Translations under genes and position numbers: made by a program
Shown: positions 1 to 64,000 of the stretch, piece after piece
Numbering within the stretch: the first letter of the stretch is position 1
Layout: the number at the start of each line of letters is the position of its first letter
The notes under the pieces: model-generated
What the model was told of the DNA's origin: nothing
Databases searched by the model: none
The model's input: only the letters and a program-made list of their open reading frames with translations
DNA from: an uncultured Kiloniellaceae bacterium
GTDB taxonomy: Bacteria; Pseudomonadota; Alphaproteobacteria; Kiloniellales; Kiloniellaceae
DNA length: 64,000 bases
NCBI GenBank assembly: GCA_947493695.1
Contig: CANLSF010000005.1
Location: 310,001-374,000 of the forward strand
Direction: 5' to 3'

Positions 1-2
1 AG

Positions 3-1313
3 GTCACGCCAGGCAGCGAACGCGTTCGCTTTGACCGCGGGATGATCCTGGAGGCCGTTGCAAAGGCCCCCTCCGAATTTACGTTGCATGCACGCAATCC
101 GGCACATCACCTGCCCATGGGTGGTCGCAATTTCATCACGTCCATGGTCGCAAGTGCACCGAACTGCTCTGACATCGACAACGGACGGCGCGTCGGCAAT
201 CAGACCGATTTTCGAAACTTCATACGCCTGGGGCAGAAACTCAACATCATCCACATGTTCGGCGGTTATCCGGTCGAACCGGTAGATCTGCCACCTGCGA
301 CCCGCCATCTGGACTGCCTGAGCGACTTTATCACCATGGGCGACAAAGTGTTCCATGCCTATTCTCTGGGCCGGGAGCGGAACCTGGACGCCCTTGAAAT
401 GGTGCGGATCGGACGCGGGCTTACGCAGGAGCAGCTCCTGCAGGAACCGAGCCTTCTCACCATCATCAACACGTCCTCGCCCTTGCGTCTCGATAAGCCG
501 ATGCTGATCGGCATTATGGAAATGGCGCGTCACAATCAGGTGACGGTCATCACGCCCTTCACGCTCTCCGGGGCGATGGCCCCTGTGACCCTGGCCGGAG
601 CTCTCGCCCAGCAAAACGCCGAGGCCCTGGCCGGGCTGGCCTTTGCCCAAATTGTAAAACCGGGCGCACCCGTGATGTACGGGGGTTTTACCTCGAACGT
701 CGATATGAAGTCTGGCGCGCCTGCTTTTGGAACCCCGGAATATATTAAAACAGCGCAGATCGGTGGTCAGTTGGCCCGCCGTTACGGCGTTCCCTACCGC
801 TCATCCAATGTGAATGCATCGAACTGCGTTGACGCGCAAGCCGCCTACGAATCTGTTTTCGCCCTCTGGGGCGCGGTCACCGGGCACACCAACCTGTTGA
901 AGCATGGCGCAGGCTGGCTGGAAGGCGGACTCTGCGCGTCCTTCGAGAAAGTCATTCTCGATGCGGACCTTCTTCAAATGATTGCCGCCTATCTGGAACC
1001 CCTGGAGGTCAGCGATGAAAGCCTCGGACTGGATGCGGTGAGAGACGTGGGGCCAGGCGGGCACTTTTTCGGCACAGAACATACGCAGGCACGCTATGAA
1101 AAAGCCTTTTACGCCCCAATTGTCTCTGACTGGCGCAATTTCGAAAGCTGGGAAGAAGCCGGGTCGGAAACTGCAACACAGCGCGCGAACAAAATTTTTA
1201 AACAACTCATTCAGGAGTACGAAGTGCCGCCTCTAGATCCTGCAATCGCAGAAGAACTGGCGGCTTTTGTGGCAAAACGTAAAGAAGAAGGCGGTGTTCC
1301 CACTGATTTCTAA
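3..1313 (+). CDS. Trimethylamine methyltransferase (MttB) family protein, 5' truncated by window edge
   Basis: The frame is open from the first bases (VTPGSERVRFDRG...), so the ATG at 42 is internal and the true start lies outside the window. About 436 residues are visible of the roughly 500 usual for COG5598. Family members methylate a corrinoid protein from quaternary or tertiary amines. No in-frame amber codon occurs, so this is a non-pyrrolysine member. Characterised relatives (MtgB type) use glycine betaine or similar quaternary amines rather than trimethylamine. The conserved glycine-rich region GAGWLEGGLCASFEK is intact. No corrinoid protein or reductive activator follows; the next gene is an unrelated DUF2336 gene after 174 bases. 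Substrate is unknown. Confidence 0.88.
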   Translation, partial: VTPGSERVRFDRGMILEAVAKAPSEFTLHARNPAHHLPMGGRNFITSMVASAPNCSDIDNGRRVGNQTDFRNFIRLGQKLNIIHMFGGYPVEPVDLPPATRHLDCLSDFITMGDKVFHAYSLGRERNLDALEMVRIGRGLTQEQLLQEPSLLTIINTSSPLRLDKPMLIGIMEMARHNQVTVITPFTLSGAMAPVTLAGALAQQNAEALAGLAFAQIVKPGAPVMYGGFTSNVDMKSGAPAFGTPEYIKTAQIGGQLARRYGVPYRSSNVNASNCVDAQAAYESVFALWGAVTGHTNLLKHGAGWLEGGLCASFEKVILDADLLQMIAAYLEPLEVSDESLGLDAVRDVGPGGHFFGTEHTQARYEKAFYAPIVSDWRNFESWEEAGSETATQRANKIFKQLIQEYEVPPLDPAIAEELAAFVAKRKEEGGVPTDF

Positions 1314-1487
1314 CAATTTATGCGATAAATTCACACTTAAAATACATCTGTAAAAATCCTTAAAAATCAACACTAAAGCGGCTTTTATTTCATATCTTGT
1401 CAACCTTAGAGAAGTACTTTCGAGATAGTATAGGCAACAAGGTCGCGCAAAGCGTGCGACTCATCGCCTGGACGATTTCGAGGTGCC

Positions 1488-2675
1488 ATGGGTATCGATA
1501 GAGGATCTGAGGCAAGGGATAACGCGAACAACCAGGTCGACTCTCACGAACTCGACGACCTGGTTGAACTTGCGCGCGACAAGTCCACCCAAAGCAGATC
1601 CCGTTTGGCAAGCGTGATCGGCGACCTCTACACCGGTCAGGACCGCGTCCTGAGCGATGTGGATCGCCAGATCATGAGCGATATTATTCATCAGATTATC
1701 CAGGATGTTGAGATCTCAGTCCGCAAGGCGCTGGCCGAGCAGCTTGCAGATATGCCGAACGCCCACAGCCAGCTGATCACGGCCCTGGCCAATGACGACT
1801 TCGAGGTCGCACATCCGATTCTGATCAAAAGCGAAGTGATCCGCGACGCCGAATTGATTGAAGTTGTGCAGTACCGCACGATGGAACATCAGGTGGCGGT
1901 TGCCATGCGCCCGACCCTGAGCGAGCCGCTCTCCAATGCTCTGATCAAGACAGGCAACCAACGGGTCATAACGGCGCTGATCGAAAACGACGGCGCATCT
2001 ATCGCCGACGACGACCTTCGGGCGCTGGTTGATCAGGTGGATGAGGTTCCAGCCTACCAGTCTCCTCTTGCCCGGCGGCAGGATCTCTCACCGGCACTGG
2101 TCAAAAAGCTATTCTGGAGCGTTTCTGCAGCGCTGCGCGAACATCTGAGCGCGACCTATGACCTTGATCCGAGCGACCTGGATAAGAGCATCGAGTCTGC
2201 GGTCACCGGCTTGTTGAAAGCCGAGGAGAATGCCGATGAGGCCGCGAGTCGGGACTTTGACAGCATTGCGCCTCTTTCTGCCAAGACCAACGACTTTACC
2301 ATTCACCCGGAACAAGCCAAGTGGCTGATGGGCCTCATGAAAGACGGAGAAATCGCGTCGTTCATGTTGGGTCTCGGCCGTTTCAGCCGCTTGAGATCAA
2401 ACTTGCTGCAGAGGTTCCTGTTCGAACCAGGCGGTGAAGGCCTCGCAGTCGTATGCAAAGCAATTGGGCTCGACAAACTCGCATTTGCGTCCATTCTCGT
2501 GCAATTCCGGCGTGGCAGGCTTGGAGACAAGCACATCGAAACCAATGAGATCACCCAAGCAATGGCGTTTTTCGAGAGCACCACACTCGAGAGCGCAACC
2601 GCCCTGCTCCGCCGCTGGCAACGCGACCCCTACTACCAGAATGCCCTCAGGGTCGTGAACGACACCAAGCGTTAA
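1488..2675 (+). CDS. DUF2336 domain-containing protein
   Basis: This is a 395-residue soluble, helix-rich acidic protein without signal peptide or membrane segment. The DUF2336 pattern runs from about residue 50: regular alpha-helical repeats with phrases such as SVRKALAEQLADMP, HPILIKSEVIRDAELIEVV and SPALVKKLFWSVSAALREHL. The ATG at 1488 has GAGGT at a proper spacing. DUF2336 has no known biochemical role and is especially common in Rhodospirillales-type genomes, where repeat-like helical folds suggest protein-protein contacts. A paralogue lies at 57482-58474. The gene appears monocistronic; speE converges on it with a gap of under 40 bases. Function is unknown. Confidence 0.85.
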   Translation: MGIDRGSEARDNANNQVDSHELDDLVELARDKSTQSRSRLASVIGDLYTGQDRVLSDVDRQIMSDIIHQIIQDVEISVRKALAEQLADMPNAHSQLITALANDDFEVAHPILIKSEVIRDAELIEVVQYRTMEHQVAVAMRPTLSEPLSNALIKTGNQRVITALIENDGASIADDDLRALVDQVDEVPAYQSPLARRQDLSPALVKKLFWSVSAALREHLSATYDLDPSDLDKSIESAVTGLLKAEENADEAASRDFDSIAPLSAKTNDFTIHPEQAKWLMGLMKDGEIASFMLGLGRFSRLRSNLLQRFLFEPGGEGLAVVCKAIGLDKLAFASILVQFRRGRLGDKHIETNEITQAMAFFESTTLESATALLRRWQRDPYYQNALRVVNDTKR

Positions 2676-2714
2676 CGGCACTCGAAGCCTCTCCAGCTAC
2701 GACGGTATCTGGGC

Positions 2715-3599
2715 CTAAAACCCCAATTCCTTCCGCCACCAGGTCGGCAGTGCAAAAGCCGCACGATGAACATCGGCATTGTAGTGCCGGCCAAGAAAAT
2801 CCTTGAAAGGTTCTGCGTAAGAGAAGCCGTCCTTGCTGTAGAGGAAGAACCCGAATTCGGCACCTGGGTAGAGTGGCACGATGGAGCGATATGCGCTGAT
2901 ATGCGGGAGATACTGCTTCTCTTTCATGACGCTGACCAGATTCTTGTCCTTGTCGCCGCAAAGCTCCTGCAGGAACTGAACCCGGTCTTTGCCGACAAAG
3001 ATACTATCGGAATCCAGCACCACACCGTCAGGCTTCAGGCAGGTTGCGATATCCTGGCAGAATGCCTCGGTGAAAACGCTCGACGAAGGACCTACTGGTT
3101 CGGTCAGATCGAGGATAATGAGATCGAAACTGTCGCCGGCAGCGGCAGCATTCTTCAGATAATCAGCCGCATCAGCGCAAATCAACTCAACCCGCGGGTC
3201 GTCGTAATCCCCGTTGATACCCAGATACTGATTGGAAAGCTCGATCACCATGCGGTCGATCTCGACCATCACCACCCGTTCGACCTCGTCGTGCAACAAC
3301 ACCTCACGCAGAATACCGCCGTCGCCGCCGCCCACAATCACCACTGAGGCGGCGTCGCGATGCCGTCCGAGCAAGGGTACGTGGACTGCCATCTCGTGAT
3401 AGATGAACTCATCGGCCTGAGCCGCCTGTATCAGTCCGTCCAGCACCAGAATACGCCCGAAAGTCTTGTGTTCGAAGATTTCAATCTTTTGGAACGGACT
3501 GACCTCCTTATGCAGGAGTTCCATATCCATGGCGTGCGTCAGGCCAATACCGCCGGAATCCTCATGCCACCATGTACTGTGATCTTCGCCGTTGCTCAT
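2715..3599 (-). CDS. speE: Spermidine synthase (polyamine aminopropyltransferase)
   Basis: The 294-residue length is normal for SpeE. It transfers the aminopropyl group of decarboxylated SAM to putrescine, giving spermidine and methylthioadenosine in the cytoplasm. The N-terminal signature (FQKIEIFEHKTFGRILVLDG), the nucleotide-binding GGGDGG at residues 90-95 and the acidic VEIDR strand are all present. The usual DSTDP motif reads DLTEPVGPSS here, a mild change in the substrate loop. It lies 51 bases downstream of the rluE-like gene on the same strand and may be co-transcribed with it. The methylthioadenosine by-product links it logically to mtnK-mtnA at 47-49 kb. Confidence 0.93.
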   Translation of the reverse strand: MSNGEDHSTWWHEDSGGIGLTHAMDMELLHKEVSPFQKIEIFEHKTFGRILVLDGLIQAAQADEFIYHEMAVHVPLLGRHRDAASVVIVGGGDGGILREVLLHDEVERVVMVEIDRMVIELSNQYLGINGDYDDPRVELICADAADYLKNAAAAGDSFDLIILDLTEPVGPSSSVFTEAFCQDIATCLKPDGVVLDSDSIFVGKDRVQFLQELCGDKDKNLVSVMKEKQYLPHISAYRSIVPLYPGAEFGFFLYSKDGFSYAEPFKDFLGRHYNADVHRAAFALPTWWRKELGF

Positions 3600-3650
3600 T
3601 TCTGTTCTGGTACCTTTGTGTTCTTCGCGCCAAAGCGCTGCTTTTCAGCT

Positions 3651-4211
3651 TCAGAGGATATCCTGCCGACGGACTTCCCGCCAGCAACCTTGTGTTAAAC
3701 CCGTCAGACCAAGTTTCCCCATGCGCTCGCGCAAAAGCCGTAGAGTGGGAAAGCCGACGGCGGCGGTCATGCGCCTGACCTGCCGGTTTTTGCCTTCATT
3801 GAGCGTAATCCGAATCCAAGCGGTGGGAATGGCCTTGCGCTCGCGGATCGGCGGTATTCGCGCCTCCACGTCAGGCGCTTCCTTTAAGAGCTCCGCCTGA
3901 CAGGGTTTGGTGCGGTAACCCTTGATCGTGACACCCGAGCTCAGGAGCTTCAGGTCCGAAAGCGCGGGCACGCCTTCCACCTGAACCAGATAGCTGCGCG
4001 CATGACCATGATCGGGATCCAACAGGCGCTTTATAAAAGGCCCATCATCGCTCAGGACCAACAAGCCCTCGCTGTCCTTATCCAGACGCCCCGCCGCATA
4101 GACGCCTGCCGGCAGCCCAAATTCCGCTAGTGTGCGCTGCCCCGCCTCGCCGGTAAACTGGCTCAGAACACCGTATGGCTTATGAAAAGCGATGTAGCGA
4201 AAACGGGACAA
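3651..4211 (-). CDS. rluE: RluE-like 23S rRNA pseudouridine synthase
   Basis: This 186-residue protein of the RsuA/RluB/RluE/RluF family isomerises uridine to pseudouridine in rRNA. The catalytic motif GRLDKDSEGLLVLSDDG gives Asp44 as nucleophile. The opening RYIAFHKPYGVLSQFT and the C-terminal NEGKNRQVRRMTAAVG are diagnostic. No S4 RNA-binding domain precedes the catalytic domain, as in RluE and unlike RsuA, RluB and RluF, so the RluE assignment rests on architecture. Target position (U2457 in E. coli) is inferred. speE follows 51 bases downstream on the same strand. Confidence 0.88.
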   Translation of the reverse strand: MSRFRYIAFHKPYGVLSQFTGEAGQRTLAEFGLPAGVYAAGRLDKDSEGLLVLSDDGPFIKRLLDPDHGHARSYLVQVEGVPALSDLKLLSSGVTIKGYRTKPCQAELLKEAPDVEARIPPIRERKAIPTAWIRITLNEGKNRQVRRMTAAVGFPTLRLLRERMGKLGLTGLTQGCWREVRRQDIL

Positions 4212-4483
4212 GTAGGCTCCTAAGCTCCAGGGTTATCGGACTATCCGCAAGCGATATCGAAAAAGGCTGCGTTACGCCAGCGCGCTTTTATTTGAACCAA
4301 GAACCGATGAGAACCGACGACTTACATAGCGGCAACCCTTTGCAGACCTGACCTGCGGCCTTCAAGCCAGTCGGAGTTTTGCCTAGCGGTCGGCGCAATC
4401 TTAAATTTGTGTAATAACTTAACGGTTAGTGTTCTTTTCAACATAATACAACGCCGTGCATTTCAGGAGTTTCGAGAGCCGCC

Positions 4484-4951
4484 ATGCGCTTGATCATTCT
4501 CATCCCGACCATCTTTTTCGCTTTGACCTCCGCAGCCTTCGCGCAAACCGACCAGAGCCAGGCTTATCCCACCTTCACCTCGGAGGAAGACTACATAAGC
4601 CCTCTCGACCCGTTACAGGACCGCGACGCCGGAACACGCGAACGATTTGTCGCGTCCCTGACGGAAAAACAGGTGAACCGGGCTTATCCGCCGCAGACTG
4701 CGCTCGTGCTGGCCGGTATCGACTCCGAGGAACTCGTCGTCATGGCGCTGCACCGAGATGCTCTGGCAACGCCTTTTCAGGCCCGCGCCTACCTTACTCA
4801 GCTCGCACCTTCGCTCAGAAACCTGCCTATGGTCGCGGACAGCGGTGCCGCACGCAAAGCCGGCACACTCGACATTCTCAAACTCTTTGGCTTCCGGCGT
4901 GTAGTGGTCAGCGACGGGGATTCGTACAGCATGCTCATCAATGTCTTCTAG
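4484..4951 (+). CDS. Small secreted protein of unknown function
   Basis: The 155-residue protein has a clear signal peptide: a basic MR start, hydrophobic LIILIPTIFFALTSA, and a probable cleavage after FAQ near residue 21. The mature part is about 134 residues with one tract rich in acidic residues (TSEEDYISPLDPLQDRDAG) and no cysteine, so it probably sits in the periplasm as a single small domain. I do not recognise the family. It lies alone, about 100 bases upstream of amn on the same strand; the spacer contains no terminator, so read-through into amn is possible. Codon use matches neighbouring genes, which supports a real gene. Confidence 0.72.
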   Translation: MRLIILIPTIFFALTSAAFAQTDQSQAYPTFTSEEDYISPLDPLQDRDAGTRERFVASLTEKQVNRAYPPQTALVLAGIDSEELVVMALHRDALATPFQARAYLTQLAPSLRNLPMVADSGAARKAGTLDILKLFGFRRVVVSDGDSYSMLINVF

Positions 4952-5057
4952 TCCGCAAAGACAGACCTTATCGTGAGAAAGTGCCCCAGCGAGTGCTGCT
5001 GCGAAGATCTGCCACGGATATCACGCAAAAGAAAAATAATCGCGCAGCGGAGAAGCT

Positions 5058-6584
5058 GTGCTAAGAATCGCCATGACAATAAAAAATACCAAACGTCCCC
5101 TGATAACCGACCTCAAGTTTTTTGATGATCCGGATACCGCGTGGCAGCGGGTCGACGAGATTTACCGCAGCAGCACGCAGGAACTCCGAACAAAATTCGA
5201 GGCCTACCAGCAGGGCGAAGACATCACAGAACGGGTGCGCGCCTGCTATCCTTATGTCCAGACCCGCACCACGACCGCCGCCAAGGTTGATACACGACTG
5301 TCATACGGTTTCCTTGCGGGGCCCGGAGTGCACGGAACCACCCTCACCCGTCCGGACCTCTTCAAGGATTATCTGCGGGAACAGTTCCGTCTACTGCTCA
5401 AAAACCATGAGGCACCACTCGAAATCGGTGTTTCCGACATGCCGATCCCGCTGCAGTTTTCCTTTGCAGAAGGCATTCACATCGAAGGCAATCTGACTGC
5501 GGAGCGCTATAGCACGATGGGCGACGTCTTCGATTTGCCCGATCTGACAGTAATCGACGACAGCATCGTCAACGGAATCTACGAGGTTCCACCCAACCGC
5601 CCCCGGCCACTGTCGCTCTTTACCGGTCCGCGCGTCGACTACAGCCTGCATCGGCTCAAGCACTACACAGCGACCTCGCCGGAGCACTTCCAGAACTTCG
5701 TCATCTTCACCAACTATCAGTTTTACGTGGAAGCCTTCGTGGCCCTCTGTCAGGAGATGATGACGGGGACGGATGACGACCCCAGGCGAAGCCAGTATTC
5801 GGCGTTCGTGGAGCCCGGCGATGTTGTTACCTATAACAGGACTTCTACGCCAACCGGGACGGCGGAAGAGAACGGCACACCTCCGCCACGGATGCCACAG
5901 ATGCCGGCCTATCATCTGAAGTGCCCGGACAATCGCGGTATCACTCTGATCAACATCGGGGTCGGCCCCTCGAACGCCAAGACCATCACCGACCATGTTG
6001 CGGTGCTCAGACCCCACGCCTGGCTGATGCTGGGTCACTGTGCCGGATTGCGACGCGCGCAGAAGCTTGGGGATTATGTCCTCGCGCATGGATATGTGCG
6101 GGACGATCACGTGCTCGATCACGACCTGCCCATATCGGTTCCAATCCCTGCCCTTGCGGAAATGCAGAAGGCTCTGGAAAGCGCGGTGGCTGAGACGACC
6201 GGACTGAGCGACTACGACCTGAAGCAGGTCATGCGCACCGGGACCGTGGCAACTATTGACGATCGAAACTGGGAGCTCCTTGAGCAGACGGAGATCGTCA
6301 AACGCCTGAACCAGAGTCGGGCCATCGCCCTGGACATGGAGTCGGCGACCATTGCGGCCAACGGCTTCCGTTTCCGGGTTCCCTACGGAACACTGCTATG
6401 TGTTTCTGACAAGCCGATACATGGCGAGATCAAACTGCCCGGTATGGCCAACAGCTTTTACCGGCGTCAGGTCGATCAGCATCTGATGATTGGTATCCGC
6501 GCCATGGAAATGCTGCGGGAGTTCCAACCCGAACGCCTGCACACCCGTAAACTGCGCAGCTTCGCGGAAGCGGCCTTCCGCTGA
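5058..6584 (+). CDS. amn: AMP nucleosidase
   Basis: The 508-residue protein (E. coli Amn has 484) hydrolyses AMP to adenine and ribose 5-phosphate, trimming adenylate pools. The N-terminal AMN domain (TKRPLITDLKFFDDPDTAW onward) is followed by the phosphorylase-like domain. Conserved stretches include INIGVGPSNAKTITDHVAVL, MLGHCAGLRRAQ and the catalytic-region motif ALDMESATIAANGFRF near residue 430. The GTG at 5058 is chosen because GGAG lies five bases upstream; the ATG at 5073 has no such site. It converges with the MFS gene after a 28-base gap. Assignment is firm. Confidence 0.95.
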   Translation: MLRIAMTIKNTKRPLITDLKFFDDPDTAWQRVDEIYRSSTQELRTKFEAYQQGEDITERVRACYPYVQTRTTTAAKVDTRLSYGFLAGPGVHGTTLTRPDLFKDYLREQFRLLLKNHEAPLEIGVSDMPIPLQFSFAEGIHIEGNLTAERYSTMGDVFDLPDLTVIDDSIVNGIYEVPPNRPRPLSLFTGPRVDYSLHRLKHYTATSPEHFQNFVIFTNYQFYVEAFVALCQEMMTGTDDDPRRSQYSAFVEPGDVVTYNRTSTPTGTAEENGTPPPRMPQMPAYHLKCPDNRGITLINIGVGPSNAKTITDHVAVLRPHAWLMLGHCAGLRRAQKLGDYVLAHGYVRDDHVLDHDLPISVPIPALAEMQKALESAVAETTGLSDYDLKQVMRTGTVATIDDRNWELLEQTEIVKRLNQSRAIALDMESATIAANGFRFRVPYGTLLCVSDKPIHGEIKLPGMANSFYRRQVDQHLMIGIRAMEMLREFQPERLHTRKLRSFAEAAFR

Positions 6585-6612
6585 GGTTTACGGTGACAAG
6601 CCCTTCTCGCCC

Positions 6613-7884
6613 CTAAAGCTTGCCGCCGTCCTTCTCGCCCTCTTCACCAGCTTCGGTGTTCTGGTCACGGGACGAGGCGACATGGGCAATCACCGTTGTC
6701 ATGCGGGGCGCAAACACAAGCGGCCGCCTGAACACATTCAGGATCGTCTTTCGAGAAGAGGCCCGATACACCGCGAAAACCAAAAGCGTGAGCTGCACGC
6801 CACCGATGAAATAGTAGAGCCCTTCAGCGCCTGCATAACCCATCGCCGTTGCCGCGACCAGAGGGCCTGAAGCAGCGGCACAACCATATACGACCATCAG
6901 TCCGCCAGCCGCATTGACCCGCTGCTCCGCATCCAGAAAGTCATTGGCATGCGCGGTGCAAACCGGATGCAGGGCAAAGGCGGCGCCACCGAAAACAGCG
7001 GTCAGGGCGTAGATAGCCAGCGGATCGATCCCGGACATAAACGCCATCCCCACGCAAATGATTGCGATGAGTCCTGCCAAAACCATAATGATGTGCCGCC
7101 GGTTGAAGTGATCGGAAAGTTTTCCGAGTGGCCACTGCAGCACGAGGCCGCCGAAAATCGTAACGCCCATGAAGATCGACACGCCGCTCAAAGGCAATCC
7201 CGCCTCTTTCGCAAAGACGGGCCCCATGCCGTAAAAAGCCGCGTTGGAGATCCCAGCCACCGCGCAGCCGACGACGGCAAGCGGCGAAAGCCTGAAGAGA
7301 TCGACTACGCCAAAGCTGATCTTCGGGACCGGCGCAGGAGCTTCCGACTGGGTCAGCGATATCGGAATGATCGCCACTGAAAACAAAACCGAGACCAGCA
7401 CGAAAAGGCTGACCTTTTCTGTATCGTCGAGATTGATCAGAAACTGGCCGCTTCCCAGCGCCAGATAGAATGTGATCATGTAGATCGACAGCACCTGCCC
7501 CCGGATCTTGTTGGTGGCCCGTTCATTAATCCAGCTTTCCGCCACCATGAAGACGCCGGAAAGGCAAAGCCCGGCGATCACACGAAAGATGGCCCAGGCC
7601 CAGGGATCGACCAGAAAAGCATGACAAAGCGGCAGGATGGACAGCAAGGCCGCGAAAGCGGCAAAGGCCCTGATGTGACCAACCTTGCGAATCACCTCCC
7701 GGCACCAGAAGACACCGATCACCAGTCCAAGGAAGTAGGAGGACATGATCGCCCCCGTCGTCTCCGTGGAGCCGAACTGAAGACTCGAGCGCACTGAAAT
7801 GAGGGTCGAGAAAAGACCATTCCCGAGCGCCAGATAGGCAATTGCGAGCAGCAGCGCGGCAATTGACGAGAGGGTTTTGAGCAT
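6613..7884 (-). CDS. MFS transporter (YcaD-like)
   Basis: This 423-residue integral membrane protein has about twelve predicted helices in two halves. The first helices read LSSIAALLLAIAYLALGNGLFSTLI and GAIMSSYFLGLVIGVFWCREVIRK. The loop after helix 2 and the central cytoplasmic loop fit the major facilitator superfamily, and LGKLSDHFNRRHIIMVL carries the MFS loop 8-9 motif. The overall look is that of YcaD/UMF2-type carriers, whose substrates are mostly unknown. It is transcribed alone, convergent with amn and divergent from the large MscS-type gene, with about 200 bases of shared promoter space at 7885-8086. Confidence 0.85.
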   Translation of the reverse strand: MLKTLSSIAALLLAIAYLALGNGLFSTLISVRSSLQFGSTETTGAIMSSYFLGLVIGVFWCREVIRKVGHIRAFAAFAALLSILPLCHAFLVDPWAWAIFRVIAGLCLSGVFMVAESWINERATNKIRGQVLSIYMITFYLALGSGQFLINLDDTEKVSLFVLVSVLFSVAIIPISLTQSEAPAPVPKISFGVVDLFRLSPLAVVGCAVAGISNAAFYGMGPVFAKEAGLPLSGVSIFMGVTIFGGLVLQWPLGKLSDHFNRRHIIMVLAGLIAIICVGMAFMSGIDPLAIYALTAVFGGAAFALHPVCTAHANDFLDAEQRVNAAGGLMVVYGCAAASGPLVAATAMGYAGAEGLYYFIGGVQLTLLVFAVYRASSRKTILNVFRRPLVFAPRMTTVIAHVASSRDQNTEAGEEGEKDGGKL

Positions 7885-8086
7885 CCGTAAGGCCGCTTGT
7901 GCGTAGAGGGGATTTGGAGGCGCGAAAAATTTTACAGCGACAGTGATGTTGGTCCCGACGCTGCACTTTGTCTATCTGAATTCTACGTTTACGCTTTCCA
8001 CTCTTCACCCCCGCTAAGGAGGCAACGAAGCAGTTTTGTTTGCGTCACAATGATCATGCTAGGCTTTGTACCAAAGTACGCAAGCA

Positions 8087-10384
8087 ATGGAGTCGGTCGT
8101 GGCACTTGGCGTTCAAATCCCCAAAACAGCAAAACGAGGGATTCATCAGTTTTTTCTTCTGACGATTCTGTTCCTCGGTTTGCATTCTTTAGTCCTCGCA
8201 CCCTCCCCCCTGACGGCACAAACCCTGCCCGGTGTGCTTCCCCAGAATGAGGCATACCAAGACGAACAACCATCCCTGCTGAACAGCGAACTCAGCCACG
8301 AGGAGCGCCGCGATCTGCTCGCGCGGTTAAGCGATAGTCAGGTCAGGCAGTTGATGATCGACTTCCTGGACCAGAATTCCAGCGAATACGCCGACGGCCA
8401 GCCGGCTGGAATGATTTCCAATTTCGAGAACAACAGCCACATTGTCCGCGAGCGACTTTTAGCGGTGCTGGCATCGGCACCGCGCTTTGGGGAGCTGATC
8501 ACCTATACCGCCGCGCATATAGCGCCGCCGGGACGCGGGGGAGAATTCTTCTTCATTCTTGTCGCCGGCTTCGCCTTTATCTTCGCCGCGGGCGCCCTGG
8601 CTGAATTCGGATTCCGGCATCTGACGAAAAAGATACGGCATGAAATCGATCATGCAGCGCCGACCACTACAGCCGGTAAAGCCGGCTTTCTGATGCTGCG
8701 CGTCGTGCTCGATTTGCTCGCGATCGGCGTCTTCGCAGTTGTCGCACTGGCCTGTTTCTTTGCCGTCTACCAGGGACATCCTCCGGTCAGACTCCTCGTT
8801 CTCACCATGGTAAGTGCAGCCGTGGTCCTGCGAACCATATCCCTGATCTCACGCTTCCTGCTCGCGCCGATGACTCCTTCCTTGCGGTGCCTGCCTTTTG
8901 ACGACGGGCTGTCCAAACGCCTACACAGTCAATTCGTCTGCCTGGCGATCTTTTCCTTCTTCTTTATGGGCGGCAATCTGCTGCGCCCCTTCGGCGCTGA
9001 CCCGGAGTTGGCACAGCTCTATCACATCGGGGTCGGTACGCTCTTCTCACTGGTCCTCATCGTGTTTATCTGGAGCGACAGGCGAGACGTTGCGGGTTTG
9101 ATCGCCAGCAAATCACCCTCGAACGGGTTCGGTGACCGTCTGCGGACTATATTCAGTCAGGTCTGGCATCTCTTGGCCACCGCCTATGTCCTGGCCATTT
9201 TTGTCATCGCAATGACCACCTCGCTCATTGGCCGGGATGGCGTGACCTTTGCGGGAATAGGCAGCTTTGTCATCGTGGTTGCGGTGCCCTTGATCAACTA
9301 CACCCTGCGGCAGATGATCAGCGATTGCGTAAAGCCGGAAAACGCCAATTCCGGCTACCTTCGGATCGTCTTTCGCGCAATTCGCCTCTTACTGGTGATC
9401 CTCGCTGTCCTGATATTCGCCAAACTCTGGGGCATCGACATCTTCGCCATTTCCACCGGCGGACTCGGCGCTTCAGCCATCAGGGCAATCGTTGAAATCG
9501 GCTTCACGCTCCTGATCGCCTATGTTATCTGGGAAGTCTCTCAGCATGCCATAGACCGACGGATCAAAGCCGACGGCGGTGGTGAAGTCGTAGAGAGCGA
9601 GGGCGAAGGCGGCGGCAAGGGCGCGACACGCCTGGCCACTCTCCTCCCGCTCTTGCGAAAGTTCCTCTTCATCACCATCCTGGTCATGGCGATCATGGTC
9701 ATTCTCTCCGCCGTCGGAGTAAACGTCGGGCCGCTACTGGCCGGTGCCGGCGTGATTGGAATCGCGATCGGTTTCGGGGCCCAGACCCTGGTCAAAGACA
9801 TCGTTTCGGGCGTGTTTTTCCTGGTCGATGACGCCTTTCGCATCGGTGAATACGTCGATATCGGCGATGTGAAGGGCACGGTCGAAGCCATCAATGTACG
9901 CTCGCTGGTTCTGCGCCATCATCGCGGCCCGCTGCATACTGTCCCCTTCGGTGAGATCAAGTACCTGACCAACTACAGCCGTGACTGGGTAATCATGAAG
10001 CTGGAGTTCCGCGTCACCTACGACACCGATATCAACAAGGTGAAAAAGATCTTCAAGCGGATCGGCTCGGAATTGCTGGAAGACGAGGTTCTGGGCTCTG
10101 GTTTCCTCGAGCCACTGAAATCCCAGGGCGTGAAGGCCATGGAGGATTCCGCCATGATCCTGCGCGCCAAATTCAAAGCTAAACCCGGCGAGCAGTTCAT
10201 GATCCGCAAGGAAGTCTATCGCCGGGTCCAGGAAGCCTTTCACGAAAACGGCATCGAGTTCGCTCACCGCCGGGTTCTTGTGGATATTCCCGAGTCCATG
10301 AACGAAAATCCCGAGATGAAAAAACGAATCGAGGAAGCCGCTGCCGCGGCGATGTCAGATGACGGACAGGTTCAGGGCGCATAA
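8087..10384 (+). CDS. Large MscS-family mechanosensitive ion channel
   Basis: The 765-residue protein has an N-terminal signal (FFLLTILFLGLHSLVLA), a periplasmic stretch of about 110 residues, then roughly ten transmembrane helices. A C-terminal MscS module follows at about residues 540-740. The pore-helix and beta-domain signatures are visible: GPLLAGAGVIGIAIGFGAQTL, DIVSGVFFLVDDAFRIGEYV, DIGDVKGTVEAINVRS and HTVPFGEIKYLTNYSRDW. Such channels release solutes on hypo-osmotic shock. A TTG at 8066 is an alternative start in the same frame; the ATG is preferred. The dehalogenase gene follows after 48 bases. A separate small MscS gene lies at 42245-43078. Confidence 0.9.
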   Translation: MESVVALGVQIPKTAKRGIHQFFLLTILFLGLHSLVLAPSPLTAQTLPGVLPQNEAYQDEQPSLLNSELSHEERRDLLARLSDSQVRQLMIDFLDQNSSEYADGQPAGMISNFENNSHIVRERLLAVLASAPRFGELITYTAAHIAPPGRGGEFFFILVAGFAFIFAAGALAEFGFRHLTKKIRHEIDHAAPTTTAGKAGFLMLRVVLDLLAIGVFAVVALACFFAVYQGHPPVRLLVLTMVSAAVVLRTISLISRFLLAPMTPSLRCLPFDDGLSKRLHSQFVCLAIFSFFFMGGNLLRPFGADPELAQLYHIGVGTLFSLVLIVFIWSDRRDVAGLIASKSPSNGFGDRLRTIFSQVWHLLATAYVLAIFVIAMTTSLIGRDGVTFAGIGSFVIVVAVPLINYTLRQMISDCVKPENANSGYLRIVFRAIRLLLVILAVLIFAKLWGIDIFAISTGGLGASAIRAIVEIGFTLLIAYVIWEVSQHAIDRRIKADGGGEVVESEGEGGGKGATRLATLLPLLRKFLFITILVMAIMVILSAVGVNVGPLLAGAGVIGIAIGFGAQTLVKDIVSGVFFLVDDAFRIGEYVDIGDVKGTVEAINVRSLVLRHHRGPLHTVPFGEIKYLTNYSRDWVIMKLEFRVTYDTDINKVKKIFKRIGSELLEDEVLGSGFLEPLKSQGVKAMEDSAMILRAKFKAKPGEQFMIRKEVYRRVQEAFHENGIEFAHRRVLVDIPESMNENPEMKKRIEEAAAAAMSDDGQVQGA

Positions 10385-10432
10385 GAACTCTTCGGCTCTG
10401 AGTCACAACGAATTTTTGAAAGTAGATCAACT

Positions 10433-11836
10433 GTGGAGATCGATTGGCATAAACTTGCGCTGAAATTCGGAGGTATCTCGAAATCTGGGCAAGAGCAGGG
10501 TTCCAACACCATAGCAGGTCACGCGCTCGCCGAAGTCTTAGGTGACGACGCGATTAGAGCAACGGTCGATCATTACATAACAGCCACGCCCGGTTTTGCT
10601 CTTGCGCAACAGGTTCTAAGACTGCTCCGTCCTCCAGCTGCGTCGCAGTACTGTTATGAGATTTACCACTCAGACCGGGACATCGAGGATAGACGTATGG
10701 CAGTCCTCCTGCTCGAAGATGTGGGTGATAGCAACGTCCTTCCCTGGATTTCCGAATTCTTAAGTGACGCCGACGAGATGATTCAACTATGGGGCGCACA
10801 GGTTTTGCAAGAATTGGTTCTTGTTGGCATCGTTGAAGAACATGAAGTTCAACAGCTGTTTGAGCTTTGCAAGAAACATCAGAATTCCGGAGTAAGAGAG
10901 CTAATTGACGACTTTCAAAAGTCTCTGATGAATGAAAGGGAATACCTAGCAATGTCAGCGTTGCCCAATGATGAGGAACTGCCGAAAAAAAATATCACCG
11001 TGCTGGGCAAAGAGATGGCCTACATCGAGATGGGAGAAGGCGATCCGATCGTCTTCCTGCATGGCAATCCAACCTCGTCTTACCTTTGGCGCAATATCAT
11101 GCCGCATATGGCTGGCCGTGGTCGCTGTATCGCACCGGATCTGATTGGGATGGGTGATTCGGAGAAACTCGACGACAGTGGTCCTGCTTCCTATCGCTTT
11201 GTCGAACACCGCGAATACCTAGATAGTCTCCTGGAAGCGTTGGGAGTCCATGAAAACGTCACTCTGGTGATACATGACTGGGGTTCCGCATTGGGTTTTG
11301 ACTGGGCACGCCGCCATCCGAATGCGGTCAAAGGAATCGCCTATATGGAAGGCATCGTGCGGCCTGTGAGTTGGGAGGACTGGCCCGATGCGATCAAACC
11401 TCTGTTCGAAGGCTTTCGTTCCGATGTTGGCGAGGCGATGGTCCTGCAGAAGAACATCTTCGTCGAGAAGGTTCTGCCGGGGTCCGTATTGCGCGGACTG
11501 ACCGAGGCCGAGATGACAGTCTACCGCCGTCCCTTCACCGAGGCTGGTGAAGACCGGAGACCCACGCTGACATGGCCTCGACAAATTCCGCTGTCAGGTG
11601 AGCCGGAAGACGTCGTGCAGATCGTCTCGGACTATGCCGAATGGATGGCCGAGAACGATCTGCCGAAGCTTTTCATCAACGCCGAACCAGGAGCGATCCT
11701 GGTTGGCGCTCAACGCGAATTCTGCCGAAGCTGGACCAACCAGACAGAAGTCACGGTTGCCGGGAGCCATTTCATTCAGGAAGATTCACCGGATGAAATC
11801 GGCCAGGCTCTGGCGGCCTGGTGTCGCGATCTCTAG
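10433..11836 (+). CDS. dhaA: Haloalkane dehalogenase with helical (HEAT-like) N-terminal extension
   Basis: Residues 174-467 (294 aa) are a complete haloalkane dehalogenase of the alpha/beta-hydrolase fold. The nucleophile is Asp282 ([10 protein letters not shown]), the acid Glu306 (YMEGIVRP) and the base His446 ([10 protein letters not shown]). Halide-binding Asn212 ([10 protein letters not shown]) and Trp283 are present; this arrangement is that of the HLD-II (DhaA/LinB) group. It hydrolyses carbon-halogen bonds to alcohols. Residues 1-173 form an unrelated helical region resembling HEAT repeats, with lower-GC, rarer codons. An in-frame ATG at 10952 preceded by GAAAGGG could start a stand-alone dehalogenase of normal length, so two products are possible. 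The GTG start of the long form has only a weak ribosome site. Confidence 0.85.
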
Positions 11837-11890
11837 CCCCTAATCCATGCCTCGCTTAAGGGCATTCGCTGCAAATACAACCAAAGTCTT

Positions 11891-12625
11891 ATGAAAAAGC
11901 TCTATCTTCTCCGCCACGCCAAGTCCGACTGGAAGGCCTCCACCACTGGAGATTTCGAACGGCCACTGGCGCCACGCGGTCAGAAAGCCGCACCCAGAGT
12001 TGGACGAGAGATTGCGCACCTTGGATTGAAGCCGGCACTGGTGCTCTGTTCAACAGCAATTCGCGCCGCACAGACCTATGCGCTGATCGCGGAGAACCTA
12101 CCCAAGGCTCATATCGTGGAGCATCGTTTGGATCTCTACATGGCCTCACCTGCCAAGTTACTGAAGATCATCCGTCAGCAATCTGACGACTTCGAATCAA
12201 TCCTGATGATTGGACACAACCCGGGGACCGAATCCCTCGCCGACCATCTCGCCGGTCCCAATTCCCCGCGCCGTCTGATCGTGGAGTTGTATGAGAAGTA
12301 TCCCACGGCCGCCCTGGCAGCCTTCGACCTGCAAATCAGCAACTGGCGGGATCTCTCACCCGACCAAGGTACACTGACTCACTTCATCAAACCACGTGAC
12401 CTTGCGGATGACGAAGCGCGCCGAGGTCAGCTGCGAAACTTACTGCGAGACGGATCTCCTACAGGGTCAGGCAACATCGGTTTCTATATCGTCTGTCGCA
12501 TTGCGATTACTCGCCATGTTCAAGCACATGGAAAAGGCATTCTGTGTCGGCACCAGATTGGCACAGGCCTGCCCCGCAATGTCAAAGGCGGTGCCATGGG
12601 CGGGTGTGGTGAGCGGAATTGGTAA
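11891..12625 (+). CDS. SixA-like histidine phosphatase with 3' end overlapping pdxA
   Basis: This is a histidine (phosphoglycerate mutase-like) phosphatase of the SixA group. LYLLRHAKSDW holds the catalytic His9, ERPLAPRGQKAA follows, and the second histidine is His109 in MIGHNPG. SixA removes phosphate from phospho-histidine proteins; here the substrate is unknown. Family members normally end near residue 175, about where FIKPRDL occurs. This frame continues about 70 residues further in low-quality, non-conserved sequence and overlaps the 3' end of the convergent PdxA-family gene by 159 bases. It may have lost its original stop codon. The catalytic part is sound; the tail is doubtful. Confidence 0.8.
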   Translation: MKKLYLLRHAKSDWKASTTGDFERPLAPRGQKAAPRVGREIAHLGLKPALVLCSTAIRAAQTYALIAENLPKAHIVEHRLDLYMASPAKLLKIIRQQSDDFESILMIGHNPGTESLADHLAGPNSPRRLIVELYEKYPTAALAAFDLQISNWRDLSPDQGTLTHFIKPRDLADDEARRGQLRNLLRDGSPTGSGNIGFYIVCRIAITRHVQAHGKGILCRHQIGTGLPRNVKGGAMGGCGERNW

Positions 12626-13498
12626 ACCGGCCAGAACCGAGACTCCCCTGTCGAAACCCAGCAGTTTGATCGCGATCTGGCCCTGATCGTGATACATGGT
12701 GACGACCGCATCGTACTCGCCGTCACGCACTTTCAGCCACAAGGTATCGGCGGGCAACGGCCCCGTGCAGTTTACCTGTTTTTGCCGCGCCTTTTCGACA
12801 GCGGGGCCAATCACCCGGATTTCTTCGTCCCCCATCAGTCCGCCATCGCCCGCATGGGGGTTGTAGGCGGCGACCACGATCCTTGGTCGCTCATACCCGG
12901 CCATCTTCAGCGTACGATCGGTCAGATGGATACCTTCTTCGATGCGTTCAATAGTCAGAAGCTGCGGCACATCTTTCATCGCGACATGACTGGTGATGCG
13001 TCCATTCCACATACCTCGGGCAACGTTGAATTCACTGGCCGGTGTGGTCAGTCCAAAGAAGTCGTGAGCGAACCCAAGCTCATCGTTGAAATCGTTGCCG
13101 CCCATATGCATGGAACTTTTGTTGAAAGGCATAAAGACAGCGCCATCAATCTGTCCGTCCCTGAACAATTCAAATGCCTTTTTCAGCCCCGCGACTGACG
13201 ATGCGCCGCCTTGGGCGGACACTTGAGCGACGGGCACATCGCCGATGCCGTCGATCTCTAGATCAAGGTGCAGAACTTCACCATCGATGACGTCAATAGC
13301 CGCATCGATATTTGCGTGACGGATCGGCTCGACTTTTCTCTCCATCTGCACCTCACCCCGTGCAAAAACTTCTGGCGCCCCGATGACAACCAAATTTGCA
13401 GTTCCACGTACTTCTGGTTCGCTCAACAACCGCACAAGAAGTTCCGGCCCTATTCCGCCCGGATCACCCTGAATCAACGCAATGGTCTTCTTGGTCAT
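12467..13498 (-). CDS. PdxA-family (4-phospho-hydroxyacid) dehydrogenase, catabolic type
   Basis: The 343-residue protein of the PdxA family carries the start motif GDPGGIGPE (residues 11-19) and the metal-site motif YHDQGQIAIKLLGF. PdxA itself oxidises 4-phosphohydroxy-L-threonine in pyridoxal phosphate synthesis. Paralogues in catabolic operons (PdxA2 type) instead act on phosphorylated sugar acids such as 4-phospho-D-threonate, or on diols. Here it is the last gene of the tct/dehydratase operon and its start overlaps the GntR gene stop by four bases, so a catabolic role is favoured. No DUF1537 kinase, the usual PdxA2 partner, is present. The substrate is undetermined. Confidence 0.87.
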   Translation of the reverse strand: MTKKTIALIQGDPGGIGPELLVRLLSEPEVRGTANLVVIGAPEVFARGEVQMERKVEPIRHANIDAAIDVIDGEVLHLDLEIDGIGDVPVAQVSAQGGASSVAGLKKAFELFRDGQIDGAVFMPFNKSSMHMGGNDFNDELGFAHDFFGLTTPASEFNVARGMWNGRITSHVAMKDVPQLLTIERIEEGIHLTDRTLKMAGYERPRIVVAAYNPHAGDGGLMGDEEIRVIGPAVEKARQKQVNCTGPLPADTLWLKVRDGEYDAVVTMYHDQGQIAIKLLGFDRGVSVLAGLPIPLTTPAHGTAFDIAGQACANLVPTQNAFSMCLNMASNRNATDDIETDVA

Positions 13499-14205
13499 TT
13501 CTTTTCCTCGTTGTGAAGAATCGCCTGAGCGGCTGCAATGTTGGTGATTGCGGTTTCAAGGTGTCGACGCAGATGTTTCGCGCACTCCTGGCCATTACGC
13601 GCCTTCAGCGCAGTCGAAACGTCCTCATGTTGCCCCAGCGTACTGTCGCGCCCGGTCCGCAGTTTCGACGATATGAACCTGGCGCGCCAAAGTCGGGCGT
13701 TCAGAGTCTTGTGCGTTTCCAGCAAAGGCGTATTTCGCGCCGCCCTAACGATCGTCTGATGAAACTCCATATCCCACCGGAAAAACTCCAACGGGTCGGT
13801 GCCCGGGGGTGCCTCCCCCATTTTCTGCTCCAGTTGCAGCGCATGTTGAATTTCTTCGTCCGTTGCGTTTGCGCAGGCGAGTTCTCCCGCGAAAGCTTCC
13901 AATGCGCCGAGGAGTGCGAGGTTTTCCGCCAGTTCATCGAGCGAAGGATCGGCGACACGCGGCCGGCGGGTTGGCCCGTAGACGACCAAGCCTTCATGCT
14001 CAAGGATACGCAACGCTTCCTTCAGCGGCGTCCGGCTGATGCCAAAGGCCTCGGCCAGGTCGCGTTCAGGCACGGGCATTCCAGCCTTCAGCTTGCCCAG
14101 AAGGATGAATTCACGAAGTGTATCGGCAGCCTCTTCAGCAAGGCTCTTGCGCGGTGAAATCGCACCTAATGCCCGCAACTCCGATGCCCAGGGTGCTGCA
14201 GACAT
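13495..14205 (-). CDS. GntR-family (FCD/FadR subfamily) transcriptional regulator
   Basis: The 236-residue protein has a winged helix at about residues 20-85 (DTLREFILLGKLKAGMPVPE, ISRTPLKEALRILEHEGLV) followed by an all-helical FCD ligand domain with the metal-binding pattern DMEFHQTIVRAARN. The ATG at 14205 is preferred to the longer frame from 14238. It stands one base after the dapA-like stop and has GGTGGGG eight bases upstream. The gene sits inside the operon it probably controls, so the regulator is co-expressed with the enzymes. The palindrome at 19378-19401 upstream of tctC is the likely operator. FCD regulators usually repress and are released by a pathway intermediate. Confidence 0.9.
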   Translation of the reverse strand: MSAAPWASELRALGAISPRKSLAEEAADTLREFILLGKLKAGMPVPERDLAEAFGISRTPLKEALRILEHEGLVVYGPTRRPRVADPSLDELAENLALLGALEAFAGELACANATDEEIQHALQLEQKMGEAPPGTDPLEFFRWDMEFHQTIVRAARNTPLLETHKTLNARLWRARFISSKLRTGRDSTLGQHEDVSTALKARNGQECAKHLRRHLETAITNIAAAQAILHNEEKK

Positions 14206-14206
14206 G

Positions 14207-15118
14207 TTACTTACCCCACCGCAGTGCAACCGGGTCAAGCGGACGGAGCAGCTCCATCAGCGCCGCACGAGGTGCTGTCGGCAAAGGCACGATAGGGTGT
14301 CGGCAAAACGCGGATTTGATCACCCCGCCCTCGCGCATAGTCTCCTTTGCGGCACGGAACCCACACTGTCGGTTCTCATGATTGATGACGGGCAGAACCC
14401 GCGCGTAGGCCTCCATTGCTTTTTCCCGGTCTCCGTCCAGGTGATGCGTAACGACCGGCTTGATCAGATCGGGAATGGTCGCCGAGGTCATGGTACCTGT
14501 GGCACCAGCGTCCAGATCAGCCAACAGGGTGATGCCTTCCTCGCCGTCGAACGGCCCATCAATATGATCATCCGCCTCTGCCAGCACTGCGCGCAATTTG
14601 GCCGCCGTGCCGACACTTTCGATCTTCAGAAGTTTCAACATCTCGATCTCGCGGGCCATTTTGCTCAGTAACGGCACATCAAGATCAACACCTGATAAAG
14701 GCGCATCCTGCAACATGATCGGAATACCAACCTCGCCCACCCTGGCGAACTGCTCAAAGGTCTGCGCAGGTGTGCCCTTCAGCAACGCGCCATGGTACGG
14801 CGCCATCATCATCACGATGTCAGCTCCCATGTCCTTGGCCTGACGTGCGCGTGCAACGGCAATGTCCGTCGCGAAATGACTGATCGTGACGATGACCGGC
14901 ACGCGCCCCGCGACATGCTCCAGGCTCAGCCGGGTCAAAGCTTCACGCTCGGCATCGGAAAGCAGAAACTGTTCCGAGTAATTGGCCAGAATGCAGAGAC
15001 CATCGACGCCCTGATCAATCATACAGTCCATGATCCGCCGATTACCCTCGTCATCCAACGTTCCGTCGGCGGTAAAGGCTGTCGGCGCGACCGGCCAGAT
15101 TCCCTTGTATGGTTTCAT
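14207..15118 (-). CDS. DapA/NAL-superfamily lyase or dehydratase (2-keto-3-deoxy-sugar acid type)
   Basis: The 303-residue (beta/alpha)8 class I aldolase-fold protein has Schiff-base Lys165 in [10 protein letters not shown]. True dihydrodipicolinate synthases have YN.P at the catalytic tyrosine; here the stretch reads [10 protein letters not shown], so Gln137 stands where the Tyr is expected. The QDAP.SG pattern recalls L-2-keto-3-deoxyarabonate dehydratase-type proteins as I remember them, which fits a dehydratase partner upstream. It overlaps the enolase-superfamily gene by four bases (ATGA) and is followed one base later by the regulator, so translation is coupled. It is not a lysine-biosynthesis gene. 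Substrate assignment is inference. Confidence 0.87.
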
Positions 15119-16287
15119 TCCATGACCTCAAAATTATGTAGATGCTTGTCGCTGATCGAAATGCCCAGGCCAGGTACGCTGTCATCCAATTGCAAGTGGC
15201 CGTCTTCAGCTGCCGGTTCACCCTCGAAGATGTAGTAGAATAGTTCGTTGCCGACTTCCACATCGAAGACGGGGAAATACTCGCTGATCGGACAGTTCAC
15301 GTTGGCCATCGTCAGGTGGTAGTTGTGCATTTGCCCCGCGTGCGGGATCACGGGTACTTGATGCGCCTCGGCAACCGCGTTGATTTTCTGCGCAGCCGTG
15401 ATGCCGCCCACTCGATTGGTGTCATATTGCAGAACGCTCACGGCGCCCGACTGTAGAAGCTGCGTACAGCCCAGAAGGCCGAATTCATGTTCCCCGCCGG
15501 AAATCGGGATCGGCCCTTTGTTGAGTTCGGCATAGCCGCGGATGTCATCCGCGATCACGGGCTCCTCCAGCCAGCGCGGCTCGTATTTCTCCAGCTTCGG
15601 CAGCATCCTGCGGGTATAATCCAGGTTCCAGCCCATGTAGGCTTCAAGCATCAGATCACGGTCATAGCCGATCACTTCGCGCAGCGCTGCAACCCGCTTC
15701 AGGTTCTCGCGCATGCCCGCCATACCGTCCTTGGGACCATATCCGAAGCGGGACTTAAAGCCCTGATAGCCCTGCTTCATCGCCTCTTCGGCCTCGGCCT
15801 GCATCGACGCCACTGGACCGGCATAGAGTTTGGAGTAATAGACCGGAATCTTCTCTTTCGTACGGCCACCAAGGAGTTTGAAGACGGGCTTTCCCGTCAG
15901 TTTGCCCATCAGGTCCCAGATCGCAATGTCGATTGCCGAGATCGCCGTCATCCCGATTCCGCGACGACCCCAAGCGTGGGTTCGACGATACATCTTCTCC
16001 CAGATGTAGGCGTAATCGAAGGGATCCTCACCGACAACCAGCGCAGCATACCAGTCATCAATCGCCTTCTTGACAACCGTGGGCGCGAGCGCCGCATTGC
16101 CAATTCCTATGGTGCCGTCTTCGGTTTCAACCTCGCAGGTCAGCCATTGATGGAAGCGGAACGACGACATCGCATCGCCCTTATCCCACAAAGCATCAGA
16201 TGCATTGCTGCAGAAGTTGCCGCTCGGTGGAACCGTGGGTCCGGTCCAATTCCAAACGCGCGCGCGTACGGACTTAATACGTGTCAT
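15115..16287 (-). CDS. Enolase-superfamily sugar-acid dehydratase (L-rhamnonate dehydratase-like)
   Basis: This 390-residue mandelate racemase/muconate lactonising enzyme family protein has a capping domain (1-125) and a barrel. Likely Mg2+ ligands are Glu215 (LEAYMGW), Glu241 (WLEEPV) and Glu266 (GGEHEFG). The catalytic base is probably His316 ([12 protein letters not shown]), with Asp289 behind it. The motif order [19 protein letters not shown] and the histidine-rich VIPH segment are those of L-rhamnonate dehydratase. Such enzymes remove water from an aldonate to give a 2-keto-3-deoxy acid, the substrate class of the DapA-like protein encoded next. The gene is three bases downstream of tctA. 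Confidence 0.87.
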
Positions 16288-16290
16288 ATC

Positions 16291-17790
16291 CTATTCTCCG
16301 GAGGATTCAAGCGGTGCGCGGCGTTTGACCAGGCGACCCCACAAAGCAGGTCCGAACAAAGCCAACGCGGTTAGCACCAGAAACAGTAGCGTCAGGGGGC
16401 GCGAGAACATCAGCCACCATTTTTCATCGAGCATCACCATAGATTGACCAAGCCGTTGTTCCAGCATTCCGCCGAGAATCAAGCCAATAGCCAGGGGCAC
16501 GACCGAAAAGCCATAGCGGCGCATGAAGTAGCCGATCACCCCGGAGCCCAGCGCAACCCAGACATCGAACATCGACTGGTCCAGTGCATAGGCACCAACG
16601 ATGGAAAACACAAATACCGAAGGCCAAAGAACCTGCACCGGAATGAGCGTCACGCGGGCGAAGATCTTTGCGCCCCGCAGGCCGATGATCAGAAACAGGA
16701 TATTCACAAGCATCATCGACCAGAAGATCGCATAGGCGAAGTCCGCCTGTTCCGTGAACATTGCCGGACCGGGCCGCAGACCATGCACCATCAGTCCCGC
16801 CAGGATGACCGCGGCGGTCGCACTGCCCGGAATGCCCAGGGCCAAGGTGGGCACCATCGCACCCCCAGTCGCGGCATTATTGGCGGCCTCCGATCCGGCT
16901 ACACCCTCGATCGCCCCCTTACCGAACTCATCCGGGTTGCGTGACCAGCGCTTGGCCTCGTTGTAGCCGATCATCGATGCGACAGTGGCGCCTTCGGCCG
17001 GAAGAATACCGATGAATGTTCCGATACCCGACGAGCGCAGAATGGTCCGCCAGGTTTTCCGGTAGTCTTTGCGTCCGGGCAGTTCCACCGATTTCATGCG
17101 GATGGTTTCACGTTTGATGTGCAACTGCTGAGATTGCACCAGAAGTTCGGAGATTCCGAACACACCGATCATCACAGGAACAAAGCCGATCCCCTCGTAC
17201 AGTTCGTAGGAACCGAAGGTGAAGCGCTCGACCGAAGTCAGATTGTCGACGCCGATCATTGCGATCAGAATTCCCAGGCCACCGGCGATCAAATTCTTAA
17301 GCGCCGAACCATCGCCGATCGACGCCAGCATGGAGAGCCCGAACAGGGTCAGGGCGAAGTATTCCGGCGGGGAGAAATTGTAGGCCGCGCGCGCAAGAAG
17401 CGGCGCCGCCAACATCAGGCACAGCACACTGAATATCCCGCCAAAGGTGGAGGACACGACGGCCATTCCCAGCGCCCGCCCAGCCTCACCCCGCTGCGCC
17501 ATGGGATAACCGTCCAGGCAGGTGGTCGCACTCGCAGCTGTCCCGGGCGTATTGATCAGGATCGCCGTAATCGCGCCAGCAAAGGTCGCCGAACAGTATA
17601 TGGCGGTCATGGTGGCGATGGCCGGCATGGGCTCCATCGTCAGGGTAAAAGGCAGCAGCAAGGCCGCGCCCGTTGTCGCATTCAAGCCCGGTAACGCGCC
17701 AATGAACACACCGCCGATCGTCGCAATCAGCAGCAACAAAAGCAGATAAGGATCCGTCAGGGATATCAGGCCATTGAGTAAGGCTTCCAT
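16291..17790 (-). CDS. tctA: Tripartite tricarboxylate transporter, large permease TctA
   Basis: The 499-residue protein has about twelve transmembrane helices and the TctA family hallmarks IGGVFIGALPGLNATTGAAL, INTPGTAASATTCLDGYPMA and the repeat-half match GIGTFIGILPAEGATVASMI. TctA is the large membrane subunit of a secondary carrier that works with TctB and the periplasmic receptor TctC, taking up carboxylic acids by ion symport. It is separated from tctB by four bases and from the dehydratase gene by three, so all are one transcript. The operon's enzymes suggest a sugar acid as cargo rather than citrate. Confidence 0.95.
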   Translation of the reverse strand: MEALLNGLISLTDPYLLLLLLIATIGGVFIGALPGLNATTGAALLLPFTLTMEPMPAIATMTAIYCSATFAGAITAILINTPGTAASATTCLDGYPMAQRGEAGRALGMAVVSSTFGGIFSVLCLMLAAPLLARAAYNFSPPEYFALTLFGLSMLASIGDGSALKNLIAGGLGILIAMIGVDNLTSVERFTFGSYELYEGIGFVPVMIGVFGISELLVQSQQLHIKRETIRMKSVELPGRKDYRKTWRTILRSSGIGTFIGILPAEGATVASMIGYNEAKRWSRNPDEFGKGAIEGVAGSEAANNAATGGAMVPTLALGIPGSATAAVILAGLMVHGLRPGPAMFTEQADFAYAIFWSMMLVNILFLIIGLRGAKIFARVTLIPVQVLWPSVFVFSIVGAYALDQSMFDVWVALGSGVIGYFMRRYGFSVVPLAIGLILGGMLEQRLGQSMVMLDEKWWLMFSRPLTLLFLVLTALALFGPALWGRLVKRRAPLESSGE

Positions 17791-17794
17791 TCCG

Positions 17795-18283
17795 TCACCC
17801 GTACCAGAGGTTGGTCAGGAGGCCGCGCGGGAAGCGAATTTCAAACACCTGGTCAAAGATAAAGAAAATTGCACCCGGGACCACGAGCCCGACCAGCGCC
17901 AGTAATGAGAGCCGCCGCTCGCCCCAATAGGCCGCCATGGCAACAGCAAAAATCGCGAGCGCGAGAAAGAAGTCAATCGCCGTCGTCGCAGCAAAAACAG
18001 CAAAGAGTGCAATCGTACCCCAGGTGCTGCCTTGCATGCGCTCTTTGATGCGGATTGGGTCTTTCCAGACCATAAAAAGCGTCAGCAGTATAAGCAGTCC
18101 CAGCAAGAGCTGCGGAAAGTCGGAGGGCTGAATACCGCGCTTCAGGATCGGCGGCATGGTCTTAAAAGTTGTGGTCAGCCAGAAGGCCACCATGCAAAAG
18201 GCAATGATCAGGACTGGGATGAACCAACGCTCGAAACTGCGTCCATCCTGTTTGGGCAAATCCTGCTTGGACTGCTGCGGCAT
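17795..18283 (-). CDS. tctB: Tripartite tricarboxylate transporter, small permease TctB
   Basis: The 162-residue protein has four predicted transmembrane helices (FIPVLIIAFCMVAFWL, LLLGLLILLTLFMVW, a third around FAVFAATTAIDFFLAL, and LLALVGLVVPGAIFFIF), the normal size and layout of TctB. A tail of basic and polar residues precedes helix 1. TctB pairs with TctA in the membrane. An intrinsic terminator lies between this gene and tctC upstream (18308-18341), so tctBA and the enzymes are probably made at lower level than the receptor. Confidence 0.9.
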   Translation of the reverse strand: MPQQSKQDLPKQDGRSFERWFIPVLIIAFCMVAFWLTTTFKTMPPILKRGIQPSDFPQLLLGLLILLTLFMVWKDPIRIKERMQGSTWGTIALFAVFAATTAIDFFLALAIFAVAMAAYWGERRLSLLALVGLVVPGAIFFIFDQVFEIRFPRGLLTNLWYG

Positions 18284-18307
18284 TTTTAGTTTCTTCCGGC
18301 TTCTATG

Positions 18308-18341
18308 AAAAAAGGGTACGGCAGGACAGGCCCGCCGTACC
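18308..18341 (-). terminator. Rho-independent terminator between tctC and tctB
   Basis: On the minus strand a perfect 8-base stem (GGTACGGC/GCCGTACC, loop of 11) is followed directly by CTTTTTT. It starts 16 bases after the tctC stop codon and ends upstream of tctB. This is a textbook intrinsic terminator, probably partial, giving more of the receptor mRNA than of the permease and enzyme mRNA. Confidence 0.82.
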
Positions 18342-18356
18342 GTCCAGGGCAGGGTA

Positions 18357-19328
18357 TTATTCTATGAAGCCCAGCTCTTTTAGTGCCGCATTCATATCGT
18401 TCACGGTGGTTTTGATCTGCGGCCCCCAAACATCCGAACCTGCAACTGAGGTTGCATCAAGACCGACCGAAGTCAGAAAGCCCTGATAAACCGTGTGGTT
18501 CATCGCCTTCAGAAACGCTGCTTCGATTTTTTGAGCCACATCTTCCGGCGTATCCTTATGGACAGCAAAGCCCCGAACAGTCGAGAAACTCACCGGAATA
18601 CCAAGTTCCTTGGCAGTGGGCACATCGCTGATCTTGGCCATCCGTTCGTCCGCCAGCACTACGGTCGGACAGATCTCGCCCGCTTCAATCTGAGCGCTTG
18701 CTTCAGCAAGATTCAACACCGCCGCGTCGACCGCGCCTGCAACGAGCTGGGTGGCCAGCTCCGCGCCGCCGTCGAATGGCAGCATCTTGGGCGTCATCAT
18801 CCCGCCTTTCTTGGCGAACATGAAAGCGGAGACATCGTCGATGTTCCCAAGGTGGGTAACCCCGTAAGTGATCGGCGATGCTTTTTGCTTGGTCACAAAA
18901 TCTTCGGCACTGCTATAGGTGCCGCACTTGGTCATCAGGATCTGCGGGTCGTCTGTCCCACGCGCAATCGGGCGCAGATCGTCAATCGTCATGCCGCCTT
19001 GCCCTTTGGCAACCACGGCCGCATGACCAACGGTGAAGGTCAGGATTGTATAACCGTCTGATGGAACGGTTTTATAGTACTCCAGCGCAGCTGCTCCGCC
19101 GCCCCCGCGCTTGTTCAGAACCACCATATCCTGACCGAGTTCACGACGGGCCCGCATCATCACCATACGCGTTGTTACGTCGGTTCCGCCGCCGTTGCCC
19201 GCGTGCGTGACAACTTCGATCGTTTTGGATGGATATTCCTCTGCCGCAGCAAACTTGTCTGTCGCCGGCAGCAGTGCAGCCGTGGCAGCAATCGCAAAAC
19301 ATGTACGGAACATGAAAGTGCTTTTCAT
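18357..19328 (-). CDS. tctC: Tripartite tricarboxylate transporter receptor TctC (Bug family)
   Basis: The 323-residue periplasmic binding protein has a signal peptide (MKSTFMFRTCFAIAATAALL, cleavage near AAAEE). It is followed by the Bug-fold opening YPSKTIEVVTHAGNGGGTDV, whose loop holds the ligand carboxylate. The ATG at 19328 is chosen over the frame start at 19418 because GGGAGGA lies six bases upstream and the signal peptide begins there. First gene of the operon; the palindrome at 19378-19401 sits about 50 bases upstream of its start. The asparagine-glycine motif at the carboxylate-binding loop suggests a negatively charged substrate; which one is unknown. Confidence 0.93.
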   Translation of the reverse strand: MKSTFMFRTCFAIAATAALLPATDKFAAAEEYPSKTIEVVTHAGNGGGTDVTTRMVMMRARRELGQDMVVLNKRGGGGAAALEYYKTVPSDGYTILTFTVGHAAVVAKGQGGMTIDDLRPIARGTDDPQILMTKCGTYSSAEDFVTKQKASPITYGVTHLGNIDDVSAFMFAKKGGMMTPKMLPFDGGAELATQLVAGAVDAAVLNLAEASAQIEAGEICPTVVLADERMAKISDVPTAKELGIPVSFSTVRGFAVHKDTPEDVAQKIEAAFLKAMNHTVYQGFLTSVGLDATSVAGSDVWGPQIKTTVNDMNAALKELGFIE

Positions 19329-19377
19329 AGTGTCCTCCCTTTTTTTTGGCCTTAAGGCGATTCTGCCTTGGCTTATA

Positions 19378-19401
19378 TGACATTTGGCATACCAAATATC
19401 A
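19378..19401. promoter_or_regulatory. Palindromic operator candidate for the GntR/FCD regulator
   Basis: TGACATTTGG-CATA-CCAAATATCA is an inverted repeat with 9 of 10 arm bases matching. Its core, TTGGCATACCAA, resembles FCD-subfamily GntR sites of the TGGTATACCA kind. It lies 50 bases upstream of the tctC start; on the minus strand a TATAAG box begins just at its edge, so bound regulator would block the promoter. Confidence 0.65.
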
Positions 19402-19867
19402 AACATGTCAAGAATCAATTGAGAACGCCTCTGGCCTAACAGGAATTCAGGCGGCCGGAGGATCCCGGTGGCATTAAAAAAGACGGGGAAAGAAAGTCAG
19501 AGACATCCGAAAGGGAACACTCGGCTAGCGATCATCTAACTATCCAGAGTCAACTTTGCGTACCCATCAGGCATGGCGACTCTATCCAGGAGACATGCAA
19601 GACCGCACTTCCAGCTGACGTGCGTTCGCATGATCAAACAGGGTCTGTCGGCAGGCCTGATTAAGCTCCTAGATCCACTGATCAAACACAGGAAAGCCAG
19701 AGAGCGGAGCTCATTCTACAGGAAGCTGGGATCCTAAACCTGTGAGCCTGCAACCGCCTGACTCCGCCCGTTTTTTGCCTAAAAGGTCGCGCCTGTCGAC
19801 TTCGCACTTCGTCCCCGGCAAAGGCTCAAAACAGAATTTGACCGGCAAAAAACGATGCGGCTCTGAA
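19402..19867. other. Intergenic gap between tctC and CYTH-CHAD gene
   Basis: No convincing coding frame, RNA gene or strong hairpin is seen. The left edge carries the upstream half of the tctC promoter (TTGACA on the minus strand near 19411). The part nearest the CYTH-CHAD stop has a T-rich run but no stable stem before it. Confidence 0.5.
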
Positions 19868-21409
19868 CTAATCCTGCCAGAAACACGGCGTGGATTCATA
19901 TTCGTCCCAGAGAGACGCGAGCGAAGCGATGCTATGGCTGGAAATAGCTCCATACCAGCCGCGCAGAATGCCCGACGCCACCCTCAGATTGGTGTTCCTG
20001 GGCGAAGCCGCCGTCAACTGCTCCAGCAGTTCTTCGCAAACCGCGGCATCATTTACCGCACCGAGCGCTTCCTGCAACGCCGCCAGTGCTTTGCTGCGCC
20101 GTTTGGCTTTTCTGGCAGCGAACAAACCCCTGAAAAACTCTGCGGCGTAGCGCATCTTCTTCACGCGGAGGCGAAGCCGGTGAACATCTTCGATTTCCAA
20201 TTCCTCGACCTTCGAAGCAAGCTTGCGCACCCGGCGATCATGCTGCGTCAACACCGACGCCGCTAAATCGTGCACAGGCTTGCTCAGGGCCTTGCGCACC
20301 GGCTTATCTTCATCGGCAAAAAAGCTGTCGGCCTCCAGACCTTTGAACAAACGCAGCAGCAAGAGCGCGTAGCGTTCACTGCGGACAAATGCCCGGGCAT
20401 CGCCTGATGTGGCGGCCCGCATTGACGCGGCCGCACGCGCGAGATGCGGTAGGCTTTTTTCATCCGGCAACTCAGTTTGCACAAGCGCCAGTGTTTCCTC
20501 GACAAACACATCCCAGTCACGGGCCGGCCCGAGGGCTTTCTGTGCCCAGGCCAGCTCCTGAACAATTGTTTCCTGTGTTCCGGGTGCGAGGAATGGGTGG
20601 TAAACACCAAAGAGAGAACGCAATCGGCGTATCGCGATGCGCAATTGGTGAACGCCTTCCGGGTCATTCGACTGCAGGACCGGTTGCTCGTTGTCCCGCA
20701 TCTGCTCGATGCAGTTCCAGGCGATCTGTGAAAAGACCTCACGGCTGATTGCCTTGCCATTCAGAATCACAGCAGCGGCGCGTACCGGCGCTGGCGTTTC
20801 GCCGGTAAAGAGACTGTAGCCACGTTTGGCCTTGCTCCGCCGCTCCATTGAAAACGGCAGCTTCCCGTGAACCTCGAGGACCAGATCCAGGATATCAATC
20901 GGGCGACCGGACCGCAGTTCGAACTCCGCCTCACTCAGCGCCATCGTTTGATCGGGGGTCGAGATACTGCCCTGATCCAGCGCCATTTCGATCTCACTCT
21001 CCCCATACTCCAGGATCGTAATACGGCGTTTAATATTTGTCGTAAAGACCGCGGTCAGGCGATCATGCAGCTTTGCTTTCGCAAAGAGTTTCTGAAGAGG
21101 CTTGCTGTCGATCAGCGAGAGATCCGGTTCGTCCTGGTTGATCTCCTGCTCGTATTCGATCAGGTGCTGAAATCCGGTGGCCTTGTTTCCAGGCACCTTC
21201 AGGGTCTGGATGCGCTTTCGGCCAATCCGGCGCACCCGCAATGCTATCCCCAGCGCTTTTAGTTCCAGCGCCGGCGTGTCGAAGTAAGTGCTGATCAGGT
21301 GCTTGTTGCTCGCCCGCCCCTTGGTGAGAGGCCTGAAGAGAGTCGCACGGCGCCAACGCGCCATCTCTTCTTCGGGAATCGCCAGCTTCAGTTCGATTTC
21401 ATGTTGCAT
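19868..21409 (-). CDS. CYTH and CHAD domain-containing protein (YgiF-like)
   Basis: The 513-residue protein joins two domains. Residues 1 to about 205 are a CYTH triphosphate tunnel domain, with the ExExK signature at EIELKL (Glu4, Glu6, Lys8) and paired basic residues in RVRRIGRKRIQTLKVPG. Residues about 215-500 are a CHAD domain, helical with conserved histidines and arginines (GVHQLRIAIRRLRSLF, VHRLRLRVKKMRYAAEF). CYTH proteins of this build hydrolyse inorganic triphosphate; CHAD domains bind polyphosphate. In a genome with PHA synthase this may connect to storage-granule or polyphosphate handling, but no polyphosphate kinase is in view. Confidence 0.93.
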   Translation of the reverse strand: MQHEIELKLAIPEEEMARWRRATLFRPLTKGRASNKHLISTYFDTPALELKALGIALRVRRIGRKRIQTLKVPGNKATGFQHLIEYEQEINQDEPDLSLIDSKPLQKLFAKAKLHDRLTAVFTTNIKRRITILEYGESEIEMALDQGSISTPDQTMALSEAEFELRSGRPIDILDLVLEVHGKLPFSMERRSKAKRGYSLFTGETPAPVRAAAVILNGKAISREVFSQIAWNCIEQMRDNEQPVLQSNDPEGVHQLRIAIRRLRSLFGVYHPFLAPGTQETIVQELAWAQKALGPARDWDVFVEETLALVQTELPDEKSLPHLARAAASMRAATSGDARAFVRSERYALLLLRLFKGLEADSFFADEDKPVRKALSKPVHDLAASVLTQHDRRVRKLASKVEELEIEDVHRLRLRVKKMRYAAEFFRGLFAARKAKRRSKALAALQEALGAVNDAAVCEELLEQLTAASPRNTNLRVASGILRGWYGAISSHSIASLASLWDEYESTPCFWQD

Positions 21410-21736
21410 GTGTCAAAGACAAACAACGGGCTCTCTGCCAGAACCTCGCCGTTCCGCCACCCTTACGAATTTAATCCATCACGAAGACAGTATGTAGAAT
21501 GAAGATCATGAAGATTCACCTCTTAATGTGCAACTTAATTTCAATAACGCGTCATATTTCTGTAATAAATATGCAATAAACAATCAACTCAATCACGCGA
21601 CTTGGATGTAAATACAGACAAAACTAATAAAAAAGTCCAACCTTAGTTACCAGTTTTGGAGAAAGCGCCGCAAAAGAAATGGGATGGTCGCTTGCGCAAC
21701 ACCGCCTCTCGTATACAGGCGTTCTTTTCAACGTCA
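21410..21736. other. AT-rich intergenic region
   Basis: The spacer is AT-rich at 21500-21660. It contains a 9-base tandem (ATGAAGATC, ATGAAGATT at 21499-21516) and no supported gene. Minus-strand promoter signals for the CYTH-CHAD gene probably lie here. Confidence 0.4.
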
Positions 21737-22612
21737 TTAAACCAGGCACCAGTCCTTGGTTCGCAGCCAGCAATCAGCCTCATCCGGCATCGCGTTGCCC
21801 CGGTAAAACCGCGTGACCTTCTCCCAGCCGCCGCGATCCAGTGCCGCTGAAAGACGAACTTCCGCCTCTTCGTCTCTGCCGCTCACGCAAGGGAAAACAG
21901 CCACCGGTGAAATCCAGTTTGCCTGAAAATCATCTCCATCACGCCGAAGGCGGAAGACGGCGCCACGGCGTTCGATCGGCTTCTCACCATCGGGTTTTAC
22001 AACACCGCCACCACTGAACCCCTGATGCGTCGTCAGCGGAAGAATCATCCGTCCCCCATCGCGAAGCCGGTCGATCCATTCTTTGATCGGGTGCGTCACC
22101 CCGGCGTTCACATAAATAACGTCGGCAGGTTCAAAATCGATTTTGGCGCCGTCTCCCTGAAGCAGAGTCACCTGCTTGAAGGCCTGAAGATTCACCTTGG
22201 CACGCGCAGCCAGTTGCGGATCGAGCTCAATCGCTGTGACTTTCCCCGATGGCCCGACCATCTCAGCCAGGACCGCTGAGTAATATCCAACACCTGCGCC
22301 AATGTGAACGACGTGCTCTCCCTTCTGGGGATCAGCCTTACCGATCAGTAACGCATGCCAAGAAGGCTGGCCGTTGTTGAGGTTGCGCGACTGGTCGATT
22401 CCAACAAGATCATTGCTGTAGAGATAGACTGGGTCGTCGTCGGGCGAGAGCACGTACCCCCTGCCCCAGCGCAGGATCGGCCAAGGGCCGGAACCCAGGA
22501 AAGCTTCTCTGGCAACCGCTGCAAACGCATCTTCCAGCGCCTGATTCCGCGCATCCACGGCCGCAAGGATTTGTTTTGCGTAGGCACGCCTGACTATTTC
22601 GATTTCACCCAT
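21737..22612 (-). CDS. PCMT-like SAM-dependent methyltransferase
   Basis: The 291-residue protein has the Rossmann fold of protein-L-isoaspartate methyltransferases. Motif I reads VVHIGAGVGYYSAVLAEM, and the acidic IELDPQL strand, the GDGAKIDF motif II and a VNAGVTHP catalytic-region segment follow. It is longer than true PCMT (about 215 aa), with an extra N-terminal helix and a C-terminal domain ending WLRTKDWCLV. In PCMT motif I normally reads E.GTG.GY; the IGAGVGYY variant and the extra domains point to a paralogue whose acceptor may differ. The glycerate kinase gene lies 83 bases upstream on the same strand and may share its transcript. Confidence 0.82.
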   Translation of the reverse strand: MGEIEIVRRAYAKQILAAVDARNQALEDAFAAVAREAFLGSGPWPILRWGRGYVLSPDDDPVYLYSNDLVGIDQSRNLNNGQPSWHALLIGKADPQKGEHVVHIGAGVGYYSAVLAEMVGPSGKVTAIELDPQLAARAKVNLQAFKQVTLLQGDGAKIDFEPADVIYVNAGVTHPIKEWIDRLRDGGRMILPLTTHQGFSGGGVVKPDGEKPIERRGAVFRLRRDGDDFQANWISPVAVFPCVSGRDEEAEVRLSAALDRGGWEKVTRFYRGNAMPDEADCWLRTKDWCLV

Positions 22613-22695
22613 GATTCCTTTCCATGCACTCTCTATCCGAGAAACATTATCCCGCGGAGAGCAACCTGGAGCGAATCAATTTTATGCCCTTACGC

Positions 22696-24081
22696 TCACC
22701 CTTCAAGCAACAGAACCTGAAGATCTGCGACATTGGTTCCGGTCGCACCGGGTTTCAGGAGGCCGTCAGAAAGCTGAAGAGCCTGATAGGAATCATTGTT
22801 CGCAAGAAGCGCACTTACATTGCCGCCCGCTGCCGCCAGACGCTGCAGACTAGAGGGGTCGACTAAACCTCCCGCAGCATCGGTTGGCCCGTCACGGCCA
22901 TCCGTGCCACCGCTCAAAAAGCTCCAGATGCCGTGTAGCCCACGATCTGCCGCCTTCATCGCAAAGGCCAGTGCGAGCTCCTGGTTTCGCCCGCCGCGTC
23001 CATCTCCGCGCAGGGTAACGGTCGTCTCTCCACCCGCCAGGAGAGCCAGGGGACGATCCGATTGGGGTTTAGCTGAAAGGGCCTCCTTCAACAGGAAGTC
23101 GGCGGCATCCTGGGCTTCGCCACAAAGTGCGTCGCTGGCAATCCGGGTCTCGAAACCAAGTTGCTTCGCCATCGCCTCGGCGGCAGAAAGGCTCATGCCA
23201 TTACTGCCAATCAGGCTCGCGCCCGTCTGTTGGAAAATTGCGTCGCCTGGTTTCGGCGTTTCTTCAATCCGGCCATCCCGGCCATCGGTAAGACGCTGTT
23301 TTACGCTCTCCGGAACCCTTGCCCAGACCCCACCATCCTCCAATATCCCAATTGCTTCGGCGAAGCTCGTTGCGTCTGGCACAGTCGGACCGCTGGCAAT
23401 TGCGCTCAAATCATCACCGATGACATCCGAGAGGATCAGGGCATGTAGTGATGCGGGCGAGGCCACCCGGGCAAGGCCACCTCCCTTCAATGCTGATATA
23501 TGCTTGCGGACGCAGTTCATCTGAACAATGTCAGCACCGCACCCCAGCAGCAGATCGGTCGTTGCGATCTTCTCCGCAAGCGTAATCGGTGGCACCGGTG
23601 CCGGGAGCAACGCCGAGCCGCCTCCGCTGACCAGAACCAGAACGAGCTCCCCTTCCTTGGCACGACCAGCGATTTCCATAACCTGCTGTGCACCCTGCAA
23701 ACCTTCGTCATCGGGCAGAGGATGCCCAGCTCCGATCAGGTCAAATCCGGGTATGCTCTCCCCTGAAGCGGCATTTTCATGATTGGTAACGATGACGCCC
23801 CCGCCCTGAAAGAGAGCCTCAGGCAGGAGTTCGGCAACCGCAAGGGCCATCGCCTTTGCCGCCTTGCCGATTGCGATGGGGTGAACGGCTTTCCAGCCAT
23901 CGCTGCGAATGTCAGAGACTGCATCTCCGGGCGACATCAGAATACTAACCTGGTCACCTTTGATGCGCAGAGCACGGCGCACAGCCGCCGCGGGATCTGC
24001 GGCCTTTACACCGGCCAGATAGATGTCTTGCGCATGCGTCCGCAGCTCGGCGAGCCGCTCGCCATTACCGGTTTCGTTCAT
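22696..24081 (-). CDS. Glycerate 2-kinase (GckA/TtuD, MOFRL family)
   Basis: The 461-residue protein has an N-terminal DUF4147 domain (IAIGKAAKAMALAVAELLPE, LVLVSGGGSALLPAP, MNCVRKHISALKGGGLA) and a C-terminal MOFRL domain (LLAGGETTVTLRGDGRGGRNQ, FLSGGTDGRDGPTDAAGG). These are the signatures of glycerate 2-kinase, which phosphorylates D-glycerate to 2-phosphoglycerate. The ATG at 24081 is preferred; the longer frame from 24171 adds 30 residues rich in cysteine without family similarity. It is divergent from the thioesterase gene. It could drain glycerate from serine-cycle, tartronate or sugar-acid routes, but no such neighbour is adjacent. Confidence 0.92.
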   Translation of the reverse strand: MNETGNGERLAELRTHAQDIYLAGVKAADPAAAVRRALRIKGDQVSILMSPGDAVSDIRSDGWKAVHPIAIGKAAKAMALAVAELLPEALFQGGGVIVTNHENAASGESIPGFDLIGAGHPLPDDEGLQGAQQVMEIAGRAKEGELVLVLVSGGGSALLPAPVPPITLAEKIATTDLLLGCGADIVQMNCVRKHISALKGGGLARVASPASLHALILSDVIGDDLSAIASGPTVPDATSFAEAIGILEDGGVWARVPESVKQRLTDGRDGRIEETPKPGDAIFQQTGASLIGSNGMSLSAAEAMAKQLGFETRIASDALCGEAQDAADFLLKEALSAKPQSDRPLALLAGGETTVTLRGDGRGGRNQELALAFAMKAADRGLHGIWSFLSGGTDGRDGPTDAAGGLVDPSSLQRLAAAGGNVSALLANNDSYQALQLSDGLLKPGATGTNVADLQVLLLEG

Positions 24082-24262
24082 CGATTGTATCCGGGAGATT
24101 TCGGGAATATCCGAGCAAGAATTATCACATTCGGCAGCAAGCGTAAAATCCTGGCACCTGCGGCAATGCAACTTCTCGAAACCGAAACAGGGATATGTTA
24201 TAATCTGTTCTTCGGGGGAAAGTTCGAAACGTCAGTAATCCAGTTGGTACAGGGTAACTGCA

Positions 24263-24745
24263 ATGAGCCTGATCTTCCGTCTTTCCTGGGTCGTGTTGCT
24301 GTCATTCTTTCGAAAGAGAATGGATCTGCTGGACTGGTCCCGGCTGAAACTGCGCGTTCTGCCGACCGATCTCGACATCAACTTTCATATGAATAACGGA
24401 CGCTATCTCACGTTGATCGACCTCTGTCGCATGGATCTGTTCCTGCGCACCGGTCTGCTTCGTCTGATGTTCAAGTATCGCTGGGCGCCTGCCATCAGCT
24501 CACTGACCATGGAATTCAGAAAACCGCTCAGGCTCTTTCAACGTTATACCTTGCGGTCGCGGATTATCCGGTGGGACAGACGGCTGGTCTTCAGTGAACA
24601 CGAATTTCTGGTGGGGACGCGCGTCATCGCGCGCGGCACTTCAAATACCTGTCTTGTTGCCCGCAACGGCATCGTCGTACCTCCTGCGCGAATCGTGAAA
24701 CTTCTGGGCTGGAGTGACGAAACTTCAGGTGGCGCACTAAAATAG
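24263..24745 (+). CDS. Acyl-CoA thioesterase-like hotdog protein (THEM6 type)
   Basis: The 160-residue single hotdog-fold protein has the 4HBT signature VLPTDLDINFHMNNGRYLTL, where Asp and Asn shape the thioester site, and a second half with ISSLTMEFRKPLRLFQRYTL. The hydrophobic N-terminus (FRLSWVVLLSFF) may anchor it to the membrane, as in THEM6-like proteins. It presumably hydrolyses acyl-CoA esters; chain length cannot be read from sequence. AGGGTAA lies upstream of the ATG. It stands alone, divergent from glycerate kinase, and is followed by the terminator of the opposing Cys-repeat gene. Confidence 0.85.
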   Translation: MSLIFRLSWVVLLSFFRKRMDLLDWSRLKLRVLPTDLDINFHMNNGRYLTLIDLCRMDLFLRTGLLRLMFKYRWAPAISSLTMEFRKPLRLFQRYTLRSRIIRWDRRLVFSEHEFLVGTRVIARGTSNTCLVARNGIVVPPARIVKLLGWSDETSGGALK

Positions 24746-24779
24746 CGGCCCGCAGAGTTCACAAAAAGTCACCTCTCAT

Positions 24780-24820
24780 AAAAAAATCGGCCGCTCCCAT
24801 CCTGCGACAGAAGCGGCCGA
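24780..24820 (-). terminator. Rho-independent terminator of the small CNPC-repeat gene
   Basis: Minus-strand stem TCGGCCGCT/AGCGGCCGA (9 perfect pairs, loop of about 16) is followed by seven T residues. It lies 26 bases past the stop of the gene at 24846, showing that the small Cys-repeat gene is a discrete transcription unit. Confidence 0.88.
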
Positions 24821-24845
24821 CCTTAAAACCGGTCTGAAAACAGAC

Positions 24846-25136
24846 TTAGTTGGTTTTAGCCGCACATGGGTTGCACGGGTTCTTTGCAGCACAAGGATTG
24901 CATGGGTTGCATGGGTTCTTGGCGGCGCAAGGGTTGCAGGCTTTCTTAGCTGCACAAGGGTTGCAAGGGTTGCAAGCCTTCTTAGCAGCGCAAGGCGAAC
25001 AGCCAGCATAAGCAGCTTTCGGAAGAGCGGTTACGCCTGCAGCCATGCTGCCGAGGCCAACAGCCAGTCCGAGCATTACAGGAATAATGGTGGTGGAGGA
25101 CAGAAGCCGTCCCTTGTGTGAAGTCTTGTTGTTCAT
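24846..25136 (-). CDS. Small exported CNPC-repeat protein
   Basis: The 96-residue protein has an N-terminal export signal (residues about 10-45, TTIIPVMLGLAVGLGSMAAG, possible cleavage after AYA) and a mature part of about 50 residues made almost only of Cys, Asn, Pro, Ala and Lys. Cys-Asn-Pro-Cys turns are linked by Ala-Ala-Lys. I count 12 cysteines, spaced mostly three or six residues apart. It shares its leader pattern (T-T-x-I-P-x-x-L-G-L-A-V-G, then VTALP) with the CNPC-P460 protein at 29127-30338, so the two are paralogues. AAGGAG precedes the ATG and a terminator follows. Metal or haem-related thiol chemistry is plausible but unproven. I know no named family. Confidence 0.82.
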   Translation of the reverse strand: MNNKTSHKGRLLSSTTIIPVMLGLAVGLGSMAAGVTALPKAAYAGCSPCAAKKACNPCNPCAAKKACNPCAAKNPCNPCNPCAAKNPCNPCAAKTN

Positions 25137-25409
25137 CTCTACACTCCTTGATGTTGCGAAACCTAAACTTTAAGGCTCCGGGGTCAGCGGACTGCCTTCC
25201 CTTATTACACTATGCAGATAGCTATTCTTGCGTTTCTTTCAGCCCCTCTGCACAGCGTCGTGAAACTTAGTGATCGGACAGATGCAAATTTACCTCAAAG
25301 CGATGATTTCGTGCGTAAACTAGCGATCAAATAACAGTGATGTATCTGCCTGGGTGCGGCAATTGAGTTAGTCTCCAGGCTCCGCAAAGCAAGTTACCGG
25401 AGACAAAGC

Positions 25410-25886
25410 ATGCGTTGGATCCTTCCAATGGCCCTCGCCTCACTCGTCTGTTACATCGCCTCATCAAACGACCTTCAGGCTGCACCCGCCTCCCCTCACA
25501 GCGGCGTTAAGCTTGTCGAAACCAAGATTCCCTTCGATAGCTTTACCGGGCGGCTGACCAGCGCGATCTCCGAGAATAAGATGGGTTTAGTGGCGCAGGC
25601 TTGTGCCAATTGTGGGGCGAAGTCGATTGGCGTCACGATTCCGGGCAATCGGGTCTTCATGATCTTTCGCCCGGACTTTGCGGTCCGGATGCTCGCTGCC
25701 AGCGAAGCCGCGGGGGTTGAAGCACCGATCAGACTCTATGTCACAGAACAACCCGACGGCACAGCCCGTTTGAGCTACCGCCTGCCCAGCCACACATTCG
25801 GAGCCTATGAGGTCGCGGAGCTCGATAAGCTCGGAGCCGAATTGGACGTCATCGTGGCACAGATCGTAGAAGACGCTCTGCAATAG
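25410..25886 (+). CDS. DUF302 domain-containing exported protein
   Basis: The 158-residue protein has a signal peptide (MALASLVCYIASSNDLQAAP) followed by a DUF302 fold. The family pattern is visible from FDSFTGRLTSAISENKMGLV through NRVFMIFRPDFAVRMLAASE to APIRLYVTEQPDGTARLSYR. A Cys-Ala-Asn-Cys pair sits near residue 67. DUF302 proteins are small, often periplasmic, and frequently found near redox or sulfur genes; their activity is not established. GGAG lies seven bases before the ATG. The YeeE/YedE gene follows after 31 bases on the same strand, so they probably form an operon. Confidence 0.85.
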   Translation: MRWILPMALASLVCYIASSNDLQAAPASPHSGVKLVETKIPFDSFTGRLTSAISENKMGLVAQACANCGAKSIGVTIPGNRVFMIFRPDFAVRMLAASEAAGVEAPIRLYVTEQPDGTARLSYRLPSHTFGAYEVAELDKLGAELDVIVAQIVEDALQ

Positions 25887-25917
25887 ACACAACTTTGGCC
25901 GTGGATTTTCTAAGATA

Positions 25918-27105
25918 ATGAGTGCTGTAGCTCATCCTTCATCCGATTTATCGCGTAGCCCCAACCCGGTGCAGGTAACCGCAGTTGCGGCAGCCCTGGC
26001 TGTGATTGCGGCTTTGGCGGTCGCCACCTCCATGATCAGCCTGAAGCAGCTCCTGCTGTTCGGGATAGGGATCGGGCTAGGCCTCTCGCTCTATCACGCA
26101 ACCTTTGGCTTCACCGGCGCATACCGGCGCGCGATGGTCGAGGCCGATATCTCGGGCGTCACCGCACAACTTATCATGCTGGCGGTCGCCGTTCTGCTCT
26201 TCGCGCCCGTTCTGGCGCAGGGAGAAGCCTTCGGTCACGGTGTTGGCGGGGCCGTCGCGCCGGTCAGCATTTCCATGGCGTTCGGCGCATTCCTTTTTGG
26301 GATCGGCATGCAGCTGGGCGGTTCTTGTGCATCGGGCACCCTCTTCGCGGCGGGCGGCGGCAGCCTCAGGACTTTACTGGTCCTGGTCTTCTTCTGTATC
26401 GGCGCCTTTTGGGGCAGCCTTGATCTGGCCTCCTGGTCGCGTCTTCCCGGCGTAGGCTCGGTATCCCTGAGCGAGGAGTTGGGCTGGGAGATCGCGCTCC
26501 CGCTTCAGCTTGGCCTGTTGGCCCTTATATACGGCGTCATGCGCCTGCTGGGCGGAAAGCAAAAACGCCCACTCTGGGATAGCGAAGGTTTCAATTGGCG
26601 CATACTTCTGCGGGGGCCCTGGCCTCTTTTGTTGTCAGCACTTTTGCTGGCCTTGTTTAACTGGCTGACCCTGCTGGTGGCCGGGCACCCCTGGTCCATC
26701 ACATGGGCCTTCTCGCTCTGGGCAGCGAAAGCCGCTGTCTTCGTGGGCTGGGATCCCGCTACGAGCGGTTTCTGGTCAGGTGGCTTTCAACAGGCAGCCC
26801 TGGAGCGCGGACTGCTGCACGATGTAACTTCAGTGATGAATTTCGGGATCGTTCTGGGAGCGTTTCTGGCCGCGGCGCTGGCCGGCCGCCTCGCAAAGCC
26901 AACGGGCATCCCCGTCCGCTCGCTGTCCGCCGCTGTCCTGGGCGGCCTGGTTATGGGCTACGGAGCGCGGTTGTCCTATGGCTGCAATATCGGCGCATTC
27001 TTCAGCGGCGTTGCCTCGACGAGCCTGCACGGCTGGGTCTGGATTCTCTGCGCGCTCCCGGGCAATTATCTCGGAGTCCGCCTCAGGCCGTTTTTCAGGC
27101 TGTGA
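25918..27105 (+). CDS. YeeE/YedE family (thiosulfate/sulfur) transporter
   Basis: The 395-residue membrane protein has about nine or ten helices. Both halves carry the conserved cysteine-glycine loops of the family: MQLGGSCASGTLFAAGGG and SYGCNIGAFFSGVASTSLHG. In characterised YeeE/TsuA these cysteines relay thiosulfate through the pore. The N-terminal tail is polar and cytoplasmic. It lies directly downstream of the DUF302 gene and between the two Cys-repeat loci, so import of a sulfur compound into a cluster rich in cysteine proteins is an attractive but unproven link. It converges with the DUF6969-like gene after about 30 bases. Confidence 0.9.
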   Translation: MSAVAHPSSDLSRSPNPVQVTAVAAALAVIAALAVATSMISLKQLLLFGIGIGLGLSLYHATFGFTGAYRRAMVEADISGVTAQLIMLAVAVLLFAPVLAQGEAFGHGVGGAVAPVSISMAFGAFLFGIGMQLGGSCASGTLFAAGGGSLRTLLVLVFFCIGAFWGSLDLASWSRLPGVGSVSLSEELGWEIALPLQLGLLALIYGVMRLLGGKQKRPLWDSEGFNWRILLRGPWPLLLSALLLALFNWLTLLVAGHPWSITWAFSLWAAKAAVFVGWDPATSGFWSGGFQQAALERGLLHDVTSVMNFGIVLGAFLAAALAGRLAKPTGIPVRSLSAAVLGGLVMGYGARLSYGCNIGAFFSGVASTSLHGWVWILCALPGNYLGVRLRPFFRL

Positions 27106-27137
27106 GACAAACCTCCGGGTCTCAAGGCCCAGCCGCG

Positions 27138-27887
27138 TCAGCCCCAGCTGCTGTTAAGAAACAAGTTCTCTTTAGGTGCCTCGGAGAGCGCTTTATGTAC
27201 GGCTTTGATCTGGTCATCGACTGAAATCTTGATACTGGAAGTCACTTCGAGATTCCGGTCCTCGTAAACGTCTTCCTTCGGATGATCCGCCTGCCACTTC
27301 TCGATTTCGGCGTCCCGCTGCCTCAGAAGCTCCTCAATTTGAGGACGGAACAAACGCACGATACCACTGATCCATTTGTTTGCCGCCAGGCAGGGGAAAG
27401 TATGATCGATCTCGAAGGCATCGAGCATCGCGATGACACTATCGGCAGAATAAAAGGTTTCGCCCGTCACCCAGCGATTGGTCGTGAAGAGTGCGATCGG
27501 GAAGCCCTGCTTATCCATCGAAATCGCGATGATATGAGCCAGCGCATCTTCACCTAAAGGCCGCGTTCCCTCACCCTCGTAAGGCGCCGGCCAGATACCG
27601 TTGGGAATTCCACCGGAGCGCAAGAAGGTATGGAAATGGCCATTCTCGCCGTCCGTGCCGCGGTGAGCGTGGTAGTAATACTGACTGAAGGTCTCCGCGT
27701 CATAGACATCACCGCTCGGATAGTGGTCCCATTCGTAGAAGGTGCCCTGGTTGGCAAGGACCTGACCAACAACGTTAGCCGAAGTCTTATTCAGAACCCT
27801 GTAAGCCTCGACAATCTCGCTACCGGCCTTGGACATGCCCTCCAGCTGCGCTTTGCTCAGGCCCGCGATCGTAGTGCTAACAGTCAT
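27138..27887 (-). CDS. DUF6969-like protein of unknown function
   Basis: The 249-residue soluble protein has no signal peptide. A striking aromatic and histidine-rich block occurs at about residues 50-85 (YEWDHYPSGDVYDAETFSQ, YYYHAHRG, EHGHFHTF-like ENGHFHTFLRSG). This pattern is what I recall of the DUF6969 family, and its His cluster looks like a metal site. No enzymatic role is known to me. It is transcribed away from the SNase-like gene (84-base gap, same strand) and may be the last gene of a minus-strand series. The family name is tentative; the gene itself is solid. Confidence 0.78.
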   Translation of the reverse strand: MTVSTTIAGLSKAQLEGMSKAGSEIVEAYRVLNKTSANVVGQVLANQGTFYEWDHYPSGDVYDAETFSQYYYHAHRGTDGENGHFHTFLRSGGIPNGIWPAPYEGEGTRPLGEDALAHIIAISMDKQGFPIALFTTNRWVTGETFYSADSVIAMLDAFEIDHTFPCLAANKWISGIVRLFRPQIEELLRQRDAEIEKWQADHPKEDVYEDRNLEVTSSIKISVDDQIKAVHKALSEAPKENLFLNSSWG

Positions 27888-27971
27888 CGTATCCCTCTTA
27901 CGTAAGATCCCACTCAGGCCCTATATCAAGCCCTGGGGGCATCAGTCTCTAGAAGCCACGCGGGAAAGGCC

Positions 27972-28460
27972 TCACTTACCGGCCTCACCTTCATTCGCAC
28001 GCCATACCCAAGGCAGCGTGAACTGCCCTCGCCATAACGCTCGTTCTGCAGTCTGCGCCCCGGCCATCGCCGTCTTGTAGCGCTGCGGTGCATCTTCCAC
28101 TGCAACCGCCCATCCGGTGTGTGTCATTCCTTCGGCAAGATCGTAACCCGCCGCCCGGCACACACCAAGAACGTTACCGTTCTCTTGCTGAGACTCAAGA
28201 TCGCAAACCACCGATACGCCTGCAGTCAGGTCCATCAAAGCCGACTTGGCAATCAAACCGCAGTTGATCTCCTTCGTCGGCCAATTGCAGGTCTGTCCCA
28301 ACTCTGGCGCATCGACACCTAGCAGATCGATCTTCCGGCCTGCAACTTCAAGCGAATCACCATCAATGATACGTGAAGCACCGGTGATCGTCTCAGCCGA
28401 CACCGACGGAATGGCCAGCATAACCGAGGCTAAGACGGTTAACAGGGAAAGCTCTTTCAT
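27972..28460 (-). CDS. Exported thermonuclease-fold (SNase) protein lacking catalytic arginines
   Basis: The 162-residue protein has a signal peptide (MKELSLLTVLASVMLAI, cleavage near VSA) and an SNase OB-fold: RIIDGDSLEVAGRKIDLLGV, DAPELGQTC, then CRAAGYDLAEGMTHTGWA and LWRGQFTLPWVWR. The fold, DAPE acid and family cysteines are kept. At the first catalytic arginine (usual IRL.GIDAPE) the sequence has Asp in KIDLLGVDAPE. At the second (usual DRYGR) it has NGN. Both arginines essential in staphylococcal nuclease are thus replaced, suggesting a non-nuclease role. The ATG at 28460 has AAGGTG upstream and begins the signal peptide. It stands between the DUF6969-like and cytochrome c genes. Confidence 0.8.
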   Translation of the reverse strand: MKELSLLTVLASVMLAIPSVSAETITGASRIIDGDSLEVAGRKIDLLGVDAPELGQTCNWPTKEINCGLIAKSALMDLTAGVSVVCDLESQQENGNVLGVCRAAGYDLAEGMTHTGWAVAVEDAPQRYKTAMAGAQTAERALWRGQFTLPWVWRANEGEAGK

Positions 28461-28554
28461 CCTGATCACCTTGCAAAGCTCCACCCAGAAGCGATTTCAG
28501 GTCCCTGCCGAAGACTAAGGCACATGCTGTCGCATGCCGCCAAATCACCCGTTG

Positions 28555-28983
28555 CTATGATGTCTCTTTCAACAGGAACGCAATCAGATCATGGCGCTGG
28601 CCTTCTTTCTTCAAGCCAGGGAACGACATCTTGGTCTTGGGAACAAACTTTTTCGGCTTGGTGAGGAATTCGTCAAGAGTCGCTGCGGACCAGACCACAT
28701 CGGCAGCCTTCATGGCCTTTGAGTACTTGTAGCCTTCTAGCGTTCCCGAAGTTCGCCCAAAAACGCCTGTCAGATTTGGACCGATCCTGCCTTTACCCTT
28801 GCTGCCAACGACGTGGCAGACGAAGCACTTCTTGGCGACCTTCGCGCCTTTTTCCGGGTCACCTGTCCACTCAACCCCCTCCAGCGAAACCGGCTCGGCC
28901 TGAAGTCCGGAGATTGGTGTAATGGCGAGACAAGCAATCGCCGCCGCCTGACATAGTCCTTTAAACATCATCATTTTTCCCAT
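28555..28983 (-). CDS. Class I c-type cytochrome (cytochrome c2-like)
   Basis: The 142-residue protein has a signal peptide ending near GLQA-E and one haem site: CFVCH (Cys53, Cys56, His57), with Met119 in PKTKMSFPG as the sixth ligand. IGPNLTGVFGRTSG and YKYSKAMKAADVVWS are classic cytochrome c class I segments. It should be a periplasmic electron carrier. The ATG at 28983 is chosen; the longest frame begins inside the upstream terminator at 29042-29088. It follows the CNPC-P460 gene on the same strand but behind that terminator, so it has its own or a read-through transcript. It is a plausible electron partner of the P460 domain. Confidence 0.9.
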   Translation of the reverse strand: MGKMMMFKGLCQAAAIACLAITPISGLQAEPVSLEGVEWTGDPEKGAKVAKKCFVCHVVGSKGKGRIGPNLTGVFGRTSGTLEGYKYSKAMKAADVVWSAATLDEFLTKPKKFVPKTKMSFPGLKKEGQRHDLIAFLLKETS

Positions 28984-29041
28984 CACTTTCAACACAGTGA
29001 CTTGATTTCTTAACTTGAAACCAAAGTTCAAATCCGAGCCT

Positions 29042-29088
29042 GAAAAAAACGGGATATGCCGCCGCCAAAGCAACAACACATCCCGTTT
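29042..29088 (-). terminator. Rho-independent terminator of the CNPC-P460 gene
   Basis: Minus-strand stem AAACGGGAT/ATCCCGTTT (9 pairs, loop of about 24) runs straight into a further T run (seven T in all), then TCAGG. It begins 38 bases after the stop codon of the gene at 29127. Confidence 0.78.
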
Positions 29089-29126
29089 GATTCTTCAAAG
29101 CGCGATCTCTCAACGCTTATGCCAGC

Positions 29127-30338
29127 TTAGTTACCAGCAGTCCGCAGCTCTTCAGGCAGGAAGAACTGGAAATCCTGGTCATCGCCGACAGCGATGTGAC
29201 AGTCCTTACAGAAAGCGACACTGCCAGAGCCTTTACCACCGGTTACTCCGATGACCTGTCCGCTAGGCATCATCAGCGTGTAACGCCAATCGCCGCCATC
29301 CGCATCGAAACCAGTCGACATCTTTTCCATCAGGAAGAGTGGTCCCGGACTGACCCGTCCACCCGCAGAAACGGTGAAACTGTCTTTCGCCAGGATCGAT
29401 CCGACCGGCATCGTACCGCCGTCTTCGAACTTGCTGTATTCCGACTTGGCAACATCGTTTGAGAAGTTGTTTACAAGACGACCGCCGTGGGTGTCCGAGG
29501 TGTAGGAAATCTTCGAGAAACGAGGCCAGTCCTTATAGGCCACGGCGCTCGGATTGCCTGACTTAGCGTAACCGGCAACCATTTCATCGATGATGCAGTC
29601 ATAAACCCGCATCATTTCGGAACCCGTCAGCTCCGCAGAGCCCGAAGCTGCCGCACAAGGATTGCACGGGTTGCAGGGGTTACACGGATTGCACGGATTG
29701 GCTGCTGCGCAGGGGTTTGCTGCCGCACAGGGATTGCACGGATTCTTGGCTGCACAAGGATTACAAGGATTGCAGGCCTTAGCCGCACAAGGATTACAGG
29801 GATTACATGCCTTTGCCGCACAGGGGTTGCACGGGTTCTTAGCTGCGCAGGGATTGCAAGGATTGCACGCCTTTGCCGCGCAAGGATTGCAGGGGTTGCA
29901 GGCCTTTTTTGCTGCACAGGGATTCGCAGCCGCTAAGCGCGGAACGATGCAGCGTGCGGATACGCCACCGGCTGCTCCAGCTGCACAAGGATTGCAGGGA
30001 TTGCAAGGGTTACAGGCGTTCGCTGCACAGGGATTGCACGGATTACAAGGATTTGCCGCAGCGCAGGGGTTGCAGGGGTTCTTGGCTGCGCAAGGGTTAC
30101 ATGGGTTTTTCGCTGCACAGGGGTTGCATGGATTACACGCATTTTTGGCTGCGCAGGGGTTACATGGATTTGCCGCAGCGCAACTGGCAACAGCATGACC
30201 AGGCAGCGCCGTGACACTTACCGCAACTGCACCTACACCCACAGCCAATCCCAGGACGAGCGGTATCGCCGTGGTTGTGGTCAGCAGGTTGTCTTTTAGC
30301 CCGGTGATAATTCTCTCTCGAGATAGTCTGTCGCCCAT
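29127..30338 (-). CDS. CNPC-repeat protein fused to a cytochrome P460 domain
   Basis: The 403-residue protein has three parts. Residues about 1-52 are an export signal like that of the small paralogue ([20 protein letters not shown]). Residues 53-228 are a low-complexity array with about 41 cysteines, mostly as Cys-Asn-Pro-Cys turns joined by Ala-Ala-Lys or Lys-Ala, interrupted once at 121-140. Residues 240-403 are a cytochrome P460 domain with [11 protein letters not shown], the [11 protein letters not shown] and [13 protein letters not shown] blocks and a CKDCH haem-c site (377-381). P460 proteins oxidise hydroxylamine or bind NO; the activity here is unknown. The ATG at 30338 has a perfect AAGGAGGT; the longer frame from 30518 is rejected. 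The repeat array plus P460 fusion is unusual. Confidence 0.88.
29650..30185 (-). repeat. CNPC-encoding DNA repeat array inside the P460 fusion gene
   Basis: The DNA repeats short units of 9 to 21 bases encoding Cys-Asn-Pro-Cys and Ala-Ala-Lys. Copies vary at third codon positions, so the array is not a recent exact duplication and is held by selection on the protein. Its repetitiveness makes length variation between strains by slippage or recombination likely. Confidence 0.75.
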
Positions 30339-30382
30339 CTCCACCTCCTTGATTATGTTTTTTTGCCCACCCCTTCGTGGAA

Positions 30383-30408
30383 GAGAACCGGGCTCGCGCC
30401 CGGTTCTC
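30383..30408 (-). promoter_or_regulatory. Stem-loop in the 5' leader of the CNPC-P460 gene
   Basis: A perfect 11-pair stem GAGAACCGGGC/GCCCGGTTCTC with a four-base loop lies 45 bases upstream of the chosen start at 30338 and ahead of a seven-A tract. No T run follows, so it is not a simple terminator on either strand. An mRNA-stabilising or regulatory leader hairpin is possible. The remaining 30409-30656 spacer shows no other feature beyond likely promoters for this gene and the divergent antiporter. Confidence 0.6.
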
Positions 30409-30656
30409 CCGCGAGATCCTCGAGGGATGAGGACTTTGCTTAAGATCCAGCTCCCCGAGTGCTGGAAAGGAGCTGAACCACTGCTCGTCGAATTCAGCCT
30501 TTTGAACTGACCCGACAATCAGTATATCCAACAATAGGCAGTTTTATTCGCGATGATGCAGAGTTACACAGACTTGTGAACGTACGTGATAAACTGTGCT
30601 TAACTCTCGCGAACAGGTAACACACCGAATACTCTAACCGACTTTTTCAGGGTTTT

Positions 30657-31943
30657 ATGACGACTTCAGATCTCTCGCCATTCGAGGCCGCAGCCGCTCT
30701 TATCGTTCTTGCCGCCGTCCTTGGATATCTAAACTATAAGTTTATAAAACTTCCACAAACCATTGGTTTAACGATAATTGGTGCGGTCGCTTCCTTGGCA
30801 CTCCTGGGAGCTGACAAGCTGTTCCCTCAGATTGCGATGGGCGCGGCGTTGCACGACTTCGTCAAGGATCTGGATTTTCACTCGACCCTGATGAACGGCA
30901 TGCTGTCGTTTCTCCTGTTCGCGGGCGCTCTACACGTCGACCTGAGCAGCCTGTCCAAACGCAAGTGGACTGTCCTGGCGATGGCGACAATCGGGATCGG
31001 GCTCTCGACCGCGATCGTCGGCTTTGGCTTCAAGTACCTGGCGCTCGCGGTGGGTTTTGACGTCCCCTTGGCCTGGTGTCTGGTTTTTGGAGCTCTGATA
31101 AGTCCCACCGACCCGGTTGCAGTGATGGGTATTCTGAAGTCGGCGCGCGTGCCGGCCACGCTGGAAGCCAAGGTCGCGGGTGAGAGCCTCTTCAATGATG
31201 GCGTCGGTGTCGTGATCTTTTCCATCCTGCTCGCCTCGGCCATGAGTGGCGAGCCGCTTTCGCTGGTGGATGCCGGCCAGTTGTTTGTCCAGGAAGCCAT
31301 TGGCGGTGCGGTTCTGGGCTTGATCATTGGGGGCCTGGCTTTTCTGGCCATGCGCTCAATCGACGAGCACAACATCGAGGTCCTGATCACCCTGGCATTG
31401 GTGATGGGCGGCTACGCACTGGCACAACGGCTGCACGTTGCCGGTCCTGTGGTTATGGCAGTGGCAGGTCTTCTCATCGGCAACCACGGCTCGCGCCTCG
31501 CCATGAGCGCGCGTACCCGCGAGCATCTGAACAATTTTTGGGCGCTGCTCGATGAAATTCTCAACTCCGTGCTGTTCCTGCTGATCGGGTTGGAGATTGT
31601 CGCCATTGCACAGGATGCCGGTCATCTGCTTCTCGGGGTTCTGAGTATCTTCCTGGTGCTTGCCGCCCGCTGCGTGGGTGTCGGTGTCCCCATGCTCTTT
31701 ATGTCCAGGATCGCGGACTTCACCCGGGGTGCCTATCCGATTCTGGTGTGGGGCGGGCTGCGCGGCGGTATTTCGATTGCCCTGGCCCTCTCCCTTCCCG
31801 ACAGCCCGATCCGCGAAACGATCCTGACGGCAACCTATGTCATCGTGGTGTTCTCGGTTGTCGTCCAGGGGGCGACTGTTGGAAAAGTGGCCAGACACTT
31901 CGTCCCAAAGGACGAGCAGCAGGCCGAAAACCCGCACCATTGA
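30657..31943 (+). CDS. CPA1-family Na+/H+ (cation/proton) antiporter, NhaP-like
   Basis: The 428-residue protein has about twelve to thirteen membrane helices. Family motifs are FAGALHVDLSSL, the ion-site segments GALISPTDPVAVMGILK and AGESLFNDGVGVVIFSIL (Asn-Asp pair as in CPA1 antiporters), and WGGLRGGISIALALSLP near the C-terminus. It exchanges cytoplasmic Na+ or K+ for protons, giving salt and pH tolerance, in keeping with a marine source. No long cytoplasmic regulatory tail is present, so it is a short NhaP-type form. It is monocistronic, divergent from the CNPC-P460 gene. Confidence 0.92.
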   Translation: MTTSDLSPFEAAAALIVLAAVLGYLNYKFIKLPQTIGLTIIGAVASLALLGADKLFPQIAMGAALHDFVKDLDFHSTLMNGMLSFLLFAGALHVDLSSLSKRKWTVLAMATIGIGLSTAIVGFGFKYLALAVGFDVPLAWCLVFGALISPTDPVAVMGILKSARVPATLEAKVAGESLFNDGVGVVIFSILLASAMSGEPLSLVDAGQLFVQEAIGGAVLGLIIGGLAFLAMRSIDEHNIEVLITLALVMGGYALAQRLHVAGPVVMAVAGLLIGNHGSRLAMSARTREHLNNFWALLDEILNSVLFLLIGLEIVAIAQDAGHLLLGVLSIFLVLAARCVGVGVPMLFMSRIADFTRGAYPILVWGGLRGGISIALALSLPDSPIRETILTATYVIVVFSVVVQGATVGKVARHFVPKDEQQAENPHH

Positions 31944-32084
31944 GGTAAATTCAAGGAGCTGGGAAACGCAGAATCGCGCCGATTGCAAAAATTGTGGTCA
32001 ATCTTGCGCGACTCTCCTGCTTGTTTTGGCCTGACTCGTGGTACACTAACGATTGAATAAAGTTAACGCAGAGAGAATGAAGCC

Positions 32085-34007
32085 GTGACGGATCAAAAGG
32101 TTAACGCGATCGTCGCTCATCAGAAGTGCGCTTTTCAACCTGAGCCCACCCTCGCATCCATCGCGCCCTGGCAGATAAGTTTCGCCGCCCTGATCACCCT
32201 TCTGGTGGTGCTCATGATCGGCCCCTCCGCCCTGCGGGCGCAGAACATCAACTGGACCGATCCGCAAAGTCCTCTCCTGAAAGCCGTCGTGACCCACCAG
32301 CGCATTGCCAACGAGCGCGAGGTGGGCAACATCCTCGTTATGCGCGGTGACCGTCCCTTTGCCGGGGTGACCCGCATGACTCTGGTGGCTGGTGACTCGC
32401 TCATCACAGGGGATCAGACTGCAATCGTCGGCTATGCCGATCAGTCCTGGGAGGCCGTGGTTCACCCCAATACGCAGATCGACTTTAAAGGCGGCGAGAT
32501 CAAGGTCATCTTTGGGCGTATGTTCGTACAGCTAAAGCCCTCCGAACAGAACCTGCTGCCGATTTCCGTGACAAGCAACTACGGCACGGTAACGGCCGGA
32601 ACATCCAGCTTCGAGATCGATGTGAGCGAAGAGCGGGCTGTCATGACCGTGATCGCCGGCAGCATCGACCTTACCAGACCTTCGTCCGAAGTAGTTACCT
32701 TGCAGGCTCTGGATGAAGCCGTCCTGATCAAGGACGCTCCTGTGGTGACACGCCCGATCAGCAGCGATAGCTTTGCCAAGATCGGCACCAGGATCGCAAC
32801 CTTGTCCAACCTGGGTGTCGTCTCATCGCCCGGCGAAGTCTCGTCCGCTCAGGAGACAGCAATCGCGAGTAACGATCCGCAGAAAGACGGTCAGCTGGCC
32901 CGAAACCAGACAGCTCAGAGCCTGCTCAATCAGCTGGGTTATGACGCCGGTCCCCCTGATGGTGTTGCCGGTCCGCGGACCCTGCGCGCCGTTGCGGCGT
33001 TTCGTCTGGATCAGAAGCTCGCGGGCACCACGGAGATCAACGACACTCTGATCGCTGCGCTGCGGGCGATGCCGGTCAATCAGGCTCCCGAACGGGTAGC
33101 TCCCCCCAAAGCGGCCCCGCAAGTCGCAGAAGTCTCTCAACAGCAGGCACCTCAAGAAGAAGCGCCGGCCGGTGTGCCCGATGTGACCAACCTGGATTTT
33201 GATAAGGCGCGCCTGATGCTGATTCAGAGCGAACAGCTGATCGGGCGCGTCACCTACCAGATTAACGAGGATGTCGCCCCGGGAACGGTCCTGCGGCAGT
33301 CCCCTGCCCCCGGATCAACTACACAAGCAAGCTCGTCCGTCGATCTGATTGTGGCCCGTGCGCCCGTCAAAACGCCGTCCGCGCCTGAAACGGCGTCAGT
33401 ATCTGAAGCTCCCGCAACAGAGACCCAGGTCACAGCGGCAAATCCGGTTAGCGTACCTCCACCGCCTCCTGCAGCGGCTGCGGACACGGCTGCCAGCGAT
33501 GCCGCCAGAGAAACAGCCGCCGAGGTGGATGCTTTTCTGGACTCAAAAGGCTATCTGGGAACTCAGGATGAGGTTGTCAGCCTCTTCAGGCCCGAGCAAA
33601 AACTCAACTCCGCCGGTCCGGTAGACGCAAATGTCCTCAGCCGTGACGAGCTCTCAGCCTGCCTCAGGATTGAGGACGACTATCTGGCGCAAAAGCTGCG
33701 TGCGGGGACCTCTAGTCAGAAACAGGATGCCACCGCTGACGAGATTGCGGCCCTGGATGTGCAGCTGGACGACACGCTTCCGAAAACCGATCCGAACAAG
33801 CCCGAGACACTGGAAGCCTACAACAAGCTTCTTGAAAAAAGGCATCGGCTCTTTGCCGAGTACAAGGACAAGATCCTGCCCGAAGCCAGGCAAAACGACC
33901 GGGCCTTAAAGGCATTGGAGCGTAGTTTCAAGGCGGACTGCGGACAACGCCCCTATCGCGCCGACGACCTGGATGCTGCTCGGAAGAAAGCTTCTCTGAC
34001 CCGCTAA
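32085..34007 (+). CDS. FecR, peptidoglycan-binding and PASTA domain envelope protein
   Basis: The 640-residue protein combines domains rarely seen together. A membrane or signal segment (WQISFAALITLLVVLMIG, residues about 25-45) precedes a FecR domain (about 75-205: VGNILVMRGDRPFAG through GTVTAGTSSFEIDVSEERAV). A PG_binding_1 motif (about 275-325, LLNQLGYDAGPPDGVAGPRT) and a PASTA-like domain (about 365-425, GVPDVTNLDFDKARLMLIQS, GTVLRQSPAPGSTTQ) follow. A Pro/Ala linker leads to a helical C-terminus with coiled-coil character. It probably sits at the cell wall. The GTG at 32085 has GAGAGAA upstream. No sigma-FecI partner is adjacent, so a transport-regulator role is unlikely. Confidence 0.82.
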   Translation: MTDQKVNAIVAHQKCAFQPEPTLASIAPWQISFAALITLLVVLMIGPSALRAQNINWTDPQSPLLKAVVTHQRIANEREVGNILVMRGDRPFAGVTRMTLVAGDSLITGDQTAIVGYADQSWEAVVHPNTQIDFKGGEIKVIFGRMFVQLKPSEQNLLPISVTSNYGTVTAGTSSFEIDVSEERAVMTVIAGSIDLTRPSSEVVTLQALDEAVLIKDAPVVTRPISSDSFAKIGTRIATLSNLGVVSSPGEVSSAQETAIASNDPQKDGQLARNQTAQSLLNQLGYDAGPPDGVAGPRTLRAVAAFRLDQKLAGTTEINDTLIAALRAMPVNQAPERVAPPKAAPQVAEVSQQQAPQEEAPAGVPDVTNLDFDKARLMLIQSEQLIGRVTYQINEDVAPGTVLRQSPAPGSTTQASSSVDLIVARAPVKTPSAPETASVSEAPATETQVTAANPVSVPPPPPAAAADTAASDAARETAAEVDAFLDSKGYLGTQDEVVSLFRPEQKLNSAGPVDANVLSRDELSACLRIEDDYLAQKLRAGTSSQKQDATADEIAALDVQLDDTLPKTDPNKPETLEAYNKLLEKRHRLFAEYKDKILPEARQNDRALKALERSFKADCGQRPYRADDLDAARKKASLTR

Positions 34008-34066
34008 TCCCGGATTAACGCGTAGCGCTCAGGCTCCTTCGGGGTCTTGCACACTTTCCGAATTAT

Positions 34067-34114
34067 GAGGGCGATTGTTCCTGACCAAAAATGTCAGGAG
34101 AAACAATCGCCCTC
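34067..34114. terminator. Long stem-loop between convergent genes
   Basis: Stem GAGGGCGATTGTT/AACAATCGCCCTC (13 perfect pairs) encloses a second stem CCTGAC/GTCAGG with a three-base bulge and a 7-base loop. It lies 59 bases after the FecR-PASTA stop and 21 bases beyond the convergent di-haem gene stop. It is followed by TCTATT on the plus strand. Likely a shared terminator for both. Confidence 0.72.
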
Positions 34115-34135
34115 TCTATTACGATCCGCTCAAGC

Positions 34136-35845
34136 TCAAAGCGTCTTCATGTACTCGACGAGTTCCCAGCGTTCGGCGTCACTGAGTTTACCCGTGCCAT
34201 ATTCGTGACCGGCGTTCGAATTGCCGAGCAGAGACGTGTCGAAAAGGAAATCTGCCGGCGATGGTGCACTCTCGAAGCCGACATTCACCGGATCAAATTC
34301 CCGGCTGCCCACAGCGAAGCTTGTCACGCGTTGGTCGGACGGCAGAAGAAGCTGGTACAGATTGGGCACAGAGCCATTGTGCAGAAATGGTGCCGTCGCC
34401 CAGATCCCGTTGAGCGGGCGTCCCTTATAGGCAAGCAAGGGTGATTCCTTATTCATTTGAACCGTCTCGACACTTGGCTCGCCTTCCGGCGCCAACCCGG
34501 AGAGCGCCGCCTGGAGCGACTTTTCGGAAACCTTGATGTTCTCCACGCCCTCAACCGTCGGGCCGGACACACGTTCCACCACACGGCGGATGATCACCCC
34601 CTTGACCACGTGGCTGAGCAAGGCACCTGCGGGCTCCTCCTCACCAAGGCGGCTACGTCCGACAATGACTTTGGTCTTGGCTCCCTTCAGGCGACCGGTC
34701 TTCGCTCGACGCTGGATAAAGTTGGTCGCCATGCGCGGATCCGTGCCCAGCTTGGAGACCTTCGCCATCTTTGCGGTGATCTGGCGTTTGGGGTCGGTCC
34801 GTTCCGCGTCCCCAAGCACCACATGACAGCCAGAGCAGTACTTGTTGTAGTGCACTTCTCCCGCGGCAGCCATTTGCGCATCGACCGGCGGCAAAACCTC
34901 CGGCCATTTCGGTGAGTAGAGCTGCTTGATGTGGTCTTCCATGTCGCGGAGATTGCGCGTGTTGGCGGAAGAAGGATAACCGAAGCGTGACTTCTTGACC
35001 TTCACCCTCCCGAAGACCCCGAGCACCTCGCCCACGTTACGGCCGAGCGAGCCGAGAACGCCGTTGCGGGCGATACCGTTCCACTGCACGAAATCATGCT
35101 GTGGCGTATCCCACAGGAAGGGATAGCTGACCGGCGCATCCGGCGCCCGATAGTTCTCGGGCAGGCCAAGTGCAGTACCACTGACTTCATTGAGAATAAT
35201 ACCGAAGGCATCGACCCGCGCATTGCCATAGGCGACCGGTGAATGGCTGCGGGCCTGCCAGGATTTCAGCTCGGCAGTCAACTCGACCACCCGGTCGCGC
35301 AGAGTACTCCGCGCCGCATCATCCGACGCCTCGCCCAAAACCTTCGCGGCGAAGCGATCAAACTTTGCGTCCTCGGTGCCAGTCTTATCGAGCGACGCAA
35401 TCAACCCATCGTGAAAACCTGTGTGATCGGCGAGCGCGGGAGCACCGTCGATCCGCATCTTGCTGCCATTGTACTCGATCTGCGCTGTGTGACAGGCGGC
35501 ACAGGTAAAGCCAACCCAGGCTTCGCCCGCCGGATCCTCATAGCGGGTCATGCCTACCGGCAGTCCATCAGGATTGTAATAGGACGTCGCGACGTTCGTC
35601 AGATAGCGATAGCGATTAATATTTGCGTCACTGCGAAAAGCGTCTTCGCTCTCCGCCTGCTCTACCGCCAGAAACCAATCATAAGGGATGAGCTGAGATC
35701 CCTGTGTCGTTGTATAAAACCATTGGCGGTCGGCGTTCGACCAGCCTTGATCAAGATAAACAAATCCATCGTCTGGAATATTATGCGCACAACCTGCTAC
35801 GGCTATCGCCGCAGACAGCAGTGCAAAGCGAAAGAAATTTCGCAT
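34136..35845 (-). CDS. Di-haem c-type cytochrome lipoprotein (DHOR/RoxA-like)
   Basis: The 569-residue protein has a lipoprotein signal (ALLSAAIAVAGC, lipid Cys19) and two CXXCH haem sites: CAACH near residue 115 and CSGCH near 337. The C-terminal phrase GIWATAPFLHNGSVPNLYQL and GKLSDAERWELVEYMKTL are typical of the large di-haem oxidase/peroxidase-like group that includes rubber oxygenase RoxA and many uncharacterised lipoproteins. It would be membrane-anchored, facing the periplasm or outer surface. Substrate is unknown; it lacks MauG or classical CcpA layout. Transcribed alone, convergent with the FecR-PASTA gene. Confidence 0.87.
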   Translation of the reverse strand: MRNFFRFALLSAAIAVAGCAHNIPDDGFVYLDQGWSNADRQWFYTTTQGSQLIPYDWFLAVEQAESEDAFRSDANINRYRYLTNVATSYYNPDGLPVGMTRYEDPAGEAWVGFTCAACHTAQIEYNGSKMRIDGAPALADHTGFHDGLIASLDKTGTEDAKFDRFAAKVLGEASDDAARSTLRDRVVELTAELKSWQARSHSPVAYGNARVDAFGIILNEVSGTALGLPENYRAPDAPVSYPFLWDTPQHDFVQWNGIARNGVLGSLGRNVGEVLGVFGRVKVKKSRFGYPSSANTRNLRDMEDHIKQLYSPKWPEVLPPVDAQMAAAGEVHYNKYCSGCHVVLGDAERTDPKRQITAKMAKVSKLGTDPRMATNFIQRRAKTGRLKGAKTKVIVGRSRLGEEEPAGALLSHVVKGVIIRRVVERVSGPTVEGVENIKVSEKSLQAALSGLAPEGEPSVETVQMNKESPLLAYKGRPLNGIWATAPFLHNGSVPNLYQLLLPSDQRVTSFAVGSREFDPVNVGFESAPSPADFLFDTSLLGNSNAGHEYGTGKLSDAERWELVEYMKTL

Positions 35846-36030
35846 GTCCCCACCTCTGTTCGATCGACCGGTTAAGCCTCCTGCCTGATCCGCTCGCGAC
35901 TACCCGACTCCCCGCTGCCTTGCGGTCTGTCTCTATACTTACAATTCTAAGTCATAACACGTTGAAAGCATAATACATTCCAACCGGGCGTAAGTCAGCT
36001 GAGCCGGGCAGGATTTGGTGAGGTACAACG

Positions 36031-36507
36031 TCATTCTGAATAGCGGGTCCAGGCGATACCGTTCGGAAATCGCAGAATATCCTCGCCTTCCAGTTCAATG
36101 GTATAGCTCAGCCAGGAATCACCATAGATATCCCCGGCCCGTGGATCGTAAATTTCACCGCCGTAAATCTCGGTAATACAGCCCCGGTCATCTGGAACCG
36201 GTTCGAACTTGCTCAGAATATTAGCCTCAGACACTAATCGGCCGCGTTTGCTCTCGTCCGGATGATTAACATCCAGGCGTGGCTTCCCGGTCTTTTCGTC
36301 CAGAGGCTTCCCCTCCCAGACAAAGCGGCTGCAAACCGCGTCACCGCAATCGTAGATTTCCTGGCGCGACTGCTCTTCGGATTCGAAGGGGTCATCCTCC
36401 CAAGTCGACCAGATTCCATAGACAGATGTACAGGCAACAGCCTGGGCGGTCACCGGCGTAAAGGTAATCAGCGCGGCAGCGCAGAGATTTCGTGTGAAGC
36501 TCATCAT
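36031..36507 (-). CDS. DUF2147-like exported protein
   Basis: The 158-residue protein has a signal peptide (SFTRNLCAAALITFTPVTAQA) and a DUF2147 beta-barrel: GIWSTWEDDP, the CG-containing YDCGDAVCSRFVWEG, LDVNHPDESKRGRLV, GGEIYDPRAGDIYGDSWL, and terminal GIAWTRYSE. DUF2147 proteins are small periplasmic proteins of unknown role. The ATG at 36507 starts the signal; the longer frame at 36564 adds a non-signal segment. Four cysteines in the mature part could form disulfides. It precedes, on the same strand, nothing obviously related. Confidence 0.8.
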   Translation of the reverse strand: MMSFTRNLCAAALITFTPVTAQAVACTSVYGIWSTWEDDPFESEEQSRQEIYDCGDAVCSRFVWEGKPLDEKTGKPRLDVNHPDESKRGRLVSEANILSKFEPVPDDRGCITEIYGGEIYDPRAGDIYGDSWLSYTIELEGEDILRFPNGIAWTRYSE

Positions 36508-36624
36508 GACCGGAGAATAGCGGATAGCCCTCGCCGTCAAAAGACGGCAGGAATCACAATTCAATCATCGAGCCTGATGTAGTTGATCGGATTATCCGGC
36601 GCAGACACTTTGCTCAAGAAGCAA

Positions 36625-37110
36625 TCAAGCGTGTTCTTTCATGCACTGACGCAGCGACGCAGCCGTGGTCTCCGTCACATAGTAGACACCGTCCACAATC
36701 GTGGTTTGCTTTTTATCCCACTTGGTGGCCTCGAAATCCCAGCCGATTAACTGCGCTTTCTTGTCCGGGTCGTCGATCAGACGGCGCAAGCGGCGGGTCA
36801 TCAGTTTTTGAAACTCCGACGCGCCACGCAGATCGGAGTCCCCGGACAGATTCATGATATCCCGCATTCGGACGCGCCCGTCTTTTTTCGTGAAAAGCTC
36901 AAGTTTGCGACGTTGATCCGAAGTGAGCCCATGCACAAATTTCATTGCCTGCTCGGGACGAAGGTCGACAGGTTTGCGCCATCTCAGACGGCCGGCAGAA
37001 GGGCTTGGTTGAACGGAAGGAATGCGTTTACCGATCAGGAGCGAGAGCAGTTCCTGCTGGGTTTCGGTTTTCAAGCGGCGAAAGTCTCGGTCTTCAACAA
37101 TAATCTGCAT
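36625..37110 (-). CDS. Basic protein of unknown function
   Basis: The 161-residue protein carries many Lys and Arg residues. No signal peptide or membrane helix is seen. An N-terminal region (residues 1-45) opens MQIIVEDRDFRRLKTETQQE, and a central helical part reads DLRPEQAMKFVHGLTSDQRR with DGRVRMRDIMNLSGDSDLRG. That centre looks like a small winged or helical nucleic acid- or protein-binding unit. A cysteine-containing tail follows. I do not recognise the family. CTCCTGG upstream on the plus strand gives CCAGGAG on the coding strand, a good ribosome site 7 bases before the ATG, so the gene is likely real. Confidence 0.68.
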   Translation of the reverse strand: MQIIVEDRDFRRLKTETQQELLSLLIGKRIPSVQPSPSAGRLRWRKPVDLRPEQAMKFVHGLTSDQRRKLELFTKKDGRVRMRDIMNLSGDSDLRGASEFQKLMTRRLRRLIDDPDKKAQLIGWDFEATKWDKKQTTIVDGVYYVTETTAASLRQCMKEHA

Positions 37111-37214
37111 AACAACTCTCCAGGAGGGTTACCGGATTACTTGCCTTGAGACTACACCAATAGAGCGGGACAATCGATTCTATCTTGGCCTGCCAGTGCG
37201 GCGGAATTGATTAA

Positions 37215-37691
37215 TCACCAGATTTCTGGACGATGCACCATGAGCCAGAAGATGACGATCACTGCGCTGAAAGCGGGCCATCCGAGCCAGAACCACGCCC
37301 GCGCGCAGCGGAAATAGGTTTCCGGTAAGCTCTGGTCACTGTGAACCGCGGCCTCTGCGAGCTCTCGCATGCGCAGCTGCAGTTTCAAAACGACCAGCCA
37401 GCAGGCACCTGCGAGGCCATAGAGCAACAGCGCTACCATCAACCAGCTCTCGTGCCAATCATATCCCGCCAGCTCAATCAGAACCGCGCCACTGATCGGT
37501 TGAACGATCACCGATGGCAGCGTAAAGGCCCAATCAGCGCGGACGGTGTTGCGCGTTGCCACGGCGATCGCTGCCACATTCCCTGATATATGTGTCAGCC
37601 ATAGATGCAACGCCGTCCCGAGACCGGTGCCAAAGAGCACCGTTGAACTGAGAATGTGAACCCACTTGGCAGTCAAGTAAGGATCGATCAT
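37215..37691 (-). CDS. DUF2269-family integral membrane protein
   Basis: The 158-residue protein with four helices matches DUF2269: MIDPYLTAKWVHILSSTVLF at the start (His in helix 1), the central FTLPSVIVQPISGAVLIELAG and YGLAGACWLVVLKLQLRMRE, and the final WLGWPAFSAVIVIFWLMVHR. The start ATG at 37691 overlaps the stop of the SDR/DoxX gene by four bases (ATGA), so the two are translationally coupled. The longer frame to 38069 reads antisense-like sequence inside that gene and is rejected. Conserved histidines hint at haem or quinone contact, but function is unknown. Confidence 0.83.
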   Translation of the reverse strand: MIDPYLTAKWVHILSSTVLFGTGLGTALHLWLTHISGNVAAIAVATRNTVRADWAFTLPSVIVQPISGAVLIELAGYDWHESWLMVALLLYGLAGACWLVVLKLQLRMRELAEAAVHSDQSLPETYFRCARAWFWLGWPAFSAVIVIFWLMVHRPEIW

Positions 37692-38977
37692 TTGCCCCTC
37701 GCGAGAACGGCCCAAACCGGGATCAGTGCCAGCATAGGCAGGTTCTTGACCAGGGACCCAAAGGGGTCGGTCCAAAGCTCCGGGATCGCAATACCGAGAA
37801 CAAGGCTGTAAACGAGAATAATGGCCATCTGAACCAGCGCGCAAATCCCAGGTGCGCGGCGTGAAGCCACCCAAAGCCCCACGACTATATCCATCACGCA
37901 GGACCCGAAAGCGGCAATATCGGCCGCCACACCATACAAGCCTATCCGGCCTGCAACCTTTTCGCCGACCTCGGGCAGAACCCAAAGGCCGATCGCACCG
38001 GAAAGAATCCAGGTTGCTGAAAGCGCAAAGGTTACAAAACCGGCGACAAAATAAAGCTGGGCATGCCATCGGTCCTGAACATCCGATGGCGCTTTCTGCA
38101 GACTTTCACACAGGGTCAAAGGTCGAAAACCTATCGCCTTCTCAAACCCCTGGTTATCACCGCAGTTTCCCTCGAGAATCTGTTGCAATGATGTGGTTCG
38201 CAGGGCCCCTATGCCCAGAAGGTCACCGACCCGGCAGCTTGCCTTGACCAGCCACAGCGGCATCGCAACGCAGACCGCACCGTGAAGCCCGAGCCAGCTG
38301 CGGTACAGCAGCAGGATATCCTTCAGCGAGAGAGTTTCGGGTCCGGCGGGCTCCAGAATAGTCCTGGCGTGAACTGGATCCTCAAGCACCTTCACGACGG
38401 CACGCCCCAGGTCATCGAGATGAAGCGGTTGAAAGAGCTGATCGCCCTGGCCTGGCAGAAGAACCGCCAGAGGCATTGCGGCAAGCGCGCGTATCAGGGA
38501 AGTCCCGCCGTAACTGCCTTTGGCATAGAGGAGCGATGGCTTCAGGATCACCCAGTCGAGATCGAGCGCCATGAGATGCGCGTCGCCACGGCATTTGGTC
38601 TGCGCATATTCAGTCTCAACGCCTTCGCGTGCACTGATCGCTGAAATCTGGATGACTTTACGGAGGTTCAGATCGCTACAGGCGTCGAACAGCGCCGCTG
38701 GCCCGCTGTAATGGATCGCTTCCGGATCGACACCGGGACCGCGCTGCAGAACACCCGCGCAGTTTATCACTGCATCAAAACCGGCCAGCCGCCTCCGCCA
38801 GACTTGCCGATCCTGATCCGTCATGAAATCACAGGCCATGGCATCGACGGATGGCCATTGACGCCGAAAAGCACCCGGATTACGCACCGCTGCCGTAACG
38901 TCGTGTCCGGCCTCCACCAGGGATGTCATGAGATGGCGCCCAACAAAACCATTGGCACCGGTCAAAAGAACTTTCAA
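37688..38977 (-). CDS. NAD(P)-binding SDR fused to DoxX-like membrane domain
   Basis: The 429-residue protein has two parts. Residues 1 to about 290 are an atypical short-chain dehydrogenase/NmrA-like domain with the Rossmann motif LLTGANGFVGRHL and the VINCAGVLQRG strand. The active-site-like segment retains Tyr in EYAQTKCRGDAHLM (YxxxK). Residues about 305-429 are a four-helix DoxX_3-like domain (FVAGFVTFALSATWILSGAI and following helices). Such fusions occur in bacteria next to DUF2269 genes, exactly as here. It may reduce or epimerise a membrane-associated substrate. Coupled by four-base overlaps to the methyltransferase before and DUF2269 after it. Confidence 0.85.
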   Translation of the reverse strand: MKVLLTGANGFVGRHLMTSLVEAGHDVTAAVRNPGAFRRQWPSVDAMACDFMTDQDRQVWRRRLAGFDAVINCAGVLQRGPGVDPEAIHYSGPAALFDACSDLNLRKVIQISAISAREGVETEYAQTKCRGDAHLMALDLDWVILKPSLLYAKGSYGGTSLIRALAAMPLAVLLPGQGDQLFQPLHLDDLGRAVVKVLEDPVHARTILEPAGPETLSLKDILLLYRSWLGLHGAVCVAMPLWLVKASCRVGDLLGIGALRTTSLQQILEGNCGDNQGFEKAIGFRPLTLCESLQKAPSDVQDRWHAQLYFVAGFVTFALSATWILSGAIGLWVLPEVGEKVAGRIGLYGVAADIAAFGSCVMDIVVGLWVASRRAPGICALVQMAIILVYSLVLGIAIPELWTDPFGSLVKNLPMLALIPVWAVLARGK

Positions 38978-39693
38978 AGCGTTTCGATACCTCTAGCCCG
39001 GTCACCTTCCGAATACTCAAAAGCGCCGCAAACCAAAAGCAACGAAAGTGGCAAACCACCGCGTTCGGCGGCAGGTTCAGAAAGCTCGAGCACTGTCAGC
39101 CCGGCAGTGCGAACAACGTCATGCCACGACGACAGCGTCCGGAAAAACCAGGGCATTGCGGCCCAGTCCTGATTTTCGAACGCAGAGAAGTCTTCTTTAC
39201 GCCAGGCGTCCTGGTAATTTCCATCCTGCGCGACTGCCCAGGGATGGAGCGTCTGGATAATGACCACCCCGTCAGCCGAAAGGTAAGGCTTCACGGCAGC
39301 CAGCAGCTTCGGCGCATCCTCATCGAAAAGCGCATAGTTGAAGGCAATGACATCGAAGGTTTCGCCGAGGTCTGCTCTGCCATCCATCAACGCGCTGTAG
39401 GCGACAACTTTATAACTGCCTCCGGGATCTGCCTGGCACGCGTCGTCGACAAGTTGGGCGGATCCATCAATACCGATTGCGTTGCAACCCGTTGCTTGAA
39501 CGACCCGCCGGACCAGCCAGCCCTCACCGCAACCGACATCCAGAAAATTCTGTGGTTTTTGACCGCAGATAGCCTCGAGAACAGCGGCATCGGTTCCGGC
39601 ACCTCGACTGGGAATCAGTCCTTCGCGAACCGCTTTTGTCCAGTTACCTGCATTTTTATTCCAGGACGAAGCCAGTGCTGCCCGTTGATCCAT
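38974..39693 (-). CDS. Class I SAM-dependent methyltransferase
   Basis: The 239-residue protein has motif I FLDVGCGEGWLVRRVV, the acidic GIDGSAQLVDDACQA strand and the central FDVIAFNYALFDEDAPKLLA. A UbiG/COQ3-like body follows with the post-motif segment GVVIIQTLHPW. The acceptor is unknown. The first gene of a tight three-gene minus-strand operon (methyltransferase, SDR-DoxX, DUF2269) joined by four-base overlaps, which suggests a short lipid or quinone-like modification pathway. The family's breadth prevents a sharper call. Confidence 0.87.
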   Translation of the reverse strand: MDQRAALASSWNKNAGNWTKAVREGLIPSRGAGTDAAVLEAICGQKPQNFLDVGCGEGWLVRRVVQATGCNAIGIDGSAQLVDDACQADPGGSYKVVAYSALMDGRADLGETFDVIAFNYALFDEDAPKLLAAVKPYLSADGVVIIQTLHPWAVAQDGNYQDAWRKEDFSAFENQDWAAMPWFFRTLSSWHDVVRTAGLTVLELSEPAAERGGLPLSLLLVCGAFEYSEGDRARGIETL

Positions 39694-39750
39694 CTCATAC
39701 CTTTTCGAAACGATACCCGCTTTACCGATCGTTATCCTGCGGCTTGCGCC

Positions 39751-41592
39751 CTAGTCGTTTGCCCGCACCTTGACGTAAGACCCCGGTGCATCCTCGATGA
39801 TCGCGAGTTTTCCGTCACCGGGAGTGCGCGCAGGTGTTTTCTTCGTACCGGATTTCTTGGAGAGCCAGGCATGCCAGTCGGGCCACCAGGAACCTTCGTG
39901 CCGCTCGGCACCCTCAAACCACTCTTCTTTGCCTTTCGGCTTCTTGGTATTGATCCAGTGACAATACTTGTTCGCTGCCGGGGGATTGACGATACCGGCT
40001 ATATGACCCGACGCTCCGAGAACGAAGCGCACCGGTCCTCCCATCAAAGACGTCGCCGGATAGGACGAGCCCCAGGGCGCAATGTGGTCTTCCTTGGTCG
40101 CAAGGAAATAAGTTGGAATCTTGATCTTGGAAATATCGATCGGCACGTCATTGAGAACCATGCCGCCCGGCTCCTTCAGGAGGTTCTGCTGGTAAACCTT
40201 GCGGAGGTAAAACGACAACATAGAGGCTGGCAGGCGTGTCGAGTCTGAATTCCAGTAGAGCAGGTCGAACGGCATGGCGTCGCGACCCATCAGATAATTG
40301 TTCACCACGAAGGACCAGATAAGGTCGTTCTCACGCATCATATTGAAGATCTGCGCCAGATGATGGGCCTCGAGATACCCCGTCTCTTCCATATGACGGT
40401 CCATGGCCGCCAGTTGTTCGTCGTCGATGAAGACACTGACTTCACCGATGTCCTGCAGATCGACCATGGTCGCCAGCAGAGTCGCAGACGCAACCCGGTC
40501 GTCGCCCTTCGCCGCCATATAAGCGAGTGTCGAGACCGTCAGGATGCCGCCGATGCAGAAGCCCAGAACGTTGATCTTGTCCTCGCCGGTCGCCTGCTGA
40601 ATCGCATCGATCGCGGCAAGAGGCCCCTCAAGCATGTAATCGCCGAAGGATTTATGCGCCAGCTCCTTGCGTGGATTCACCCAAGAAATGACAAACAGCG
40701 TGTAACCCTGATCCACGGCCCACTTGATCAGGCTGTTCTTGGGCTGCAGATCCAGAACATAAAACTTGTTGATCCAGGGCGGCACAAAAAGCAGAGGCCT
40801 TTTGTAAACAGTCTCGGTGCTGGGCTCGTATTGGATGAGCTGCATCAGATCGTTCTGAAAAATCACCTTGCCCGGCGTTACGGCGACATTTTTGCCGACC
40901 TCGAATTTAGACTCATCGGTCATTGAGATCGCGAGGCGGCCATCTCCCTTTTCAAGATCCGCGAGCAGATTCTGTAGACCCGACATCAGATTCTCGCCGC
41001 CGCTATCGATGGTCTTCTTGAGCACCGCCGGATTTGTCATGGCAAAGTTCGTAGGTGAGAGCGCGCTCAGATACTGTCGGGTATAGAAATCGACCTTCTC
41101 CTTGCTTTTGGGGTCAAGACCGTCGACTTCGCGCACCAGTGATTGTGCCCAGCGCGAAGACAAAAGATAGCTCTGCTTGATGAAATCGAACAGCAGATCT
41201 TCGCTCCACTCGGTCGCCTTGAAGCGCCGGTCGCCACCGGATGGTTCGATCACCGGATCAACCTTTTCACCCATCAAGCGGCGGTTTGTGCTTTGCCAGA
41301 GCGCAAGACTTTCCTGCATCCACTTTTGCTGCGCTTCCATCATCTTCGCCGGGTCGCTCCAGAGAGCCGTTGACATTTCAAGAAACGCCTTGCCGACCGA
41401 AACAGGGTCAGTCACCTGAAACCCCTGCTCGTTCTGGTGCTCCCAGAACGCCTGCACCACCTTCTGACTGCGCTCAGCCAGCTCGCTCCAACGTTCGGCC
41501 GCCTCGGCTTGCCCGGACAGAGCCTGCTGCAGCTGTTCGAAGCCATCGCTGCTCGTTGCGTTCCCGGACGTCTTGTCGGCTTGCTCGCTCAC
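39751..41592 (-). CDS. phaC: Class I poly(3-hydroxyalkanoate) synthase
   Basis: The 613-residue length is normal for class I PhaC. It polymerises 3-hydroxyacyl-CoA into PHA on granules. The N-terminal PhaC_N domain spans about 100-270. The lipase-like box GFCIGG gives catalytic Cys346, with DHIAPW (Asp) and SGHIAGIVNPP (His) completing the triad. PPWINKFYVLDLQPKNSLI is a family hallmark. It stands alone: phaA, phaB, phasin and phaR are not adjacent in this window. Upstream, 41593-42244 probably carries its promoter. Confidence 0.95.
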   Translation of the reverse strand: MSEQADKTSGNATSSDGFEQLQQALSGQAEAAERWSELAERSQKVVQAFWEHQNEQGFQVTDPVSVGKAFLEMSTALWSDPAKMMEAQQKWMQESLALWQSTNRRLMGEKVDPVIEPSGGDRRFKATEWSEDLLFDFIKQSYLLSSRWAQSLVREVDGLDPKSKEKVDFYTRQYLSALSPTNFAMTNPAVLKKTIDSGGENLMSGLQNLLADLEKGDGRLAISMTDESKFEVGKNVAVTPGKVIFQNDLMQLIQYEPSTETVYKRPLLFVPPWINKFYVLDLQPKNSLIKWAVDQGYTLFVISWVNPRKELAHKSFGDYMLEGPLAAIDAIQQATGEDKINVLGFCIGGILTVSTLAYMAAKGDDRVASATLLATMVDLQDIGEVSVFIDDEQLAAMDRHMEETGYLEAHHLAQIFNMMRENDLIWSFVVNNYLMGRDAMPFDLLYWNSDSTRLPASMLSFYLRKVYQQNLLKEPGGMVLNDVPIDISKIKIPTYFLATKEDHIAPWGSSYPATSLMGGPVRFVLGASGHIAGIVNPPAANKYCHWINTKKPKGKEEWFEGAERHEGSWWPDWHAWLSKKSGTKKTPARTPGDGKLAIIEDAPGSYVKVRAND

Positions 41593-42244
41593 ATCGCTCT
41601 CCCCAGTGATCTAAGTGGATCGGTTCTGCAGGTTAGTCTCCGACCCGGTTCTATGACTTATAGCATCCGCCGGCCTTCTGCCGCGACCGGTTATTGGTGC
41701 GGATTGAGCTTAAGTGCTCCGGTGGAAGTCATTCAATGATTAGCTTTGCCGTTGCACGAGGCCTACTGAAGATAGATTCGCCCCGGATAGATTACTGCCA
41801 AGGACGAGTATTTAAGGACCGGGCACTCAGTGAAGTAACAACACAACTTATTTTTGCATAAGAATTGAGCAACCAAGTCAAACACTGAAATAGGCAGAGG
41901 CTTGAACGCAAAAACTGTTACATTTGTGTGGTTTGTGTTAACACTCTCTTTCGGCGCCAGGACACTGTTTCGGTCAAAGGCCAGGCACATGTACGTAAAG
42001 ATCCTGACATGCATCCAATTCCAGAATCGTGATAGGGCGTATGGAGAAACGGACCGTTGCACCCGCGATCATCGGGTATTTTTCGGCGGTGCCGTGACGT
42101 TCTTTGGACAATGACATAAGTGTCCGAACTGACAGGCAGTCATCTGAAGTATTGAACAAACACAATAGGAACCTACCGAATGTCCCGAGCGGGGAAGGAT
42201 GTTCGTAAAAGGCTCCAAACGAATAAAGAAAGAGGGATAGTATT
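41593..42244. other. Divergent intergenic region between phaC and small MscS gene
   Basis: This 652-base region is AT-richer than its flanks. Short open frames on both strands have poor codon use and are not called. The right end holds the ribosome site GAGGGA of the MscS gene. No tRNA or strong hairpin is seen. Confidence 0.5.
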
Positions 42245-43078
42245 ATGAGTGAAGACGTCTCAGAAACCTGGAGCCTTATTGTCGAAGTCATAACGACTTA
42301 CGGCATCGATGTCGTTGGCGGCATCGTCATCCTGATCATCGGTTTCATGGTCGCCGGTTGGGCATCACGCACCGTCGACAAACTCCTGGCCAGAAGCCCG
42401 CGTATGGATGAAACCCTGCGCAAGTTCTTCGCCAGCATCGTACGCTATGCGGTTATTATCTTTACGATTCTCGCCGTTCTCAGCCAGTTCGGTGTCGAAA
42501 CCACCAGCTTCATCGCCGTACTCGGTGCCATGGGCCTCGCTGTTGGCCTGGCATTGCAGGGAACGCTCGGTCATGTGGCATCCGGCGTAATGCTGCTGAT
42601 GTTCCGTCCTTTCAAAATCGGTGATTTCATCGATGGCGGCGGGGTTACCGGCACGGTCGAGGCAATCTCGCTGTTTACGACCACCATGAACACACCGGAT
42701 AACGTTCACATCATCGTGCCCAACGGCCAGCTTTGGGATACGGCGATCAAGAACTTCAGCCACAACTCAAACCGCCGTGTTGATATGGTCATGGGAATCG
42801 GTTACGGCGACAGCATCGACGCCGCCATGAAGGCGATTCTGGAAATTGCGGATGCGGATTCCCGTGTTCACAAAGACCCCGCCCCGATGGTTGCGGTTGG
42901 AGAGCTGGCCGACAGCTCGGTCAACATCATCGTCCGGGTCTGGTGCAGCGCCGGCGACTACTGGGGTGTTAAATTCGACATGACCAAGGCGATGAAGGAA
43001 CGCTTCGACGCCGACGGCATCTCGATTCCCTTCCCGCAACGCGACGTGCATCTCATCAATTCGAGCGACGCCGCCTAG
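42245..43078 (+). CDS. mscS: Small-conductance mechanosensitive channel MscS
   Basis: The 277-residue protein is the size of E. coli MscS (286). Three helices precede the pore helix TM3 (FIAVLGAMGLAVGLALQGTLG, with the Gly/Ala packing pattern). The beta-domain follows: MLLMFRPFKIGDFIDGGGVT, TVEAISLFTTTMNTPDNVHI and VPNGQLWDTAIKNFSHNSNR. It opens on membrane tension to release osmolytes. GAGGGA lies seven bases upstream of the ATG. A nested hairpin terminator follows its stop. Confidence 0.95.
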   Translation: MSEDVSETWSLIVEVITTYGIDVVGGIVILIIGFMVAGWASRTVDKLLARSPRMDETLRKFFASIVRYAVIIFTILAVLSQFGVETTSFIAVLGAMGLAVGLALQGTLGHVASGVMLLMFRPFKIGDFIDGGGVTGTVEAISLFTTTMNTPDNVHIIVPNGQLWDTAIKNFSHNSNRRVDMVMGIGYGDSIDAAMKAILEIADADSRVHKDPAPMVAVGELADSSVNIIVRVWCSAGDYWGVKFDMTKAMKERFDADGISIPFPQRDVHLINSSDAA

Positions 43079-43088
43079 TTTTAGCGCT

Positions 43089-43155
43089 TCTGCGTTTGAA
43101 CGTTTGATCTGCCGGGTGCGGCTTCTGCACCCGGCATTTCTATTTCAAACGCAGA
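43089..43155 (+). terminator. Nested double-stem terminator after mscS
   Basis: An inner 10-pair stem TGCCGGGTGC/GCACCCGGCA (43110-43136) followed by TTTCTATTTC sits within a perfect 12-pair outer stem TCTGCGTTTGAA/TTCAAACGCAGA. It starts 11 bases after the mscS stop and ends close to the convergent EF-hand gene stop, so it may serve both strands. Confidence 0.85.
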
Positions 43156-43165
43156 TTCCCAGGAT

Positions 43166-43711
43166 TTATTCGGCCTTCTTGCCGTTACCGTCCCTGTTCC
43201 CCCGCCCGCTTTTCTTGCGCCGGTCATCCTTGGACAAGGCGCCGTCACCATTCCTGTCGTGACGTTCGACCGCGTTTGCAAAAGGGTCCAGGAACTCCGC
43301 CGAAGTCACGATGGCATCGCCATCATCGTCGAGGCGCTGAAAACGATCCACCATGCGCGAACGGTTCATCTCCATCCAGAACACCTGGTACTCCTGCAGG
43401 CTGAGAGTCCCGTCCTTGTCGCTGTCGTACTGCGCCAGCTGCTGCTGACGACCCGCATCGATCTCAGCCTGGGTCAGAGAACCATCGCCATCGGCATCGA
43501 ACTGCTTCATCATCCGGACCATTTTCTTATGGCCCTTTCCATGACGCCCGCCATGCTGACCTTCGCCACCATGACCATAGGCCGAGGAACCGCCTCTCGA
43601 TCCATCCTGGCCGCTCCAGCGTTCGTGCGCGTTGCTAAGGCCTGCTCCGGCCAATCCGATTGTGGCTACGAGGCTGACGGCTGCGACGGTAAGCATTGTT
43701 GTTTTCTTCAT
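43166..43711 (-). CDS. Exported EF-hand calcium-binding protein with His-rich N-terminus
   Basis: The 181-residue protein has a signal peptide (MKKTTMLTVAAVSLVATIGL, cleavage near SNA), then a His/Gly-rich stretch (YGHGGEGQHGGRHGKGHKK) and four EF-hand loops: FDADGDGSLTQAE, YDSDKDGTLSLQE, LDDDGDAIVTSAE and HDRNGDGALSKDD. It should bind Ca2+ in the periplasm, and the histidines could bind a transition metal. The ATG at 43711 has GAGGAAAA upstream; the longer frame from 43768 adds no signal. It is divergent from an OmpR-type two-component system, the likely regulator. Confidence 0.9.
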   Translation of the reverse strand: MKKTTMLTVAAVSLVATIGLAGAGLSNAHERWSGQDGSRGGSSAYGHGGEGQHGGRHGKGHKKMVRMMKQFDADGDGSLTQAEIDAGRQQQLAQYDSDKDGTLSLQEYQVFWMEMNRSRMVDRFQRLDDDGDAIVTSAEFLDPFANAVERHDRNGDGALSKDDRRKKSGRGNRDGNGKKAE

Positions 43712-43820
43712 GATTTTCCTCTGCATTAAAAACTTCGATGACCTCAATCTAGGGAGACGATGTCGCAAAAGTCTGTCAGCCGCAGGGGAAAATCGTCACA
43801 AAACATACCGAAGCCCGCGC

Positions 43821-43840
43821 TTGTGACATTTTGTTACATT
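43821..43840. promoter_or_regulatory. Tandem direct repeat, candidate response-regulator box
   Basis: TTGTGACATT is followed at once by TTGTTACATT, a head-to-tail repeat of one helical turn each (9 of 10 bases equal), as OmpR/PhoB-type regulators bind. It lies between the divergent EF-hand gene (start 43711) and response regulator gene (start 43907), 67 bases ahead of the latter, and could control both. Confidence 0.6.
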
Positions 43841-43906
43841 TTTTTCCGGAAACCCCAGTTTTCCTGGGCCATAGTATGCTGACCAAACGAAAATCGGCCG
43901 GAGTCC

Positions 43907-44626
43907 ATGGAGCCTACACCGCACATATTGATCGTCGACGATCATGAGGAGATTCGAAGCCTGCTCGCAAAGTATCTGCGCAAGCACAGCTATCGGGTTA
44001 CCACTGCCGAAGGCGGTGTGGCCATGAAGCGGACTATGCAAGACAGCGCCATCGATCTGGTGGTCCTCGACATCATGATGCCGGGTGAAGACGGCCTATC
44101 ACTCTGCCGCAACCTGCGCGCCAGCAGCGACACACCGGTCATCCTGCTCACGGCAATGGCGGAAGAGACAGATCGCGTCATCGGGCTGGAAATCGGCGCG
44201 GACGACTATCTGACCAAGCCATTCAACCCCCGCGAACTTTTGGCTCGGATCAAGGCCGTTCTGCGGCGGTCACACAGCCTTCCGCCGCAACGGGAAAAAC
44301 CTGAGGAGAGCCTGTTGACTTTCGACCGCTGGCGCCTGAATTCCGCGCAGCGCGAGCTGATCGATGAAGCCGATGTCATCACACCGCTCAGCACGACAGA
44401 GTTTGCGCTGTTAATGGCTTTTCTCGAGCGCCCCAATCGGGTCCTGAGCCGCGATCAGCTTCTGGATCTCACGCAGGGACGCGAAGCGAAGTCGTTTGAC
44501 CGCAGCATTGATAATCAGGTCAGCCGGTTACGCCGAAAAATCGAACGCGATCCGAAAACACCGCGCCTGATCAAAACCGTTTGGGGCGGCGGCTATTCCT
44601 TTACCAGTGACGTAGAGCGCTCATGA
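43907..44626 (+). CDS. OmpR-family response regulator
   Basis: The 239-residue protein has a receiver domain with the phospho-acceptor Asp in VVLDIMMPGEDGLSL (about residue 52), acidic pair in IVDDHEE and Lys in DDYLTKPFNPRELL. The C-terminal winged helix is in STTEFALLMAFLERPNRVLS and RKIERDPKTPRLIKTVWGGGY. It is transcribed with the histidine kinase gene, which it overlaps by four bases (ATGA). A tandem repeat 67 bases upstream is a candidate autoregulatory site. The divergent EF-hand gene is a probable target, giving a CarRS-like logic, which is inference. Confidence 0.93.
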   Translation: MEPTPHILIVDDHEEIRSLLAKYLRKHSYRVTTAEGGVAMKRTMQDSAIDLVVLDIMMPGEDGLSLCRNLRASSDTPVILLTAMAEETDRVIGLEIGADDYLTKPFNPRELLARIKAVLRRSHSLPPQREKPEESLLTFDRWRLNSAQRELIDEADVITPLSTTEFALLMAFLERPNRVLSRDQLLDLTQGREAKSFDRSIDNQVSRLRRKIERDPKTPRLIKTVWGGGYSFTSDVERS

Positions 44627-46071
44627 AACGCCTGCTGCCTCAGAGTCTCGCAGGACAGATGATCGTGCTGCTGTTGTTAGCACTGGTCGCTTCGCACGTT
44701 GTCAGCGCCATTATTTTCGAGGACGAGCGCCGCGCATCGGTACGAAATGCAGTTAGAGAGGAAGCCATTGCGGCAATCGCAACCGCGACCAAACTCCTGC
44801 TCGACACACCGGAAATCACCCGCAAGCGAGTGGCACGACAGGTAAGCTCGCGACGCCTGCGCTACTGGCTGTCAGACATCAGCGCCATCGAATCAACCCC
44901 TGAACTCCGGCTTTCGATAAAGGATCGCGACCGTTTGCTCGGTTTGTTGGAGAACGGGGTCCCTGAAGCGCATGTCGCAGTCACCGAAAGGCCCCGCTTC
45001 TTCCGCTGGGCAAAACAGCAGAAGCAGCGCGATACGAAGGGAGAACGACCGCCGGAGCGGATACGCAAGGACTCAAAACACAAAGATCATACTCACGGCT
45101 GGCCGGGACCACCCGGCTTCGGGTTGATGGCCTCCATGCGCCTGCCCAACGGCACTTGGCTGAACGCAGCGACCGTGGTGCCCGGCACAGCGACTGTATG
45201 GCAGTGGCCCGCGCTCGTTTCCATGGTTGTGATGGCTCTCTTGATTGCCCTTATCGCTATCGTGATGGCCAGGCGTATTGCCCGCCCGGTCACACGCCTG
45301 GTCTCAGCGGCTGACCGGTTTGGGCGTGGTGAGGAAGTTCCTCTGCTTCCGGAAGACGGGCCCCCGGAACTGCGCCGCATGACAGCGGCCTTCAATGCGA
45401 TGCGTACGCGCTTGCAGCGATATGTCGAAGACCGAACAAGGCTGCTTGCCGCGGTCTCACATGATTTACGCACGCCCATCACGTCCATGCGCTTGCGCGC
45501 AGAATTCGTCGAAAACGACGAGACCCGCACAAAGATGATCGAGACCCTCGAGGAAATGGAACGCATTACAGAGGCAACGCTCCAGTTCGCACGTGAGGAC
45601 GCGGTTCAGGAAGACACCCGCATTCTGGATATCGCAGCCCTGTTGGGCAGCCTTTGCGACGACCTGCGTGACATCGGGAAGAACGTCGAATGCGCGGAGA
45701 TCGCGCGCCTGCCCTATCCCTGCCGACCGATCGGGCTCAAACGCGCTCTGCGCAACCTGATTGAAAACGCCGTTACTTACGGCAATCAGGCGCGCGTCCG
45801 CGCAGAGCCTGCGAGAGATAGCCTGCTGATCATCATAGATGACGACGGTCCCGGAATCCCGGCAGACGCATTCGAACGCGTCTTTATGCCCTTTGAACGC
45901 ATGGAAGAATCGCGAAACAGGTCAACAGGGGGTATCGGTCTTGGGCTTTCCATCGCACGCTCAATCATCCGCAGCCATGGCGGCGACATTGCGCTTGAAA
46001 ACCGTCAAGGTGGCGGCTTGACCGTTACCGTCTCGCTTCCGCTGGTATCCAGCAATTTAGACAAATTCTAA
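44623..46071 (+). CDS. Sensor histidine kinase with basic His-rich periplasmic loop
   Basis: The 482-residue kinase has TM1 (QMIVLLLLALVASHVVSAII, 12-31), a periplasmic sensor of about 165 residues, TM2 (WPALVSMVVMALLIALIAIV), HAMP, and a HisKA box VSHDLRTPITSMR with His near 280. The HATPase has NLIENAV (N box), DDDGPGIP (G1) and GGIGLGLSIARSI (G2). The sensor's last part, around residues 130-160, is rich in Lys, Arg and His (RKDSKHKDHTHGWPGPPG). Basic and His content suggests sensing of a metal or anionic ligand. It is translationally coupled to the response regulator. Confidence 0.93.
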   Translation: MKRLLPQSLAGQMIVLLLLALVASHVVSAIIFEDERRASVRNAVREEAIAAIATATKLLLDTPEITRKRVARQVSSRRLRYWLSDISAIESTPELRLSIKDRDRLLGLLENGVPEAHVAVTERPRFFRWAKQQKQRDTKGERPPERIRKDSKHKDHTHGWPGPPGFGLMASMRLPNGTWLNAATVVPGTATVWQWPALVSMVVMALLIALIAIVMARRIARPVTRLVSAADRFGRGEEVPLLPEDGPPELRRMTAAFNAMRTRLQRYVEDRTRLLAAVSHDLRTPITSMRLRAEFVENDETRTKMIETLEEMERITEATLQFAREDAVQEDTRILDIAALLGSLCDDLRDIGKNVECAEIARLPYPCRPIGLKRALRNLIENAVTYGNQARVRAEPARDSLLIIIDDDGPGIPADAFERVFMPFERMEESRNRSTGGIGLGLSIARSIIRSHGGDIALENRQGGGLTVTVSLPLVSSNLDKF

Positions 46072-46191
46072 CTTTAACGATTTGTTGGTTTGTTCGAGCA
46101 AAACTGCCCCCCGAAAAGGCAGGAAACGTGCAATCAGGCAGCAGGGTCAGCCTGATTTCCCCCCGCCTGCCGGTAATAGGAACCGGAGGAA

Positions 46192-46380
46192 ATGATGATA
46201 AAGCTCGGGTTTTGGGTCGTCTCCGTGAGTGACGCTCCGATACTCCTGTACATCATCTCTGGAACAGACGTCAGTGAACTGACCGGCGTCACGCTCCTCG
46301 CCGTAATCGGCACTCTGTTAGGTGGAGGCCTTTCGATGCTTGGCTTCCTTCTGGCGCGGATTCGGCGCAGCGCGTTTTGA
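46192..46380 (+). CDS. Small membrane protein, unknown
   Basis: The 62-residue frame has GGAGGA just ahead of two tandem ATG codons (46192, 46195). The central hydrophobic part (LTGVTLLAVIGTLLGGGLSMLGFLLARIRR) could form one or two helices, with a basic end. It follows the kinase gene by about 120 bases on the same strand. It could be a small regulator or toxin-like membrane peptide. No family is recognised; only the ribosome site and amphipathic pattern support it. Confidence 0.5.
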   Translation: MMIKLGFWVVSVSDAPILLYIISGTDVSELTGVTLLAVIGTLLGGGLSMLGFLLARIRRSAF

Positions 46381-46770
46381 CCCAGTAAGCGCGCAGAATA
46401 CGATTGACGGTCGCTCCAGCTTGAATGCTCGATCAAACGGCGCATAAGGCTTGAAACGCCCACACAACCGGTTTCTGCACTGAGATAAGTTGCGTTGCCA
46501 CTGCTTTTGCGATAGACGTCCGGCGAGGTTGAGGTCAAGACTCCCGACGAAGGAATCGCAAGGAGTTTCAACACCCACAAGAGTTGTGCGATTTTTTTTG
46601 ATACACGCGCAAAAGGTGTTTAGAATTTTACCTTGAATTGGCAGGCCATCGTTCAGACTTAATGATGATGCCACATTGAAGACAAGATCGCGCGTTAGCT
46701 TGCGCAAGACTTCAAAGGTCTTCACAGAGCCTGTCGTCTGTCTGGTAACTCTACGAGGAATTTTTCGTTC
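46381..46770. other. Intergenic gap without supported gene
   Basis: A long minus-strand frame spans this stretch (46318-46986) but has no signature, low-quality codons and no ribosome site, so it is not called. No RNA gene or strong terminator is seen. Confidence 0.4.
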
Positions 46771-46968
46771 ATGGGCGATTATGCGTTCAACCAAACATCT
46801 CTCCTGCTCGATCTCTGTGCCGCGGTGCGCGGTGCCACAAAAGAGCACGGCGTCCAATTGACTGACGACGGCGGTGAGCTGATGCGTGTCTTGGACAACT
46901 ACCTCGAATTTGCCAATGACGAGGGTTTCATTACCGCGCCAGAGCAACTCAAACGCACGGGTTCGTAA
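46771..46968 (+). CDS. Small acidic protein, unknown
   Basis: The 65-residue frame has genome-like codon use with a strong preference for G or C in third positions and a helical, soluble composition (FNQTSLLLDLCAAVRGAT, LMRVLDNYLEFANDEGFIT). GAGGAA lies somewhat far upstream (about 12 bases). It lies alone between the two-component system and mtnK. The opposite strand frame is weaker. Function is unknown and the gene is a moderate guess. Confidence 0.45.
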   Translation: MGDYAFNQTSLLLDLCAAVRGATKEHGVQLTDDGGELMRVLDNYLEFANDEGFITAPEQLKRTGS

Positions 46969-47103
46969 CATCAGGCGAGCAGGCATTTCCCGTCGAAAGA
47001 TGAGGCAGAGAGCTTCTCAATCATAGCAAGATCAGCGATCCGCAGCACCAACAGTGCCCCGGACTCATGCAAGTATTCCTAAACGCGAAACAGCGCTCTC
47101 CAG

Positions 47104-47136
47104 GCTGAAAATGTGTTTTCAGCTTGGTTCGGAACC
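47104..47136 (+). promoter_or_regulatory. Two adjacent hairpins in the mtnK leader
   Basis: GCTGAAAA-TGTG-TTTTCAGC (8 perfect pairs) is followed two bases later by the short palindrome GGTTC-G-GAACC. They lie about 95-125 bases upstream of the mtnK start. They are not followed by a T run. No match to a known SAM riboswitch could be shown by eye; a leader-regulation role is only a possibility. Confidence 0.4.
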
Positions 47137-47229
47137 CCGGTTTCTGTCATCCTTTGTGCAATTGCTGAATGAAGCAGCGGCAACGCATTCCGCTGCAAAC
47201 GATTCAGACTGCAGATGGGAGAGGATGAA

Positions 47230-48531
47230 ATGTCACTGGCGCCAGACGTAAGTGATGCTGAATCAGCAGACGGATATCACCCGCTCGATATTGGCACTCT
47301 GCCGGACTACCTGACGAAGATAAGTAAATGCGCCGCCAAGCTTGGCGGCTCAGCAAGCGACTGGCAGGTGGATGAAGTCGGCGACGGGAACCTCAATCTG
47401 GTTTTCATCGTACGCGGCCCTGACGGGTCTCTAGTTGCCAAACAGGCGCTGCCCTATGTTCGACTTGTGGGCGAGAGCTGGCCCCTGCCCTTAAAGCGGG
47501 CGTTCTTCGAACACGAGGCGCTGACAACTCAAATAGACTGCACGCCCGACCTTCTTCCGGCAGTCTATCACTACGACGACGCCATGGCCCTGACGGTCAT
47601 GGAGCACCTCACGCCACACATCATCCTGCGCAAGGGTCTGATTGCCGGAACCATCTATCCGAATCTCGCTGAAGACATTTCGGAGTTCATGGCCCAGACG
47701 CTATTCAAGACGTCGGACCTCTATCTCTCCGCTAAGGAAAAAAAGCGCCGCAACGCCGTCTTCTGCGACAACGATGAGCTCTGCAAGATCACCGAAGACC
47801 TGGTTTTCACAGACCCATACCGGATCGCGGAACTCAACCGCTGGACCAGCCCTCAACTCGATGACATAGCGGCCGGATTCCGCGAGGACGCCGCCCTTAA
47901 AGTCGCCGTGCAAGCGCTCAAGGAAATCTTTATGGGGCGTGCCGAAGCCCTGATCCACGGCGACCTTCATTCAGGCTCCATCATGGTCACAGGGACCCAG
48001 ACCAAAGTCATTGACCCGGAGTTCGCATTTTACGGCCCACGCGGTTTCGATGTGGGCGCAGTCCTCGGCAATCTCTTCCTCGCCTATTTCTCACAGCCCG
48101 GACACGCCACCGACAGCAATAACCGTGTCGACTACGGAGAGTGGATTCTGACCCAGGTCTGTGCTGTCTGGGACGGCTTTGGAAGCAAGTTTCTACAACT
48201 GTGGGAAACCCACGGGAAAGGCGACAGTTACGTTGCCGAACTCTTCTCGGATCCAGACGGCGCTGTGGCACTCGCGGCGCACCGCGAAGCCTACATACAT
48301 AAGCTCTTTCAGGACTCGTTGGGTTTCGCGGGCGCCAAAATGATCAGGCGGATTCTCGGCCTCGCTCACGTCGAAGACCTTGAAGTCATCGAGGATCAGG
48401 ATCTGCGCGCCGCCTGCGAGACCAAGGCCCTGCTGCTCGGCCGGGCTTTGATTGTGGACCGCGAGAGTTACGCCGACATCGCAGCTGTTGTAGGTTACGC
48501 CCGGCAACTTCAGGAAGGCGCAGAACCATGA
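47230..48531 (+). CDS. mtnK: S-methyl-5-thioribose kinase
   Basis: The 433-residue protein-kinase-fold enzyme phosphorylates methylthioribose at C1. Conserved stretches are [17 protein letters not shown] (nucleotide loop), [20 protein letters not shown], the catalytic-loop [13 protein letters not shown] and [20 protein letters not shown]. The ATG at 47230 has GGGAGAGG upstream and is preferred to 47215. It overlaps mtnA by four bases. The pair acts on methylthioribose made from methylthioadenosine, the by-product of spermidine synthase (speE at 2715-3599). The nucleosidase and later salvage genes are not in the window. Confidence 0.95.
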
Positions 48532-49637
48532 ATGTCGACGGCAAACCCTATCGCACCATCTGGCGCGCATCAGAAGGGAAATCGGTCGAGATTATCGATC
48601 AGACCAGACTGCCCCATCACTTCACCACGGTAGAGCTGCGTAACCTTGAAGATGCCGCAAATGCAATCAGCGATATGCTGGTGCGTGGCGCGCCGCTGAT
48701 CGGTGCCACGGCGGCCTATGGCATATGCCTGGCCCTGGAAGACGACGCGTCCGATGCACGCCTGGCCCACGCCTACGAGACTCTGATGGCAACCCGGCCA
48801 ACCGCTGTAAACCTGCGCTGGGCGCTCGATGACATGCGGACCCGGCTAATGCCCTTGCCGCCCGAGCAGCGCCAGGCGGCAGCCTATCGCCGGGCCGCTG
48901 AAATCTGTGACGAAGACGTTGGAATCTGCAGTTCGATCGGCGATCACGGACGGGATCTGATTTCCCGCCTCTGGGACGCCAAGGATGGCACAGGTGTGGT
49001 GAATGTGCTGACGCACTGCAATGCCGGCTGGCTGGCAACAGTTGACTGGGGCACGGCCATTGCGCCGATCTATAAAGCACACGATGCGGGAATTCCTGTC
49101 CATGTCTGGGTCGACGAGACCCGGCCCCGGAACCAGGGTGCCAGCCTTACGGCCTGGGAACTTGGCCGCCATGGTGTTCCACACACTGTCATCGTGGACA
49201 ACGTCGGCGGTCACCTGATGCAACACGGTCAGGTCGATATCTGCATCGTGGGGACGGACCGGACCACAGCCGGTGGCGATGTCTGCAACAAGATCGGAAC
49301 TTATCTTAAGGCCCTGGCAGCGGATGCCAGCGGCGTGCCCTTTTACGTCGCCCTGCCCAGCCCCACCATCGACTGGACCATCGAGGACGGTTTGCGGGAT
49401 ATCCCGATCGAACAGCGCGATGCGACGGAGGTCTCTCACATGACCGGCCGCACAGCCGAGGGCGAAGTGGTGACCATCCAGCTGACACCGGACGGCAGCC
49501 CTGCGGCAAACTATGCCTTCGATGTAACCCCGGCGCGCTACGTGACCGGCCTGATCACCGAGCGCGGGGTCTGCGAGGCCTCTCGCGAGGGCCTGCAGTC
49601 GCTTTTCCCGGAACAAAAAGTCATGAGCGCCTCATGA
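48528..49637 (+). CDS. mtnA: S-methyl-5-thioribose-1-phosphate isomerase
   Basis: The 369-residue protein of the eIF2B-alpha/MtnA fold interconverts methylthioribose 1-phosphate and methylthioribulose 1-phosphate. The catalytic cysteine stands in [16 protein letters not shown] and the aspartate in [35 protein letters not shown] and [16 protein letters not shown] are hallmark segments. It starts inside the mtnK stop (ATGA). With mtnK it is enough for a DHAP-type shunt when joined by a class II aldolase encoded elsewhere; the classical MtnBCD route is equally possible. The TPR protein follows after about 60 bases. Confidence 0.96.
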
Positions 49638-49698
49638 GCCGGATACGCAAACCCGACAGCTACAATCAAGAAACTATAATCAACTGGAGCAGAGTGCG

Positions 49699-51078
49699 AT
49701 GCGGAGTGACAAGCGGGGTATACCCCTTTCAACCGACAGCGATGCCGCGGCGGTAGCCTATGACGAGACGATCGAGGGATATCTGGAGTTCCGCCTTTCG
49801 GCCACGGCCTCAATGAAAAAGCTTCTGGAGGCAGATCCCGACTTCGCCATGGGACATTGCCTGAAGGGTTTTCTTCTTTCGGGTTTTCACTCTGTGACAC
49901 TGCACGAGAAGATTGGTGAATGCCTGGCCCATGCAGAAGCGGCCTCCGGGAACGCCACCTGGCGCGAGAAAGCCAGTATCGCTGCGCTGGCGGCACTTCA
50001 TCGCGGCGACCCACGCAGTGCCTGCATGATCTGGGACGAAATACTTGTGGAACACCCCCACGATCTCATCTCGGCGCGCCTGCACCACCACAACTCCTTC
50101 TGGCTGGGTCGGAACTACGGCATGCGGGACGCTGCGGCACGCCTGCTGTCGGCCTGGGATGAATCGGTGCCGGGTTACGGGTTTCTTCTGGGCATGCAGG
50201 CTTTTGGCCTTGAGGAAAGCGGCGACTATGCAGCAGCAGAAGCCTCGGCGCGCCGTGCCATTGAACTGAACAGTAACGACCTCTGGGCCGTTCATGCCCT
50301 CGGGCACGTTTACGAAATGCAGGAGCGACTGGATGAAGGCCTCGAACTCCTGACGGTTCCCGAGGCGGCCTGGGCCGACCGAAACCCCATGAAGGAGCAC
50401 CTCTATTGGCATCTGGCCATGTTTGCGCTCGAGGCCGGAGATACGGAGCGTGTGCTAGCGCTCTACGACACGGCGTTCTACAAAGAACCGACCGACTTCT
50501 ATCTTGATGTCCAGAATGCGGTTTCGATGCTGTTGCGTCTGGAATTGCGCGGCGTTGACGTTGGTGATCGCTGGAACAATATCGCAAACATCTGTTCCGG
50601 AAAGATCGGTGACCATGGATTGCCCTTTACGGACACACACGTGATGATCGCCGTGGCCCGACGCGGCTATGATGTCGACATAGCCCGACTGACGACATCG
50701 CTCTTTGAATTCGGATCCACCAAAGGTAACGTCGCCGCCGAGACGATCGAAAATCTTACGCTTCCTCTCTGTGAGGCCATCGCGGCCTACTTCAAGGGCG
50801 ATCACCGGCGCTGCATCGAGCGCATGTTGCCCATTCGGCTGGATTACGCGCGCATCGGCGCAAGCCACGCGCAGCGCGATATCTTTGCGCAAATCCTGAT
50901 CGATGCCGCGATGAAAGCAGGTGAACTCAAGCTGGCAAAAGGATTGCTCTCGGAACGTCTTGCCCTGCGGCCACGCAATAGCGATAGCTGGGCAAAATAC
51001 TCAGAAGTTCTGACAGGACTCGGCGAAACCAACGACGCTGGTAATGCACGCCAACGCGCAGCCGAGGCTTTTCATTGA
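49699..51078 (+). CDS. TTC38-like tetratricopeptide repeat protein
   Basis: The 459-residue soluble protein made of helical hairpins resembles tetratricopeptide repeat protein 38. The family phrase LEADPDFAMGHCLKGFLLSG, the repeat units AAEASARRAIELNSNDLWAVHALGHV and YEMQERLDEGLELL, and KEHLYWHLAMFALEAGDT are visible. TPR arrays act as protein scaffolds; the bacterial family's partner is unknown. GGAG lies nine bases ahead of the ATG. It is 61 bases downstream of mtnA and could share its transcript. It converges on a histidine kinase gene. Confidence 0.87.
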   Translation: MRSDKRGIPLSTDSDAAAVAYDETIEGYLEFRLSATASMKKLLEADPDFAMGHCLKGFLLSGFHSVTLHEKIGECLAHAEAASGNATWREKASIAALAALHRGDPRSACMIWDEILVEHPHDLISARLHHHNSFWLGRNYGMRDAAARLLSAWDESVPGYGFLLGMQAFGLEESGDYAAAEASARRAIELNSNDLWAVHALGHVYEMQERLDEGLELLTVPEAAWADRNPMKEHLYWHLAMFALEAGDTERVLALYDTAFYKEPTDFYLDVQNAVSMLLRLELRGVDVGDRWNNIANICSGKIGDHGLPFTDTHVMIAVARRGYDVDIARLTTSLFEFGSTKGNVAAETIENLTLPLCEAIAAYFKGDHRRCIERMLPIRLDYARIGASHAQRDIFAQILIDAAMKAGELKLAKGLLSERLALRPRNSDSWAKYSEVLTGLGETNDAGNARQRAAEAFH

Positions 51079-51107
51079 ATCCGGTAACGAGCCGAAGCAA
51101 CTCGAGC

Positions 51108-53492
51108 TCAGGATACGCGTTCCAAGCGGTTGGTAACTCGGCGGTCAGACGGGAAGATGGCCTTGATTGTCGTGCCCAGTCCCAGCGCGCTGTCGATCTC
51201 AAACTTGCCGCCATGAAGTTTGATCAGGGCTTTAACGATCGGCAGCCCCAGGCCCGTGCCGGTGTGATTTCGCGACAAGGGGTTCGCGACCTGGCCAAAG
51301 GGTTGCATGACACGGGTCAGATCATCTTCGTCGATGCCGATCCCCGTATCGCGAATGGTCAGTACGATGCCATCTTCCCAGGCATCCTCGACCGCCAATA
51401 TGGCGACATCGCCCGCATTGGAGAATTTGATCGCGTTCGACAGCAGGTTCATCATGATCTGCCGCAAGGTCCTGCGATCCGCACGCATCCAGATCTCGTC
51501 CTGAACGGTTTGCAGCGATAGGACGATATCAAGCTTTTCGGACTGAGGCCCCATAAGCTTGATGACATCGCGCGCAAGCTCTACCAGATCGAGATCTTCC
51601 TCATGCAGCTCGAACTCGCCGGCTTCGATTTTCGAGAGGTCGAGCAGATCGTCAATGATATCGAGAAGGTGCTCGCCGCTGGCCAGAATGTCCGAGGCAT
51701 ATTCCCGGTACCGCGCATTTCCGATTGTACCGAAGAGCTCACCGGCGATCACCTGGCCAAACCCGATGATCGCATTGAGTGGCGTACGCAATTCGTGGCT
51801 CATGTTTGCCAGGAAGTCGGATTTCGCCTGATTGGCCTCTTTCGCCTGGTTCAAGGCCTGTATCAGGGCCATCTCGGTGGCCTTCTGTTCCGAAATATCC
51901 TGACAGACGCCGAAGAGCGCAGATACATTCCCATCCTTGTCGAATTCGCAACTGCCGTCGAGGCGTACGAAGAGCTCGCTTTCGTCGTCCCGCACGACGC
52001 AAATCGAAAAATCACACTCAGATTTTTCGCGATAGGTTTGCTCCAGCGTGCTCATAAACAAATTGCGGTCATGCGGATGGACGCGCGCACGCAGGGCGTC
52101 AAACGAAATTGACCTTCGTTCCTCAACAAAACCCAGCATGCGGGACAGCTCCGCGGAGCATTCAACCGTCCTGTTCTTCACGTTCCAGTGCCAATCGCCC
52201 AGGCGGGCAATGCGCTGCGCTTCCGAGAGCTGACGCTCACGATTGCGCTGCCGCAAGGTCTCGCGCGCCATCTCCGCAACGAGGGATTCGACGTGAAGCT
52301 TACTTTCTTCCAGCTCGGCCACATAATTTCTGAGATTGGACTCACTGGTTTCAAGCGCCTGAGACACTCTCCGACGGCGCTCGACATTGAACAGGACATA
52401 AATCAGCAAGAGCAGAGCACCAAGCTCGGCCCACATATCCTTGAATGTGTCCAGCAGCATATCACCACGGGACACCGCAAAAACGAGCTCCCACGGCGCG
52501 CCGATTACATTGCGCTGGATGACCATCAAATCTGGTGATTTAGTTCCGGTTTCAAGAAGCCTGACGATGTTCTCCGGAAGAGTCTGCAAATCGTCAGCCA
52601 TCACGATGCGCTCGCCCTCTTCCCCGTCTCCACTCCGCGCCGAAGCGAGAACGCGCCTCTCATGATCCAGCAGGAAAACCTGGCCACTGTTGGGCACTGC
52701 CTGCTGCAGGTTCCCACCAAGGGCTTTCAGCCTGATATCCAACGCAACAACGCCTCGGTATTGACCGTTCTGGTCAACTGGCGCGGCGAGTGTTGCGACG
52801 CTATTGCCAGACTGCCTTTCGTTTCCCAGTGACAGCCAGAACTGGTTACGTTCCGGATTCTGCTCTTTCCGCCCTTCGGTTATGAGGGGGAGCGACAAAA
52901 TCTCCTCACGGAAGTGCCGTTCGCTGGAATGAGCCCAGGGATAGCTGTATTCGAACCCGCGCAGCGAAAGATAGGACACCCGGTCGACTTGTTGGATCGA
53001 TCCGACCGAAGACTTGAAGCTCGTGTTCAGTCCGATTGCCATTTCAATCTCGTGACGGAGTGCTAGATCGGTTCGGTCCAGTACCCCAAGGCCGGTCAGA
53101 TTCCCCATCCATTGCGGTGTCTGACCGCTGGCCCCCAGTCCATCCAGGGCGTAACCCTCAAAACTGGCAGAGGGTGTCAGGTGCTCATAGGGCGTCAGCT
53201 CACGTCCCCCGACGTCTTCCCGTACAGAGACATCACGGAGTTCGCGCTGAGTGACCTCGCGCAACATGTGAATGTGGTCGCCGGCCCGTTTCGCCACGGC
53301 GCTCACGCTTTGGACAGCAGAATCGAAATCACGCTGCAGCTCGATGACGCGCGCAGCCTGGCGTTGATGCGCATCCACACCCAGCAGAGCGACTGCCGAT
53401 GCGAGCACCAGTGCAGAAATTGTGTAAGACCTGTGCAAAGCTGACCGTCTATAAAAAATCCGAGCTTTGCGCAGTTTTACACGCGGACCCAT
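51108..53492 (-). CDS. Cache-PAS sensor histidine kinase
   Basis: The 794-residue kinase has TM1 (ISALVLASAVALLGVDA), a Cache-like periplasmic domain at about 55-320, and TM2 (MWAELGALLLLIYVLFNVER). A coiled coil is followed by a PAS domain at about 430-525 (GDWHWNVKNRTVECSAELSR) and HisKA NMSHELRTPLNAIIGFGQV with His about 566. The HATPase has NLLSNAIKFSNAG, TIRDTGIGID and GTGLGLPIVKALIKLHGG. The HisKA region LDLSKIEAGEFELHEED matches the second kinase here. There is no receiver or response regulator next door, so the partner is elsewhere. Signal is unknown. Confidence 0.93.
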   Translation of the reverse strand: MGPRVKLRKARIFYRRSALHRSYTISALVLASAVALLGVDAHQRQAARVIELQRDFDSAVQSVSAVAKRAGDHIHMLREVTQRELRDVSVREDVGGRELTPYEHLTPSASFEGYALDGLGASGQTPQWMGNLTGLGVLDRTDLALRHEIEMAIGLNTSFKSSVGSIQQVDRVSYLSLRGFEYSYPWAHSSERHFREEILSLPLITEGRKEQNPERNQFWLSLGNERQSGNSVATLAAPVDQNGQYRGVVALDIRLKALGGNLQQAVPNSGQVFLLDHERRVLASARSGDGEEGERIVMADDLQTLPENIVRLLETGTKSPDLMVIQRNVIGAPWELVFAVSRGDMLLDTFKDMWAELGALLLLIYVLFNVERRRRVSQALETSESNLRNYVAELEESKLHVESLVAEMARETLRQRNRERQLSEAQRIARLGDWHWNVKNRTVECSAELSRMLGFVEERRSISFDALRARVHPHDRNLFMSTLEQTYREKSECDFSICVVRDDESELFVRLDGSCEFDKDGNVSALFGVCQDISEQKATEMALIQALNQAKEANQAKSDFLANMSHELRTPLNAIIGFGQVIAGELFGTIGNARYREYASDILASGEHLLDIIDDLLDLSKIEAGEFELHEEDLDLVELARDVIKLMGPQSEKLDIVLSLQTVQDEIWMRADRRTLRQIMMNLLSNAIKFSNAGDVAILAVEDAWEDGIVLTIRDTGIGIDEDDLTRVMQPFGQVANPLSRNHTGTGLGLPIVKALIKLHGGKFEIDSALGLGTTIKAIFPSDRRVTNRLERVS

Positions 53493-53797
53493 GAATAATT
53501 AGTTATAAATTTTAGAGCTAATTCTGCTCCGAAATTCAACTTCTTAAGTCAATTTCAACAGCAATACACACCCGTTCAGGCTGCTTATCCCTCCGGTGCG
53601 CAGGTCCTACAGGGGGCGAACATCCGTTCACCCCTTCGCATCAGGGAAAATTATCTACTAGAATCAGAAGGTTAAATCGCACCTCAATCATCAAGAGACA
53701 AAAACTACGGCTCACACCACCCCGCGCAAAAACCGAAACGGTACTTTGCCAAGAAGCATGTAAACCCGGTTGGCAATCCAACTTTCAGGCGTAGGCG
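53493..53797. other. Short intergenic region
   Basis: About 305 bases between kinase and bactofilin genes on the same strand. The kinase-proximal half is AT-rich and probably carries its promoter. No gene, RNA or strong terminator is supported. Confidence 0.4.
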
Positions 53798-54340
53798 TTA
53801 CGCCCGTGCCGCCTTGTTGGCTGTCGCAGCCTCGCCGGCGCCCTGTACACCGCCCTTTTGAGCTGCCGACTGAACCGCACGGGCAGCCTTTACGCTCTCG
53901 AGACGTCGGCAATTCCCGCCGAAGTTCGCACCTGCCTCGATTGAGAGTATCTGGTGGATCACGTCGCCGGTCATATGGGCGGTTTTTGAGATATTGATCG
54001 TTGGGGCTTCCACCTGACCGTTCACAGTACCACTGATGTTAATGGTATCAGCTTGAATGGACCCTTTGATGTTGGCGCCGGGACTTACGGTCACCGTGCG
54101 GGACCGAATGTCACCCTCGACAACGCCGTCTACCTGAATATCACCGGCGCTCTCAAGATCTCCGATCACGCGCAAATCGGCATTGATGACCGAGGGCTTG
54201 CCGCTGCTGGGCCGCTGCGCCGCGGGAGCCGCTGTTTGCGCCGTGCTCGGCTGCTCGGTCTTTGCTTGATCGGTTTTCGACTGTTCAGCTTTCGATTGGT
54301 CCACTTTCGCTTCCCCTGATTTTTCGCCTCGTGAAAACAT
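53798..54340 (-). CDS. Bactofilin (polymer-forming cytoskeletal protein)
   Basis: The 180-residue protein has a low-complexity N-terminus (Gln/Lys/Ala repeats, residues 10-45), the bactofilin beta-helix at about 50-150 (SVINADLRVIGDLESAGDIQ, DGVVEGDIRSRTVTVSPGAN, INISGTVNGQVEAPTINIS) and an Ala-rich tail. Bactofilins self-assemble without nucleotide into filaments that position cell-wall or stalk proteins. The long DQSK/TDQAK-type N-terminal tail likely tunes membrane association. It is divergent from the second Cache kinase gene. Confidence 0.93.
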   Translation of the reverse strand: MFSRGEKSGEAKVDQSKAEQSKTDQAKTEQPSTAQTAAPAAQRPSSGKPSVINADLRVIGDLESAGDIQVDGVVEGDIRSRTVTVSPGANIKGSIQADTINISGTVNGQVEAPTINISKTAHMTGDVIHQILSIEAGANFGGNCRRLESVKAARAVQSAAQKGGVQGAGEAATANKAARA

Positions 54341-54795
54341 TTTGATCTCCTCCCCTATCCTCGCAAACTACTACGTCCCGGCGCACCGGAAAAGCTCGTC
54401 TCCAAAGTCCGATGCTTCTCGGTGGAAGCAGTCGAGAAAGGCAAAGCCTTCGGCACTCGCACTCAGGAGCTTAACCTTCTACGACAATAATGACCAAATT
54501 CCGCGGAAACTGTGTCATATCTGTGAACTACCACAATCCCCCTTAGGTTGCGGTTGCGCGTCGCCCGCTCCATATGACATGAAGGCTTTACGTCGATCCC
54601 GGCTTCGCGCATGAAGTGTGGCCTTCCAGTTGGCTGATGTCTCTGAACAGCCACTGTTTTACCCTTTAGACATATACCCGATCACTCCAGACCCGCTCAA
54701 CGAGTACTCTGGGAGTTGTCCTGATAGTACATTTCTGCGAGCCTATTGTCTGGTATTCAGAAGTAGTAGCAAGTTTAGGGGCGGAAACCCGGCGC
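54341..54795. other. Divergent promoter region
   Basis: About 455 bases between the bactofilin and kinase genes. Short frames here have no family signature. Promoters for both genes are expected; none is precise enough to place. Confidence 0.4.
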
Positions 54796-57309
54796 ATGAA
54801 GCCTTCAATAAGAAGCATCCTTGTTATGGGGATCATAGGCCTACAGTTCGTGACGGTCTCCGCAATTCTGTTTTCGTCTTACGTGACGACAGAGGCTGTT
54901 CTGCTGGGGCACGCTCGCCAGATCATGGAAAACGTCGCCTCGGACACAATCGATCGTTCAGAGGATTTTCTGTCACCAGCGCAAACTGCTGCGGATTTAA
55001 CGCAGCGACTGGCCGATCACAATGTGCTCAGCAGCGACAACCCAAAGTCGATGGAGCGGTATTTTTTCGAACAGCTCAGACTCTACCCACAATTCGCAGG
55101 TATCTATTTCGGATCCACCGATGGTAGTTTTTTCTATGTGAAGCGGGACAGTGAGTTCGCGGAGGGCGGCTATCGAACAAAGATTATCTCCACCAAGGAG
55201 GAAAACCGTACCGTCGAGCTGCTTTGGCGCGATGCGAATTATGTCGAAACCGGACGGAACCTCGATCAGGAAGACACTTTCGATCCGCGAACCCGCCCCT
55301 GGTTCAAGAAAGCACTCGCCACCCGGGATCTGGTCTGGACCAACCCCTATATCTTCTTCACATCCGGCCAGCCAGGCATCACAACCGCCGCACCGGTGCT
55401 TGATTCTGAAGGCACCATCAAAGGTGTCGTCGGTGTCGACATTGAAATTACCGAGATCTCGACGTTTCTTGCCCGGCTGAAAATCGGCGACTCCGGTTCC
55501 GCCTTCATTTTGAGCGCAGACAGTGACGTCATTGCCTTTCCCGATGCAGACAAAATCAAGCGACCCAGCTCTGAGAGTGGCGAAGGCTTGCGGTTCACTC
55601 GCATTGAAGAGTTGGATGACGAGCTAAGCCGTGCAGCCTACGAGTCGCTGCAGCGTTCAGGCAACGCCTCTGATTTGCAGTCACAGCAGTTCACCACTTT
55701 TGACGTGAGTGACGAGACCTTCCACGCAATCTTTGCGCCCTTCAAAAACCCGAACTGGCCCTGGGTCATCGCCATTCATGTCCCCGAAAACGACTTCCTT
55801 GGCGAGATTAAAGAAAACCAGATATTCAACGTCTACCTGGCGGTAGCGATCGCAATTATTGCCTGTCTGGTCGGCTTTTTTCTCTGGCGTTCGATCGCTC
55901 GGCCCATCGCAGCTCTCCGCACCAATGCACTGGCAATCACCAGCGGCGATCTGGACTCAACAAGGGTCGTCCGCAGCCGTTACGCGGAAATTCAGGAAAC
56001 CGCAGAAGCCTTCACCCATATGGTGGCGGCGCTTAAGCAACATGAGATCGAGAACAGCGCACTCACCGAGGGTCTACGAACCTTTTCTCGTGCGGTCGAA
56101 CAAAGCCCGACCGCAATTATTATCACAACCGACAAAGGCAACATCGAGTACATCAATCCGAGCTTCACGAGCCTGACCGGATACACAATCGGGGAGGTTT
56201 CCGGCCTATTACCCCGTGAACTCGTAGGCAACGAGACACTGAGTGCGGAATGTACGGAATTGCTCTCCGTCGTGACCTCCGGACGTATCTGGCGCGGCGA
56301 GCTTCGGCTTAAAACCAAGGCGAACGAGGAGATCTGGTGTGCGATGACCGTATCGCCGGTCCGTAACGCCGAAGGTGGCAAAGGTCATTTCATTGCCATC
56401 GCCGAAGATATCACCGAACGTAAGCAAGCTCAGGAAGCGCTGAAGTCGGCGAGAGACGAACTTGAAATCCGTGTTGAAGAACGAACTCGCGAGCTGCGTG
56501 AGGAAATTACGGATCGTAAACGTGCCGAGGAACGCGCAGAAACGGCCAACCGCGTTAAATCCCGGTTCCTGGCAAATATGAGCCATGAACTCAGAACACC
56601 GCTGAATGCAATTATCGGTTTTTCAGACGTTATCCGCCGGGAGCTCTTCGGACCGATGTCCAGTCCCAAATACATGGACTACGCCTGCAACATCCATGAG
56701 TCGGGCACCCATTTGCTGCAACTGATCAACGACACGCTTGATCTTTCGGCAATTGAAGCCGGAAAACTGGCCCTGCATGAAGAGAGAGTCGATCTGGCGG
56801 ACGTCTCAGCCGCAGCGAACCGGCTGATCACCCCAAGAGCCGAAAGCGGCAAGGTGAATATTGAGCGACAGATCGATCATGACCTGCCGTACCTCTTTGC
56901 CGATGAGCTGCGCGTAAAACAGATCTTGATAAATCTGCTTTCCAATGCGGTCAAATTTACGCCTGAAGGTGGCTCCGTCACTCTCTCGATCACCTATGAC
57001 GCAGCATCTGGCTTCATGATTAAAATCAAGGACACCGGCATCGGTATGGACAAGGCGGGCATTACGCTGTCCATGGAGGTCTTCGGCCACGTCACCAATG
57101 CCTTCTCCAAAGGTCATGAAGGCACGGGTCTGGGTCTTCCCCTCACCCAAAAGCTGGTTCAGGCCCACGACGGCACGCTCGACATTGCGAGCGCGCTTGG
57201 AGTTGGGACGACCGTAAGCATCCAGTTCCCAAGCGAACGCGCCGTCTCGCGCCACAGCAAAACGCAGGGAACCGCTCCCCTCGTGTCCACAGGTCCGCAG
57301 GGCGACTGA
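54796..57309 (+). CDS. dCache-HAMP-PAS sensor histidine kinase
   Basis: The 837-residue kinase has TM1 (SILVMGIIGLQFVTVSAIL), a double Cache sensor at about 40-330 (FDPRTRPWFKKA, GVVGVDIEITEIS) and TM2 (YLAVAIAIIACLVGFFLW). HAMP, a PAS domain at about 430-545 (AIIITTDKGNIEYINPSFTS) and a coiled coil follow. HisKA NMSHELRTPLNAIIGFSDV has His about 596, and the HATPase carries NLLSNAVKFTPEGG, IKDTGIGMD and GTGLGLPLTQKLVQAH. The Cache family usually senses small acids or amino acids. A DUF2336 gene follows within about 170 bases on the same strand. Confidence 0.93.
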   Translation: MKPSIRSILVMGIIGLQFVTVSAILFSSYVTTEAVLLGHARQIMENVASDTIDRSEDFLSPAQTAADLTQRLADHNVLSSDNPKSMERYFFEQLRLYPQFAGIYFGSTDGSFFYVKRDSEFAEGGYRTKIISTKEENRTVELLWRDANYVETGRNLDQEDTFDPRTRPWFKKALATRDLVWTNPYIFFTSGQPGITTAAPVLDSEGTIKGVVGVDIEITEISTFLARLKIGDSGSAFILSADSDVIAFPDADKIKRPSSESGEGLRFTRIEELDDELSRAAYESLQRSGNASDLQSQQFTTFDVSDETFHAIFAPFKNPNWPWVIAIHVPENDFLGEIKENQIFNVYLAVAIAIIACLVGFFLWRSIARPIAALRTNALAITSGDLDSTRVVRSRYAEIQETAEAFTHMVAALKQHEIENSALTEGLRTFSRAVEQSPTAIIITTDKGNIEYINPSFTSLTGYTIGEVSGLLPRELVGNETLSAECTELLSVVTSGRIWRGELRLKTKANEEIWCAMTVSPVRNAEGGKGHFIAIAEDITERKQAQEALKSARDELEIRVEERTRELREEITDRKRAEERAETANRVKSRFLANMSHELRTPLNAIIGFSDVIRRELFGPMSSPKYMDYACNIHESGTHLLQLINDTLDLSAIEAGKLALHEERVDLADVSAAANRLITPRAESGKVNIERQIDHDLPYLFADELRVKQILINLLSNAVKFTPEGGSVTLSITYDAASGFMIKIKDTGIGMDKAGITLSMEVFGHVTNAFSKGHEGTGLGLPLTQKLVQAHDGTLDIASALGVGTTVSIQFPSERAVSRHSKTQGTAPLVSTGPQGD

Positions 57310-57481
57310 TCCAGAAATTTCCGTTCCGGAAACTCGCTTATACATGCCCACGAACAATCTAGACGCACCCGCTCAGATTGCGCCGGCGGCGATTACAATT
57401 CCGGAGATTAACTGTCCTCTAATGTCTTTACGTGATGCTGCAGGAAAGGTTGAGGCAAACCGAACGCATCGAGGAACACCT

Positions 57482-58474
57482 GTGAACGACAAGAAAACGC
57501 TCCGTAGTTATGAAGCAGACTACCTGGTGAGCGAAATGCAACCGGAGAAGCGAGCGGAAGTCGCACGCAAACTCGCAGGTAAACTGCGTGAAGAATCCAC
57601 CCAGCTGGAGCGGGAACTGACCTGGGCCGTGGCGCGTCAACTGGCGGAGGATGCCGTTGAGGTGGTCCGCTCCGCACTCGCGCGAAGTATTTGTGACTGC
57701 GAGTTTCTGCCGAAAGATATCGGCTATACCCTTGCCTACGACATTGAATCGGTTGCGGTTCCGTTTCTCAAAGTGACTGAGATCTTTTCCGAAAACGAAC
57801 TTGTCGAAATTGCCGGCGCCGTAACGGATTCCGTCCGCATCGCTATCGCAAGCCGTGAAAACCTGCCCCCCAAGGTTACCAACCGCCTTGCCGAAGCCGG
57901 TAACTTGGATGTCGCACACACAATGGTCGACAACCCGACGGCTGCCATCGATGAAGTGGGCTTTGCAACACTGACAGAGCGCTTCGGGCGCGATCAGACA
58001 CTACTGGAACGCATGGCATTGCGGACCGATCTGTCACCCGCGATCGTTACAGACCTCATAATAAGGGTCTCCAACACAGCCCGCCAGGAGCTCGAAAAAC
58101 GCTATGGCATGGCACCCGACTTTGTGAACGTTCTGGCGCAGGAAGCCGAAAACAATGCTTTGCTGGATCTTGCGGAATTCAACACGGCGTCGGATGCCTT
58201 GTACTACGCCGCAGACCTTCACAAGAAAGGCGAACTGACCCCAACGTTCTGCCTGATGGCAATCAGGAACGGAAATTTGCCTTTTTTCGAAGCTGCAATG
58301 GCGGTGCGGACCGGCACGTCGGTGGAAAACGTTGAGCTTATCCTGCGGGAAGGAAGTATGCAGGCAACAAGCCTGCTTTGCACAAAGGCCAAGCTGCCAA
58401 GCCTTCTGCATCGGGAAATCGCAGAAAAGGTCAATCGCCAGGTTCAGAGCACCGGCCAGACCTATCCGCGCTAA
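57482..58474 (+). CDS. DUF2336 domain-containing protein (second copy)
   Basis: A helical soluble protein of 330 residues, or 376 if an ATG at 57344 is used. The GTG at 57482 is preferred because GAGGAA lies five bases upstream and the DUF2336-like region begins about there (SYEADYLVSEMQPEKRAEVA, LTWAVARQLAEDAVEVVRSA). The 57344 start has no ribosome site. The same fold as the gene at 1488-2675 is seen, with LSPAIVTDLIIRVSNTARQE aligning to its SPALVKKLF stretch. It lies immediately downstream of the Cache kinase, which hints at a signalling partner. Function is unknown. Confidence 0.83.
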   Translation: MNDKKTLRSYEADYLVSEMQPEKRAEVARKLAGKLREESTQLERELTWAVARQLAEDAVEVVRSALARSICDCEFLPKDIGYTLAYDIESVAVPFLKVTEIFSENELVEIAGAVTDSVRIAIASRENLPPKVTNRLAEAGNLDVAHTMVDNPTAAIDEVGFATLTERFGRDQTLLERMALRTDLSPAIVTDLIIRVSNTARQELEKRYGMAPDFVNVLAQEAENNALLDLAEFNTASDALYYAADLHKKGELTPTFCLMAIRNGNLPFFEAAMAVRTGTSVENVELILREGSMQATSLLCTKAKLPSLLHREIAEKVNRQVQSTGQTYPR

Positions 58475-58628
58475 CGCAGCGGGCACCGGGGCAGCAGCCT
58501 CTTCGGCAATTCCGGCCTGACGTAAGCCCCACATTATTTGTCTCCGGCCACCTCTCTGCGAAGCAAAGCCACGGTGACACGCAAGCATTTCCAGCGACAA
58601 AGTCTCTGGAAACTGCTAAACGCAGCTC

Positions 58629-59843
58629 ATGACAAATGACGTCTCGCCTTTTCGGAAACGCTGGATTAAGCCCGAAATCCTGCTGATGCTGATGGCCGCT
58701 TCGGTCCCACTGAGCTTTGCAACCTGGCAAACGCTGCTGAACAATTTCGCCATCGAACAAGCAGCCTTCACCGGCGCCGAAATGGGTATACTGCAAAGTT
58801 TGCGCGAAGTTCCGGGCTTTCTGGCCTTCGCGGTGGTTTTCGTCCTATTGCTGCTGCAGGAACAGACGCTTGCCATTCTGGCGTTGTTGCTTCTGGGGAT
58901 CGGTACAGCCCTGACCGGCTTCTTTCCTTCTATCCTCGGCCTCTATGCGACTACAGTCATCATGTCGCTAGGATATCACTACTTCGAGACGGTTCAGACC
59001 TCCCTGGCGCTGCAGTGGATCGACAAAGAGCGCACAGCCGAGGTGCTAGCCAAGATCCTCGCCGTCGGTTCAATGGCATCGATCGTCATATTTGCCCTCA
59101 TCTGGCTCGCATTCGACCTGGCAGGGCTTTCCTATCAGTGGGTCTATCTGCTTGGCGGCGGCTTGACCGTTGTCGTGGCGCTCGCGTGCTGGAAGATCTT
59201 TCCGCATTATCCGGAAAAGGTACGCCAACATAAGAAAATGCTCCTGCGCCGCCGCTACTGGCTCTATTACCTTCTGACCTTCATGTCCGGGGCACGCCGT
59301 CAGATCTTCATTGTCTTCGCCGGCTTCCTGATGGTCGAAAAATTCGGTTACGACGTCAGTGAGATCGCGATCCTCTTCTTCATCAACGCCGGCATCAACG
59401 TCGTCCTGGCACCGCGGATCGGACGGCTGATCGGAAGGATTGGCGAGCGGCGATCATTGCTGTTCGAGTACGTCGGCCTGATCATCGTCTTCGTCTCCTA
59501 CGCCTTCGTGGAGAACGCGACGGTCGCCGCCGGCCTCTATGTCATCGACCACATGTTCTTCGCGCTCGCTATCGCGATCAAAACCTACTTTCAAAAGATT
59601 GCCGATCCGGCAGACATCGCCGCCACGGCGGGTGTCGGCTTTACGATCAATCACATCGCCGCGGTAATCATTCCGGTAATTTTCGGCGTACTCTGGCTCT
59701 CCTCGCCTGCGCTGGTCTTTCTGGCTGGCGCAGCGATGGCGGCGGTCTCGCTGGTACTCGCTCTGGGCATTCCCCTGAGTCCCCAGCCCGGTAGGGAAAC
59801 GATCTTCGGCAAACAGGTAGTTGCCAACGCCCCCGCGGAATAG
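58629..59843 (+). CDS. MFS transporter
   Basis: The 404-residue, twelve-helix carrier differs in sequence from the MFS gene at 6613-7884. Helices include EILLMLMAASVPLSFATWQT and the pair LLLQEQTLAILALLLLGIGT. PRIGRLIGRIGERRSLLFEY is the MFS loop motif between helices 8 and 9. The central loop is basic (EKVRQHKKMLLRRRYW). I cannot name the substrate. It is followed, with only a short spacer, by the DUF3179 gene. Confidence 0.85.
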   Translation: MTNDVSPFRKRWIKPEILLMLMAASVPLSFATWQTLLNNFAIEQAAFTGAEMGILQSLREVPGFLAFAVVFVLLLLQEQTLAILALLLLGIGTALTGFFPSILGLYATTVIMSLGYHYFETVQTSLALQWIDKERTAEVLAKILAVGSMASIVIFALIWLAFDLAGLSYQWVYLLGGGLTVVVALACWKIFPHYPEKVRQHKKMLLRRRYWLYYLLTFMSGARRQIFIVFAGFLMVEKFGYDVSEIAILFFINAGINVVLAPRIGRLIGRIGERRSLLFEYVGLIIVFVSYAFVENATVAAGLYVIDHMFFALAIAIKTYFQKIADPADIAATAGVGFTINHIAAVIIPVIFGVLWLSSPALVFLAGAAMAAVSLVLALGIPLSPQPGRETIFGKQVVANAPAE

Positions 59844-59934
59844 CTGCAACCCACCCAAAGACTTTGGTTTGTCGGCCCGACCTGATCACCCGAGTGTGAT
59901 TCGCTTTCAGGCCGCCAATGGCGAAAACTTGCGC

Positions 59935-60963
59935 ATGCTTGCACTTCGTTCTCTTGCGGGTCACCGGAACGCTACCTGCTTCGCAATGACCCTCGCACTG
60001 CTCAGCTTTACCGGCCTCAGCAGCTTGGGCACATTTTCTCCCGCCCTGGGGCAATCGGTTGAGCGGTGGCGCTCGGAATGGCCGAATACCGATTTCGAGC
60101 TCCATGCGATTGACTACGACGAGATCCTGAGTGGCGGCCCCCCGAAAGACGGCATCCCATCGATTGACAATCCGGAGTTTGTGCCGGTGAGCGCTGCAGA
60201 TAACCTCGCTCCGACCGAGCCGGTCGTTGGGTTGGTGATTGACGGTGAAGCGCGAGCTTATCCCCTGCGGATACTGACCTGGCACGAGATCGTAAACGAT
60301 GTTATCGGCGGGAATCCAGTAACCGTCACCTACTGCCCCCTTTGCAATTCGGCAATCGTTTTTGACCGAACGCTCGACGGACAGGTCCTTGAGTTTGGGA
60401 CGACCGGAAAACTGCGCAATTCAGATCTGGTCATGTACGACCGAACGACAGAGAGCTGGTGGCAACAATTCCTGGGCGAAGCCATTGTTGGAGAATTGAC
60501 CGGTAAAAAACTTAAGATGCTGCCATCACGGCTAGAGTCATGGGAGCGCTTTGCCGCCCGTCATCCTGAAGGCGTGGTATTGGTTCCAAACAACGAGAAT
60601 ATCCGGTCTTATGGCCAGAACCCTTATGACGGATATGATACCTCAGCGACGCCCTTCCTCTACCGTGGAGAGATGCCGGACGGTATTGAGCCCATGGCGC
60701 GGGTTGTCGCGGTGGGTGAGAAAGCCTGGAGCATGACACTGCTCAGAGCGAGCGGAAAAATTGAGAGCGACGATCTGGTGCTGACCTGGGAAGCCGGACA
60801 GAACTCGGCGCTTGATCACCGAACGATCTCCAAAGGCCGCGACGTAGGCAACGTTGTCGTTCAGCAACACAGAAATGGCAAACTGCACGACGTGCCCTAC
60901 GACGTAACATTTGCATTCGTGTTTCACGCCTTTCATCCCGATGGCGAGCTCCGCATCGAGTAG
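59935..60963 (+). CDS. DUF3179 domain-containing exported protein
   Basis: The 342-residue protein has a signal peptide (ATCFAMTLALLSFTGLSSLG, cleavage after ALGQ) and a DUF3179 domain. Family features are AYPLRILTWHEIVNDVIGG, the Cys pair in TVTYCPLCNSAIVFDRTLDG and ENIRSYGQNPYDGYDTS. DUF3179 proteins are periplasmic and of unknown function; the CPLC motif could bind metal or disulfide. The ATG at 59935 is chosen; the frame from 59821 overlaps the MFS gene and has no signal. The flavin reductase gene follows after about 66 bases. Confidence 0.88.
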   Translation: MLALRSLAGHRNATCFAMTLALLSFTGLSSLGTFSPALGQSVERWRSEWPNTDFELHAIDYDEILSGGPPKDGIPSIDNPEFVPVSAADNLAPTEPVVGLVIDGEARAYPLRILTWHEIVNDVIGGNPVTVTYCPLCNSAIVFDRTLDGQVLEFGTTGKLRNSDLVMYDRTTESWWQQFLGEAIVGELTGKKLKMLPSRLESWERFAARHPEGVVLVPNNENIRSYGQNPYDGYDTSATPFLYRGEMPDGIEPMARVVAVGEKAWSMTLLRASGKIESDDLVLTWEAGQNSALDHRTISKGRDVGNVVVQQHRNGKLHDVPYDVTFAFVFHAFHPDGELRIE

Positions 60964-61029
60964 CCTTGGCGGCAAGATCTTGATAGGCTCCGGCTTCGCG
61001 TCACTTCCCCCGTAAATCATCGAGTCTTT

Positions 61030-61641
61030 ATGTTCTACGAAACCGCTGAAAATAAGCACGGCCTTCCGCACGACCCCTTCAAAAGCTGCATTGTCCCCCG
61101 CCCGATCGGGTGGATCTCGACCGTCGATAAGAATGGCGCCGTAAACCTTGCCCCCTATAGCTTTTTTAACGGCGTATCTTCAGACCCTCACCTGGTCATG
61201 TTTTCGTCGAACGGCCGGAAAAACGGTGAGATCAAGGACACCGTCACAAACTGCCGGGAAACGGGTGAATTTGTTGCCAATATCGCCACCTGGGACCTCA
61301 GGTCGCAGATGAATGTCAGCGCCGGGCAGTATCCAGCCGATACAGATGAGATGGAGCTTGCGGAATTGGAGTCCGAAGCTTCGGTTCTCGTGGCCCCGCC
61401 TCGCGTAAAGGCTTCGCCGATCCATCTGGAGTGCAAAACTCACCAGATCGTCGAGTTGCCCAGCAACGATCCTCGTGACGCCAACGCAATGGTCATCGGC
61501 CAGGTCGTCGGCATCCATATCAATGACGACGTCCTGACCGATGGTTTGATTGACATCTCCAAGGTTCTTCCCATCGCGCGGATGGGCTACATGGATTACG
61601 CTAAGATCGAGAGCGTTTTTACCATGCAACGGCCGAAATAA
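61030..61641 (+). CDS. Flavin reductase-like FMN-binding protein
   Basis: The 203-residue protein of the flavin reductase-like/YuxI split-barrel group has IVPRPIGWISTVDKNGAVNL, the FMN-phosphate loop in LVMFSSNGRKNGEIKDTVTN and FVANIATWDLRSQMNVSAG. It also carries an ESEASVLVAPPRVKASPIHL strand and an IGQVVGIHINDDVLTDGL C-terminal part. It probably binds FMN and reduces or transfers flavin for a partner oxygenase, which is not adjacent. Assignment to the family is solid; the partner is unknown. Confidence 0.92.
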   Translation: MFYETAENKHGLPHDPFKSCIVPRPIGWISTVDKNGAVNLAPYSFFNGVSSDPHLVMFSSNGRKNGEIKDTVTNCRETGEFVANIATWDLRSQMNVSAGQYPADTDEMELAELESEASVLVAPPRVKASPIHLECKTHQIVELPSNDPRDANAMVIGQVVGIHINDDVLTDGLIDISKVLPIARMGYMDYAKIESVFTMQRPK

Positions 61642-61925
61642 AGCAGGACAGCTCAATTACAGCCTGTTGCGCTTAACTTCATCCAATTCCTTCGAAAGCT
61701 CATCCGAGGCAGCGTTTGCAAGGCAGAACGCGTTCAGGTGAGCTGGCGAAGACGATGTAACACAACAGGCTTTAGGTTTTCTGCGTGTGAGCGCGCCCCT
61801 GCTGATCTGCGCATGGGTGCTCTCACATCCGTTCGAGAGGAAAACTAGCGCATCATCTCGTAATGAAGCGGGAAGATGCGATCCTTGTCCATTGAACAGA
61901 GACTGCCTGCGAGCCGGATCAGTCT

Positions 61926-62105
61926 TTATGCCGCTTTCTGATCCGTCAGATAAAAATCAGTAACCAATTCAGTTGCAAGTTCCGTCGAACCGCAATGAGG
62001 GCACTCGACTGAAACGCCGAGTGACGCCACCAGGAAACTGTGCATTTCGTCGCGCTCGTCACAAAGCACGACATATCCTTCAGGGAGCTTTGCATCAATA
62101 ACCAT
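61926..62105 (-). CDS. Small CPHC-containing protein
   Basis: The 59-residue protein starts at ATG 62105, with GGGGAG about nine bases upstream. A GTG at 62114 would make 62 residues but has no spacing for a ribosome site. It has Cys-Pro-His-Cys and an upstream Cys (VVLCDERDE), which may form a small zinc-ribbon-like site. No family is recognised. It follows its neighbour at 62111 by a tight junction, so the two are one transcript. Confidence 0.6.
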   Translation of the reverse strand: MVIDAKLPEGYVVLCDERDEMHSFLVASLGVSVECPHCGSTELATELVTDFYLTDQKAA

Positions 62106-62110
62106 GCTGA

Positions 62111-62305
62111 TCACTCCCCTGTCGATAGGTTAAAAGATATGCGATCGAAGGCATAAATTTCCTCGAGCACACCAAACCATTCATTCGCCCAGCATGCGCT
62201 GATTGCCGAATCCCGTCCCATCGTCGAAATCATGTTTTGAGCGAGTTCAGCCTGCGCGGATACCTGTACCTGGTGATCGTCCGTTTGAAGTTCTGCCAAC
62301 ATCAT
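62111..62305 (-). CDS. Small acidic protein, unknown
   Basis: The 64-residue protein begins with tandem ATG codons at 62305/62302; a GGGGAGGGGCGGAAG sequence immediately upstream provides a strong ribosome site. Composition is helical and acidic (LQTDDHQVQVSAQAELAQNM). It is translationally linked to the small CPHC-containing gene. The promoter lies in the AT-rich spacer at 62340-62520. Function is unknown; the pair may be a regulator or toxin-antitoxin-like unit, but no signature supports that. Confidence 0.6.
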   Translation of the reverse strand: MMLAELQTDDHQVQVSAQAELAQNMISTMGRDSAISACWANEWFGVLEEIYAFDRISFNLSTGE

Positions 62306-62802
62306 GCTTCCGCCCCTCCCCATACATTGAAGAATGACGAGATAAATATAAAATTTGCAGTTCAATTTCAACTAAATAATTAATTTTTATTTGAATTAAT
62401 ATTTATTAAAATCCGAAATATCATTTAAATCATCCAATATTATTAATTACATAATTGATTTAAAAGAAATTTACTTTGATTATTAAGGTTAAAATGACCT
62501 AGATATAAAAAGCCTCTTCTATTCGAGCATCCCTGCAAAAGACCTTTGCAACAGGGTGAGAGTCTTCCCTCATCTGCCACTTGCATAACCTTGGCGACAA
62601 CACTCATACTCCGGCCAGTGACTTTTTACCGGAACAATCTGCCGTCGCTTCGGCGCCTATGTTCAGAAAGAGTGGATAACCGTTAAAGCACTTAACATTT
62701 TGAGTGTCAGCACCAGGGGTTTGCAAAAACCCTGAGATGGCTCGGCGACTAAAAAGCCGACCATTTTACGGTGTCGAACACTGTAAGCGAAAGGAAACAG
62801 GG
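62306..62802. other. AT-rich spacer with a bulged hairpin
   Basis: The part at 62340-62520 is strongly AT-rich, unlike the rest of the window, and probably holds divergent promoters. At 62531-62556 a 9-pair stem CCCTGCAAA/TTTGCA..AGGG with a three-base bulge occurs. No gene is supported. Confidence 0.5.
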
Positions 62803-63816
62803 ATGACCCTACTGAGCAAATTTACCAGGACCGCAGCCATTTCCGCGGCCTTTGCCGCAGGCTTGGCCGCGTCCGCGCAGGCCCAAGACCTGAAGTTTTT
62901 CACAATCGGTACTGGCGGCACCGCCTACACATACTACCCAGTCGGCGGCGTGATCGCTAACGCCATCTCCAAACCTCCCGGGTCGCGCGAATGCGGTCAA
63001 GGCGGCAGCTGTGGTGTCGACGGGTTGATTGCATCGGCGGTTTCGTCGCGCGGGTCTGTAGACAACGTAAACGCGATTATTTCCGGCTTGCGCAGCTCAG
63101 GCTTTGCTCAGTCCGATGTTGCCTATTGGGCTTACACGGGCACAGGCACAATGGAAGGCAAGGAACCCGCTAAGGATCTGCGGACAATTGCAGCCCTGTT
63201 CGAAGAGCATATCCACCTTGTGGCCCTGAAAGACAGCGGCATTAACGGCGTTGCGGACCTTAAAGGCAAGCGGGTCTCACTCGATGAGCCAGGGTCCGGC
63301 ACCTACGTCGACGCCAATCTGATCCTGGAGGCCAACGGCCTTTCGGTTTCAGACGTCGACGCAGAAGCCCTCAAGGGTGGAGCAGCCTCTGAAGCCCTTC
63401 GAAACGGCAAGATCGATGCCTTTTTCGTCGTAGCAGGCTATCCAACCGGTTCTCTGGTTGAACTGGCTTCCGCGGCTGAAATCAAACTGGTCCCGATCGA
63501 CGGAGACGGCGCGAAAGCCCTGGCCGACAAATACGGTTTCTTCGCGCAAAGTGAAATTCCGTCGGATGCCTACCCGGGCGTCGCCGCCGCCAAGACGGTT
63601 TCTGTAGGCGCGCAGTGGTTCACAAGTGCGAAGGAAGATGAGGAACTCATCTACAACATCACCAAAGCCCTGTGGAACAAGGAATCCCGTAAGCTGCTCG
63701 ACGTGGGTCATGCTAAAGGCAAGACCATCACACCAGAAACAGCCCTCACGGGTGTCGGTGTACCGCTGCATGCCGGTGCGGAGCGCTTCTACAAGGAAGC
63801 TGGCCTGATCAAGTAA
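62803..63816 (+). CDS. TAXI-family TRAP transporter solute receptor
   Basis: The 337-residue periplasmic receptor has a signal peptide (TRTAAISAAFAAGLAASAQA). The TAXI pattern is FFTIGTGGTAYTYYPVGGVI, VDNVNAIISGLRSSGFAQSD and KRVSLDEPGSGTYVDANLIL, with the C-terminal IYNITKALWNKESRKLL. TAXI receptors feed fused DctQ-DctM TRAP permeases. The ATG at 62803 has AAGGAAACAGGG upstream and starts the signal; the 62704 start is rejected. The permease would lie past the window end, behind a terminator at 63948. Substrate is unknown. Confidence 0.93.
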   Translation: MTLLSKFTRTAAISAAFAAGLAASAQAQDLKFFTIGTGGTAYTYYPVGGVIANAISKPPGSRECGQGGSCGVDGLIASAVSSRGSVDNVNAIISGLRSSGFAQSDVAYWAYTGTGTMEGKEPAKDLRTIAALFEEHIHLVALKDSGINGVADLKGKRVSLDEPGSGTYVDANLILEANGLSVSDVDAEALKGGAASEALRNGKIDAFFVVAGYPTGSLVELASAAEIKLVPIDGDGAKALADKYGFFAQSEIPSDAYPGVAAAKTVSVGAQWFTSAKEDEELIYNITKALWNKESRKLLDVGHAKGKTITPETALTGVGVPLHAGAERFYKEAGLIK

Positions 63817-63947
63817 ACAGGTATTCGAGTCTGCTCGTTCCAGGAAACATCTGCCAGGAACGTTATGCATGCTGTTGTACAAGGGCTGGAGACCACCGCG
63901 TCCTTCCACACATTCGGCGAGAGACCGCCAGTCTTCGGCACATCGAT

Positions 63948-63979
63948 AACCCGGGCGCTCCGGCGTCCGGGTTTCTCTT
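63948..63979 (+). terminator. Rho-independent terminator after the TAXI receptor
   Basis: Stem AACCCGGGCGC/GCGTCCGGGTT (10 pairs plus one G-U, loop of four) followed by TCTCTT. It lies about 130 bases past the receptor stop, allowing receptor-rich expression before any downstream permease. Confidence 0.82.
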
Positions 63980-64000
63980 AGGGCAGGCTTCTTCCTGATG

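Follow-up and report, generated by a model that had tools for sequence, protein, structure and literature searches.

An exported P460-type haem protein with a split CNPC cysteine array and a co-occurring cysteine pair in Alphaproteobacteria

The window analysed in this work is a stretch of 64,000 nucleotides from an uncultured Kiloniellaceae bacterium. The open reading frame at positions 29127-30338 on the minus strand encodes 403 amino acids followed by a stop codon, and its product is an exported P460 haem protein with a split CNPC array. The ATG at 30338 is preceded in the window sequence by AAGGAGGTGG, which is a strong ribosome site. The protein contains 44 Cys in total, where 41 are located in residues 53-228 and the others are C248 and C377/C380 of CKDCH. 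The initial annotation had described an exported protein with a 41-Cys CNPC array over 176 residues followed by a P460 domain with CXXCH, and this description was borne out by the reading of the ORF and by the counts. The features of the gene and its neighbours are given below.

24849 to 25136, minus strand: satellite CNPC protein of 95 residues, exported, with a related N-terminus and without a haem domain (sequence)
25918 to 27105, plus strand: YedE/TsuA-type sulphur transporter (PF04143, E 7e-61)
27138 to 27887, minus strand: DUF6969 protein with invariant His, no signal sequence seen (PF22308, E 1e-81)
27972 to 28484, minus strand: exported thermonuclease-like (SNase) protein (PF00565)
28555 to 29079, minus strand: class I cytochrome c (c-550-like), the next gene downstream and a possible electron partner (PF00034, E 6e-9)
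29127 to 30338, minus strand: coding sequence of the P460 haem protein with the split CNPC array, 403 residues (ORF, translation, and Pfam)
30183 to 30338, minus strand: N-terminal signal sequence, residues 1-52, a hydrophobic stretch and then AVA-SC (by eye)
29985 to 30182, minus strand: N-terminal thiol arm, residues 53-118, 17 Cys (sequence count)
29925 to 29978, minus strand: middle anchor element, residues 121-138, which holds Cys130 (conservation and pLDDT)
29655 to 29918, minus strand: C-terminal thiol arm, residues 141-228, 23 Cys (sequence count)
29139 to 29633, minus strand: cytochrome P460/c'-beta fold domain, residues 236-400 (Pfam, AlphaFold, and Foldseek)
29595 to 29597, minus strand: Cys248, predicted partner of Cys130 (co-occurrence)
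29385 to 29387, minus strand: Lys318, at the position of the P460 haem cross-link lysine (alignment and conservation)
29325 to 29327, minus strand: Glu338, probable distal carboxylate position (two of three alignments, positions counted by hand)
29196 to 29210, minus strand: CKDCH haem c attachment site, residues 377-381 (sequence)

Alignment A1 was used to scan 84,980 species genomes, which gave 322 relatives. The best 80 of these 322 relatives are alphaproteobacterial or placed only as 'Proteobacteria', and the pattern search identified a fused ORF in 70 of them. The full fusion is present in all four genomes of the window's genus (the window genome counted). The signal-like N-terminal stretch also recurs in aligned relatives. 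The fusion of P460 and thiol array that had been noticed at the outset is real and conserved, with 96 array-bearing proteins among the 128 P460-domain proteins collected.

The neighbour counts in this work refer to the 70 loci with the fused ORF, where the other 10 of the 80 scan loci were excluded, a few loci are cut by contig ends, and short contigs are counted as they stand. The c-550-like cytochrome of the window also matches NF043008 (E 3e-25, far under the family cut-off). A c550-like cytochrome is located within 4 kb of the fusion at 17 of the 70 loci, and it was not found beside the fusion at two of the three same-genus loci (L098-L100). The YedE-type transporter is near the fusion at 12 of the 70 loci, 10 of them within 4 kb, and an SNase-like gene is within 4 kb at 10 loci. 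Of the neighbours scanned in the window, none was recognised as a copper gene. Free CNPC ORFs were identified in 34 of the 80 scan loci. The window genome itself encodes CNPC proteins of three kinds, one of them with a lipobox-like LLSACASK, together with an array-less P460. A lipoprotein-like CNPC protein is encoded on a contig other than that of the window.

Several other genes were observed around the arrays. A DUF302 protein is encoded at 25410-25886 of the window. Its gene diverges from that of the small CNPC protein and lies upstream of the YedE-type transporter. Genes for cytochrome cd1 nitrite reductase (NirS, PF02239), NosR, and ApbE-like proteins are located within about 10 kb of the array P460 at L130, L135, L158, and L171, where each assignment was profile-tested at one locus and extended to the others by clustering. 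SufB (suf iron-sulphur operon, with an Rrf2 regulator in some) is encoded near the array P460 at L102, L104, L115, L139, L163, and L174, profile-tested at one locus and assigned at the remaining loci by clustering. An exported, weakly cupredoxin-like protein (LTQTPCQFLE ... YSCPLNPTP) is encoded between YedE and the FGE-like gene (see below) in several clusters; such ORFs are located at L126:8446-8961 and L136:8463-8993, and there are six related ORFs.

The Cys of the window array exhibit 24 spacings of three residues, 10 of six, four of five, one of 11, and one of 12. The regular spacing of 3 and 5-6 that had been reported for this array holds for 38 spacings, and the interruption (the middle element) that the 11 and the 12 flank had been missed. 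The array contains 24 CNPC units, compared to a mean of 0.36 and a maximum of 4 in 2000 shuffles of its own residues. Those 24 identical peptides are encoded by 14 different DNA strings, where codon positions 1 and 2 are invariant and position 3 differs in 49-66% of pairs. Fixed first and second positions together with a varying third position point to purifying selection on the array as protein rather than to recent DNA duplication alone.

The arrays of the 89 proteins that contain the middle element consist of 10-89 Cys (median 39), and the medians of the two arms, whose boundaries were set by a fixed rule, are 17 and 19 Cys. CxxC is the commonest spacing and accounts for 60% of spacings in those 89 proteins. 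The composition of 96 arms is 19.8% Cys, 9.3% Lys+Arg, 1.4% Asp+Glu, and 0.8% F+W+Y. A strict three-residue Cys ladder with one Cys per polyproline-II turn was considered and rejected. Multiples of three make up 35 of the 40 spacings in the window protein and 80% in the 89 proteins, and no fixed Cys register is claimed because spacings of 4 and 5 are frequent. In the AlphaFold model of the whole window protein, built with 54 aligned sequences, the pLDDT by block is 78 for residues 121-130, 90 for 131-140, 55 for 141-150, and below 50 for the remaining array. This mostly low pLDDT outside the middle element does not support the 'solenoid-like' array of the initial annotation. No family in Pfam or NCBIfam matched the array of the window protein, and no metallothionein family in either database matched the window proteins at E up to 1. 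The sole Pfam hit of the 95-residue CNPC protein (E 0.12) is below cut-off.

The P460/c'-beta fold of the window domain was confirmed on the predicted structure. The domain exhibits block means of pLDDT that are mostly 87-98, and the Foldseek search with the AlphaFold model ranked c'-beta and P460 structures first (cytochrome c'-beta 7s5o, E 1.8e-5; P460 2je2, E 1.1e-3). PF16694 (Cytochrome_P460) matches residues 268-390 at E 1.4e-5 and 25.9 bits, which is below the curated cut-off of 27. Profile A5, which combines array-bearing and array-less P460 domains, recovers 7s5o (E 1.7e-4) and P460 8gar (E 0.42). No P460 was retrieved from the PDB by sequence when the query was the isolated P460 domain (E up to 1) or profile A3, and the broader A5 was required.

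In the A5 alignment, K318 corresponds to chain position 96 of 8gar (N. europaea P460) through a weak match (E 0.42), and its column is occupied by Met in N. europaea c'-beta (E 1.7e-4) and by Phe in Thermus c'-beta (E 0.2). Subtraction of 26 from the 8gar count, with offsets counted by hand, places K318 at NeP460 Lys70 and the next aligned Glu at Glu96. The same hand-counted offsets place the K318 column at NeCP-beta Met79 and TtCP-beta Phe61, and these two residues are given in the cross-link row of Table 2 in the available portion of PMC11928373. E338 aligns with NeP460 Glu96 and TtCP-beta Gly82, and the NeCP-beta alignment does not fit (two of three alignments, hand count). Lys318 is kept in 127 of the 128 P460-domain proteins and Lys339 in all 128. 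Lys318 matches, on these alignments, the haem cross-link lysine position of true P460s and Glu338 is probably the distal carboxylate position, by which the domain looks like the cross-linked P460 type rather than c'-beta.

The middle element exhibits the consensus GGxxSxxCxVPRL and splits the array in 89 of the 96 array-bearing P460 proteins. Its Cys130 and Pro133 are invariant in the first 16 fused proteins that were aligned. Cys248 is located in the first helix of the P460 domain. The array, the middle element, and Cys248 are all present in 89 of the 128 P460-domain proteins and all absent in 32; five contain the array without the other two. Two proteins (L164 and L175) contain the array and Cys248 and lack the middle element. 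The sequence of L175 is truncated at the start of its contig. A frame break is located in the N-terminal part of L164, and the middle element was found in none of its frames, so this protein is possibly a true exception to the Cys130-Cys248 pairing.

The domain tree was constructed using FastTree with the Cys248 column excluded, and some of its branch supports are low. The tree exhibits five changes of Cys248 and seven changes of the middle element. As read from the printed clades, the changes of Cys248 are located at L148, L176, the clade of L224, L232, and L238, the array-less genus g4, and the array-less tandem paralogues. Each of them coincides with a change of the middle element, and the two extra changes of the middle element are L164 and L175. 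The proteins of L224 (3203-4162), L232 (4299-5210), and L238 (4061-4975), which have neither the middle element nor Cys248, exhibit a second CNPC array inside the P460 domain right before GPLFxMEK. We read this in-domain array as a possible alternative way of holding thiols at the domain. Because Cys130 and Cys248 co-occur and AlphaFold orders hardly anything in the array but the middle element, the best reading of the pair is a predicted Cys130-Cys248 disulfide that would dock the middle of the array on the P460 domain and leave two flexible arms.

Among 61 genomes of the order, 33 contain the exact DNA pattern for CNPCNPC[AG], whose reversed-pattern control gave 0 among the matches listed. 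The pattern was also identified in 34 of 385 genomes sampled evenly across the class and in 6 of 398 genomes sampled from the phylum. The six hits of the phylum sample consist of the window's genome (G000), a small array protein (G026), a real array on a different domain (G627), and chance matches outside arrays (G217, G766, and G751). In the genus g4, which belongs to the same family as the window genome, 8 of the 9 genomes contain the P460 domain, and these domains group with those of the window's genus on the tree (support 0.85). None of the nine genomes yielded an array, the middle element, Cys248, the FGE-like protein, or DUF6969. A random absence of the array among homologues, which the initial annotation had named as a refuting case, is not what was observed; in g4 all five are missing together.

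An FGE-like protein (PF03781) with a signal or lipoprotein sequence (by eye) is encoded within 4 kb of the fusion at 39 of the 70 loci. Its motif GGSWDD-x-GCG[VI]C is invariant in 36 aligned sequences, where 4 of 40 ORFs had been dropped by length. The gene in the window genome (PF03781, E 8e-45) is located 50 kb from the fusion and outside the window. The nearest solved structures are ToxD (the best PDB match), CalU17, OvsA, SUMF2, and FGE. Among the 61 genomes of the order, 30 contain both the array pattern and the FGE-like protein, three the array only, four the FGE-like protein only, and 24 neither. The corresponding numbers for the 385 genomes of the class, where the FGE-like match threshold was E up to 1e-50, are 20, 14, 12, and 339 (Fisher p 1.6e-16, kinship ignored). 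By the places listed, 15 of the 20 class genomes with both encode the array and the FGE-like protein within 2.5 kb.

The array stretches were examined in 13 of the 14 class genomes with the array pattern and without an FGE-like match. Nine of them contain a P460 fusion (G118, G156, G164, G197, G322, G353, G394, G398, and G430), three contain haem-free array proteins only in the stretch examined (G226, G358, and G435), and one is a chance match (G217). Because these nine of 13 genomes keep the P460 fusion without it, the FGE-like protein is a frequent but dispensable partner. DUF6969 is encoded within 4 kb of the fusion at 40 of the 70 loci. Its distribution is wider than that of the FGE-like protein: it is present in 46 of the 61 order genomes, namely in 33 of the 34 with the FGE-like protein versus 13 of the 27 without it. 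Its invariant His are H55, H73, H75, H84, H86, and H118. The AlphaFold model of DUF6969 is confident (pLDDT 88.7) and exhibits no PDB fold match better than E 1.0; on this model, DUF6969 possibly represents an undescribed metalloenzyme fold.

A second fusion was identified in family f194, which belongs to another class of the phylum. Its arrays are of the NPCNPC[AS]MKKH type and are fused to SoxA/TsdA-type cytochrome c (L245 and L248-L277), where the SoxA/TsdA-type domain was assigned by PF21342 (E 3e-14, one protein tested). The search with the SoxA/TsdA fusion protein gave matches in 42 of the 74 f194 genomes, some of them array-only. An array and CxxCH are encoded in all 30 f194 loci fetched, and a separate small array ORF is present in 16 of the 30. 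The f194 arms consist of 17.8% Cys, 13.2% Met, 4.3% His, and 13.3% Lys. In eight f194 stretches, for which the family names come from tests on two stretches and from clustering for the rest, a multihaem-type cytochrome is encoded in all eight, an arsM-type gene in five, and an arsS-type gene in four. The FGE-like motif is absent from these eight stretches. A CusA/CzcA-type efflux pump is encoded next to the SoxA/TsdA-type array at L278.

We propose, with a probability of about 50%, that the window protein is a periplasmic P460 with two disulfide-anchored, metallothionein-like arms that store a soft metal beside a redox haem, accompanied by satellites and an FGE-like partner. The protein would be exported, its haem would be attached at CKDCH, the lysine cross-link would form at Lys318, and the middle element CxVPRL would be pinned by a disulfide between Cys130 and Cys248 of the domain's first helix. 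We infer these steps from sequence, homology, and covariation. The two thiol arms (17 and 23 Cys) would serve as a store or shield with many binding sites for a soft metal, most likely Cu(I), as suggested by the arm composition and by the second family f194. The P460 haem (c-type, with the Lys318 cross-link and Glu338 as distal base) may perform nitrogen-oxide or hydroxylamine redox chemistry beside this store; the oxidation of hydroxylamine by P460 haem proteins gives NO and/or N2O (PMC11928373). The free CNPC proteins would be satellites that share the ligand code. The FGE-fold CGxC protein would be a frequent partner in the envelope, where it would either exchange copper with the arms or modify the arm thiols; real FGE has a bis-thiolate Cu(I) site (PMC12123546). 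The disulfide itself, metal binding, the identity of the metal, the reaction of the haem, and the role of the partner are predictions of this scheme.

Judged from their sequence, the arms are most likely a metallothionein-like copper thiol store tethered to the P460 haem. A metal, and copper in particular, is preferred over pure thiol redox mainly because the f194 arrays add Met and His. The neighbours that also suggest sulphur (YedE), arsenic (arsM and arsS by the SoxA-type arrays), and denitrification (NirS and NosR at four loci) count against the copper-store reading, as does the lack of a recognised copper gene in the part of the window neighbourhood that was scanned.

The alternative that survives best, which we still consider unlikely, is a thiol redox or NO/sulphur buffer. 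The CxxC pairs would switch reversibly between the dithiol and disulfide states or would carry nitrosothiol or persulfide, and they would exchange electrons or NO with the P460 haem and a cytochrome c. The predominance of CxxC spacings (60% in the 89 proteins), the c550-like cytochromes at 17 and the YedE-type transporters at 12 of the 70 loci, the NirS-, NosR-, and ApbE-like genes within about 10 kb at L130, L135, L158, and L171, and the membership of the SoxA/TsdA domain in a thiosulfate-enzyme family are all consistent with such a buffer. However, the Met and His of the second array family do not serve thiol redox, and the sulphur or denitrification genes are linked to the fusion in a minority of loci.

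A modified array is less probable still. The FGE-fold partner would oxidise the Cys of the C-N-P units, with DUF6969 as a second modifier, and the mature arm would then not consist of plain thiols. The FGE-like protein co-occurs with the arrays and often abuts them, all 36 aligned sequences share its CG[VI]C, and DUF6969 tracks it among the order genomes (33 of 34 versus 13 of 27). Real FGE converts Cys within CXPXR (PMC4505483 and PMC12123546), and each of the 24 CNPC units of the window protein contains CxP, the first half of CXPXR. However, the CNPC units have no Arg at +4, and the partner's Cys pair is three apart compared to five for the active-site cysteines Cys336/Cys341 of FGE (PMC4505483, available portion). 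The P460 fusions also persist in 9 of the 13 array-positive genomes without the FGE-like protein, and the FGE fold has many other functions, with ToxD as the best PDB match here.

An envelope scaffold is improbable. Disulfides or shared metal would link the arrays of P460, of the small exported proteins, and of the lipoprotein-like proteins into a matrix by which P460 is kept at the membrane. The three kinds of CNPC protein in one genome, one of them with the lipobox-like LLSACASK, would agree with such a scaffold, as would an array size range of 10-89 Cys that a matrix could tolerate. However, no surface or adhesion genes were recognised among the neighbours scanned, and a matrix would not need the conserved middle anchor. 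The reading of the array as a functionless low-complexity expansion of a P460 linker, which the wide variation of array length among relatives might suggest, is already disfavoured as highly improbable by the frozen codon positions 1 and 2 beside a drifting position 3 and by the retention of the middle element in 89 of 96 arrays.

The copper-store reading may be extended to a broader and more tentative proposal, which we hold as doubtful. The NPC arrays would be an undescribed modular envelope thiol scaffold on unrelated haem c domains (P460 and SoxA/TsdA) in separate classes, fixed on the P460 domain through a dedicated Cys-Cys anchor or through insertion into that domain, where an FGE-fold CGxC copper protein would often load or rewrite the CNP cysteines. 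A haem enzyme would thereby stand beside a copper cluster of 20-90 thiolates. The recurrence of NPC arrays on an unrelated cytochrome c suggests a general, unnamed envelope module. A widespread P460 branch attaches about 10 to 90 Cys to the domain and keeps a Cys-Cys pair whose apparent purpose is to hold them. This implies that a P460-type haem is coupled to a reservoir of thiols or metal, for which we found no counterpart among the characterised P460s, and the paired losses of the anchor and Cys248 provide a ready-made genetic test.

The literature search found no publication on a cysteine-rich P460. The searches for CNPC or CNPCNPC-like strings and for bufferin and arsenosugar literature gave nothing on point among the matches listed. 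A description of P460 with an anchored Cys array was thus not found in the literature searched, and the NPC array may well be a separate module.

Metallothioneins are rich in Cys (about 20%) and Lys and contain hardly any acidic or aromatic residues, and the composition of the arms is similar. Unlike metallothioneins, the window array is exported, exhibits an Asn-Pro-Cys code, and is fused to a haem domain, with metal binding that is putative. Copper storage proteins (Csp) also use many Cys for Cu(I), as described in the available portion of PMC5171941. They are four-helix bundles with Cys in the core, whereas the window arm is predicted to be disordered. The FGE-like partner belongs to PF03781 like the SUMF1/FGE-fold enzymes (FGE, EgtB, OvoA, PvdO, and ToxD). 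Its two Cys are located in the C-terminal GGSW loop, at what we take to be the site of FGE's own pair. The partner differs from FGE in its CGxC, where the Cys are three apart instead of the five of Cys336/Cys341.

Cytochrome P460 (N. europaea NeP460 and M. capsulatus McP460) and the window family have in common the fold, CXXCH, and the cross-link Lys position (K318). E338 is a probable match to the distal carboxylate in two of three alignments, and the identity to the P460 structures found is about 15-16%. The available portion of the P460 review PMC11928373 contains 'cysteine' once (the haem Cys), does not contain 'fusion' or 'N-terminal', and makes no mention of the exported two-arm Cys array, the middle anchor, and Cys248 that distinguish the window family. 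The closest structures by Foldseek are those of cytochrome c'-beta (7s5o and 6hih, 17-19% identity), which differs in that it has Met or Phe (Table 2 in the same portion of PMC11928373) where the window family exhibits Lys318.
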